Source: a virus
Length of the DNA: 36,980 nucleotides
IMG/VR virus record: IMGVR_UViG_3300046680_000467
Span: 1 to 36,980 of that record
Reading direction: 5' to 3' (one strand)
Shown: in pieces, positions 1 through 36,980 of the stretch
How positions within the stretch are numbered: position 1 is the first letter of the stretch
How the letters are laid out: every line of letters starts with the position of its first letter
Notes under the pieces: model-generated
Seen by the model: only the letters and a program-made list of their open reading frames with translations
Told to the model about the DNA's origin: nothing
Database searches by the model: none
Translations under genes and position numbers: made by a program

Positions 1-48
1 TGGCACCGAAAAGCGCGGGGTGTAGACGGTGATGCGCTCGTCGGTCAT
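1..48 (-). CDS. Partial small phage gene, 5' end only
   Basis: An ATG at 48 overlaps the TGA of the gene to its right in the ATGA arrangement used along this whole operon. Sixteen codons are readable (MTDERITVYTPRFSVP) before the window ends. The coupling pattern is the main evidence that it is real. The residues are too few to assign a family. Confidence 0.55.
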   Translation of the reverse strand, partial: MTDERITVYTPRFSVP

Positions 49-251
49 TCCGCCGCCCCTGACTTGCGCGTTACCACGAAGCCCCACAGCGTCACGGCAT
101 CTTCGACCGAAGCGCTCATTGCGGCGACGCGCCACGGGTCTGAAGCTACTCGCTGTGCCAACGCATCGGCCGAGCTACCCCCAGCATACCCAAGCCGGGC
201 GGCGTAGATTTGCGCCGCCATCAGCGCCAGCATCTCGTCCAGGTCCATCAT
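45..251 (-). CDS. Small hypothetical early protein (68 aa)
   Basis: I do not recognise this 68-residue protein. It begins MMDLDEMLALMAAQIYAARL, is rich in alanine and is probably helical. The ATG at 251 is chosen over in-frame starts further upstream because it overlaps the previous TGA (248-250) as ATGA, the junction seen at each neighbour. It belongs to a chain of at least six coupled genes running leftward from the RecT-like gene. By position it is a nonessential or accessory early function. Confidence 0.6.
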   Translation of the reverse strand: MMDLDEMLALMAAQIYAARLGYAGGSSADALAQRVASDPWRVAAMSASVEDAVTLWGFVVTRKSGAAE

Positions 252-433
252 TCCGCTGCCTCCGGGGGCGCGGGCGTCGGCATAGGCCCAGGCCGGCGCT
301 GCTGCTCGATCGGCGTTACCACCCTCTGCACGCCCACCCCAGACGCCTGCAGGACCACCTCCCGCTCGAACACCAATTGCGCGATCCTGGCGATCACGCG
401 CTCCCACAGATCGGTCGGCGCCGGCGGAATCAT
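248..433 (-). CDS. Small hypothetical early protein (61 aa)
   Basis: This 61-residue protein has a helical N-terminal half (MIPPAPTDLWERVIARIAQL) and a proline-rich C-terminal tail. Both of its junctions are 4-bp ATGA overlaps, which fixes the start at 433 although the frame stays open further upstream. No family is recognised. It is probably co-translated with its neighbours in the recombination operon. Confidence 0.6.
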   Translation of the reverse strand: MIPPAPTDLWERVIARIAQLVFEREVVLQASGVGVQRVVTPIEQQRRPGPMPTPAPPEAAE

Positions 434-657
434 GCGCTCTCCTGTGCGCGGCACCATGCCGCCGCCTCGTTCAGCGTCTCGGCCCGCAGAATATGGCGAT
501 GGAATTGATACTGATCGCCGGTTGCCAGCTGCTTCCACGCCAGGTCACGCTCGCGTTCCGCGCGCCCTGCGAACACGTCCGCGATCTCGGGCCACGACTG
601 GCCGAGCCGCGCGCGCGGCGGGAGCGGATGTACGTTCGGGGCCGGCAGGTTGTTCAT
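430..657 (-). CDS. Small hypothetical early protein (75 aa)
   Basis: This 75-residue protein starts at an ATG that overlaps the upstream TGA (ATGA, 654-657). It has a charged helical middle (around ERERDLAWKQLATGDQ) and a C-terminal AETLNEAAAWCRA segment with a single cysteine. I do not recognise the family. Its place in an unbroken coupled chain is the reason to accept it as a gene. Confidence 0.6.
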   Translation of the reverse strand: MNNLPAPNVHPLPPRARLGQSWPEIADVFAGRAERERDLAWKQLATGDQYQFHRHILRAETLNEAAAWCRAQESA

Positions 658-842
658 GCCGCGTCGTCCTCGGTTGGGGTTGGGTCGGTTTGGTCGAGGA
701 TCGCCTGGGCCTCATCGGCAATGGCGTCGAGTGCTCTGCTGATGCCAATATCCCCGTCTTCGAAAAGTCGGATGAGGTGGAGGATATTCTTGGCGCGGAT
801 CTGAGCGAGCCCTGCGCGCCAGTGGGCGTCGTCGTCGCTCAT
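654..842 (-). CDS. Small hypothetical early protein (62 aa)
   Basis: This is a 62-residue acidic helical protein (MSDDDAHWRAGLAQIRAKNI and onward, ending TEDDAA). The ATG at 842 overlaps the stop of the RecT-like gene (ATGA), so translation probably passes directly from that annealase to this protein. A longer in-frame start upstream is rejected because it would overlap the annealase by about 90 bp. The function is unknown. Acidic partners next to annealases are common in phage recombination operons, but a role here is only inferred. Confidence 0.6.
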   Translation of the reverse strand: MSDDDAHWRAGLAQIRAKNILHLIRLFEDGDIGISRALDAIADEAQAILDQTDPTPTEDDAA

Positions 843-1855
843 TGCTTCAGCGCCTCCTTGCGCGCGGCGATTGCGTCCTCGAGCCGATCGGCGTCGAGCG
901 GAAACAGGTCGCGGGTTTTGGCGCGCCACGCCGCGTTGGATGCCAGCCCGTCGAGCGCGTCGGCGTCCATCGCTTCGACCTCGGCGATCAGCTCGGCGAT
1001 TGGATCGGCGCCCTCAGCCGTGTCCCAGTCGCTGTCTGTGTCCACGCCGAGCCTGGTGCGTGCCGCATTGCGCGCTTTCACCACAGCCTTGCGGGCGTCG
1101 CTGCCCTCCTCGCGCGCCAGGATCTTCTGCATCTCGTCCCGCGCCTCGATGTCGGCGAGGCCGCCAACGCTCTGGGCTTGCCCGAACTCCACGATAAGTC
1201 GCGCGACAACCTGGCGGAGGGTTGGGCCCTTTGGCGCCTCCGGCTCAGCTTGCATCGTGCGGGCTGTCTCGACCATTCCGCCCGGGCGTGCTGGCTTGGG
1301 GAGGGGGTAGGTTACCGCCGGGGGGTTGGGCTCAACGTGAGCCTCGATTGTCGGGCCGGCTGCCGGGATGTCCGCGGCCTCTTCGGGCACGTACATTCCC
1401 GACGTGGCGAGAGGCCAAACAGTCCGCACCCCCTCGCTGACGGTACGGCTGCGCAGCATCTGCCGGGGGAATTTCTTCCAGTTATCCTTGCCGCCGATGC
1501 CCGCTTTATTTGCCCGCGCGGTGTCCCAGGTGATGCGTGCGGTGCCGCCGGCAGGATGCGAGAACGTTGCGTCGGCGATTTCATCGCTGAGCGCGTGCCA
1601 CTGAACCTTGCCGCCGCCCTCAAGAAAATCTCTGAGCATAGCCTCGGCCTTTTTGGACGGACGGCCCTGGATGATGTCGTAATCTCGGGCAGCCAGCGCG
1701 GGATGCCGCCCCTCGGCGTGCGCGATCATCATGAGCGCGATGGCCTGGTCTTTGGTCTTGATGCCGAACAGTCCGCTGGCGGCGATGCTGGTGGCGAGGC
1801 GTTCCAGATCGGCGTAAGCCAGTCCTTGCGGGCGTGTTACGGTTAGTTCGTTCAT
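839..1855 (-). CDS. RecT-family single-strand annealing protein
   Basis: This 338-residue protein probably anneals complementary single strands during phage recombination and replication, acting in the cytoplasm with an exonuclease and host SSB. The N-terminal half has features of phage RecT-like proteins: an LMMIAHAEG stretch near residue 45, then HPALAARDYDIIQGRPSKKA, then GGKDNWKKFPRQMLRSRTVSEG, and a following VWP-GMY-PEE segment near residues 150-160. The C-terminal half (about 200-338) is charged, helical and variable, as expected for an SSB or partner-binding tail. No exonuclease partner is evident in the window; the VRR-NUC protein at 5691 is the only candidate. The gene follows a hairpin and a long repeat array, and four small genes are coupled downstream. 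Confidence 0.82.
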   Translation of the reverse strand: MNELTVTRPQGLAYADLERLATSIAASGLFGIKTKDQAIALMMIAHAEGRHPALAARDYDIIQGRPSKKAEAMLRDFLEGGGKVQWHALSDEIADATFSHPAGGTARITWDTARANKAGIGGKDNWKKFPRQMLRSRTVSEGVRTVWPLATSGMYVPEEAADIPAAGPTIEAHVEPNPPAVTYPLPKPARPGGMVETARTMQAEPEAPKGPTLRQVVARLIVEFGQAQSVGGLADIEARDEMQKILAREEGSDARKAVVKARNAARTRLGVDTDSDWDTAEGADPIAELIAEVEAMDADALDGLASNAAWRAKTRDLFPLDADRLEDAIAARKEALKQ

Positions 1856-1881
1856 GCGTTAGCTCTTTCAGTTAGAGATGT

Positions 1882-1901
1882 GACGGGGGCGAACCCCCGC
1901 C
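1882..1901 (-). promoter_or_regulatory. Strong hairpin in the RecT-gene leader
   Basis: Read on the minus strand, GGCGGGGG and CCCCCGTC pair over 8 bp (one G-U) around a TTCG tetraloop closed by G-C. It ends 27 nt before the annealase ATG. No T-run follows, so it is not a standard terminator. It may protect or pause the transcript, or act as a translational control element. Immediately downstream, CUCU at 1874-1877 could pair with the AGAG that looks like the ribosome-binding site. Confidence 0.6.
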
Positions 1902-1902
1902 A

Positions 1903-2295
1903 CACCCACGCGACCGCCGGGCCGGGCCCCGCCCCACCCCGCCTCGACCAGCCTCGCCATGACCGCCCGGCCCAGCCATGACCGGACAGGCCATGCCAGG
2001 CCGGGCCTGGACCGCCATGCCCCGCCTCGACAGGCCAGGCCGCGCCACGCCGAGCCTGGACATGACGGGCCTTGCCCCGCCCAGCCGCGACCGCCCAGCC
2101 AGACCGCGCCCCGCCCAGCCCCGCCGTGCCGTGACCGCCACGCCCGGCCACGCCAGCACGCGCCCGGACATGCCCTGACCGCCGAGCCGGGCCCGGCCCC
2201 GCCGTGCCGGACCTTGCCCCGCCCTGCCTGGACCGCTGCGCCCGGCCGCGCCGCGCCACGCCAGGCCTGGACAAGCCCCGCCATGACCGCCTTCC
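1903..2295. repeat. Degenerate pentanucleotide-periodic GC-rich array
   Basis: About 390 bp between two early genes is built from degenerate 5-bp units, roughly GCCNN on the plus strand (GGC-type on the minus). Phrases such as CCATGACCG, CCTGGACCGC and CGCCACGCC recur. Because 5 is not a multiple of 3, each unit set repeats every 15 nt in protein frames, and several frames on both strands stay open with low-complexity Gly/Arg/Ala or Pro/Arg products. I read those ORFs as artefacts of the repeat. One minus-strand frame does begin with GTG directly after the TAA of the upstream gene (2315), so translation cannot be excluded. There are no spacers of constant length, so it is not CRISPR. Confidence 0.85.
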
Positions 2296-2314
2296 TTGAC
2301 AGAGAGACTGACAC

Positions 2315-2791
2315 TTATTGAGCCACCTGAGGCCCTTCGGCTGGGCTTCTCAAGACTGCCGTCAGACCCTCGACTTGGGCAAGCATCGCAGCAACTTCGC
2401 CTTCAAGAGACAGCGCCACAGCGATTTCGCGCGCGCGCCTCAAAGCCGATGCGACGCGGCTGAACTCCGCAATCAGCACCGAACGCGCGCGGTCCGCATC
2501 AGTGCGCAGCGTCGCCATGCTGATGTAAGCCTGCTCGCTCGCTGCCGCGTCAGGATCACGAACGTAAGCAGGCGCGTAGATCAGCCTGGTCTCAGTGCGC
2601 CTGCTATATTTGACGCTTCGGATGAGCTGTCGCGCCTGTGTAAGCCGCCAGCGCTCGGCAGCAGCCTCGTTGTCCCATTCGAAATGATCGTGCCACGGAT
2701 GATCGGGATCGCGGGCGGCATCGACCACAAGCGTCGCAGTCACCGCGCCATGCACGCGCTCGATCTCCTGCAAAATACTGACGTCCGTCAT
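2315..2791 (-). CDS. Conserved phage early protein of unknown function
   Basis: This 158-residue protein contains HPWHDHFEWDNEAAAERWR (near residue 31), followed by LTQARQLIRSV. From memory this motif block is typical of phage proteins found beside annealase genes; the function is not established. The rest is basic then helical. The ATG overlaps the stop of the gene to its right (ATGA at 2788-2791), so it is coupled to the RAMP-like protein. It is the last gene before the pentamer array. Confidence 0.72.
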   Translation of the reverse strand: MTDVSILQEIERVHGAVTATLVVDAARDPDHPWHDHFEWDNEAAAERWRLTQARQLIRSVKYSRRTETRLIYAPAYVRDPDAAASEQAYISMATLRTDADRARSVLIAEFSRVASALRRAREIAVALSLEGEVAAMLAQVEGLTAVLRSPAEGPQVAQ

Positions 2792-3609
2792 GCTGGGACT
2801 CCCTCGCTATTATCAACCAATGGACTGCGCCGCACCGTCGTCGTGCGCCCGCGTCTTTTTATTTCCTCTTCGAACCAGGCCAGCAGCTCCTCCGTTTCCT
2901 CGTCGAACGGATCCGGGTCCTCCATCGCCGCCGCCTGGGCCGCACGACCCTGCGCGGCGATCTGGTGCCAGGTCTTGTCGTTGGCATCGACCAACTCGAA
3001 CAACCCAAAATTTCCCTTGCCCTTTTCCTGGCGAAAATCCCCGACGCCAGCCAGCATTCCGCCGCCCGCAAGCAGGTTCGCGGCAGACTGCGCGTTGAGC
3101 AGCGGCAAGGTGTGCCGGATCGAAATCTTGCAGGCCCAGTGAGGGATGCAGGCACGGGTGCGGATGTCCGGCGTGCGCGCGCGATCCGCCATGCGCACCA
3201 TGTCCATCTTGAGCTGCGGCACACCGAATATCGAAACGGTGTAGCCCTCGACAAACACGAGCTGGTCAACCTCGGTGCGTGCGACGCCCGGGAGACGTAG
3301 CGCGGCGGTCCGCATCGCGCCTTTGAATGCTGTCGCGGGGAGGCCCAGCAATGTTGGATTGTCGGACTCGCGGATGCGGTAGACGGAGGCGCGATATTCG
3401 CTGATCGGATCGTGTTTGAGGTTCGCGGCGCGGGCCGCTTTGTTCAGGCTGCCACGCGGCAACAGCAGCTCGCGTCGGGCCTTCTCTGACGCCCGGTTGA
3501 AAATGAGCGGCGTCACGCCGCGCACATAAACCTCAACAACGCCCTGCTCGATGCGCGGGATGTCAAGCGGACCGTCAGGCTGGGAGGCGGGTTTTGTAGG
3601 TGGACGCAT
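2788..3609 (-). CDS. Phage protein with RAMP/Cas7-like motifs
   Basis: The protein has 273 residues. The start at 3609 is preferred over the in-frame ATG at 3648 because AGGAG lies 11 nt upstream and the long form would overlap the Gp157 gene. Visible motifs are a VEVYVRGVTPLIFNR strand region near residue 25, LPATAFKGAMRTAA near 92, a basic RTPDIRTRA segment near 142, and a glycine-rich GVGDFRQEKGKGNFGLFEL segment near 190. The FKGAMR and GVG...GKGNFG pair resembles the KGALR and glycine-rich loop signatures of RAMP (Cas7-type RRM) proteins. That likeness is my inference from motifs. It sits in the recombination operon between Gp157 and RecT, so a nucleic-acid-binding role is plausible. Confidence 0.6.
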   Translation of the reverse strand: MRPPTKPASQPDGPLDIPRIEQGVVEVYVRGVTPLIFNRASEKARRELLLPRGSLNKAARAANLKHDPISEYRASVYRIRESDNPTLLGLPATAFKGAMRTAALRLPGVARTEVDQLVFVEGYTVSIFGVPQLKMDMVRMADRARTPDIRTRACIPHWACKISIRHTLPLLNAQSAANLLAGGGMLAGVGDFRQEKGKGNFGLFELVDANDKTWHQIAAQGRAAQAAAMEDPDPFDEETEELLAWFEEEIKRRGRTTTVRRSPLVDNSEGVPA

Positions 3610-3616
3610 GTGGGAT

Positions 3617-4138
3617 TTAACTCCTGCGGATTGAGAGCACGGGCTCACCGCCCTGTGTTAGCGCGGCCCCCGGGACGACGACGCCCTGGGACAACGCGGC
3701 CTTGATGGCCGGCCGATCGGCGGCGATGGTTACGCGCTGGTATTCGGGGGGCAGGTTGGGGACGTCCTCGTCAGCTATGATAACGGCCCCGCCGGCGCTG
3801 GGGCGGATGGAGGCGGTGAAGTCAGTATCAGTGAATTTGGTGCGATCCAGCGTCTGCATGACGACTGACAGTGCTGAACGCTTGTGCGCGGCGCGGCTCA
3901 GCCAGCGATCCCTGCGGGCTGCCAGTGCCTCGATGCGGGCCTTCATGGCTGCGGCCATGGACTCGTCCTCAACCACCGATCTCCCCAGCCGGCGCATGAG
4001 CTGATCTGGATCAATGCCCTCGGCGCGCAGGGCTTCGGCGAGCTGATCCTCGTCGCGGTCCTCGCCATCACCGGCTTCGAGCGTGGTGGCGAGCCGGTGG
4101 GCGATCTCCAGCAGCTGGCTGACGGCCCAGGTGCTCAT
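3617..4138 (-). CDS. Gp157-family phage protein
   Basis: This 173-residue protein matches the layout of the Siphovirus Gp157 family. A long acidic and basic N-terminal helix region (about 1-90, with MKARIEALAARRDRWLSRA) is followed by a beta-rich tail. There, TASIRPSAGGAVIIADEDVPNLPPEYQRV leads to AIKAALSQGVVVPGAAL, the usual 'iP-Y ... lK-G--v-GA-l' signature. Family members come from early regions and were first noted in phages of lactic streptococci, where resistance was proposed; the biochemical role is unclear. Its ATG overlaps the upstream stop (ATGA, 4135-4138). Confidence 0.85.
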   Translation of the reverse strand: MSTWAVSQLLEIAHRLATTLEAGDGEDRDEDQLAEALRAEGIDPDQLMRRLGRSVVEDESMAAAMKARIEALAARRDRWLSRAAHKRSALSVVMQTLDRTKFTDTDFTASIRPSAGGAVIIADEDVPNLPPEYQRVTIAADRPAIKAALSQGVVVPGAALTQGGEPVLSIRRS

Positions 4139-4356
4139 TGCAGGGCGTTCCGAGCCCGCGTTTCCCAGTCTGCAAGATCGGTATCATATTGATCCTGCAC
4201 CCAAAGGGCCGGCGTTGCCGATCGTGTCATGCTGGGGTTCTTTGCCCATTCTTCTTGTGTAGCGATCACTGGTTTGTCCAGCTTTCTGGCGCGAACGCAA
4301 AGATCCAACCCCTCGGAAAGAAGCGCCGACAATTCCCTAATAGTCGCGACAATCAA
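4135..4356 (-). CDS. Small hypothetical early protein (73 aa)
   Basis: The 73-residue product runs from a helical N-terminus (IVATIRELSALLSEGL) to a C-terminus ending DWETRARNALQ. No family is recognised. I place the start at TTG 4356 because it overlaps the upstream stop as TTGA and has GGAGGAGG about 8 nt before it. A GTG at 4371 is an alternative. The ATG further upstream would overlap the previous gene by about 45 bp. It is coupled to Gp157 through ATGA. Confidence 0.55.
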   Translation of the reverse strand: MIVATIRELSALLSEGLDLCVRARKLDKPVIATQEEWAKNPSMTRSATPALWVQDQYDTDLADWETRARNALQ

Positions 4357-4604
4357 AGCGCCCTCCTCCACTGTTGCACGGCGTCGGCTGCGCGTTCCCA
4401 TTTCTGGGCGTCGGCTCGCCAGCGCAGGGCGTGCTGCCAGTGGCGGCGACGCTGGGCGATGGCCAGGTCGGTCAGCGGCACCTGGCGCTCGAGGATGGTC
4501 ACGAGGCGATGGGCTCGCTCGCGAGCGAGGGCCGCCTGCTCGCGGCAAGTCAGCAGGGACGGATGCGGGGTGGGAATAGAAGGGGCGTTGTTGGCGTCTG
4601 ACAT
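4353..4604 (-). CDS. First gene of the leftward early operon (83 aa)
   Basis: This 83-residue, arginine- and alanine-rich, probably all-helical protein has an ERAHRLVTILERQVPLTDLA middle. The ATG at 4604 is preferred to one at 4667 that lies inside the operator palindrome. It is the promoter-proximal gene of the leftward operon, the position of lambda N, but nothing in the sequence shows an antitermination motif. The function is unknown. Confidence 0.6.
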   Translation of the reverse strand: MSDANNAPSIPTPHPSLLTCREQAALARERAHRLVTILERQVPLTDLAIAQRRRHWQHALRWRADAQKWERAADAVQQWRRAL

Positions 4605-4650
4605 TGGGTTGCCACCCCATTCGATTGAACAGGAAACCACACTATCCACC

Positions 4651-4669
4651 ACTTGCAGAAAATGCAAGT
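4651..4669. promoter_or_regulatory. Left operator (OL-like) palindrome
   Basis: ACTTGCA-GAAAA-TGCAAGT is a perfect 7-bp inverted repeat with a 5-bp spacer. The same arms recur at 5381-5399 on the other side of the repressor gene. It lies 47 bp upstream of the first leftward gene, where an OL site would be expected. The repressor encoded at 4814-5236 is the natural ligand; binding is inferred. Confidence 0.8.
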
Positions 4670-4731
4670 GGCTCCTAGATTCCCGGTGAATTGGTGTCTA
4701 GATCGCGGCTTGCGGCCGAAATCGCGGCGTC

Positions 4732-4750
4732 ACTTGCATAAACCGCAATA
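4732..4750. promoter_or_regulatory. Degenerate third operator copy
   Basis: ACTTGCA is intact and is followed, after a 5-bp spacer, by CGCAATA, which matches 4 of 7 positions of TGCAAGT. The architecture is the same as the two perfect sites. It could be a weaker operator used for cooperative or autoregulatory binding in the 209-bp gap between the repressor and the leftward operon. Confidence 0.5.
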
Positions 4751-4813
4751 TGGCTGTTCTAATGCCCTCTTACTGGCAGCAGATTTTACATCAACCGACT
4801 TGAATCGGAGATG

Positions 4814-5236
4814 TCAGGATGAAGAGGTGTCGTCGTCAGCCGCGCTGCTTTTATGACGATTTTGCTCGTAGACTTTATTTTCGTGGTCCCAAAACATCCC
4901 CTCGTCTTGCGCTTCGGGATAGGAATCCAAAAGCGAAGCGCGCAACCAAGGCGGCATCCGAGGGTGCAAAATGCCACGGTAAATCCACTCGGAAGAAATC
5001 CGAAACTGCGCACAGAGTCGGTACAGATGCATCAGCTTCGGTAACTGTTTGCCGATTTCCCAGCGACTGTAGATGAACGGCGTGACGCCTATCCGCTTTG
5101 CCCACGTCGCCGCGCGATGATCTACGCCCGGCTCGTGCCTCATATACGCTTCTCGCGTCGATCGCAGACGCTGCCCATAGCCCTGCATCAGGTGGCCATT
5201 TCGAAGTGCGTCCGTTTGCTTCTTACTCTTGGCCAT
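4814..5236 (-). CDS. XRE-family repressor (CI-like)
   Basis: This 140-residue protein has a single helix-turn-helix domain (about 19-90; recognition region around ATWAKRIGVTPFIYSRWE, residues 43-60), followed by an acidic tail ending DDDTSSS. It lacks a LexA/CI-type self-cleavage peptidase domain, so induction would need an antirepressor or another signal. It probably represses both early operons by binding the ACTTGCA palindromes that flank it. A minus-strand promoter (5318-5347) fits its expression. The ATG at 5236 has only a weak ribosome-binding site. A start at 5188 would trim 16 basic residues and keep the domain. Cro and CI roles could in principle be swapped. Confidence 0.8.
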   Translation of the reverse strand: MAKSKKQTDALRNGHLMQGYGQRLRSTREAYMRHEPGVDHRAATWAKRIGVTPFIYSRWEIGKQLPKLMHLYRLCAQFRISSEWIYRGILHPRMPPWLRASLLDSYPEAQDEGMFWDHENKVYEQNRHKSSAADDDTSSS

Positions 5237-5317
5237 TGCGTTGCAGTTTTCTCAGTGTGTTGCCCATAACCGATGGGCCCGCATTTGATTGCGGGGTGGT
5301 TTTTCTCTAGCGCGGAA

Positions 5318-5347
5318 ATTAGACACCCGTACTGGCTGTTTTGACAA
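5318..5347 (-). promoter_or_regulatory. Predicted promoter of the repressor gene
   Basis: On the minus strand TTGTCA (-35, 5 of 6 to consensus, 5347-5342) and TCTAAT (-10, 5 of 6, 5323-5318) are separated by 18 bp. Transcription would begin near 5311, giving a leader of about 75 nt before the repressor ATG. The right operator (5381-5399) lies about 34 bp upstream of the -35 box, a position that allows activation or autoregulation. Confidence 0.55.
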
Positions 5348-5380
5348 GTGCCTGCATGTTGCTGCCCGCAGCCTAATCGC

Positions 5381-5399
5381 ACTTGCAGAATATGCAAGT
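5381..5399. promoter_or_regulatory. Right operator (OR-like) palindrome
   Basis: ACTTGCA-GAATA-TGCAAGT has the same 7-bp arms as the left operator, with a slightly different 5-bp spacer. It ends 18 bp before the Cro-like start codon, so a bound dimer would block rightward transcription. I could not define a convincing -35/-10 pair for that rightward promoter. Confidence 0.8.
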
Positions 5400-5417
5400 C
5401 AGGGGTAATTTGAGTAT

Positions 5418-5681
5418 ATGCGCCACGACCGCATCATTGATCTGTTCGGCGGAAACATCCCGCTAGCCGAGCTTGTCGGTCGCGATCCGTCGGCCGTCTC
5501 TCGTTGGCGCATTAACGGCATACCGGCGCGTCACTGGCCGCTTATCGTCCGGCTGGCTCGCCGGCGTCGCGTGGCTGAATTTGACGATGTGTCGCTGACC
5601 AGCCTTGCCGCCGGCATGCCAAAGCAGACGGTTCCCGCTTACCACCGCCGCAAGGGCTGCAACGCCGAAACTGCGGCCTAG
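5418..5681 (+). CDS. Cro-like DNA-binding protein
   Basis: This 87-residue protein heads the rightward operon, directly after the right operator. The N-terminal helix-turn-helix (about 5-50) reads DLFGGNIPLAELVGRDPSAV, then SRWRINGIPARHWPLI. The FGG...V--W---GIPA-HW pattern is typical of small Cro-like proteins of the YdaS/carph-isopro type. A basic and then low-complexity tail follows. It would act as the lytic-side regulator competing with the repressor. Its TAG is followed 9 bp later by the nuclease gene. Confidence 0.78.
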   Translation: MRHDRIIDLFGGNIPLAELVGRDPSAVSRWRINGIPARHWPLIVRLARRRRVAEFDDVSLTSLAAGMPKQTVPAYHRRKGCNAETAA

Positions 5682-5690
5682 GCGCGCGCC

Positions 5691-6164
5691 GTGGCGGGCC
5701 GCGCATTCACGCTCACCGCGCCTATTTCCAGCCCCCATCCGCGACTCAAGCTCAAGGCGCCACCGGTGGCCGAGGAGGACCTGCAGGCGTCCGTCTGCAA
5801 GGCGCTGGCGATGCTGCTGAGGCCGCCCGCTATGTGGTGGGCGATGCCGATCGGGCACGTGCAGCTCTCCGCCGCCCAGGCCGCCCGGCTGTCGCGCATC
5901 GGGTTGAAGCGCGGCCTGCCGGATCTGATGCTGCTCCATGGTGGGCGCATGTTTGGCGTGGAGCTGAAGCGCGAGCGGACCGGGCGGCTGTCGCAGACGC
6001 GCATGGTGCGCACACGCTCCGGGGCCCTGCGCGAGCTGGTGGGCCAGGCTGACGTGTTCCCGCGGCTGGAGGCGGCGGGCATGACGATCGCGGTGTGCAG
6101 CAGCGTGGCCGATGTGCTGGCGCAGTGCCGGGCGTGGGGCTTACCGCTGAGGGGACATTGCTGA
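5691..6164 (+). CDS. VRR-NUC domain nuclease
   Basis: This 157-residue protein starts at GTG. The VRR-NUC (PD-(D/E)xK-type) motifs are all visible: an acidic EEDLQ helix near residue 29, GLPDLM with Asp78, GVELK with Glu91 and Lys93, and Gln119 in the following helix. The family acts on structured DNA, for example as Holliday-junction or flap nucleases. In phages it often stands beside replication and recombination genes, as here. It could be a junction resolvase or the nuclease partner of the RecT-like annealase. Its TGA overlaps the next ATG by one base (TGATG). Confidence 0.82.
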   Translation: MAGRAFTLTAPISSPHPRLKLKAPPVAEEDLQASVCKALAMLLRPPAMWWAMPIGHVQLSAAQAARLSRIGLKRGLPDLMLLHGGRMFGVELKRERTGRLSQTRMVRTRSGALRELVGQADVFPRLEAAGMTIAVCSSVADVLAQCRAWGLPLRGHC

Positions 6165-6409
6165 TGGCAGAGACCCCCGAGGCGGTGTGCGCGGCGCTGG
6201 AGGCTGGCGTCAGGGCGGGGTGCGAGGCGAGCCGTTGCGCCGCCCCTCACTGCATCGACGGCATGTGCCGATACGAGATGTATCGGACGCGCAAACAGAT
6301 CTCCGCCTTTCTCTACGCGCTGCCTGGGGGGACCGGCTATTCGCCCCACGACCTCGCCGCCGCCGTGGACGCGGCGAGCACCATCACGAAGGAGCCGCGC
6401 AATGGCTAA
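6164..6409 (+). CDS. Cysteine-rich small protein (81 aa)
   Basis: This 81-residue protein starts at the ATG sharing one base with the nuclease stop. It has five cysteines in the N-terminal half, four of them clustered near residues 23-37 (C-x5-C-x4-C-x4-C), which could bind a metal such as zinc. The C-terminal half is helical (YSPHDLAAAVDAAS). No family is recognised. It overlaps the next gene by 8 bp. Confidence 0.62.
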   Translation: MAETPEAVCAALEAGVRAGCEASRCAAPHCIDGMCRYEMYRTRKQISAFLYALPGGTGYSPHDLAAAVDAASTITKEPRNG

Positions 6410-7046
6410 CGAGATCGGTGATCTGGCGGCACTACGGGCCGAGCGCGATGCCCTAAAGCGCGACAACGCTTTTCTGGGCTACGTGATCCACGGGCCGTTG
6501 TTACCTGAGCAAGAGGCGCGCGCCACAAAAGTTGAGCGCGACGCACTGCGCGCCGAGGTGGAGCGCTTGGCTGACGTTCTGCGTTGGCTCGATAAATTGG
6601 GCGGCCTTGGCTACGAAAAGCACGATCGCATCCGCGCCGCCCTCGCGCCGAAGGACCAAGCCAATGTGGAAAACGAGGCCCTGCGCGCCGACAACGAGCG
6701 GCTGCGGCGTGTGCTGGAACGTATTCCGGTGCGGCGTGTATTGTCGCGTCCCGCAGGGCGGCGCGGATTTTCTCCAATGTATGCCTCGTGCGTTCCGCAT
6801 TCCGGGGTTTCTTTCAGAATGCAGCATTGCGCTTACACCCGCGAAGAAATGCGCGAGGCGTGCCGGAACAACTACCACGCTGGGGCGGCCGTTGGCGCCG
6901 ACCTCGTCGCCAAGGTGGCGCAGTTGCGCGCGGACGTGGCGGCGATGGGAAACGCGCTCGCTGACTATTTCGACAATGGCAGCGACTATTCAACGGGAGC
7001 GAAGGTTCGCGCCATCGCCGAGCGCCAGGGGGCGAAAAATGGCTGA
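6402..7046 (+). CDS. Coiled-coil early protein
   Basis: This 214-residue protein is dominated by heptad-like charged helices (ALRAERDALKRDNAFL; ERDALRAEVERLADVL; ENEALRADNERLRRVL). A more compact C-terminal domain with Cys and Tyr residues (about 135-214) follows. It probably forms oligomers; no catalytic motif is seen. Proteins of this layout are frequent in the early regions of alphaproteobacterial phages, without a known role. ATGGCTAA and ATGGCTGA junctions give 8-bp overlaps with both neighbours. Confidence 0.65.
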   Translation: MANEIGDLAALRAERDALKRDNAFLGYVIHGPLLPEQEARATKVERDALRAEVERLADVLRWLDKLGGLGYEKHDRIRAALAPKDQANVENEALRADNERLRRVLERIPVRRVLSRPAGRRGFSPMYASCVPHSGVSFRMQHCAYTREEMREACRNNYHAGAAVGADLVAKVAQLRADVAAMGNALADYFDNGSDYSTGAKVRAIAERQGAKNG

Positions 7047-7329
7047 CGATTTGAACGGCTCTCCCGCTGCGCGACCCTTGACGGCCGGGGATTGGATTCA
7101 GAGCAACGATCCGCGCCACGGGCATAGGCAGGCTCAGCGCGTCGATTTAATCACCGAGCTTCCAAGGTGGATCGGCAGCCCGCTGATAGATACCTACGCC
7201 GTCGCCGGAAAGGGCGACCAGCAGGTTAGGATCAAACTTCGCCGCATCCACCTTGACGGCAAGCCCCGACGCAGCGGCTGGCGGAGGGTAGCAGCGGCTG
7301 CCGCCGGCACCCCCGAGCCGCCCGCATGA
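7039..7329 (+). CDS. Small basic hypothetical protein (96 aa)
   Basis: The 96-residue product overlaps the previous gene by 8 bp (ATGGCTGA). Its middle, around SPLIDTYAVAGKGDQQVRI, looks beta-rich, and the C-terminus is Arg/Ala-rich. The longer frame upstream is ignored because it lies entirely inside the coiled-coil gene. No family is recognised. Confidence 0.55.
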   Translation: MADDLNGSPAARPLTAGDWIQSNDPRHGHRQAQRVDLITELPRWIGSPLIDTYAVAGKGDQQVRIKLRRIHLDGKPRRSGWRRVAAAAAGTPEPPA

Positions 7330-7341
7330 CCGGCTGATTGA

Positions 7342-7854
7342 GTGCCCCGCATTCGGAGCATTCATCCCGGCTTCTGGACCGATGAGGCAGTCGCGTCCGT
7401 GTCGCGTGACGCGCGCCTGTTTTTCATCGGCTTGTGGAACCAGTGCGACGATAAGGGGGTGTTCGAGTGGAAGCCGGTCGGCCTGCGGATGCGCATCTTC
7501 CCGGCCGACCCTATGAACGTCGTTCCGCTGCTCGAGGAGCTGGAGCGGGCTGACCTGATTCGGGGCTACGAAACCGACGACCGGAGATACGGCGTAGTGC
7601 GGAATTTTGTAATTTTCCAACGACCGAAACGACCTAACAACGTTTACCCTTTGCCGAATTCACTCAGGACTTTCAACGGTATGACCCGCAAAAATGGGGA
7701 ACATGCTCCGAACGAGGGGGGAAATGGTCGTACAGAGGAAGGAGGAAGGAGGAAGGAGGGAGTACCCCCTAAACCCCCCAAACCTAAATTCGCTCGCCCA
7801 GGGCAGAAGCCAGACAACGGCTGGACCACTCTCGCCAAACAAACCGAAACCTAA
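7342..7854 (+). CDS. Replication-initiator-like winged-helix protein
   Basis: This 170-residue protein starts at GTG. Residues 1-95 form the winged-helix domain typical of phage replication-organiser proteins: RIRSIHPGFWTDEAVASVS, RLFFIGLWNQCDDKGVFEW, RMRIFPADPMNVVPLLEELE, then a wing YGVVRNFVIFQ. A low-complexity basic linker follows, containing a heptanucleotide repeat, and then a Pro/Lys-rich tail. It would bind the phage origin and recruit the replisome together with the next gene, which overlaps it by one base (TAATG). The repeat tract could slip and truncate the tail without harming the DNA-binding domain. Confidence 0.72.
   Translation: MPRIRSIHPGFWTDEAVASVSRDARLFFIGLWNQCDDKGVFEWKPVGLRMRIFPADPMNVVPLLEELERADLIRGYETDDRRYGVVRNFVIFQRPKRPNNVYPLPNSLRTFNGMTRKNGEHAPNEGGNGRTEEGGRRKEGVPPKPPKPKFARPGQKPDNGWTTLAKQTET
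7735..7762 (+). repeat. GAGGAAG heptamer tandem repeat inside a coding region
   Basis: Three perfect GAGGAAG units and one imperfect copy (GAGGGAG) lie end to end. A change of one unit shifts the reading frame, and three units would restore it. The tract is also a series of Shine-Dalgarno-like sequences within the initiator gene linker. Confidence 0.85.
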
Positions 7855-8366
7855 TGCGCATCGCAACCAAACGAGCCCCTCACGAAACCGTCCGCGAATG
7901 GACCATCGCACTCGGCGTCCTAACCGGAGGAGGACACGTCACAGCCAAAGATGCCGAGATGAAACTCGCCGCTTACGTCCCCATGCTCGTCGATAACTTC
8001 CACCCAGCAGCTTTCTGCCAAGCCTCCCTCCACCACGTCGCAGCCCAATGCAAATTCTTCCCCGCTTACGCCGAGGTCGTCGCTCATCTCCGAGCATGGT
8101 GGCGAGATAACCGCCCGATCGCCAACGCACTGCCACCACCGACGCAGCGTTACGCCGAGCCAGAACGACAACCACCAACCGACGACGAGCGAGCCTACGT
8201 TCGCCAACGCGTCGCAGAAATCACCGCGCTCCTGCAGGCAAACGATGCCGACCGCACGCTCACCCCCAGCCGCGACCCAGGACCGCGACACCTCTCCCCA
8301 GCCCAACTCGATGTCGTCAACCCGCTACCCAACGGAGCCAAACGCCTCACAGGAGCCTCCAGATGA
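7854..8366 (+). CDS. Possible helicase-loader-type replication protein
   Basis: This 170-residue protein is coupled to the initiator-like gene by TAATG. Its N-terminal 90 residues are helical: VREWTIALGVLTGG, AAYVPMLVDNFHPAAFCQAS, CKFFPAYAEVVAHLRAWW. The helix set ending in 'FPAYAEV' occurs in phage proteins placed after replication organisers, where a lambda P or DnaT-like loader role is expected. The C-terminal part is Pro- and Arg-rich. The function is inferred from position and is uncertain. Strand composition is strongly C-rich here (28 C against 11 G at 8281-8340). Confidence 0.5.
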   Translation: MRIATKRAPHETVREWTIALGVLTGGGHVTAKDAEMKLAAYVPMLVDNFHPAAFCQASLHHVAAQCKFFPAYAEVVAHLRAWWRDNRPIANALPPPTQRYAEPERQPPTDDERAYVRQRVAEITALLQANDADRTLTPSRDPGPRHLSPAQLDVVNPLPNGAKRLTGASR

Positions 8367-8387
8367 GGCTACAGGCCAGTCTGGAGG
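8356..8387 (+). terminator. Stem-loop at the end of the early operon
   Basis: CCTCCAGA (8356-8363) and TCTGGAGG (8380-8387) form a perfect 8-bp stem around a 16-nt loop that contains the stop codon of the last early gene. No T-run follows, so a Rho-independent terminator is doubtful. It may instead protect the 3' end or attenuate read-through into the late region. Confidence 0.4.
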
Positions 8388-8397
8388 TTGGCCGGGA

Positions 8398-8403
8398 TAT
8401 AAT
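8398..8403 (+). promoter_or_regulatory. Candidate late promoter -10 box
   Basis: This is a perfect TATAAT in a high-GC genome, placed in the only sizeable gap between early and late genes. There is no recognisable -35 hexamer 16-18 bp upstream, so an activator or alternative sigma factor would be needed. The predicted transcription start (near 8410) falls exactly on the outer arm of the downstream hairpin. Promoter activity is inferred. Confidence 0.45.
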
Positions 8404-8409
8404 GGCCCC

Positions 8410-8462
8410 CATACACCATAGGCCGCTGTACGGGCCTCACAGGCCCGGCAAATGGGTGTATG
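8410..8462 (+). ncRNA. Nested hairpin leader upstream of packaging genes
   Basis: CATACACC (8410-8417) pairs with GGTGTATG (8455-8462), and two more pairs follow after a one-base bulge. Nested inside, CGGGCCT (8431-8437) and AGGCCCG (8441-8447) form a perfect 7-bp hairpin with a 3-nt loop. The two stems together make one long folded element 33 nt before the next start codon. It could be a 5' stabilising leader, an antiterminator-type RNA or part of a packaging site. I cannot choose among these. Confidence 0.5.
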
Positions 8463-8494
8463 ATTTCCGGACACTTTAGGCCATAGTCACTGCT

Positions 8495-8917
8495 ATGTCT
8501 GCCACCGAAACGCAATCGGGTGCTAGCAAACGCCGCAACAGCCACCTCAAACCGCACTGGGTAAAAGGCCAGTCCGGAAACCCAAAAGGGCGCCCGCCGG
8601 CCGATCAAGACGTCGCCGCGCTCTGCCGCATCCACACCCCGGAATGCGTCGAAACGCTCGTCCGAGCCATGCGCACCAGTCCGCGCGACCGCGTCCCGGC
8701 AGCCATCGCGCTCCTCGACCGCGGCTGGGGACGCCCGAAGCAGCAGCTCGAGGTCAGCGCCGACGCCGACGCCATCGGCATGCATTTGACCGCAGCAAGG
8801 GCGGCGATCGTGGCGGCGCTCGCTGACGCTGCTGGTGCGACGCCGACGACGATCGAGCATCAGGCGGACGGTGAGCCAATAGCTAACGTGCTCGACGCTC
8901 CGAAGCCGTCGGAATGA
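8495..8917 (+). CDS. DUF5681 protein, candidate small terminase subunit
   Basis: This 140-residue protein has the DUF5681 signature near residue 24: HWVKGQSGNPKGRP. Helices containing ETLVRAMR, RVPAAIALLDRGWGRPKQ and an Ala-rich C-terminal segment follow. In phages this family commonly lies just before the large terminase, and it is often suspected of being the DNA-recognition subunit of the packaging motor, though that is not proved. Here it is separated from the large subunit by two small genes. No good ribosome-binding site precedes the ATG; the structured leader may govern its translation. Confidence 0.72.
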   Translation: MSATETQSGASKRRNSHLKPHWVKGQSGNPKGRPPADQDVAALCRIHTPECVETLVRAMRTSPRDRVPAAIALLDRGWGRPKQQLEVSADADAIGMHLTAARAAIVAALADAAGATPTTIEHQADGEPIANVLDAPKPSE

Positions 8918-8959
8918 GCCAAATCATGGCATCCAGAGGAGCACTCTGCCTGTCGGCCA

Positions 8960-9544
8960 ATGATATCAATGACTTATCCGCTTTTACCCATGAATTTACC
9001 CATGATGGGCGGCGGTGAGCGCGTGAAAAAGCCCGTCATTGCTGGCAACTGGGACGAGTTGCGCCAGGCGGTGCGGGCCACGAGGGAAGCGCTCGGTCTG
9101 GCGATCGATGACGTGGCGGCAGCGATCGGGCACACGTCCTCGACGACGCGGGGGCGCCTCAGTATGCGCACGCCGCCCTCAGAGGCGATGCAGGGCAGGT
9201 TGCGTGCCTGGGTGGAGGATATGAGCCGAGCCGTCGCGCAAGCCGCTGGCGGTGCCTCCCAGGCCCGCCACGGGCATGGTCAGCAGCCGACCCCGGGGCC
9301 CGCCCCCCCTTCAGCGGGCGACACCCGTCCCCGCATGTGCGCACCCTCCGCGAAAATTTTAGCGCGGCCGGACATTGTTAGCGCCCCAATAACCGCCCGG
9401 TGGGAATATGCGGTGCATCGGATACCGGACCACGACTGGCGTGCGCAGGAGGCTCTGTTGAATGTGGGTGGGGCGGGCGGGTGGGAGTTGGTGAGTGTTA
9501 GTGGTGGTATCGCGTATATGCGGCGTGCGTGTGCGTTGTCATGA
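8960..9544 (+). CDS. HTH-like protein fused to a DUF4177-like domain
   Basis: This protein has up to 194 residues. The N-terminal part (about 28-90) looks like a helix-turn-helix (WDELRQAVRATREALGL, VAAAIGHTSSTTRGRL). A Pro/Gly/His linker follows. The C-terminal 50 residues (RWEYAVHRIPDHDW, GGAGGWELVSVSGGIAYMRR) match the small DUF4177 fold, with its WEY and GWELVSV landmarks. The true start is uncertain because the first 20 codons include a tandem repeat; an ATG at 9002 or 9005 or a GTG at 9024 are alternatives. It might be a regulator or a DNA-recognition part of packaging. Confidence 0.55.
   Translation: MISMTYPLLPMNLPMMGGGERVKKPVIAGNWDELRQAVRATREALGLAIDDVAAAIGHTSSTTRGRLSMRTPPSEAMQGRLRAWVEDMSRAVAQAAGGASQARHGHGQQPTPGPAPPSAGDTRPRMCAPSAKILARPDIVSAPITARWEYAVHRIPDHDWRAQEALLNVGGAGGWELVSVSGGIAYMRRACALS
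8983..9005 (+). repeat. Tandem TTTACCCATGA direct repeat
   Basis: Two perfect 11-bp copies of TTTACCCATGA lie 12 bp apart (8983-8993 and 8995-9005). Each contains an ATG. The repeat spans the possible start region of the HTH/DUF4177-like gene and may reflect a duplicated start or a protein-binding site. Confidence 0.7.
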
Positions 9545-9742
9545 GTGGTTACGGGGGTGCGTAGTTTGGTTTTTGTGGCTTTAGCGGCGTTGGTATCGGG
9601 TTGTGGTGGGGGTTCGTCTGGCATTCCTCCGTGCAACGCGTGGATATTTTTATTTGGGGCGGCGGATTTGACGTTGGATTGTCCGGCGACGAATGCGCTC
9701 AAGTTGTTTGAGCGGACGCATGATGCGTCACCTCCGCGATGA
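9545..9742 (+). CDS. Small phage lipoprotein (65 aa)
   Basis: This 65-residue protein starts at GTG directly after the preceding TGA. A lipoprotein signal is clear: a short basic start, the hydrophobic run SLVFVALAALVSG, then Cys20 in a LVSG-C lipobox, followed by a glycine/serine linker. The mature part has two further cysteines and would be anchored to a membrane. It resembles outer-membrane spanin lipoproteins in size, but it sits before the terminase, is not nested in another gene, and has no inner-membrane partner nearby. A superinfection-exclusion or envelope role is equally possible. Its stop overlaps the terminase ATG (ATGA). Confidence 0.6.
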   Translation: MVTGVRSLVFVALAALVSGCGGGSSGIPPCNAWIFLFGAADLTLDCPATNALKLFERTHDASPPR

Positions 9743-11166
9743 CTGAGTGGGGGGAGATAGTAGCTGGAGCTGAGAATCCGTTTGCGGTAGCGATAGAGCG
9801 GTATGGGCGGGCGCCTGCGGGATTTGTTCGGGAGGTGCTGGGAGTTGAGCCGGATGAGTGGCAGCTCACCGCCTTGAGGGCTCTGGCTCGGGGGCACACG
9901 CGGCTAGCGATACGGAGTGGGCACGGGGTTGGGAAGACTGCGTTGGCGGCGTGGAGCATGGTTTGGTTTGCTAACACGAGGGCTCCGTTCAAGATTGCGG
10001 TGACTGCTCCGACGGCTCCGCAGCTGTTTGATGCGTTATGGCCGGAGCTTGTGAAGTGGTTCAATTTGCTTCCCAAGGATTGGCGTCGGTTATGGGACAT
10101 CACGTCGGATCATATTACGCTGAAGGGTGACCAGGAGTGTTTCATCACGGCGAGGACGAGCAGATCCGATACGCCCGAGGCGATGGCGGGATTGCATTCG
10201 CAGCATGTGTTGTTGGTTGCGGACGAGGCGAGTGGGATAGACGAGGCGGTGTATGAGGCTGCGGGTGGGAGCATGTCCTCACCTGGGGCGATTACGCTGT
10301 TGATTGGGAATCCGACTCGTTCGACGGGTTTTTTCTGGCGTTGTCACATGATGGAGCGGGATCGTTGGTTTACGATGCGGGTGAGTTCTGCGGATAGTCC
10401 GCGCGTATCCAAGGCTTTTGTTGAGGAGTTGGAGCAGCGGTATGGCATCGATTCCAACGCTTACAGAGTCCGCGTGCTTGGTGAGTTTCCGGTTGCCGAT
10501 GCGGACACGCTGATCAGCGCGGGCCTCGTTGATGCGGCGATGTTGCGGGACGTGCCGTTGGATTTGACGGCTCCGGAGATTTGGGGTGTTGACGTTGCGA
10601 GGTTTGGGACGGATGCGAGTGTTCTGGTGAAGCGTCGCGGGAGTGTTGTGACTGAGATGCCTCGTCGGTGGCGGAATGTGGATACGATGCAGTTAGCGGG
10701 TGCGGTGAAGGCGGAGTTTGATGCTTCGATTAATGCGAAGCCTGCGTTGATTGTGGTTGACGTGATTGGGATAGGTGCGGGGGTTGTGGATCGTTTGCAC
10801 GAGCAGAGCCTGCCGGTGTTGGGATTGAATGTATCGGAGAGCCCGAGTGTGACGGGGCGGTATGGTCGGCTGAGAGACGAACTTTGGGTGAGGTGTCGGG
10901 AGTGGTTGGAGACGAGATCTGTAAGGCTCCCAAGAGACGATCAGCTGCGGGATGACCTCGTCTCTCCGAGATACTCATTTCTTTCGGATGGTCGGCTTCA
11001 GGTTGAGAGCAAGAGCCTGATGCGTTCGCGTGGTCGTCCGTCGCCGGATGCTGCGGATGCGTTGAACCTGACGTTTGCGGAGCAGGGGTTGGGGGTTGGG
11101 AGTGGGATGACGAGTGGGCTTCATGGTGGGGCGGCGATGCGGATGGAATTAGCGGGGATGGAATGA
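9739..11166 (+). CDS. terL: Large terminase subunit (ATPase and nuclease)
   Basis: This 475-residue protein packages DNA into the procapsid at the portal vertex. The ATPase domain has the Walker A motif SGHGVGKT (60-67) and Walker B VLLVADEAS (157-165), with the motor-coupling segment LLIGNPTRSTGFF near 187. The RNase H-like nuclease domain has its acidic residues at Asp285 (WGVDVARFG), Asp341 (LIVVDVIGIG) and Asp437/Asp440 (SPDAADAL). All expected motifs are intact. The coding strand is unusually G-rich (29 G, 11 C at 9901-9960). It overlaps the lipoprotein and portal genes by 4 bp each. Confidence 0.95.
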   Translation: MTEWGEIVAGAENPFAVAIERYGRAPAGFVREVLGVEPDEWQLTALRALARGHTRLAIRSGHGVGKTALAAWSMVWFANTRAPFKIAVTAPTAPQLFDALWPELVKWFNLLPKDWRRLWDITSDHITLKGDQECFITARTSRSDTPEAMAGLHSQHVLLVADEASGIDEAVYEAAGGSMSSPGAITLLIGNPTRSTGFFWRCHMMERDRWFTMRVSSADSPRVSKAFVEELEQRYGIDSNAYRVRVLGEFPVADADTLISAGLVDAAMLRDVPLDLTAPEIWGVDVARFGTDASVLVKRRGSVVTEMPRRWRNVDTMQLAGAVKAEFDASINAKPALIVVDVIGIGAGVVDRLHEQSLPVLGLNVSESPSVTGRYGRLRDELWVRCREWLETRSVRLPRDDQLRDDLVSPRYSFLSDGRLQVESKSLMRSRGRPSPDAADALNLTFAEQGLGVGSGMTSGLHGGAAMRMELAGME

Positions 11167-13907
11167 GCGGTTTCGGTTCTGGCGTGCCCGGATCGTCCTT
11201 TCCGGTGCTGCCGGGACTTGGCGGGGCGGCGGGCTCGCCCCTGGGTGCCCCGCCAATGTCGCCTGGTCCTCCGCCGTTGCCGCAGCTGCCTGGGTTGGTT
11301 CCTCCTGGGTTGATGCGGCCGACGGGTTTGAATCTTGGGAGCGAGCAGGTGCTCGCTTTTTTGATGAAGAATCCGAAGGAGCCGGATCCTGAGGACAGTG
11401 ACGCTGCGCTTCCCACAGGATTGCGGGCGTATGCGGCGGGTCTGCGTCCGGCGGTGCGTCCGGAAGGGGTTGGGTGGCAGCAGGAGATTATCTACGAGCG
11501 GCTTGGGAAGAGTGATCGGGAGCTTGAGGAGGTAGCTCGGTATTATTTCGGGAATGCGCGGAATTACGACCAGGCGCTGAGTAGGGAGCGAGTGACGGCG
11601 AGCCAGTATTATGCGGGGCGGCCGTTTGGGGATGGGTCGGAGCAGGCGGGTCGCAGTCAGCTGGTGATGACGGTAGTGCGGGACACGATTCGGAGCATGC
11701 TGCCGAGCCTGCTGCGGGTGTTTACGGCGGTAGAGGACCCGGTGAGTTTCGAGCCGGCGTCATCGGAGATATTGGGTGATGATCAGCTGGCGACGACGTT
11801 GAGCCGTCAGGCGACGGATTATTGTCGGTGGGCGTTATTTACGGCTAACGGTGGTTGGCAGATCCTGCATGATTGTCTGCTGGATGCGCTGACGCGGAAG
11901 GCGGGGTGGGTGCGGTGGCACTGGGGGGCGAGGCGGCAGGTCCGCACCGAGGTGTGTGAGGGGCTACTGCAGCCTCAGTTGCAGATGCTGTTGGCGGAGC
12001 CGGGGATTGAGGCGCAGCGGATAGTGCGGAGGCCGATGACGCAGGGTGAGCAGCAGGCGCTGGCGAAGACGTCGGACGGCCAGATGTGGCTGAGCCAGGG
12101 TGGTGCGGCGGAGTATTGGTCGGCGACGATCACGCGGAGTGCGCAGCAGGCGTGGCCGTTGATCGAGGCGGTTCCGGCGGAGTGCATGTGGATTGATCCT
12201 GGGGCGGCGACGGTTGAGGAGGCGCGTGCGGTTTGGCACGTTCGGGATGTTACGGTCTCGGAATTGATTGAGATGGGGCTGCCGGAAGACAAGGTGCTGG
12301 CGCATCGGGACGTGATGATGAGGAGCCAGCAGCGGCGGGAGCTGATTGCGCGGAACGAGGCGCAGGGGCGGAATATTGGGTCGAGTCCGCCGGTGGATCA
12401 ATCGATGGCGTTTGTTCGGTATTGCGAGGGGTGGGTCCGGGTTGATGCGGACAACGACAACCGGGCGGAACTCATCCATGTACACATGCTGGGGAACGCG
12501 ACCAGCCTCATCCAATGGGAGCGGGTTGATGAGATTCCGGTGGCCTGTTTCACGCCGTATCGGGAACCGGGGCGGGTGATTGGCAGCAGCGTTGCTGACA
12601 TGGTGATGGACCTGCAGAAGGTAGAGAGCCGGGTGATGCGGGCTGTGCTGGACAGCCTGGGGCAGAGCATGTTTCCCCGGACGTCGGTGGTACTGGGGCA
12701 AGCGAACCTGGCCGACGTTCGGCAGACGGCGATCGGGGCGATCATTCGGGTAGCGCAGCAGGGCGCGGTGCAGGAGCTGACGAAGCCGTTCACGGGCAAG
12801 GAAGCGCTGCCGGTGATGGAGGTTCTGGAGGCGATAAGGGAGAGCCGGACGGGGATCACCCGGGCGTCGCAGGGGCTGACGGTGGACGAGTTGCAGAGCA
12901 CGGCGCCGGTTGCGGTGTCGCAGCAGACGTCGGCGGCGCAGGACCGGCTGGACATGGTGGCGAGGACGCTGGCCGAGACGGGGTTGGCGCCGCTGTATAC
13001 GGGGCTGTTGAAGATGATGGCCAGGCAGCAGGACCGGCCGAACGTCATCAGAATACGGGGTGCGTGGGTTGCGATTGATCCGCGAGCGCTGGCGACGATG
13101 TGGGAGACGAGCGTGAACGTGGGCGGCAAGGGGATGCCGCAGGAGCGGATGGCACTGCTGGGCCAGATCGCGGGAAAGCAGGAGATGTTGGTAGCGAATT
13201 ACGGGCTGCAGAACCCGCTGGTGGGCGTGCCTGAGTATCGGAACACGCTGGCGCGGATGCTGGAGACGGCGGGGATATCGGATGTGTCTTCGTACTTTAA
13301 GGCGTTGCCTCCTGGGTTCCAGGCTCCTGCGCAGCCGCCCCCGCCGCCGAACACGGATCTGATCCTCGCACAGGTGCAGGGTCAGAAGACGGCGGCGGAC
13401 GTCGAAACGGGGCGGGCGAAGGCGCAGACGGAGCGGGCGCAGCTGCTGCTGGAGGACGATCGGGAGCGGGACAAGGCGGCGCTGGACGCGTGGACGCGGA
13501 CGTGGGTGGCCGCGGCGCAGTATGGCAGCCCGGCGCCGAGTTTGGATGAGTTCAAGACGGCGATGGCCTCCAGGGTTACTCCGGCCGTGCAGTTGCTGGG
13601 GGATCTGCCGACGCCCTCCAGTCCGCAGCCGCCGGCGACGAGCCCGGGGGCGCGGCCGCCGGCGCCCATGGGACCGCAGGGCGTCCCAGGGATGGCGCCG
13701 CGGCCGATGGCTCCGCAGGGTATGCCCCCGCCTCGGATGGCGCCGGCGGCCCCCACGGACCCCGCGACGGCGATGGCGGTGAAGGGGGCGCTGATGGGGA
13801 GAGGTCTGCCGGGGGCGTATGGCCAGATAGCGAACCGGGCGCTGGCGGGGCTGGTTGCGGGGCCGGGCGGGCCGGCGTTGCCGGGGCCTGGAGCGGCGAA
13901 TGGTTAA
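11163..13907 (+). CDS. Portal protein
   Basis: This 914-residue protein forms the dodecameric DNA channel at the capsid vertex. The core (about 130-720) resembles large P22-like podovirus portals: YYAGRPFGDG, QLVMTVVRDTIRSMLPSLLRV, a region with MWIDPGA, and the highly conserved ESRTGITRASQGL with AAQDRLDMVARTLAETG (about 560-610). Long Pro/Gly-rich ends (residues 1-60 and about 720-914) make it longer than usual. The C-terminal part includes a charged helix (VETGRAKAQTERAQLLLEDD), perhaps the barrel that reaches into the head. It is coupled to the terminase by ATGA and to the next gene by an 8-bp overlap. Confidence 0.9.
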   Translation: MSGFGSGVPGSSFPVLPGLGGAAGSPLGAPPMSPGPPPLPQLPGLVPPGLMRPTGLNLGSEQVLAFLMKNPKEPDPEDSDAALPTGLRAYAAGLRPAVRPEGVGWQQEIIYERLGKSDRELEEVARYYFGNARNYDQALSRERVTASQYYAGRPFGDGSEQAGRSQLVMTVVRDTIRSMLPSLLRVFTAVEDPVSFEPASSEILGDDQLATTLSRQATDYCRWALFTANGGWQILHDCLLDALTRKAGWVRWHWGARRQVRTEVCEGLLQPQLQMLLAEPGIEAQRIVRRPMTQGEQQALAKTSDGQMWLSQGGAAEYWSATITRSAQQAWPLIEAVPAECMWIDPGAATVEEARAVWHVRDVTVSELIEMGLPEDKVLAHRDVMMRSQQRRELIARNEAQGRNIGSSPPVDQSMAFVRYCEGWVRVDADNDNRAELIHVHMLGNATSLIQWERVDEIPVACFTPYREPGRVIGSSVADMVMDLQKVESRVMRAVLDSLGQSMFPRTSVVLGQANLADVRQTAIGAIIRVAQQGAVQELTKPFTGKEALPVMEVLEAIRESRTGITRASQGLTVDELQSTAPVAVSQQTSAAQDRLDMVARTLAETGLAPLYTGLLKMMARQQDRPNVIRIRGAWVAIDPRALATMWETSVNVGGKGMPQERMALLGQIAGKQEMLVANYGLQNPLVGVPEYRNTLARMLETAGISDVSSYFKALPPGFQAPAQPPPPPNTDLILAQVQGQKTAADVETGRAKAQTERAQLLLEDDRERDKAALDAWTRTWVAAAQYGSPAPSLDEFKTAMASRVTPAVQLLGDLPTPSSPQPPATSPGARPPAPMGPQGVPGMAPRPMAPQGMPPPRMAPAAPTDPATAMAVKGALMGRGLPGAYGQIANRALAGLVAGPGGPALPGPGAANG

Positions 13908-14124
13908 ACCACCGGCAGACTTTGTTTATCGGCAGGTCCTGCCACGATCTGCCGTCGAGGAATTGCAATCCATCATCTACGACATCGAGCCGGAGGAAGT
14001 GGCGCGGGAGGCAACTCGGGCGCTCAGCCGGAAAGAGAGCGAGAAGCTTGCGAAGCTGCTGCGGCAGAAGAAGTGGAAGAAGTGGAGCCGCTACATGGCC
14101 AAGGTGAATAAGCGGAGGACGTGA
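13900..14124 (+). CDS. Small basic head-region protein (74 aa)
   Basis: The 74-residue product overlaps the portal stop by 8 bp (ATGGTTAA), which fixes the start. It is very basic at the C-terminus (LRQKKWKKWSRYMAKVNKRR) and acidic in the middle (YDIEPEEVAREATR). A DNA- or scaffold-binding role is imaginable, but no family is recognised. Confidence 0.62.
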   Translation: MVKPPADFVYRQVLPRSAVEELQSIIYDIEPEEVAREATRALSRKESEKLAKLLRQKKWKKWSRYMAKVNKRRT

Positions 14125-14125
14125 G

Positions 14126-14281
14126 GTGCTCGTGGTCCTGGTCGTGGTGCTGCTGGTGCTGCTGCTGGGCGGCGGTTTCGGGCTGGGCGTGTATCAGGGG
14201 CCGTATGCGTACCATTACGGAGGCGGGATCGGGTTGATCCTGATTATCCTGGTCATACTGCTGCTGCTGGGGAGGATTTAA
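14126..14281 (+). CDS. DUF3309-type membrane micro-protein (51 aa)
   Basis: The GTG at 14126 follows the previous stop after one base. The protein has two hydrophobic segments, residues 2-14 (all Leu/Val) and 35-48 (IGLILIILVILLLL), joined by a Gly/Tyr-rich loop (GVYQGPYAYHYGGG), and ends LLGRI. This is the DUF3309 layout, found in many alphaproteobacterial genomes, function unknown. It probably sits in the inner membrane. Its end carries the GGAGG ribosome-binding site of the next gene. Confidence 0.7.
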   Translation: MLVVLVVVLLVLLLGGGFGLGVYQGPYAYHYGGGIGLILIILVILLLLGRI

Positions 14282-14283
14282 CC

Positions 14284-14460
14284 ATGGGCATCGGTGAGAT
14301 CTTCTGGGTCCTGATGCTGATCTGGATCGTGTTCGGGATCTGGGGAATCTATACGCCGCAGGGAGCGGCTTACTGGCCGCACGGGAACATGCTGCTGCTG
14401 TTCGTGCTGTTGTTCCTGCTCGGGTGGCACTCGTTCGGCTTCATGATCCGGGGGCAGTGA
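14284..14460 (+). CDS. Two-helix membrane micro-protein (58 aa)
   Basis: The ATG at 14284 has GGAGG 8 nt upstream. The 58-residue product has two transmembrane segments (about 7-22, FWVLMLIWIVFGIWGI, and 36-50, NMLLLFVLLFLLGWH), separated by a short aromatic loop. The size and two-helix form would suit a pinholin- or holin-like protein, or a partner of its two neighbours. The position inside the head operon is unusual for lysis. Its stop overlaps the next ATG (TGATG). Confidence 0.65.
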   Translation: MGIGEIFWVLMLIWIVFGIWGIYTPQGAAYWPHGNMLLLFVLLFLLGWHSFGFMIRGQ

Positions 14461-14576
14461 TGCGAATGCTGCTGCTGCTTGCGGGCGTGCTGGCGGCGCT
14501 GGGCGTGTCGCTGCTGGCCACGTTCATCGTCGAGGCGATCCACTCGGTTGCCGCCGGTTGGTACGATGGCGGGTGA
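14460..14576 (+). CDS. Single-helix membrane micro-protein (38 aa)
   Basis: This 38-residue protein has one hydrophobic helix (residues 3-24, MLLLLAGVLAALGVSLLATF) and a short tail ending SVAAGWYDGG. It shares one base with the preceding stop. It is the third tiny membrane protein in 450 bp. No family is recognised. The tight coupling suggests the three are made together. Confidence 0.55.
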   Translation: MRMLLLLAGVLAALGVSLLATFIVEAIHSVAAGWYDGG

Positions 14577-14597
14577 CGAGGCGGGCAGGTGAACGTA

Positions 14598-14816
14598 ATG
14601 CCGGACGACCCTGGCGATGACGGCGAGGACGGGCGGATGCAGGCGCTGGTGGAGCGTATCCAGGCGGCGTGCGCGGGGGAGAGGCGGGAACTGGTTCGGA
14701 GCGCGTTGGTGGAGGAACTGTCGGAGGCCCTTGTCGCGCTGCCCCTTTGGCAGCGGCGCACGGAGTTGGAGCACACGCTGATGTTCATCCGCCATTACGT
14801 CTCGGAGGCGGAGTGA
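14598..14816 (+). CDS. Small acidic head-region protein (72 aa)
   Basis: The start at 14598 is chosen because AGGTGA ends 5 nt before it; a GTG at 14589 is an alternative adding three residues. The protein has an acidic N-terminus (PDDPGDDGEDGR), then helices (LVERIQAACAGERRELV, ALVEELSEALVALPLWQRR). No family is recognised. Its stop overlaps the next ATG as TGATG. Confidence 0.6.
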   Translation: MPDDPGDDGEDGRMQALVERIQAACAGERRELVRSALVEELSEALVALPLWQRRTELEHTLMFIRHYVSEAE

Positions 14817-15073
14817 TGGCGCTTTCGACGGAGCAGATGCAGGCGGCGACGGCGGCGCAGCGGCTGCTCGCGGACGAGGGATTGCGGGGGGTGCTTAACC
14901 GGATCGTGGAGGACGCGGCTCAGAAGGCGGTGTTCCTGGACGACGGGCCGGCACGGGAGGCCAACCGGCAGCTGGTGCTGGCGATCAGCCGGATCCGCGG
15001 CGAGCTGCAGGCGGACGCGGAGTTGGTGGAGAGCGTGCGGGCGGCGGAGCGCGAGGCGAAGGCGTTTGAGTGA
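14816..15073 (+). CDS. Small helical head-region protein (85 aa)
   Basis: This 85-residue, almost entirely helical protein (EQMQAATAAQRLLADEGLRG ... AEREAKAFE) starts at the ATG sharing a base with the previous stop. Together with the preceding gene it may be a chaperone or minor head protein, but nothing visible gives a function. A 111-bp non-coding island follows. Confidence 0.6.
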   Translation: MALSTEQMQAATAAQRLLADEGLRGVLNRIVEDAAQKAVFLDDGPAREANRQLVLAISRIRGELQADAELVESVRAAEREAKAFE

Positions 15074-15090
15074 GAGGTTCGCAGACATCC

Positions 15091-15120
15091 CGGAACTCTA
15101 CGGAACCATCCGGAACGCTG
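15091..15120 (+). repeat. Three CGGAAC repeats at exact 10-bp spacing
   Basis: CGGAAC begins at 15091, 15101 and 15111, so the three copies lie one helical turn apart on the same face of the DNA. They sit at the start of the 111-bp non-coding island and immediately precede two palindromes. The arrangement resembles iterons or a cooperative protein-binding array. Confidence 0.75.
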
Positions 15121-15142
15121 CGAGCGAAGTTAGACGCCGGGA

Positions 15143-15158
15143 TGTTTCCCGTGAAACG
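15143..15158. promoter_or_regulatory. parS-like palindrome
   Basis: TGTTTCCCGTGAAACG matches 14 of 16 bases of the chromosomal ParB site consensus TGTTTCACGTGAAACA. The right half is parS-like, while the left half reads TTTCCC, as in the Noc-type site. It lies 27 bp before the next start codon. No ParB or ParA gene is seen in the window, so host ParB would be the candidate ligand. The match is seen; the function is inferred. Confidence 0.5.
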
Positions 15159-15160
15159 TG

Positions 15161-15175
15161 ACGTCGTAACGACGT
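15161..15175. promoter_or_regulatory. Second palindrome next to the parS-like site
   Basis: ACGTCGT-A-ACGACGT is a perfect 7-bp inverted repeat around one base, starting 3 bp after the parS-like site and ending just before the GAGGA ribosome-binding site at 15176-15180. In RNA it could fold only with a strained loop, so a DNA-binding dimer site is the likelier reading. Confidence 0.6.
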
Positions 15176-15184
15176 GAGGATGTG

Positions 15185-15703
15185 ATGGCGGACATCGAGG
15201 ACGACAAGGGCGGCGTCACTACGCAGTCCGCCACTGACATGGGCTTCGGCGGCGGCTACGATACCGGCTCCGTCGGCACCGGGGCCGTGTTCGACGCCGC
15301 CGGGAACGGATTTGGCGGCAACGTCGGGGTCACAGAAAACCGCGGTGATTACGGTGGCTGGGACCTTCCGGGACAGGTGTCGAAGGGCAGCGCCGACGCG
15401 TGGGGGCCGAGCTTCGGCAGCCGCAGCAACATCGGGGCCGCGGTTGGGACCGCCATTGGCCTCCTCAGCGGTATGCCTGGCGCCGGGCTCATCGGCGCCT
15501 ACGGACCCGGTGCGGTGAATTCGATCATGGGCCGCGGGGGAACGCCCGGATTGCCCGACATAATGGGGCCAGGCGGCAACAGCATCGCGGGGGTAGGCGC
15601 CAGCGGCTCCGGCGGGCTGCTCGGGGTCGGCAACGACACGAGCCAGGCGGATGCGTTGGCGGCGCTGTATACGCTGCTGATGGCGAAGCAGAAGGCGGCG
15701 TAG
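15185..15703 (+). CDS. Glycine-rich phage structural protein candidate
   Basis: This 172-residue protein begins MADIEDDKGGVTTQ. The ATG at 15185 is preferred (GAGGA 4 nt upstream); a GTG at 15182 adds one residue. It is rich in glycine and asparagine, with a hydrophobic, glycine-zipper-like middle (GAAVGTAIGLLSG, near residue 80) that could insert in a membrane. A helical C-terminus ends LLMAKQKAA. Such Gly-rich proteins occur among podovirus head and ejection proteins. The function is unknown. It abuts the scaffold gene directly. Confidence 0.6.
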   Translation: MADIEDDKGGVTTQSATDMGFGGGYDTGSVGTGAVFDAAGNGFGGNVGVTENRGDYGGWDLPGQVSKGSADAWGPSFGSRSNIGAAVGTAIGLLSGMPGAGLIGAYGPGAVNSIMGRGGTPGLPDIMGPGGNSIAGVGASGSGGLLGVGNDTSQADALAALYTLLMAKQKAA

Positions 15704-16846
15704 ATGTCAGAATCCACCAGCACAGGCGCAGGAACTCCAGCCGCACCGGCACAGAGCGGGGACGCGTCAGCACCCGCCAGCGCTCCGCCGGCTACATCAC
15801 AGCCGGGGATCAGCGTCAGCGAAGCAGCGCGGCTCCTCAACCAGCAGCGCAAGGCCGCCGCGCCACAGGGAACGCCACCGGCCCCAGCCGCCGTGGAGCC
15901 GGCCCGCAAGCCCTCGCCGAACGAAGTGGCCGCGCAGGCTGCCGCAGCGGCAAAGCCAGGGGAAGCGGCGGCCAAGGCCCCGCCAGCGCCGAAGGGTGCG
16001 CCAGAGGCGGCGGACGGACTGAGCGCGCTCGACCGGGCGCTCGGGGTGCCGGGAACGCCCGGGGACGCGCCCGCGGCCGACACCGCCGCCTCTATCGAGA
16101 TCGAGGGACAGCGCTACACCCAGGCTCAGATCGCCGCGGCAGTGCGGCAAGCCGCCGACTACACCCAGAAGACGCAGGCGCTCGCCGAGGAGCGCCGGCA
16201 GAATGAGGAGGGACGCCGCCAGCTCCAGGCGCAGCAGCAGGCTCTGGCAGCGGTGCTGCCGTATATTCAGCCCGAACTGAGCAAGCTGCACGAGCTGGTC
16301 GGAGCGCAGGCACAGAAGCCCGACATCGGCCTGATGCAGAGCGACCCGCAGCGGTATTTCACCGAGCTGCACCGCTACGAGCAGGTCCGCGCCGAGCAGG
16401 AACGCCTGGGCGGCCTGACGCGCATTCAGGCCGAGGCGGCGGAACGGGCGATGGCACAGCAGGTGGCGGCCGGCAACGAGCAGCTGGCGCGGGAGTTTCC
16501 GTTCTGGGCGGACGCGAAGGAACGCGCGGCCGCGCAGCAGCAAATCGTGGAGTGGGCGACCAACAAGGGCGGCTTCACCCGGGACGAACTGCGCGGATTG
16601 TCGGACGCCCGCGCATTGAAATTGATGATGAAGGCGATGCAGTTCGACAAGTGGGTGTCGGGGACGCGGACCTCCGCGCCGGCGCAGACAACGCGCGCAC
16701 CAGTGCGCGGAACAGCCCCGCCGCCGGCCCCCACCGAGCGCGTCAGCGTCGCCAACGAGGCGTTTGAAGCGAAGCCTAGCGTCCGCAGCGGAGCCGCGCT
16801 GCTGGCCGCCAGGCGCGCCAATATGAACGGCGCCGGGCGGCGTTAG
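15704..16846 (+). CDS. Scaffolding protein
   Basis: This 380-residue protein sits just before the capsid module. A long Ala/Pro-rich acidic N-terminus (1-120) precedes a helical, charged centre (IEGQRYTQAQIAAAVRQA near 130; AEERRQNEEGRRQLQAQQQA near 160). A conserved C-terminal part follows, including PFWADAKERAAAQQQIVEWA and a basic end. This order is typical of podovirus scaffolds, which guide capsid assembly and leave before maturation. Major capsid normally follows at once; here an inverted three-gene cassette intervenes. Its TAG overlaps the stop of the convergent minus-strand gene. Confidence 0.75.
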   Translation: MSESTSTGAGTPAAPAQSGDASAPASAPPATSQPGISVSEAARLLNQQRKAAAPQGTPPAPAAVEPARKPSPNEVAAQAAAAAKPGEAAAKAPPAPKGAPEAADGLSALDRALGVPGTPGDAPAADTAASIEIEGQRYTQAQIAAAVRQAADYTQKTQALAEERRQNEEGRRQLQAQQQALAAVLPYIQPELSKLHELVGAQAQKPDIGLMQSDPQRYFTELHRYEQVRAEQERLGGLTRIQAEAAERAMAQQVAAGNEQLAREFPFWADAKERAAAQQQIVEWATNKGGFTRDELRGLSDARALKLMMKAMQFDKWVSGTRTSAPAQTTRAPVRGTAPPPAPTERVSVANEAFEAKPSVRSGAALLAARRANMNGAGRR

Positions 16847-17220
16847 CCTTTCGGGGCCGGCACCGGGTACGCCTTCACCGTCCATTCCGTAACGCCTGGC
16901 CGATGCACCGCCACGATCAGCTGCGATTCGAGATTGGGCGGGAGCGGCGGGGGCGGCTGCGGTGGCCACATCTCGGGAGGGACCGGGACGCCGTTGTCTA
17001 GCCGCCCACCACCACCGATAGCGCCGGGCAGCCATGGGTGGCCTCCGCCCTCTTCAATCCCAAAGCCGGGATCGACCGGACCACCCTGCCAGCCCGGAGG
17101 CCCGGCATCGATGTGCCCGCCGCCCAGAGGAGTGATCATGGCGAGGTGGGTCGAGCTGCCGCCCTTTGGCTGAGCGCCGGCACCGAGGATGGTGATGGTT
17201 GCGAGGAAGGGTGATGTCAT
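16843..17220 (-). CDS. Gly/Pro-rich protein of the inverted cassette
   Basis: This 125-residue protein has a short hydrophobic start (MTSPFLATITILG), a Gly/Pro-rich middle with GGGHPWLPGAIGGGG and PPEMWPPQPPPPLPP, and a beta-like C-terminus (SQLIVAVHRPGVTEWTVKAY). GGAG lies 7 nt before the ATG, within the end of the upstream micro-protein gene. Similar proline-rich small proteins occur in alphaproteobacterial phages, without known function. It could be a surface or capsid-decorating accessory. It is the last gene of the minus-strand cassette. Confidence 0.62.
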   Translation of the reverse strand: MTSPFLATITILGAGAQPKGGSSTHLAMITPLGGGHIDAGPPGWQGGPVDPGFGIEEGGGHPWLPGAIGGGGRLDNGVPVPPEMWPPQPPPPLPPNLESQLIVAVHRPGVTEWTVKAYPVPAPKG

Positions 17221-17230
17221 CAGTAAACTC

Positions 17231-17377
17231 CTACGGTATTATCCAGAACACGGCGACCAGGACCAGCACTATCCCCAGCACGGTTAGGCCGCCAATCAAT
17301 CCGGCGAAAGCCAATTCCCGGCGGTGGGCACGTATCGCCCGCGCCAGCCGCTGCGTCTCCTCGTGGTAGGGCAGCAA
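17231..17377 (-). CDS. Single-pass membrane micro-protein (48 aa)
   Basis: The frame opens with TTG directly after the TAA of the PEP-CTERM gene and ends 10 nt before the next gene. The product has a charged amphipathic start (LPYHEETQRLARAIRAHRRE) and one strong transmembrane helix (LAFAGLIGGLTVLGIVLVLV) ending FWIIP. No ribosome-binding site is evident, so it would depend on coupling. The clean charge-then-helix layout supports a real gene, with moderate confidence. Confidence 0.45.
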   Translation of the reverse strand: MLPYHEETQRLARAIRAHRRELAFAGLIGGLTVLGIVLVLVAVFWIIP

Positions 17378-18037
17378 TTAGCTGCTGAGGCGACGCACCC
17401 AGCCCAGCCCCAGCAGGCCCATACCGAGGAGGAGCAACGACGCGGGCTCAGGCACCGAAGCGGCGTCAGCGTCGCCAGTGAAGAACCCATTAAACGGGCC
17501 GATTGTGCCGGGGCCGCCGGTCGTATCCAGCGTCAGCGGCGGCGTGACAGAGGACAGCGCCAGCGTGAATGATGCCGGCGGGGCCGTCGCCAGCCCGATG
17601 CTGCTGGTGAGCGTCAGTGTGTCCGGCGGCGAGGCGATGTTGACGCTGAGCTGGTCACCGCCGATCGAGCCAAACGCGGCGTCGGTGAACGTGCCCGAGA
17701 GATAGTTGGTGCCGCCGCAGCCCGCCGCGGAGGTGATGCAGAAGCTGCCCGCATAGTGCTGGAGCACAGCGGTGCCACCGACCGGAATGGCCGTGTCGGT
17801 AGAGTCCGCGCTCAGCGACATAAACGCGCCCGTCGGCGTGCTGAGCCCCAACTCGATCTGCGTGATCGTGATCGGGTCGGCGGTCACCGCGAGGTGCGTC
17901 GAGGTCCCCGGCACGGTCTCGGTCGCCGTCAGCCCGGTGCTGGCTCCGGTCTCGCCGAACCCGATGATCTGGATGGCGTTGGCACTGGCCAGCGGCAGCC
18001 CGGCAAGAACGGTGGCGGCGAGAAACAGACGGCGCAT
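17378..18037 (-). CDS. Secreted PEP-CTERM sorting-domain protein
   Basis: The protein has 219 residues. The start at 18037 is preferred to 18106 because GGGGAG lies 8 nt upstream and it yields a classic signal peptide (MRRLFLAATVLAGLPLASANA). The mature part is Thr/Ser/Gly-rich and beta-like, with Cys residues near 98-106 that could form a disulphide. The C-terminus is a textbook PEP-CTERM tripartite signal: VPEPASLLLLG, a hydrophobic helix, then VRR. Host exosortase normally recognises and processes this tag for surface or exopolysaccharide-linked delivery. It is not a virion gene by position or strand, so lysogenic conversion of the host surface is likely. I know of no standard phage family with this tag. 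Confidence 0.85.
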   Translation of the reverse strand: MRRLFLAATVLAGLPLASANAIQIIGFGETGASTGLTATETVPGTSTHLAVTADPITITQIELGLSTPTGAFMSLSADSTDTAIPVGGTAVLQHYAGSFCITSAAGCGGTNYLSGTFTDAAFGSIGGDQLSVNIASPPDTLTLTSSIGLATAPPASFTLALSSVTPPLTLDTTGGPGTIGPFNGFFTGDADAASVPEPASLLLLGMGLLGLGWVRRLSS

Positions 18038-18094
18038 TGCGGTCACTCCCCGGTTGGTCGCGGAAACTATAGCGCACCGCTCATGCGCCGTCGT

Positions 18095-18113
18095 GACAAT
18101 TGACAAAATTGTC
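18095..18113. promoter_or_regulatory. Operator-like palindrome between cassette and capsid gene
   Basis: GACAATT-GACAA-AATTGTC has perfect 7-bp arms and a 5-bp spacer, the same geometry as the repressor operators but a different sequence. It lies 58 bp upstream of the PEP-CTERM start. It contains TTGACA (18100-18105) pointing towards the capsid gene, though the best -10 (TCTAAT, 18119-18124) is only 13 bp away. It is a plausible regulator site for the cassette. Confidence 0.55.
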
Positions 18114-18144
18114 GGTCGTCTAATAGTCTAGACAGGCCGCCCGA

Positions 18145-18221
18145 AGGAGTGCTTGCACCCACTGGAGGGCGGGACGTGCCGTCGCTTGGCTGACGCCGGC
18201 CCCAGGAGTGCTTGCACCCAC
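18145..18221 (+). repeat. Two 18-bp direct repeats in the capsid leader
   Basis: AGGAGTGCTTGCACCCAC occurs at 18145-18162 and again at 18204-18221, 59 bp apart. Each copy contains GTGC-TT-GCAC, which could form a small hairpin; the second is further bracketed by CCAGG/CCTGG. They lie in the 206 bp between the palindrome at 18095-18113 and the major capsid start codon. They could be protein-binding sites in DNA or RNA, or remnants of the cassette insertion. Confidence 0.7.
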
Positions 18222-18319
18222 CTGGCCACCCGCCGCCATCCCATTGCGAAACCAATCCAATCGGTTTCACCGCATGAGGCGCGCCACAGCGCGCGCCCGT
18301 GCTGCAATGGAGATACGGC

Positions 18320-19303
18320 ATGGCCGTTGGCGCACAGGGTGCAGCACCCGCTGGAACGTATGTCGAGACAGCGGCCGTCGGCGTTAAGGAAGACCTCGCC
18401 GACATCATCTACAGGATCGATCCAGATGAAACGCCGCTGGTTAGCGCGTGCTCGCGCGTGGGCGCCAGCCAGGTGCTCACCGAGTGGTTGATCCAGGAGC
18501 TGAACGCCGCCGCCGATAACGCCCAGCCCGAGGGCTTCACGGCCGTCATGCAGGCGGTGCTGAAGCCAGTGCGGCTGAACAACGTCTGCCAGATCATCGC
18601 GCGGACCGTCGGCGTGTCTAACACGCTGCGCGTGGTCGATATGGCCGGCGGGGAAGACGAATATAATCGTCAGCTGATCCTGCGCGGCATGGAGGTCAAG
18701 CGCGACCTCGAGCTGGCGGTGACGTCGCCGCTGGTGCGGACGATTACGGATCCGCGGCATATGTCGGGCCTCCCCTGCTACACCATCAATGGCTCGCGCG
18801 GGGCTGGCGCCGGCGTCATGCCCATCGGCGACGGTTCCAACGCCGGCACCACGGGGACGCTGCGGGATCTCGACCTCGCCACCGTCAATGCCGCCGTGCA
18901 GCAGTGCTGGCAGGCCGGCGGCAAGCCGACGTTGGCGATTATGAGCGGGAATATTAAGAATTATTTCAGCACGCTCTCGCAGGGCGGCACCGCTAACCCG
19001 ATCGTGGCCCAGAACATCCAGTCAGTTACCAGCCGCGAAGGCGTCACCATCATGGGTGCGGTGGACGTGTACCGCACCAACTTCGGAGCGCTGCAGCTCG
19101 CCCCCGATCGCTTCTGCCCGCTGCACCAAATCCTGATCGTGTCGCCGGACTATCTGGAAATCGCGCCGCTGCCAGAACGCGACATGATCCAGATCGACTT
19201 CGCCACCACGGGCGACAATTCGCAGGGTGGCGTGATTTTTGAGGGTACGGTGCGGCCCACGGCTCCGAAAGCGCACGCGACCATTTTCGATTTGAATCAG
19301 TAA
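18320..19303 (+). CDS. Major capsid protein, SU10 type
   Basis: This 327-residue protein forms the icosahedral shell. The start at 18320 has GGAG about 8 nt upstream. The N-terminal landmark KEDLADIIYRIDPDETPLVS and the following VLTEWLIQEL are characteristic of the SU10-like (HK97-fold) capsid family, as are the later RDLELAVTSP and SREGVTIMGAVDVYRTNFG stretches. The length is typical for the family. The scaffold gene is 1.5 kb upstream, beyond the inverted cassette. Confidence 0.88.
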   Translation: MAVGAQGAAPAGTYVETAAVGVKEDLADIIYRIDPDETPLVSACSRVGASQVLTEWLIQELNAAADNAQPEGFTAVMQAVLKPVRLNNVCQIIARTVGVSNTLRVVDMAGGEDEYNRQLILRGMEVKRDLELAVTSPLVRTITDPRHMSGLPCYTINGSRGAGAGVMPIGDGSNAGTTGTLRDLDLATVNAAVQQCWQAGGKPTLAIMSGNIKNYFSTLSQGGTANPIVAQNIQSVTSREGVTIMGAVDVYRTNFGALQLAPDRFCPLHQILIVSPDYLEIAPLPERDMIQIDFATTGDNSQGGVIFEGTVRPTAPKAHATIFDLNQ

Positions 19304-19324
19304 CGAACGTTGGGGGCAGCTCCA

Positions 19325-19642
19325 ATGAAACCCCCGCTTTACTACAGCCACGACCCGGTCACGACCCGGGCCACTAAAATCACGGAGGACGACGAGGAGG
19401 GCCTCGTCTTCCTGCACACTCAGCGCACCAGCGAGATTGTGGAGAGCGCGAAGGCACTTGCCAGCAACTTCGACCCGCACAGGCGCAATCCGGAGGGCAT
19501 CACGCACGTCGCGCGGATCCCAATGGTCATCTGGCAACGGCTCCAGCGGTTGGGAATCACCCGCGATGAAAAGGCGCTGAACAAATGGCTCAATTCGCGC
19601 GAATGCCGACTGTTCCGAACTGACGACGGAAGGAAACTGTAA
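19325..19642 (+). CDS. Small head-region protein (105 aa)
   Basis: This 105-residue charged protein starts at ATG 19325 after GGGGG; an in-frame TTG at 19310 is less likely. It contains EDDEEGLVFLHTQRTSEIVE and IPMVIWQRLQRLGITRDEKA, a mixed alpha/beta layout seen in phage proteins encoded between capsid and adaptor. The function is unknown. Its stop overlaps the next ATG (TAATG). Confidence 0.65.
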   Translation: MKPPLYYSHDPVTTRATKITEDDEEGLVFLHTQRTSEIVESAKALASNFDPHRRNPEGITHVARIPMVIWQRLQRLGITRDEKALNKWLNSRECRLFRTDDGRKL

Positions 19643-20211
19643 TGGCCCACCCGACAACCAATCACGGCCACCCGGCAGCCGCGCAGGCACACTCACCGGG
19701 AGTGCTCCGGCAGGGCGAGCCTCGGGGTGTCCCACCGATCGAGCGCGCCGAGCCGGTGCTGTTCGATGATATCGACCCGGTGCTCCTGGTGCGGCTCTAC
19801 CCGGACGACATCAACACCGCCGAGGCCAGGGCAACGGCGCTTGCGCAGGGCGTCGCTACAGCAGAGGCCGGTGACGAACTCGAGGCGTCACGAATTGAAT
19901 TCGATCCGGCCGCAACGCCGCTGCAGAAAAAGCAGGCGGCGGTCGCGAACGCGCAGGCCGCAGTCAAGGCCGCCGAGCACGGGACGCCAGAGCAGAAGGA
20001 AGCCGCCGCGGCCGAACTCAAGCGCGCCCAAGCAATGCCCGAACTTGAAACAAGGAGAGCAGCCATGTCCGGCAATCAGACCACAGCACAGAAGAAGAAT
20101 GAGGCAATCGCGAAGGCGCAGCAGGCCGTCAAGGATGCCGAGCATGGCACGCAGGAGCAGAAGGACGCCGCCGCAGCAGCGCTCAAGCGCGCCCAGAGCC
20201 TGCCTGACTGA
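19642..20211 (+). CDS. Head-region protein with duplicated helical domain
   Basis: This 189-residue protein has an N-terminal, His/Pro-containing region with IDPVLLVRLYPDDINTAEA, then two copies of a 43-residue helical unit (about 92-134 and 147-189). Each unit reads QKK..A.A.AQ.AVK.AEHGT.EQK.AAAA.LKRAQ..P. The units differ at several positions, so the duplication is not recent. A strong internal start at 20065 separates the second unit. It could be a head-completion, decoration or scaffold-like protein. The family is not recognised. Confidence 0.68.
   Translation: MAHPTTNHGHPAAAQAHSPGVLRQGEPRGVPPIERAEPVLFDDIDPVLLVRLYPDDINTAEARATALAQGVATAEAGDELEASRIEFDPAATPLQKKQAAVANAQAAVKAAEHGTPEQKEAAAAELKRAQAMPELETRRAAMSGNQTTAQKKNEAIAKAQQAVKDAEHGTQEQKDAAAAALKRAQSLPD
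20065..20211 (+). CDS. Possible internal in-frame product (48 aa)
   Basis: Inside the duplicated-domain gene, AAGGAGA ends 6 nt before an in-frame ATG at 20065, the strongest ribosome-binding site in the vicinity. Translation from it would give a free 48-residue copy of the second repeat unit (MSGNQTTAQKKNEAIAKAQQ onward). This recalls phage head genes that make a full-length and a C-terminal product from one frame. Use of the start is inferred. Confidence 0.5.
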   Translation: MSGNQTTAQKKNEAIAKAQQAVKDAEHGTQEQKDAAAAALKRAQSLPD

Positions 20212-20222
20212 TTGACGCCAGC

Positions 20223-20870
20223 ATGGCGAGCTACGGGCAACTCAAGGCCGAAGTCGCGGCGTGGCTCAACCGGCGCGACCTGGACCCGGTCATGCCCGGC
20301 TGGGTCGCCATGGTGGAGACGGAGATCGCCGAGACGCTGCGCGCCCGCTGCATGGTCACGTCCGGCGTGCAGAGCATCACCACGCCATACCTCAGCCTGC
20401 CGCCCGACTTCGCCACTATGGAAAGCATCCGCGACAACACGACGGGCGAGCTGCTGGATCTGAAGGACGAGTGGAGCGGCGACTGGGGCGTCTCGTTCAA
20501 TGGCACCGACCAGACAAACACCAGTGCACCGTGCACCGCCTACCGGCTCGTGCACGACTGCATCGAGTTCCTGCCCCACCCGCCGCAGCCGCTACCGGAT
20601 ACCTGGCAGCCGCAGCAGGTCTTGATGGCATGGTACGCAAAGCCGCAGCCGCTCGTGAACGACACGGACACCAACACCGTGCTCGAGGCGCTGTATGCCG
20701 TCTACCTGATGGGAACCTGCAAATACGGGGCGATGTTCGAGCTGGACGACGATCGCGCAGCCCAAATGGACGCACAATGGCAGCAAGCAGTAACTAGAGC
20801 TAATCTTTGGAAACAACAATCAGACTATAGTGGAGCGCCATTTAGAACAGAATTGGCCTGTGTGTTTTAG
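20223..20870 (+). CDS. Head-tail adaptor protein (SU10/P22 gp4-like)
   Basis: This 215-residue protein likely docks below the portal and carries the nozzle. Family landmarks are YGQLKAEVAAWLNRRDLDPV, then VAMVETEIAETLRARCM, the LSLPPDF turn near residue 60, and a helical C-terminus (VLEALYAVYLMGTCKYGAMF). The length fits. The last about 90 bp of the gene is AT-rich (37 of 90 bases G or C) and differs from the rest. This suggests that its 3' end was replaced together with the downstream endonuclease gene. Confidence 0.75.
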   Translation: MASYGQLKAEVAAWLNRRDLDPVMPGWVAMVETEIAETLRARCMVTSGVQSITTPYLSLPPDFATMESIRDNTTGELLDLKDEWSGDWGVSFNGTDQTNTSAPCTAYRLVHDCIEFLPHPPQPLPDTWQPQQVLMAWYAKPQPLVNDTDTNTVLEALYAVYLMGTCKYGAMFELDDDRAAQMDAQWQQAVTRANLWKQQSDYSGAPFRTELACVF

Positions 20871-20881
20871 GATGCTATACT
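20853..20881 (+). promoter_or_regulatory. Own promoter of the HNH endonuclease gene
   Basis: TTGGCC (-35, 4 of 6, 20853-20858) and TATACT (-10, 5 of 6, 20876-20881) are separated by 17 bp. Transcription would start near 20888, where an ATG (third codon of the long ORF) stands, so the message may be leaderless. An independent promoter is common for freestanding homing endonucleases. Confidence 0.5.
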
Positions 20882-21325
20882 ATGCACATGACCAAAACAA
20901 TCCCCTGGCGTGATCGCATAATCCCGGAGCCAAATTCAGGCTGTCTCCTGTGGGAGGGAGTCTATACCGGTTCTGGCTACGGCCAGATTACACGCAACCG
21001 CAAGCACATCATGGTGCATCGCCTAGCATGGGAAGAGGAGCACGGCCCAATCCCGCCCGGACTTTCAGTGCTCCATCGTTGCGATGTCAAAGGCTGTGTG
21101 AATGTGGAACATCTATTTCTGGGCACGCACGCGGATAATATGCGCGACATGCTTGCCAAGGGGCGTCAAGGCGATACAGCAGCTCATTTCAGAGCGCTGA
21201 CGTATTGCAAGCATGGTCACCCCTTCACTACAGAAAACACGCGATATCGCCGCAACGGCTGTCGTCAGTGCCGCAAGTGTCATCGCATTAGAGCACTTCG
21301 CGCTTACCACGCAGGCGACGCCTAA
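20882..21325 (+). CDS. HNH endonuclease (freestanding, homing-type)
   Basis: This 147-residue protein has an HNH domain: VHRLAWEEEHGPIP (His near 46), then VLHRCDVKGCVNVEHLFLGT with the paired histidines and asparagine, and NMRDMLAKGR. A C-terminal zinc-finger-like cluster follows (YCKHGHPF; C-x2-C-x2-C with His near 134-141). Such genes cut at a target site in genomes lacking them and spread by repair. It lies between adaptor and tail genes and has its own promoter. The start is at 20882, or 20888 if leaderless. Its TAA overlaps the next ATG. Confidence 0.85.
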   Translation: MHMTKTIPWRDRIIPEPNSGCLLWEGVYTGSGYGQITRNRKHIMVHRLAWEEEHGPIPPGLSVLHRCDVKGCVNVEHLFLGTHADNMRDMLAKGRQGDTAAHFRALTYCKHGHPFTTENTRYRRNGCRQCRKCHRIRALRAYHAGDA

Positions 21326-21564
21326 TGCCCGTTGTCACCCTTCGCATCGGCAAATCCGGAACGCTCGAGCCGACGTCAACGTCATCCGTGTGCGTGCAGC
21401 CGCGTCCGTTCGGCGTCGGCCGCTTCGGCGTCGGACTTTATTCCAGATATCAGCCCGGTGAATGGCCAGCTCCCCCCCGGTGCAAAACCGGAACGTGGGA
21501 GCCGGCTGAAATGTGCGGCTGCATGTGCGGCGCCACCACCACGACGGCAGCGAGGCGGCCATGA
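21325..21564 (+). CDS. Small pre-tailspike protein (79 aa)
   Basis: This 79-residue protein is coupled on both sides (TAATG at its start, ATGA at its end), which is the main support. It contains PFGVGRFGVGLYSRYQPGEW and a cysteine-rich end (CGCMCG, four Cys in all). Gly/Tyr-rich small proteins of this sort are encoded before tail fibres in related phages. The function is unknown; it may be a tail-assembly factor. Confidence 0.55.
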   Translation: MPVVTLRIGKSGTLEPTSTSSVCVQPRPFGVGRFGVGLYSRYQPGEWPAPPRCKTGTWEPAEMCGCMCGATTTTAARRP

Positions 21565-24500
21565 GCGACGACTACACGACGACACCAAACTACGGGCTGT
21601 TTAAGCCGACGCCGAACGCCGATTACGATCTGTGGGGCGATCACCTCAACGCCAACGCCGACAAGCTCGATGCGGTGATCCGGGGTATCGCCGTCAGCAG
21701 CGGCGGCGGAACCGTCTTTGATATAGACGCCTACGGTGCGACGGGCGATCGTAAGCAGTATTCCGGCACGCTGACGGTGGCTGCCGGCACCAATCCCACG
21801 CTCACCATTGCTGCTGCCGACCTGAGTGCCGTCAAGCCCGGACAACTGGTCGTCCTGCCCCTTGGCGGGGTATCCGGTGCAGGCGTCAAGGCAACTGTTG
21901 GATCGGTCAGCGGCAGCACGATAGCGCTCGTCGGCAGCGTCGCTACGGCGCTGAGCAATATTGCATTCCAGGCGACAGGCACACCGACGATTAACACGGC
22001 CGGAACGGGCGTTACTCCTCTGGATGTTTACACCCTGGTCGGCGGGATCGCGCTGATACCGGCCCAGGTGATGGTGGTCACCACGAAGGTCAACACCGTC
22101 GCCGGCAACACGAACGGCAATGGCGGCATCGACGGTAGCTACACGTTCCAGGGCACGTCGGGCGCTCAGACGTTGTTCCAGTTTACCGCAACGATTGCGA
22201 GCGGAGCCTTGGTGCCAGGCAGCATCGTGCTCACGCGGGCGGGGGTCTACCAGAAGGCTCCAGCCAATATCGCCGCCGAGCCGATCGTTGATGTTGGCGG
22301 CATCAGCGGCTTGGTAAACGCAACCGTCAAGCTGGTCATGGGCGCAAACGGCACCGCAATTTTGGGGCGGTCTGGATCGGGTCCGCCGGTCATTGATGAA
22401 AACGGGATCGAACTGTTTGGGCAGCCCGGTTCCGTTGCAACGGTTGTGGTGCCAGGTGGGTATTCGGCCATACCGCCAAACCCTGTATCGACCACGGGAC
22501 CGGGAACCGGCGTTACGCTGATCGTCAACTGGGCGTCGCCGACCGTGATCATCGGTACGGACAATGCGCCCATGATCAATGCGGCCCTGGATGCGATCCG
22601 GGCGCAGGGAACGGGCTCTCCCAGAGTTACCGTCAACGCTAAATTGGTGTTTTCGACGGCGAGTGATTACCTGGTTAATGATGCGCTGAACGTGACGGAA
22701 CTATCGGCGCTCATGATCGACGGGCAGCGAGCGGCAATCTATTCGTGCGCCAATGGGCTGCCCGTCTTCGATGAGATGAGTTCAAACGACATCACCAATA
22801 TCAATTTATGCATTGCTGGCGATCCTACATTCCCCCCGCGTTGGCCTTTTCAATATGGTTATACGCGCCCTGGTGCGCCGGCTCCGCGAATGACGTTCGA
22901 CCAGCTCCTTCTCACCGGTTCGTTCTCGGATGCCGGGTTCGATTACAATTTCGCATCGGAGAGCATCAACATGGGGTTGGTGCAGGCGAATATCCGTGCG
23001 CCCTATTCCCGGATCATGGATGCCTGCAATTCCTCCTATTGGAATGCGACATCCAAGTACATCCCCACAACGATAGCGCGCGACGCGCCGGTCAGTTTCA
23101 TCGGAGGAACGTCGGGGCAGATCAGCCTGATTAATTCGCATCCGGCTGGCAGTTCCGTGTGGATGCTGGGCGGCACGGGCCACAACTACACCGATGCTTA
23201 TTTGTATTCGCATCAAGAGGCATTCGTCATCAACGTCTCGACCCTGACGGTTACCGCCGGGCTGTTAGCCGATCACTGCCACATCGAGGGATCGAGGCAC
23301 GCATTTTACGGCCAGCAAGCACCTGGCAGCGGAAAGCCGTCATGGACATTCAGCCGCCTGTCTTACAGTGACAGCCTGAGCTTTGTCTCCGAGGCGATCT
23401 ACGCTTTGGCTGATAATGTTCTCCACACGGGTTTCTTCAATCATACGATAAACGTCGGGTTTCAGAGCGCGACGGCGAAGTATTTTGATGATCCGACCCG
23501 CATCGTTTACTCCGGCACCGTTATTGGTTCGGAGGGAACCGCCAAGCGGTGGACCAACAATCAGCCCGCGAGCATGACCGGGATTGTGATTGTGTTTGGT
23601 GGCGTTCCGCCGCAGACGTTGATCTATAACGCAACGGGTGAAGATGACACGCTGCTCAACGGCATGCTCTCGGTGTCGGGCGCGGTGCAAACCGGATCGA
23701 GCCTTAGTGTTTCAAACGGAGCCGTAGCGAGTGTCCACGTCAACTTTGGCGGCTTCTATACCAACCCGGATTTCCCGACGTGCGTGATCGATCCGCCCGC
23801 TTCTGGTGTGACAGCCCTAGCCAGCGTGACGGGGATGTCGTGGTTCGCTGCGAAAGACGCAATCGTTGCCGCCGGAACCGGGTATGTCGTGGGGGATGTT
23901 TTTACTCTGGTCGGCGGCACTCATGCGGTTGCGGCAAGCGCGTCGGTAGTGAGCGTAAACGGAACCGGCGGCGTCACCGGCGTCGCCATCGTCAACCCAG
24001 GGATATATTCGGCCTACCCTCCCGCAGGAGCCACAACGACTACCGGCGGCAGCGGAACCGGCCTCGTCATGGGTGGGTCGATATGGGGCGTGATCGCCAG
24101 GGACACCATTGGCGTCACTGTGACGGTGCCGGGCTCGGGCTATACGTCGTTCCCCAATGTTGCGTTCTCGGCTCCATTGAGCGGTGACCCGCAGGCGCGC
24201 GGCACTGTCCTCATGGGGACTGCGTGGTATGCCGACAGCGGCGGTGCGCACGGGACATTTACAGGGACCATCGGCTCCGGTTCCACCGGCGCGTTCCTGC
24301 CGCTGACCGGCGGGACGGTGACGGGCGCGACGAGGTTCAGCGGGGGGCTCACTGCGTCGGCGATCGACAGCACGCCAATCGGGGCTACGACCCCGAGCAC
24401 CGGCGCTTTCACAAATCTGTCCGCGACCGGCACTGTCATGCTGCCTGCGGGCACGACAGGCCCGTTCCTGCCTTTGACTGGCGGCTTACACAGCATCGCT

Positions 24501-26735
24501 GAAAGTGGTGCCGTTGGCGACGGGGTAACAGACGATCAGCCGGCAATCCAGGCGTGGCTGAACACATTGACGGCTGGTGCGGAAGTGCTGCTGCAACCCG
24601 GCAAGTGGTATTACGTCCATGCCACTTCCCTAACCATACCTCCGCACATCGTCATTCGTGGTGCCTATAATGCGCGGGACAACCAATTATCTACAGCAGG
24701 GACATTTACCGCAGCAGGCGGGTTCTACATCGATCCGACACTGCCTATTGGCATTATCATGTCGGTGTCGTCCGCGCTTAAATGCGTCAAGGTGTATCGC
24801 GCAGGAATGGCGTCTGGCGTTAATGCAGCGACTGCCGCAGCGGACTATGCGACATGGGCTACTGAGGCTGTTTATCGCAAAACAAGCGCGGCCGTTGCGA
24901 TCAGCGCCAGTCCGACAGTCATTCCATTGACTGATACCTCTGGTATCACAGTTGGTATGCCAGTCACTGGACCGGGGGGATACTCACCGACCGGCACAGC
25001 TTGGGCTATGTTTGTAACCGTCACCGCCATTAGTCCTGGGGTATCGGTGACTGTTTCCAGAGGACCCATCATTGCCATTGCGAGCGGTGCATTTCTGCGC
25101 TTTGGAAATAGTCTGGGGGTGATGGTATCGCGCGGTTGCAGTGGCATCGTCCTCGACGATGTGCAGATCATTGGTTTCCGTACCGGTATCCAGACCCACC
25201 CAGGGCAATTCTCAATCACGCGCGGATTTGGCGACTGTATCACCAACATCGAATGCATGGACGGTGGTGATTACGCGGTCATAAACGACTGTGAATGGCT
25301 GCCCTTGTATGGCAACCCAACGCCAAATGTGCGTCCCGGAGATGCGGTGTTCGTGCACGATTGCGGAGGCCCCATCTTTAAGGGATGTTTCAATTTCGGT
25401 TGGCAGACTGGTTGGCATGTCGAGAACTCTAGTCCAAAGTTTCACGCGTGCGGAGCAGAGGTGCCGACGGATGCCAACGCCACCACGGAGAATTGGACAA
25501 TAAGGGGTGGCTCGCAGACCGAGTTATATCATTGTCATGCGCAGGCGGCAGCGATTGGGTTTCACTTCGATGGGGCGTCGCATTTCTATGCGACCGGCTG
25601 CACCAGCTCTGGCAACTTGACGACGCTGGCAACCAACGTCGCGCATTTCCTGTTTGAGAACACTGGCGCGGGGGCGATGTACGGAACGGTTGTTTCGCCG
25701 TTCGCCTTTGGAGGGTATCCCAACAAGGTTCCTTTCAAATACGGCACGGGAACGATCAATGCTTTAGCAATCCACAATCCAGTGATTGAGGATTTGGCAA
25801 CCACACCAACGGCACCATTCATTCAAGGCAACGCACCGTTCACGACAACACCGACGCTTGCGCAAGGCATAGTCTACCAGGGCGCGCGCCCAAACGGAGG
25901 CACCTCCACGATCCTGCCCTACTGGAATGGCATCATCGTTGACAGCGGGCTGAACCCAATTCCGACGTTTACGATCAACATGCCTGCCTATCCCGCAGAC
26001 TGTCAGGTCACGGAAATCTGGTTCAATGTCGGCGTGACTGCGATCACCTTCGGCACGACAGACGGTTCCGCCGTTGGCAACTGGAGTACAGCGGCACCTG
26101 CCGGATCGCGCCAGCGGTGGATTTATTCGGCTGCGCAGAACAAGTGGTTTCCCGGCGGGGCTGGTGCATTCATGCCGTTGAGCGGCGGTACGGTAACCGG
26201 AGCGACTACATTCAGTGCAGCGGGAACGGCGCTGACCGTAACCAACAATACGTCACTCGGAGGGCCGGTTGTACTCGCTGCATCGGCTGGTAATTTTATG
26301 ACCGTCACTGGAGGAGTGGCATCCACGAATGCGATCAATATACAGCAATCAGGAACTGGTGGCTTTGCGTTTGGTGCAGGAACAGCGTCGATTTCGGCGG
26401 GGGCGGCAACGTTCGCAGGCACGGTTGCCTCGGCAGGCGCCAATATACTGCAAGCGGGAAATGCAACAGGAACCAACAACGTTATTCGATTTACGCCAAC
26501 AGCAGCCGCAGGCGTGCCCTCTATCGCTACAATTGGAGTGGATACCAACGTCCAGTTGGACATCATTTGTCAGGGCACCGGAGGCATTCGTCTGCGATCG
26601 CCTGTTGGTTTCAACAATACGACACCAATTGCCAAGCCGACAGTATCGGGCGCAAAGGGATCAAACGCTGCATTGGCTTCGCTGATGACTGCACTGGCGG
26701 CGTATGGGCTCGTCGTGGATAGCACTACTGCATGA
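21561..26735 (+). CDS. Giant tailspike with two beta-helix modules
   Basis: This 1,724-residue receptor-binding protein starts at ATG 21561 (ATGA overlap). The N-terminus NYGLFKPTPNADYDLWGDHL is a typical tail-attachment start. A first pectate-lyase-type signature is split: FDIDAYGATGD at about 53-63 and TDNAPMINAALDAI at about 332-345. Between them lies a Gly/Val/Thr-rich insert with a TLVGG...AGVYQ unit, and a similar unit recurs at about 770-880. FLPLTGG-type fibre repeats occur at about 912, 968 and 1537. A second, intact signature, GAVGDGVTDDQPAIQAWL, is at about 983, followed by beta-helix sequence to about 1450. The C-terminus ends with SNAALASLMTALAAYGLVVD, a usual fibre end. Two enzymatic or binding spikes seem fused in one chain; polysaccharide cleavage is inferred. 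Confidence 0.85.
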   Translation: MSDDYTTTPNYGLFKPTPNADYDLWGDHLNANADKLDAVIRGIAVSSGGGTVFDIDAYGATGDRKQYSGTLTVAAGTNPTLTIAAADLSAVKPGQLVVLPLGGVSGAGVKATVGSVSGSTIALVGSVATALSNIAFQATGTPTINTAGTGVTPLDVYTLVGGIALIPAQVMVVTTKVNTVAGNTNGNGGIDGSYTFQGTSGAQTLFQFTATIASGALVPGSIVLTRAGVYQKAPANIAAEPIVDVGGISGLVNATVKLVMGANGTAILGRSGSGPPVIDENGIELFGQPGSVATVVVPGGYSAIPPNPVSTTGPGTGVTLIVNWASPTVIIGTDNAPMINAALDAIRAQGTGSPRVTVNAKLVFSTASDYLVNDALNVTELSALMIDGQRAAIYSCANGLPVFDEMSSNDITNINLCIAGDPTFPPRWPFQYGYTRPGAPAPRMTFDQLLLTGSFSDAGFDYNFASESINMGLVQANIRAPYSRIMDACNSSYWNATSKYIPTTIARDAPVSFIGGTSGQISLINSHPAGSSVWMLGGTGHNYTDAYLYSHQEAFVINVSTLTVTAGLLADHCHIEGSRHAFYGQQAPGSGKPSWTFSRLSYSDSLSFVSEAIYALADNVLHTGFFNHTINVGFQSATAKYFDDPTRIVYSGTVIGSEGTAKRWTNNQPASMTGIVIVFGGVPPQTLIYNATGEDDTLLNGMLSVSGAVQTGSSLSVSNGAVASVHVNFGGFYTNPDFPTCVIDPPASGVTALASVTGMSWFAAKDAIVAAGTGYVVGDVFTLVGGTHAVAASASVVSVNGTGGVTGVAIVNPGIYSAYPPAGATTTTGGSGTGLVMGGSIWGVIARDTIGVTVTVPGSGYTSFPNVAFSAPLSGDPQARGTVLMGTAWYADSGGAHGTFTGTIGSGSTGAFLPLTGGTVTGATRFSGGLTASAIDSTPIGATTPSTGAFTNLSATGTVMLPAGTTGPFLPLTGGLHSIAESGAVGDGVTDDQPAIQAWLNTLTAGAEVLLQPGKWYYVHATSLTIPPHIVIRGAYNARDNQLSTAGTFTAAGGFYIDPTLPIGIIMSVSSALKCVKVYRAGMASGVNAATAAADYATWATEAVYRKTSAAVAISASPTVIPLTDTSGITVGMPVTGPGGYSPTGTAWAMFVTVTAISPGVSVTVSRGPIIAIASGAFLRFGNSLGVMVSRGCSGIVLDDVQIIGFRTGIQTHPGQFSITRGFGDCITNIECMDGGDYAVINDCEWLPLYGNPTPNVRPGDAVFVHDCGGPIFKGCFNFGWQTGWHVENSSPKFHACGAEVPTDANATTENWTIRGGSQTELYHCHAQAAAIGFHFDGASHFYATGCTSSGNLTTLATNVAHFLFENTGAGAMYGTVVSPFAFGGYPNKVPFKYGTGTINALAIHNPVIEDLATTPTAPFIQGNAPFTTTPTLAQGIVYQGARPNGGTSTILPYWNGIIVDSGLNPIPTFTINMPAYPADCQVTEIWFNVGVTAITFGTTDGSAVGNWSTAAPAGSRQRWIYSAAQNKWFPGGAGAFMPLSGGTVTGATTFSAAGTALTVTNNTSLGGPVVLAASAGNFMTVTGGVASTNAINIQQSGTGGFAFGAGTASISAGAATFAGTVASAGANILQAGNATGTNNVIRFTPTAAAGVPSIATIGVDTNVQLDIICQGTGGIRLRSPVGFNNTTPIAKPTVSGAKGSNAALASLMTALAAYGLVVDSTTA

Positions 26736-26742
26736 GGACGAT

Positions 26743-26961
26743 ATGATCGACCGCACATCCCGGCTTACTGTCGCGCTTGAGGCCCAGCAATGGGACGCCG
26801 TGCTCAATGCGCTGGCGGACGGCCCTTATCGCGTCACCGCGCCGCTCATCGCCGAGATACAGCGCCAGTGCATGCAGGCTGATGCGGCTATGCCCAGCAG
26901 GCCGCGTGGCAATGGCGAACTGCGCAGCGGCGTGGACGTAACCCCGGACACCAACGGATGA
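26743..26961 (+). CDS. Small tail-region protein (72 aa)
   Basis: The ATG at 26743 follows GAGGA by 6 nt. The 72-residue product is helical (SRLTVALEAQQWDAVLNALA, PLIAEIQRQCMQADAAM) with a flexible end. It is typical of small proteins encoded after tail fibres; the role is unknown. An upstream in-frame start inside the tailspike gene is rejected. Confidence 0.62.
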   Translation: MIDRTSRLTVALEAQQWDAVLNALADGPYRVTAPLIAEIQRQCMQADAAMPSRPRGNGELRSGVDVTPDTNG

Positions 26962-26980
26962 TCGCCAAGGAGAAAACCTG

Positions 26981-27301
26981 ATGGCATCGACAGCAGGACA
27001 GATGACGCCCACGCCAACCGGTAATCCGCAGTGGCGAGCTGCCAACGGAGCCATCGTCTGGGGCTGGCAGCCGCCAGTGCCGCCGCAGACTGTCCGGCCG
27101 CACGCCGGCACGTCATACGGCAACTATAAAGACTGGGTGCTGCGGATGGGGTTCAACCGGACCCTGGGAATTGCCGGCTTCTGGGTGAAGCTCCCGCGGG
27201 ATCCAGGTGCAACGTGGTTCGTGGCCGTTACGGACGACACGTCCGACACGCCCTCCGGCGTCACCAACGATGCCAACCACCCGCCAGCCGGCGTGAAGTA
27301 G
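26981..27301 (+). CDS. Hypothetical tail-region protein (106 aa)
   Basis: AAGGAG ends 8 nt before the ATG, one of the best ribosome-binding sites in the window. The 106-residue product has a Pro/Thr-rich start and aromatic, glycine-rich segments (WGWQPPVPPQTVRP, YGNYKDWVLRMGFNRTLGIA, GFWVKLPRDPGATWFVAVTD). Family unknown. Its TAG is immediately followed by the stop of the convergent endonuclease gene. Confidence 0.65.
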   Translation: MASTAGQMTPTPTGNPQWRAANGAIVWGWQPPVPPQTVRPHAGTSYGNYKDWVLRMGFNRTLGIAGFWVKLPRDPGATWFVAVTDDTSDTPSGVTNDANHPPAGVK

Positions 27302-27826
27302 TCAGATGCCAGCTAACGCCAGCTGTGGCGCGGTGCTGGTGCGGTTGCGCTCTAGGTATGCGATCAGCTTGCGAAGGTGCTGCACGTCGTCGTTTACCAT
27401 GCCTAGTGTAATGTTGCATTTCTCGCATAACCAGCCGCGGAAGTGCCCTTTCTGATGGCAATGATCGAACACAATCCGCCTTGTCGCACCGGAGCAGATA
27501 TCGCATCGGGTTGGCTTAGGTCGGCCGGCCAAAAGCTCGCGATTACGAAGATAGGTGGGTTCCGTGACGGCGCGCTTGGGTTTTATCTTTTTGTTGCTCT
27601 CTATCCATTGATCCGGATTGTCACGATGATATTGCCGTGCGTATTCACGACGTCTTGCTTGATGTTCAGGTTTTGCATCGATCTGTTTGCGGCGTTCTTT
27701 ATACGCATCGGCCCACGAGTGAACCTTATCCTTGTTGGCTTCACGCCACGCCTTCTGTTGTGCCGCAATCTTGGGGCGGTTGGCTTTGTAACGTGCGCGC
27801 CGGGCTTCAGTGTTTTTATATGGCAT
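27302..27826 (-). CDS. Endonuclease VII-type HNH nuclease, inverted
   Basis: This 174-residue protein starts at ATG 27826. A very basic helical N-terminus (RRARYKANRPKIAAQQKAWR onward) binds DNA. The C-terminal domain is a recombination endonuclease VII fold: CDICSG, then IVFDHCHQKGHFRGWLCEKC, then NITLGMVNDDVQHLRKLIAYL. Both C-x2-C pairs and the DHCH catalytic motif are intact. It lies against the direction of all tail genes, with a 19-bp gap to the collar gene and no gap to the previous one. An autonomous homing-type insertion is therefore more likely than a debranching enzyme of the phage itself. The longer frame upstream is rejected as antisense of the collar gene. Confidence 0.85.
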   Translation of the reverse strand: MPYKNTEARRARYKANRPKIAAQQKAWREANKDKVHSWADAYKERRKQIDAKPEHQARRREYARQYHRDNPDQWIESNKKIKPKRAVTEPTYLRNRELLAGRPKPTRCDICSGATRRIVFDHCHQKGHFRGWLCEKCNITLGMVNDDVQHLRKLIAYLERNRTSTAPQLALAGI

Positions 27827-27845
27827 TGGTTTTCCGGAGAGAAAA

Positions 27846-28649
27846 ATGCCTGACACGTATACACCGTTACTGGCCTTGGTGCTACCCGAGATAGGGGCAT
27901 CGAGGGACAGTTGGGGGTCAAAACTCAACGACAACTTCGCCGCGCTCGACGGCTTTGTGTCACAAGCCATGCCGATCGGGGCGGTGATCGATTTCGCGGG
28001 CGCCACCGCGCCGGCGGGCTGGCTCGTCTGCGACGGGCGCAACGTTTCCCGCACGACGTATTCTGATTTATGGGCCGCCATTGGCACCGCTTGGGGGGCG
28101 GGGGATGGCACCACCACGTTCCGGTTGCCCAACACGCCCGGGCGGGCATCGGTAGCGGCTGGCACCGTCACCGACAGCAACGGCAACCACGTCGTGTTCT
28201 CGCTCGGCCAGACCACCGGAGCGGTGCTGCAGACCATCCAGCAGACGCACCTGCCCAGCTACAATCTGACGGTTTCCACGACTGGGGCGCACACCCATGG
28301 GGGCCTCACGGGCGGCGCAGGCGCGCACAGCCACACGGTCGCAGTGCCCAATGCTTCGCCAGTGGCGGCGGTGACGCCCGGCGACCTGGGCGGTATCTGG
28401 TCAACGAATGCCGGCATGACGACCGTCGCCACCAGCGGGCAGGATCAGCATGTTCATACGGTCGCCAGCGACGGGAACCACACGCACACCGTAGCCCTCG
28501 GCGGTGGCGGGACCGCGCTCCCGGTGCTGTCGCCGGTGATCGTGTTCACCAAGATCATCTATGCGGGCAATCAGGCCACAACCACGGCGCTGATGGCGTC
28601 TGCACGGCCGCGACGCGAGCTGTCCGCACCGCTGCGTGGGAGCCACTGA
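27846..28649 (+). CDS. Tail collar domain protein with HxH motifs
   Basis: The protein has 267 residues; GGAGAG ends 4 nt before the ATG. The N-terminus (LPEIGASRDSWGSKLNDNFA) is fibre-like. The collar domain follows: MPIGAVIDFAGATAPAGWLV, CDGRNVSRTTYSDLWAAIG, then TTTFRLPNTPGR. The C-terminal half has four HxH motifs (HTH, HSH, HVH, HTH). In T4-like fibre tips such motifs coordinate metal ions along a trimer axis. It is probably a short tail fibre or a host-range tip protein. Confidence 0.82.
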   Translation: MPDTYTPLLALVLPEIGASRDSWGSKLNDNFAALDGFVSQAMPIGAVIDFAGATAPAGWLVCDGRNVSRTTYSDLWAAIGTAWGAGDGTTTFRLPNTPGRASVAAGTVTDSNGNHVVFSLGQTTGAVLQTIQQTHLPSYNLTVSTTGAHTHGGLTGGAGAHSHTVAVPNASPVAAVTPGDLGGIWSTNAGMTTVATSGQDQHVHTVASDGNHTHTVALGGGGTALPVLSPVIVFTKIIYAGNQATTTALMASARPRRELSAPLRGSH

Positions 28650-28652
28650 GAC

Positions 28653-30323
28653 ATGCCGCGCGTAACCCAGGCTCCTCCCGTGGGCGTGGTTCGGAACGCC
28701 ACGCCTGAGGCGACGCCTGGCCGGTGGTGGGACAGCGATCATGTCCGCTTCCGCGGCGGGCAGATCCAGCCGATCGGCGGCAACGTCGCGCTGCAGGGTG
28801 TGGATGGGCACGACCTGTCCGTGCCGTTTCAGCTCGACGACGGCACGCCGCCGGCGCTGGTGCCGGACTGGCCGCGCGACGTCCTGACTTGGCACGACAA
28901 CGGACTGCCGCCAGCCCCGCCTGTGCGCTGGGCCGCGTTCGGCACCGATGCGAAACTGTATGTGTACTGTTTTGACACGCACGTGCTGCAGGACATCACG
29001 CCTGCGGGCGTCGGGCGTCTTGGCAAACCGGGGGCGCCTGTCGGCTACGGTAGCGGCGATTATGGCGAGGACACCTACGGCACCAGCCGGGACGGTGCCG
29101 ACATTGGCCCGTCCGACATCGCCGCCATCATGGGCGATATGTGGAGCCTCGCGACGTTCGGCGAGGATCTGTTGGTGGTGCCGACGCAGGACGGGCATCT
29201 GTTCCGGTGGTCGCCAGCACAGGCGTTGCTCGCGCCAACTGACCCGGCGCGACTACCCGTCCTAGTCGCCACCGCACCTACCAACAACCGCGGCGTCATC
29301 GTCACTGATCAGCGGCATGTCGTGCTGCTCGGGGCTGGCGGCGATCCGCGCAACATCGCCTGGAGCGACCAGGAAAATCCGGATGTCTGGGGGCCGTTAG
29401 ATACCAACCTGGCGGGCAGCAAGCTGCTGGTGACGCAGAGCTACGCCATGACGGCAACGAAGGTGAGCGATGGCATTTTGATTTTCACGGCGAACGACGT
29501 CCACAAAATGACCTATGTCGGTGCGCCTTATGCCTACGGTATCACGCAGATAGGGTTTGGCTGCGGGCCTTTGTCGCTGCGCGCGGTGGTGGCGATCGGC
29601 AGCGTGGTGGTCTGGCCCGGGGCGCAGACGTTCTGGGGCTACAGTGGCAACGTCCAGCCGGTGCCCTGCGACGTCGGCGACTGGTTCTATTCGCTCTTGA
29701 ACCGGGACATGGTGGGGCGCGTGTTCGGCTCGCCTAATCCGGCATTCAGTGAGTTCTGGTTTGACTGGCCGAGTGACGACGCCACCGAGTGCAGCCGGTA
29801 TCTGATCTTCAACTACGGGGATGCCGCCAAACCGTGGGCGATCGGCACGCGCAATCGCACTGCAGCCGATCCGTCGGGGACAATGGATAATCCGGTGCTG
29901 GGCGGCTATCTGGTGGATCACACTGGATCGCTGTTCCTTCATGAATACTCGTGGCTGAACAACCGCGCGCCGCGCGCTGAAACGGGCGTAATATATGCCG
30001 AAAGTGGGAATATCGTGGCGGGCGAAGGGGATAAACGCCTACACATAAAGCAAATCGTGGCGGATCAGCCTGCGTCGCTATTGCCGTCTCAGAAGCCTTC
30101 AATTCAACCCCCTCCTGTAATCGGATGGCGTTTCTACGTCCGAGAACAGCCTGGAGATGATGTTGGAGAGTTTGACACTGGGCTCTACTCTGACGTTCAC
30201 GGAGGCCTAGTTGATGTCCGTTTCTCGGGACGATCCATCCGCATGCGCCTTGAAGCGTTGGCAGACGGTCCGTTTGCGGTGGGCCGAACTAGACTTGAGA
30301 TTCGTCAGGGCGGGAGGCGCTGA
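28653..30323 (+). CDS. Tail nozzle / packaged-DNA stabilisation protein
   Basis: This 556-residue protein starts 4 bp after the collar stop. It resembles P22 gp10-type and SU10-type nozzle proteins: a start with TPGRWWDSDHVRFRGGQIQP, a beta-propeller-like body with DQRHVVLLGAGGDPRNIAWS near residue 220, GILIFTANDVHKMTYVG near 275, and SRYLIFNYGDAAKPWAIGTR near 380. It would extend the adaptor ring and close the DNA channel until ejection. The family assignment is from recalled patterns. Confidence 0.75.
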   Translation: MPRVTQAPPVGVVRNATPEATPGRWWDSDHVRFRGGQIQPIGGNVALQGVDGHDLSVPFQLDDGTPPALVPDWPRDVLTWHDNGLPPAPPVRWAAFGTDAKLYVYCFDTHVLQDITPAGVGRLGKPGAPVGYGSGDYGEDTYGTSRDGADIGPSDIAAIMGDMWSLATFGEDLLVVPTQDGHLFRWSPAQALLAPTDPARLPVLVATAPTNNRGVIVTDQRHVVLLGAGGDPRNIAWSDQENPDVWGPLDTNLAGSKLLVTQSYAMTATKVSDGILIFTANDVHKMTYVGAPYAYGITQIGFGCGPLSLRAVVAIGSVVVWPGAQTFWGYSGNVQPVPCDVGDWFYSLLNRDMVGRVFGSPNPAFSEFWFDWPSDDATECSRYLIFNYGDAAKPWAIGTRNRTAADPSGTMDNPVLGGYLVDHTGSLFLHEYSWLNNRAPRAETGVIYAESGNIVAGEGDKRLHIKQIVADQPASLLPSQKPSIQPPPVIGWRFYVREQPGDDVGEFDTGLYSDVHGGLVDVRFSGRSIRMRLEALADGPFAVGRTRLEIRQGGRR

Positions 30324-30365
30324 AACGCTGATGCCGTTCCGCTTATACCACGCATGGGGCGTCTG

Positions 30366-30587
30366 ATGGCAGCTCTTCGCCACCCGCCTGCTCCGTTCAC
30401 CGCGCCGGTATCCGGGAGCATCGAGCAGCGGCTGGCGGCCGTCGCCGATGCCCTGAACCGTAAGGCGGATGTCAATGGTGCGGCTGTCTTCCCGTTCATC
30501 GGATTGCGTTCCCCAGACGGGAGCACATGGAAGCTAAGTGTTGATAATGCGGGGACGCTTCAGACCGAAGTCGTCCCGCGACCATGA
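30366..30587 (+). CDS. Small tail-region protein (73 aa)
   Basis: This 73-residue protein has a Pro/Ala-rich start, a helix (SGSIEQRLAAVADALNRKAD) and a beta-rich end (SPDGSTWKLSVDNAGTLQTE). That end resembles the short beta segments of fibre-associated proteins. An in-frame ATG at 30354 is an alternative start. Its stop overlaps the next ATG (ATGA). The function is unknown. Confidence 0.6.
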   Translation: MAALRHPPAPFTAPVSGSIEQRLAAVADALNRKADVNGAAVFPFIGLRSPDGSTWKLSVDNAGTLQTEVVPRP

Positions 30588-30958
30588 CGGGCGCGGAGAA
30601 GCTGGCGCGGCTGGAGAAGGCGCTGGCCCACGGAGGGCCAACGCACACAGCCGCCGACGTCGTGCAGCTCATCGAGGAGCGGCGGGCGCAACTTTGGGAG
30701 CGCAGAGATGGCGCGATCATCACCGAAGTGCACACGTTTCCGTTGCTCAAAACCGTGAACTACTGGCTGGCAGCGGGCGACCTCAACGATTGCCTTGCGC
30801 TGCAGAGCGAGATTGACGAGTGGGCGCGTGGCGAGGGTTGCGAAGTGGCGACGCTGACCGGACGACGCGGCTGGGGACGCGCTGCGGCCGGCTGGCAGCT
30901 CGACGGCTACAGCTATCGCAAGCCGCTTTCACCATTCTGGAGCGCGGAGCATGTCTAA
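30584..30958 (+). CDS. Conserved phage protein, GNAT-like layout
   Basis: This 124-residue protein carries AADVVQLIEERRAQLWERRD near residue 23, a strand IITEVHTFPLLKTVNYWLAA, and a C-terminal GRRGWGRAAAGWQLDGYSYR segment. Podovirus genomes often encode proteins of this type between nozzle and ejection genes, and the order suggests a small acetyltransferase-like fold. Catalytic residues cannot be confirmed by eye. It overlaps the next gene by 8 bp (ATGTCTAA). Confidence 0.58.
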   Translation: MTGAEKLARLEKALAHGGPTHTAADVVQLIEERRAQLWERRDGAIITEVHTFPLLKTVNYWLAAGDLNDCLALQSEIDEWARGEGCEVATLTGRRGWGRAAAGWQLDGYSYRKPLSPFWSAEHV

Positions 30959-32096
30959 GAAGGGCTCGCCGCAGACGACGACATCGAGCAGCGGCACCTC
31001 GACCATCATACCCGATTGGCTGAGTAACGCGGCCCAGGGCGCGGTGGGGACAGCGCAGGATCTGAGCCAGCGTCCTTACACGCCCTACACCGGCGAGCAG
31101 GTAGCGCCGACGACGGCTGACACGAACACGGCGTATCAGCAGGTGCGCGATATGCAGGGCCAGGGCGCGCCGGCGTACGCCGCCTCGCAGGGCGCATATA
31201 CCGGGCTGCTCGGCAGCGCGGCGCCTATCACCGCGGACGCCACCAACGCGAACACTAACACGCTCTACGGGCAATTTGCGCAGGGCGTGGCGGCGCCGAC
31301 GGCGGCCCTATTGGGGAACTACATCGGCGCGGCGGCCCCGGCCACGGCAGGCCAGGTGGGCGCCAATGCCACAGCGCTGATGTCACCGTATGCGCAGCAG
31401 GTCATCGATCCAACCATCGCCGCCGGGCAGCGGCAGTTGGCGTTGGCCAATCAGGGCATCGCCGGCCAGGCCGCCAACGTCGGGGCATTTGGTGGCTCGC
31501 GGCAGGGCGTGGCCGAGGGGCAGGCCGCGGCGAATACGGCGCTCGGCACTCAGCAGCAAATTGGCAACATGCTCACCGGCGGTTGGAACGCAGCACTGCA
31601 GCCGGCGTACAATCTGGCGGCACAGGGATCGGCACAGGGCCTGACGGCGGCGACCGGTCTGGGCAACCTGCTCAGCTCCGGGTTCGGTAATGCACAGCAG
31701 GCAGCCTATGGCATGGGCGGACAGAACCTGAACGCGGGCCTGGCGGCGGCGCAGAACCTTCCGACGGTCGCGACGGCGCAGCAGGCATACGGCCAGAAAG
31801 ACGCGGGGCTGCTGCAGGCGATCGGCGGCGCGGAGCAGGGGCAGCAGCAGAACATCGACACGTCCAACATGGGCAATTTCTTCGCGGCGCAGAACTGGCC
31901 GGTGCAGAATCTGGACTTGTTGACCAGCACGCTCGGCGGCGTGCCTTACGACGTCACCGGCACCAGCACAGGAACGCAGCAGGCGCAAACGACTAAAAAC
32001 GTGTTGGGCAGCGCGCTCGGAGGGGCGGCAACTGGCTTTTCAATCGCCGGCCCGTGGGGCGCCGCGGCCGGCGGCCTGCTAGGAGCGCTCAGCTGA
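30951..32096 (+). CDS. Ejection / internal virion protein (Ala, Gly, Gln-rich)
   Basis: This 381-residue protein has a Ser/Thr-rich start and then many short Ala/Gly/Gln helical segments (GAYTGLLGSAAPITAD, YAQQVIDPTIAAGQRQLALA, QGIAGQAANVGAFGGSRQG). It ends with a glycine-zipper-like hydrophobic stretch (GSALGGAATGFSIAGPWGAA). Such proteins are packed in the head of P22-like phages and leave with the DNA to form an envelope channel. The role is inferred from composition and gene order. It overlaps both neighbours. Confidence 0.7.
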   Translation: MSKKGSPQTTTSSSGTSTIIPDWLSNAAQGAVGTAQDLSQRPYTPYTGEQVAPTTADTNTAYQQVRDMQGQGAPAYAASQGAYTGLLGSAAPITADATNANTNTLYGQFAQGVAAPTAALLGNYIGAAAPATAGQVGANATALMSPYAQQVIDPTIAAGQRQLALANQGIAGQAANVGAFGGSRQGVAEGQAAANTALGTQQQIGNMLTGGWNAALQPAYNLAAQGSAQGLTAATGLGNLLSSGFGNAQQAAYGMGGQNLNAGLAAAQNLPTVATAQQAYGQKDAGLLQAIGGAEQGQQQNIDTSNMGNFFAAQNWPVQNLDLLTSTLGGVPYDVTGTSTGTQQAQTTKNVLGSALGGAATGFSIAGPWGAAAGGLLGALS

Positions 32097-32482
32097 TGTT
32101 TGATGACCTCGGCAGCAACCTCAACAGTTGGTACTACGCCAACACACCAACGTGGTTGGGCGGAAATCGCGGACTTCCGCAGGAAGGGCCTACGATGTCG
32201 GGCGCGACGCTCGACCAGATGCCGGCCGGGCAGTCGCAGCCGGGCAGCAGCAGCGATCTGGGCCAGGCGTTGCAGGCTCTCGCCAAGAGCCCCCTGGCAA
32301 AGCAGCCGGACGCTTCTCCGTTGCCAGCCGCGCCGATACCGAAGGGAACACCGGGATCTCCGGGGCGTCCTCTGGGGCTCGATGCGCTCGTGAAGCTGCT
32401 CCAGCAGCGGCAGGCGCAGTATGGCACGCTGAGCGGCCAGCCGGTGGCGCAGCCACGCGCGCTTGGCTTGCTCGGCTTCTAG
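32096..32482 (+). CDS. Small ejection-region protein (128 aa)
   Basis: The ATG shares a base with the preceding stop (TGATG). The 128-residue product starts MFDDLGSNLNSWYYANTPTW and is then Pro/Gly/Ser/Gln-rich, with one helix (LDALVKLLQQRQAQYG). It is probably a minor virion or ejection protein. No family is recognised. A longer frame beginning upstream is rejected because it lies inside the previous gene. Confidence 0.6.
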   Translation: MFDDLGSNLNSWYYANTPTWLGGNRGLPQEGPTMSGATLDQMPAGQSQPGSSSDLGQALQALAKSPLAKQPDASPLPAAPIPKGTPGSPGRPLGLDALVKLLQQRQAQYGTLSGQPVAQPRALGLLGF

Positions 32483-32493
32483 GGGTTCTGACC

Positions 32494-34965
32494 ATGGCAG
32501 CCACCGACACCACCGACACCACGGCGCAGCCGGCGGCCGATCCAAACGCGGTGCTGAATGCGGCCCTGCAATATCTCATGGGGCAGCGGCAGCAGGCAGC
32601 AGCGCCGCCGGCTCCAGTGGATCGCAGCGTGGCGTCGCTGCTGGGCGAGGCGGTTGGCGGCGGGACGACGGGCCTGGCGCCAGCTGACCGGGAAAGCGCG
32701 GGCACGCGGGCGCTGCTGAACTTCGGGCTAAACATGCTGTCGGCGAGCGGGCCAAGCACGATGCCGCGGTCGTTCGGCCAGGTCTTCGCGCAGGGCGCCG
32801 GCGGGGCGGAGCAGTCGCTGGCGGGGAGCGAGGCGGTGGGTGCGTCGAGGCTCGCGGCGCAGCAGGCGTACGAGGAGAAGCAGCAGGAGCTGCAGCTCGA
32901 GAAGCTGAAGACGGCGATCCCGCTGCTGCAGATCATGCAGACCGAGAAAGCCAGGCAGGGGTTGCTCGGTGGCGGTGGCGCGCAGCCTCCCGGCACCAGC
33001 ATTGCCGACGTAGGCGCACCGATCGTCGCCCGCGACCCCAAGGTGGAGACCGCAGGCCAGCAGGCGAACAACCCCGGCAACATCATGATGGCGCCAGGCG
33101 TTAAGTTCGCCGGCGCTAGCGGCGCTATCCCCGTATCGGGTGGGCGCTATGTTGCGGCCTTTCCCGATGTGCCGACGGGCGTTGCAGCTCACAGCGACTT
33201 ACTCACGAACTATGCGCAGTCTGGTGTTGGCACAATCCGCGATGCGATGACGCGCTGGGTTGGCGATCCGAAGGCGGATCTGACGAGCTACGTTGCCGAC
33301 GTGGCCAAGGCGGCCGGAGTCGGTCCGGATGATAAGGTTGACCTGAGCGACCCGAAGATCCAGCGGGCGATTTTGCTGGCACAGCAGCCGCACGAGAGCG
33401 GTAAGGCGTGGCTGTCCCCGGGCGATGTGGACAAGGGGCTGGCCTTGGCGGCTGCGCGCCGTGCTGGGACCGCTAAGGCCGCAGGGGCGCCGGGGGCGAC
33501 AGCCCCAGCCCCGACGGCGACAGCGCCTCCAGCGGCCCCTGGAACGTCCACACCCCCTCCTCCGCCCGCTCCCGTCATTGCAACCGGCGGCGAGGCGGCT
33601 GGACCTGGCGGCCTGGCCACGCGCAACGTTCGGATGACGACGGTCAGCCCCGCTGTGCCTGGCGATGTCAACGCCATCATTCGCGGGATGACGGGAGCCG
33701 GCGCGGATCCGACTACGCTAGCGCCCCCTGGCGGTCCTCCGGTGGCTACCGTGGACACTGCAGGGCCGGGCGCGCCGACGGACGTCCAGGCGCAAACCAA
33801 GGGCCTCGTCGTCCCCCCGGGAGTGACCCCGCCTCCGGGTGTGGCGACAACGACGCAGCCGCCCGCTCCAGCTCGCGTGCCGGACGTGTTCATCCCGGCT
33901 CCAGTTCCGATCCCGGCGGACGTTCAACAGCGTATCGATCATCCGGAAACCCCGGAGATAGCGCAGGAATACCGCACTCGGATTGGCAGTGCTGTAGGGC
34001 CCGATGCAGGGAAACAAATGCAGGAGGCAGTGGCTGCCAAGGCTGTTGCTATTGCGAAAGTAAAGGCGGACGCCATCGCACAGGCGCAGACCATTCGGGA
34101 AAAGGGCGAGGCCCAGCAGATGGAGGGGTGGAAGGTCCTGCGCACTGAGCAGCAGGCAAATGACGCCGCTACGCTGGCACACACGCGGTCGCTCGAGACG
34201 GAGATGCTTAAAAACCGTGAGGCGCAGATCAATTCACAAGCCGCGAAACGGGACGATGCGAATCAGAAGTTGTTAGAGCCGTATCAAAACGGCGCGGTGC
34301 AGGCACAAAGCATCCTGCCGAACATCGATCTCGCCCGGCAGGTGCTGCCAATGTTGCCCGAGGACCCTTCGCCATGGCTGCAGAAGTCAGAGAATCGCGA
34401 CAAGATTGCCTCTTTTGAAAAATATCTGCCAAAAAACTGGCAGCAAACCCTGAAAGGCGCCGACCTGTTTTCCCAGATCATGAGCGGCATGGTTTCGGAA
34501 ATGGGCGCCAACCTCGTCAGCGGACAGCCCGGGGGCCGTGAGTCGGCATATGAACAATTCCGCACAATGCTGCCTTCACTGGCACAGAGCCAGTCAGGCC
34601 GGGAACTTGCGCTGACTTTCATTCAAGAATTGGCGCAACGACGGATCGCGGAACACGAGTTTATGCAGAATTATAGTTGGGATCCAAAAAACAGGGATCC
34701 CGAGTTGCACGTTGCCAACATGGGGGGAGCGCTCACGGCTATGAACAAGCCTGGGGCCTTGCCGCCAATGCTTAAATTACCTCCTGTCAGCTTCGATCCG
34801 ACGATCCCTGCGAACAGTCCGAAAGCGGTGGAAAACGGAAAGCTGTATGTAAAATACTACAACTCTGTCCAAGATGGCGGACGCTATATAACGTACACCA
34901 AGGACGGGCATCCAATCGCGCGGACCAAGGTTGCCGGACAGCCGCCAGAAATGGGCGAGGACTGA
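32494..34965 (+). CDS. Ejection protein with lysozyme-like domain
   Basis: The protein has 823 residues, from ATG 32494 (AGGGG 7 nt upstream). Residues 1-160 are helical, with a long charged helix (YEEKQQELQLEKLKTAIPLL). At about 192-300 is a transglycosylase-like domain recognised by NNPGNIM, RYVAAFPDVPTGVAAHSDLL, a TIRDAMTRW helix, YVADVAKAAGVGPDDKVDLS and the ending HESGKAW. A Pro/Ala/Thr-rich linker (about 330-480) leads to a helical, Gln/Lys-rich C-terminal half. It probably opens peptidoglycan during DNA entry. The acidic catalytic residue cannot be assigned by eye. Confidence 0.75.
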   Translation: MAATDTTDTTAQPAADPNAVLNAALQYLMGQRQQAAAPPAPVDRSVASLLGEAVGGGTTGLAPADRESAGTRALLNFGLNMLSASGPSTMPRSFGQVFAQGAGGAEQSLAGSEAVGASRLAAQQAYEEKQQELQLEKLKTAIPLLQIMQTEKARQGLLGGGGAQPPGTSIADVGAPIVARDPKVETAGQQANNPGNIMMAPGVKFAGASGAIPVSGGRYVAAFPDVPTGVAAHSDLLTNYAQSGVGTIRDAMTRWVGDPKADLTSYVADVAKAAGVGPDDKVDLSDPKIQRAILLAQQPHESGKAWLSPGDVDKGLALAAARRAGTAKAAGAPGATAPAPTATAPPAAPGTSTPPPPPAPVIATGGEAAGPGGLATRNVRMTTVSPAVPGDVNAIIRGMTGAGADPTTLAPPGGPPVATVDTAGPGAPTDVQAQTKGLVVPPGVTPPPGVATTTQPPAPARVPDVFIPAPVPIPADVQQRIDHPETPEIAQEYRTRIGSAVGPDAGKQMQEAVAAKAVAIAKVKADAIAQAQTIREKGEAQQMEGWKVLRTEQQANDAATLAHTRSLETEMLKNREAQINSQAAKRDDANQKLLEPYQNGAVQAQSILPNIDLARQVLPMLPEDPSPWLQKSENRDKIASFEKYLPKNWQQTLKGADLFSQIMSGMVSEMGANLVSGQPGGRESAYEQFRTMLPSLAQSQSGRELALTFIQELAQRRIAEHEFMQNYSWDPKNRDPELHVANMGGALTAMNKPGALPPMLKLPPVSFDPTIPANSPKAVENGKLYVKYYNSVQDGGRYITYTKDGHPIARTKVAGQPPEMGED

Positions 34966-34968
34966 ACG

Positions 34969-36579
34969 ATGGCTTTTGAGGATATCATCAACAACTGGTC
35001 TGCCCTGGATACGCCGCCTCCCGACATGAGCCCATCGAGTCCGCTGCTGCAGGGGCCGGGCGCCTATCCGGGCAAACCAGGGACGCCTACGATCCTGAGC
35101 ACATCCTACAGATCTATCCCGATCAGCGGGAGCGAGGGTAAGGCGTGGGATCCCCCGGACGAGACGCTCCCGGCTGACGCAACCACGACGCTACGCGACA
35201 ATCCGCCGGGGCGTATTTTAAAGGCCGCAGCCGAAGGGTGGAAAGGCACGGCATTCTTAACGCCGGAAGCGCGAGCAGCGGCCGAAAGCGGACCTGCTGG
35301 TTTCTTTGGAAGGTTTACGAACCCCATTGCGACCCTTGAAGAACTACCATTCAAGGCAGCGGGCGCGCTCGGCGGCGGCCTCGTGCAAGGTGCCTATGAG
35401 GCAGGATCGGCAATCGACCCGGCACTCGGCCGAGCGCTGGCTACACTGGCGATCGTAAGCCCTGGCGCTGAAGTAGGAGTGCCGCCGCGGATACCGGCCA
35501 GGAGCATGGGGTTGCCATACGGGTTTCGGGACTACACCGATCCACTGCCCCCGGATGCGTTCCCAAGACCTTCGCCGGATGTCGTAGCTAAGACAAGCGA
35601 CAGGCCGGTAGGCGCTGAGCGGATTCCTCCGGAGATGCCGACCAGTTGGCCAAACCCAAGAAAATTGACGGCAGATGACATCGGGACGGTTATGGATGCC
35701 CGCTATGGAAACGTAACTAAATCTAGCGACGTGACATCGGCAGATGCGGTCAACCGAGCAGTTGATCTCGCCGTGCCGCAATCGGAATCCGATCTGATGC
35801 GCAGGCAGTTTGGCAAAGATTCCGTCGTTGCGAAGCATCTCGATAACCTGGATGCTCTCAGAGACAAGCCCTTGTCGGTGCAGGCATGGAAGGGGGCTGA
35901 CCAGGCACTAACGGACGATATCTACAGCCCCAGCATTGATCCGAGCGCAGCAAGACAATTGCGGGTGATCCAGAACAATCTGCGAGGATCGTTGGAACAA
36001 CCTGTCCCGGGTGATTTGATTTCCGGAGATGGGACTGGCTATGAGAACCTCCAGGCGGCCAGACAGGCTGCGCAGCAGCACGCAAAGATGCAAGCCGTGG
36101 AGGCGATTTCAAAGAAGAGTGGCCTGCGGGTGAATGAGCCGCAGTCGGTGCGATCGCAAGTTGCGACCTTCCTGTCCAATGACAGCAACACGGTAGGCTG
36201 GTCGCCTGCTGAGATCGAGGCGCTCAAGCACGCGCAAACCACGAGCGATCTTTATGATCTTGTCCATAGCCTCGGGAGTCGGCTTGGCGTTGGCGTTTCC
36301 ACTGGCGGCGCTCTTGCGGGTGCGATTGCGAGCGGCGACCCAATGGCTTTTCTTGGAGTGCCTGCGGCGGGGGCATTGGCATGGGGGGTGGGAGCCGTTC
36401 CGCGCGCCGTCGAAAACATGGTGGTACGTCAACGAATGAAGAACGCGCTGAATATACTGGGCCAGAGTGTCCCCCTCGCGCCGCTGGACACGAGCCTGCC
36501 GTCGCCCGTGCGCGCGCCGACAATCCCCGACACGCGGTTCATGACGTATCCGACGGTAGGCGCCCGGCCGCCGCAATGA
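34969..36579 (+). CDS. Ejection / internal virion protein
   Basis: GAGGA lies about 8 nt before the ATG, overlapping the end of the previous gene. The 536-residue protein has a Pro-rich N-terminus, hydrophobic glycine-rich segments (AAGALGGGLVQGAYEAGSAI; GVGVSTGGALAGAIASGDPM), and a charged helical centre (DADAV-type helices around residues 250-330). The membrane-active segments fit a pore component of the ejection apparatus. Base composition is less GC-rich than in upstream genes. It ends tail-to-tail, with no gap, against the minus-strand micro-protein gene. Confidence 0.62.
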   Translation: MAFEDIINNWSALDTPPPDMSPSSPLLQGPGAYPGKPGTPTILSTSYRSIPISGSEGKAWDPPDETLPADATTTLRDNPPGRILKAAAEGWKGTAFLTPEARAAAESGPAGFFGRFTNPIATLEELPFKAAGALGGGLVQGAYEAGSAIDPALGRALATLAIVSPGAEVGVPPRIPARSMGLPYGFRDYTDPLPPDAFPRPSPDVVAKTSDRPVGAERIPPEMPTSWPNPRKLTADDIGTVMDARYGNVTKSSDVTSADAVNRAVDLAVPQSESDLMRRQFGKDSVVAKHLDNLDALRDKPLSVQAWKGADQALTDDIYSPSIDPSAARQLRVIQNNLRGSLEQPVPGDLISGDGTGYENLQAARQAAQQHAKMQAVEAISKKSGLRVNEPQSVRSQVATFLSNDSNTVGWSPAEIEALKHAQTTSDLYDLVHSLGSRLGVGVSTGGALAGAIASGDPMAFLGVPAAGALAWGVGAVPRAVENMVVRQRMKNALNILGQSVPLAPLDTSLPSPVRAPTIPDTRFMTYPTVGARPPQ

Positions 36580-36717
36580 TCAGCGCCGCTGAAGGCGCCT
36601 GGTTTGTGGCCGACGGGACGATCTAAACCAGTTTCTGACGATCTCGATTAAACCCATGCAGCCGAAGACGATAACGATAAAAGCCGACAGCATTAAGATT
36701 CCGACAAAGATGCGCAT
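36580..36717 (-). CDS. Single-helix membrane micro-protein (45 aa)
   Basis: This 45-residue product has one N-terminal transmembrane helix (RIFVGILMLSAFIVIVFGCM) and a strongly basic tail (FRSSRRPQTRRLQRR). The ATG at 36717 shares a base with the stop of a nine-codon ORF (TGATG) and uses a GAGG inside that ORF. The layout would suit a small holin or a membrane regulator. Its coupling to a coiled-coil gene is the only context. Confidence 0.5.
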   Translation of the reverse strand: MRIFVGILMLSAFIVIVFGCMGLIEIVRNWFRSSRRPQTRRLQRR

Positions 36718-36746
36718 CAGTGCATCCTCAGCAGCAGCAGGATCAT
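36717..36746 (-). CDS. Nine-codon coupling mini-ORF
   Basis: MILLLLRMH starts as ATGA on the stop of the coiled-coil gene and ends as TGATG on the start of the membrane micro-protein. It therefore bridges the two without a gap and carries the GAGG ribosome-binding site for the second. It probably serves to relay ribosomes rather than to make a functional peptide. Confidence 0.35.
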   Translation of the reverse strand: MILLLLRMH

Positions 36747-36979
36747 GGCGTCCCCTCCACGAGTTCCAGGCGGCGCTCGATGCGCGTCACCCGCTGGTCG
36801 AGCCCGTTGAGCCGCCGGTTCACTTCGGCCAGGCTGACACGAACATAGCCAATCTCCGCCTGCATTGACGTCATACGCACCTTGATGTTGCGCATGTCCT
36901 CGCGGATGGCATCCAGTGCCGCATCTACACGATTGAACCGCTCGCGCAGGAAGTCGAGGACTTCGGCGCTGTCGCTCAT
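36743..36979 (-). CDS. Coiled-coil protein (78 aa)
   Basis: This complete 78-residue protein begins MSDSAEVLDFLRERFNRVDA and continues as heptad helices (ALDAIREDMRNIKVRMTSMQ; VSLAEVNRRLNGLDQRVTRI) to ELVEGTP. It would form a parallel coiled-coil oligomer. Similar short coiled-coil proteins lie next to lysis genes in alphaproteobacterial phages, without proved function. It runs opposite to the virion operon. Confidence 0.65.
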   Translation of the reverse strand: MSDSAEVLDFLRERFNRVDAALDAIREDMRNIKVRMTSMQAEIGYVRVSLAEVNRRLNGLDQRVTRIERRLELVEGTP

Positions 36980-36980
36980 C

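Follow-up and report, generated by a model that had tools for sequence, protein, structure and literature searches.

Gene order of the cassette

The window, the whole stretch of DNA analysed here, is a linear IMG/VR virus record of 36,980 bases from a soil phage whose structural genes are of the SU10 type: portal (PF23899), scaffold (phrog_3927) and capsid (PF17236). Three consecutive open reading frames on the minus strand sit between the gene for the head scaffolding protein on the left (15704-16846, plus strand; phrog_3927, E 7.8e-25) and that for the SU10-type major capsid protein (MCP) on the right (18320-19303, plus strand; PF17236 SU10_MCP, E 5e-64). The lead gene (17378-18037, minus strand) encodes, from its ATG, a 219-aa protein made of a signal peptide, a mature domain and a PEP-CTERM tail. 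Directly after its stop codon comes the TTG start of a 48-aa micro-protein (17231-17377, minus strand), in which an LPYHxE motif is followed by a hydrophobic stretch, the one predicted helix. The third gene (16843-17220, minus strand) encodes a 125-aa Pro/Gly-rich protein (GP) lacking a signal peptide, and the stop codons of this gene and of the scaffold gene overlap. The ORF coordinates and the matches of the neighboring genes agree with the original prediction of a three-gene minus-strand cassette at this place. The accompanying view that scaffold and MCP genes are normally adjacent holds in part only: in all 72 loci in which both genes were found they are separated by at least a leader of about 208 bp, and about half of these gaps (208 to 1,476 bp long, median 377 bp) carry extra cargo.

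Is this arrangement real? Contig L003 spans scaffold, cassette and MCP contiguously at 96% DNA identity to the window, and contig L082 covers the portal through the PEP gene. Because these two contigs reproduce the junctions independently, the gene order is genuine and no artefact of assembly, and the idea of a chimeric bacterium-phage contig is rejected. The micro-protein has a counterpart in L003 (98%, tblastn), and in L007 and L143 homologs are recognizable by eye in the interval from the PEP gene to the GP gene. Elsewhere among the structural genes of the window lie an HNH_3 endonuclease gene (20882-21325, plus strand) and an endonuclease VII-like gene (27302-28237, minus strand).

Signals upstream of the PEP and capsid genes

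A conserved box, CGGTGCGCTATAG, lies about 40 nt upstream of the PEP start (18055-18080, minus strand) and is common to the window, L003 and L005. It is a possible -10 region of the cassette promoter, lacking a good -35 element; the scan for minus-strand sigma-70 promoters and terminators returned no match for the cassette. The capsid gene, on the other strand, has a sigma-70-like promoter, TTGACA-N16-AATAGT (18100-18127, plus strand), whose TTGAC is conserved in relatives. Behind it runs a conserved structured leader (18128-18319, plus strand) with a counterpart in about 40 relatives; a leader of about 200 bp is present in the scaffold-MCP gap of all relatives that were aligned. Two hairpins of the form GGAGTG-loop-CACCnACC (18146-18163 and 18205-18223, plus strand) are followed, just upstream of the capsid ATG, by a CCAUUGC/GCAAUGG stem (18241-18247/18304-18310, plus strand). 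All 41 sequences compared conserve these structures, and bases change in pairs, from UA to CG in 16 and from UA to AU in 4. The leader matched no Rfam family at the gathering cut-off; it is a candidate for a new cis-regulatory RNA of the phage capsid gene.

Sorting signals and domains of the PEP-CTERM protein

The sorting of PEP-CTERM proteins has been recognized since 2006, and many environmental bacteria encode dozens of substrates per genome; to our knowledge, functions have been assigned to few of them. The C-terminus of the phage protein, VPEPASLLLLGMGLLGLGWVRRLSS, scores 32.0 bits against PF07589 (curated cut-off 20.7) and 21.4 bits against TIGR02595 (curated cut-off 16). Since 14 control genomes yielded no PF07589 match over the cut-off, the match is not due to chance. 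The claim of a full exosortase signal has thus passed the comparison with the PEP-CTERM model on which it could have failed. At the other end, residues 1-21, MRRLFLAATVLAGLPLASANA, form a Sec-type signal peptide, assigned by inspection of the sequence: a basic start and a hydrophobic core precede an AxA-type site, with predicted cleavage at ASANA|IQ. The pattern is kept across the family alignment, in which Ala19 is invariant.

The mature domain (residues 22-192) is predicted to be all-beta and is followed by the PEP-CTERM tail (residues 194-217); an AlphaFold model with a mean pLDDT of 81 gives the all-beta domain these limits and places a helix near the C-terminus, at 199-218. What could this domain be? 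Without its tail the protein matches no NCBIfam model, the whole protein matches no PHROG, a search by sequence found no relative of solved structure, and Foldseek against the PDB and viral models gave no match with E below 0.001. The best VIA-align matches are beta-barrel cyclases of the AbyU/PloI4 type (Z 9.0, 3.8 A over 125 residues), closely followed by dirigent and OmpA-type barrels. The predicted fold suggests a small beta barrel, the matches being too weak to assign a function.

A phage family of PEP-CTERM proteins

Relatives of the 219-aa protein are encoded on 44 IMG/VR contigs, most of them matching along most of its length. An alignment of 28 representatives has an invariant core, LSGTF-DAAFG followed by PP, and for 27 of these proteins one or more PEP-CTERM models gave a match. 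The model of floc PepA (NF033554) is among the subfamily models matched most widely (26 of 28 members at E <= 0.01); homology to floc PepA itself was considered and rejected, as the window protein reaches 26.9 bits, far under the 80-bit cut-off, and the match disappears with the tail. A [P/x]EP-helix-basic tail is kept in 27 of the 28 members even though identity elsewhere falls to 42-50%: the motif is PEP in 24 and has a different first residue in three, and the remaining member (L119) is truncated. In L119 and L125 (5001-5570 in both) the family copy stops just before the PEP-CTERM tail and gives way to unrelated sequence; either the tail is dispensable in some cases or the copy is decaying. 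Pairwise dN/dS values of 0.07-0.28 across the family (0.10-0.28 between the window and L003, L084, L085 and L086) indicate purifying selection.

The genes around family members differ, with several terminase families, P22-like as well as SU10-like portals and a contractile tail sheath; to judge from these neighbors, the family is spread over unrelated phages. A single scan with two peptide patterns, confined to the family of the window (family A) and to one genome per species, found no relative in 84,980 bacterial and archaeal species genomes; nor were relatives found in 50,697 phage records or in 72,556 plasmids. The case for family A being restricted to viruses appears strong but not final, as the scan may have overlooked bacterial copies that are rare or diverged. 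The open literature searched, which leaves most subscription papers outside its scope, contains no earlier description of a phage PEP-CTERM family, apart from the TIGR03118 genes of hot-spring viruses discussed below.

Cassette mobility and cargo exchange

Close relatives of the window show that the cassette comes and goes. In L007 (MCP 93%) the scaffold-MCP gap is 208 bp long and lacks the cassette; in L004 (MCP 97%) an HNH gene takes its place. The minus-strand cassette can thus be classed, as had been proposed, as a moron-like phage accessory element. Plus-strand HNH endonuclease genes lie in this gap in L004, L011, L030 and L035, and their presence suggests homing as a route for cargo into and out of it. 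The gap looks like an insertion hotspot in L034 as well as in these four; in L023, L032, L036 and L043 GP genes occupy it on the minus strand, some together with a PEP gene and some alone.

The same genes also turn up elsewhere, and in new combinations. L007 carries the PEP-micro-GP order upstream of terL, on the plus strand, and the mature domain of its PEP-CTERM protein is unrelated to that of the window. L005 has the upstream region and signal peptide of the window, in the same place, joined to another mature domain, that of the L007 type; the stretch of DNA identity to the window starts at 17971, where residue 22 is encoded, just past the predicted signal-peptide cleavage site. Judged from such sequence comparisons, the cassette is mobile and phages exchange its mature domain. 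Within the phage lineage of the window, PEP-CTERM proteins that score over the cut-off occur in 8 of 31 records, and their mature domains are of several kinds. At least five domains unrelated by sequence can be told apart: A in the window; B in L005, L007 and L143; C in the second gene of L121; D in L130-L132; and E in L129. Phage isolates yielded no member of families B and C. In L086, L089, L097, L098, L100, L101, L121, L122 and L129, two PEP-CTERM genes that differ in sequence stand next to each other, and such pairs are also present on contigs L157-L159 and L161-L163.

What else accompanies the PEP gene? Of 34 PEP-family loci, 16 have a GP gene, identified with an HMM, no more than 2 kb away, and in 11 of these the distance is 140 bp at most; the two genes are mostly on the same strand. 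As this holds across unrelated phages, the PEP protein and GP travel together. The dN/dS of GP is 0.06-0.36. Members of the GP family (L023, L032, L036, L043, L090, L102, L111 and L123) have PDQGLPG-type repeats and a small conserved C-terminal stretch, GWRYIAIDPSL or TEWTVKAY; those tested matched neither Pfam nor PHROG. Small proteins with one or two helices (clusters 1 and 6) are found repeatedly near the family, as is a protein of 330-420 aa (QSIQAAIDAAAPGDTIDVAAGTY, cluster 2) with the look of a right-handed beta-helix, carried by L090, L097, L100, L108, L111, L114, L121 and L122; the cluster 2 member tested matched neither Pfam nor PHROG.

Host and lifestyle

Exosortase (PF09721) is missing from all 38 related virus records searched, which leaves any sorting to the host, a dependence that the original prediction had assumed. 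Given a protein family that recurs in many unrelated phages and was not found in the species genomes scanned, phages probably use the surface-sorting machinery of their hosts. Which hosts are these? Aligning the MCP to 84,980 species genomes found no prophage match, and the 17 loci searched contain no tRNA genes. The best relatives by TerL are uncultured Manatee Spring phages (53%) and Sinorhizobium phage phiM5 (51%); by MCP they are phage C72C1 (38%) and Bradyrhizobium phage ppBeUSDA76-2 (33%). Because these relatives are remote, they give only a weak hint that the host lineage may be Alphaproteobacteria. In C72C1 (L126; OQ984150.1, 20019-21220) the capsid is annotated as two halves with about 470 bases and small minus-strand ORFs between them, possibly an intron or an internal insertion.

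Four of 41 related records encode a tyrosine integrase, so part of the phage group may be temperate. A search for this enzyme (PF00589) in the window found none; a lysogen may therefore not exist, in which case exclusion would be limited to lytic growth. The surface change in lysogens and the superinfection block of the original prediction are possible but tentative proposals. A weak HTH_3 regulator match lies at 4814-5236.

What might the cassette do?

We favor, at a probability of roughly 55%, the reading that the cassette is a mobile moron and that its lead product is a phage-encoded exosortase substrate displayed on infected cells, whose surface it alters. The lead gene would give rise to a secreted protein with a phage-restricted all-beta domain, probably a barrel, which, to judge by its N terminus, the Sec machinery of the infected host would export; the PEP-CTERM helix at the other end would then anchor it in the inner membrane. 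Release and delivery to the surface by exosortase are established knowledge for this signal. Host exosortase probably processes the phage protein too: it would cut the anchored protein and sort it to the outer surface or into the exopolysaccharide. Once displayed, the protein would most likely change the surface of the infected cell to the benefit of the phage, by masking a receptor, blocking entry or altering the matrix, and different phages would swap the displayed domain. An exclusion or surface-modifying role for the cassette is a tentative proposal, with the odds somewhat against it. More tentative still is a broader picture: phages would keep a virus-restricted repertoire of secreted domains, five or more and unrelated to one another, which change partners at the signal-peptide boundary, pass between unrelated phages and give infected cells an exchangeable coat displayed by host exosortase.

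But does the protein leave the inner membrane at all? The main rival to surface display is a membrane-anchored entry block or lysis modifier: exported and left unsorted, the protein would face the periplasm from a helix serving as a plain anchor, and would block DNA entry or tune lysis together with the micro-protein. Phage exclusion at the inner membrane is established for P22 SieA (PMC10883804), and a one-helix micro-protein is part of this very cassette, with small helical proteins recurring near the family; yet a plain anchor needs no PEP or EP motif before its helix, and the motif persists in 27 of 28 diverged members. We regard this alternative as unlikely, though it is the strongest of those considered. 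Slightly weaker is the possibility that the target is the sorting system or exopolysaccharide matrix of the host and not other phages, with the protein serving as a competing substrate, loosening the matrix, or causing an aggregation that aids release or spread. PEP-CTERM proteins and exopolysaccharide are reported to be both required for Zoogloea flocs (Gao et al. 2018, cited in PMC12642866), and the presence in several phages of neighboring genes for at least two different PEP-CTERM proteins fits such a role; the mature domain without its tail, however, is unrelated to floc PepA.

Other PEP-CTERM proteins are known from bacterial genomes, which might point to a recently captured bacterial surface gene without phage function or to a bacterium-phage chimera; this idea is largely refuted and now very improbable, given the junctions common to L003 and L082 and a family that is not found in the bacterial genomes scanned, yet is spread among phages under purifying selection. 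Even less credible is a virion part, a head decoration or fiber encoded beside the capsid gene: for all its position between scaffold and capsid genes, the gene is on the opposite strand, does not occupy this gap in close relatives, has a different location in others, and specifies a Sec-type signal peptide and a C-terminal membrane helix.

If exosortase substrates are made by the phages themselves, the enzyme would be a host factor in infection; the diversity of PEP-CTERM surface proteins would have a possible reason, and phage exclusion proteins in Gram-negative soil bacteria would have a new anchoring route.

Comparison with known systems

The window protein resembles the bacterial substrates of PEP-CTERM/exosortase systems (EpsH, Xrt) in its signal peptide, PEP motif, hydrophobic helix and basic end. 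It differs from them in being phage-encoded and in having a mature domain outside the known PEP-CTERM subfamilies; moreover, its family was not found in species genomes and has no exosortase alongside. Exosortase-type tails on viral contigs do have a parallel: TIGR03118 proteins with an exosortase-interaction domain are encoded on viral contigs from Yellowstone hot springs (PMC11003980). These belong to another family and were reported as acquired cellular genes of unknown function; unlike for the family of the window, no virus restriction, cassette or mobility was reported for them (PMC11003980).

Among phage accessory genes, sieA of P22 (PMC10883804) likewise places its product in the host envelope, and so does the gene for the lipoprotein Ltp of Streptococcus phage TP-J34, whose product is exported there (PMC3952083). 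Exclusion is known for Ltp and SieA and would be a possible role of the window protein. The sequences are unrelated and the anchors differ, a lipoprotein or a multi-pass membrane anchor in these two and an exosortase tail in the window protein. By analogy, Ltp of phage TP-J34 may be its nearest functional counterpart.
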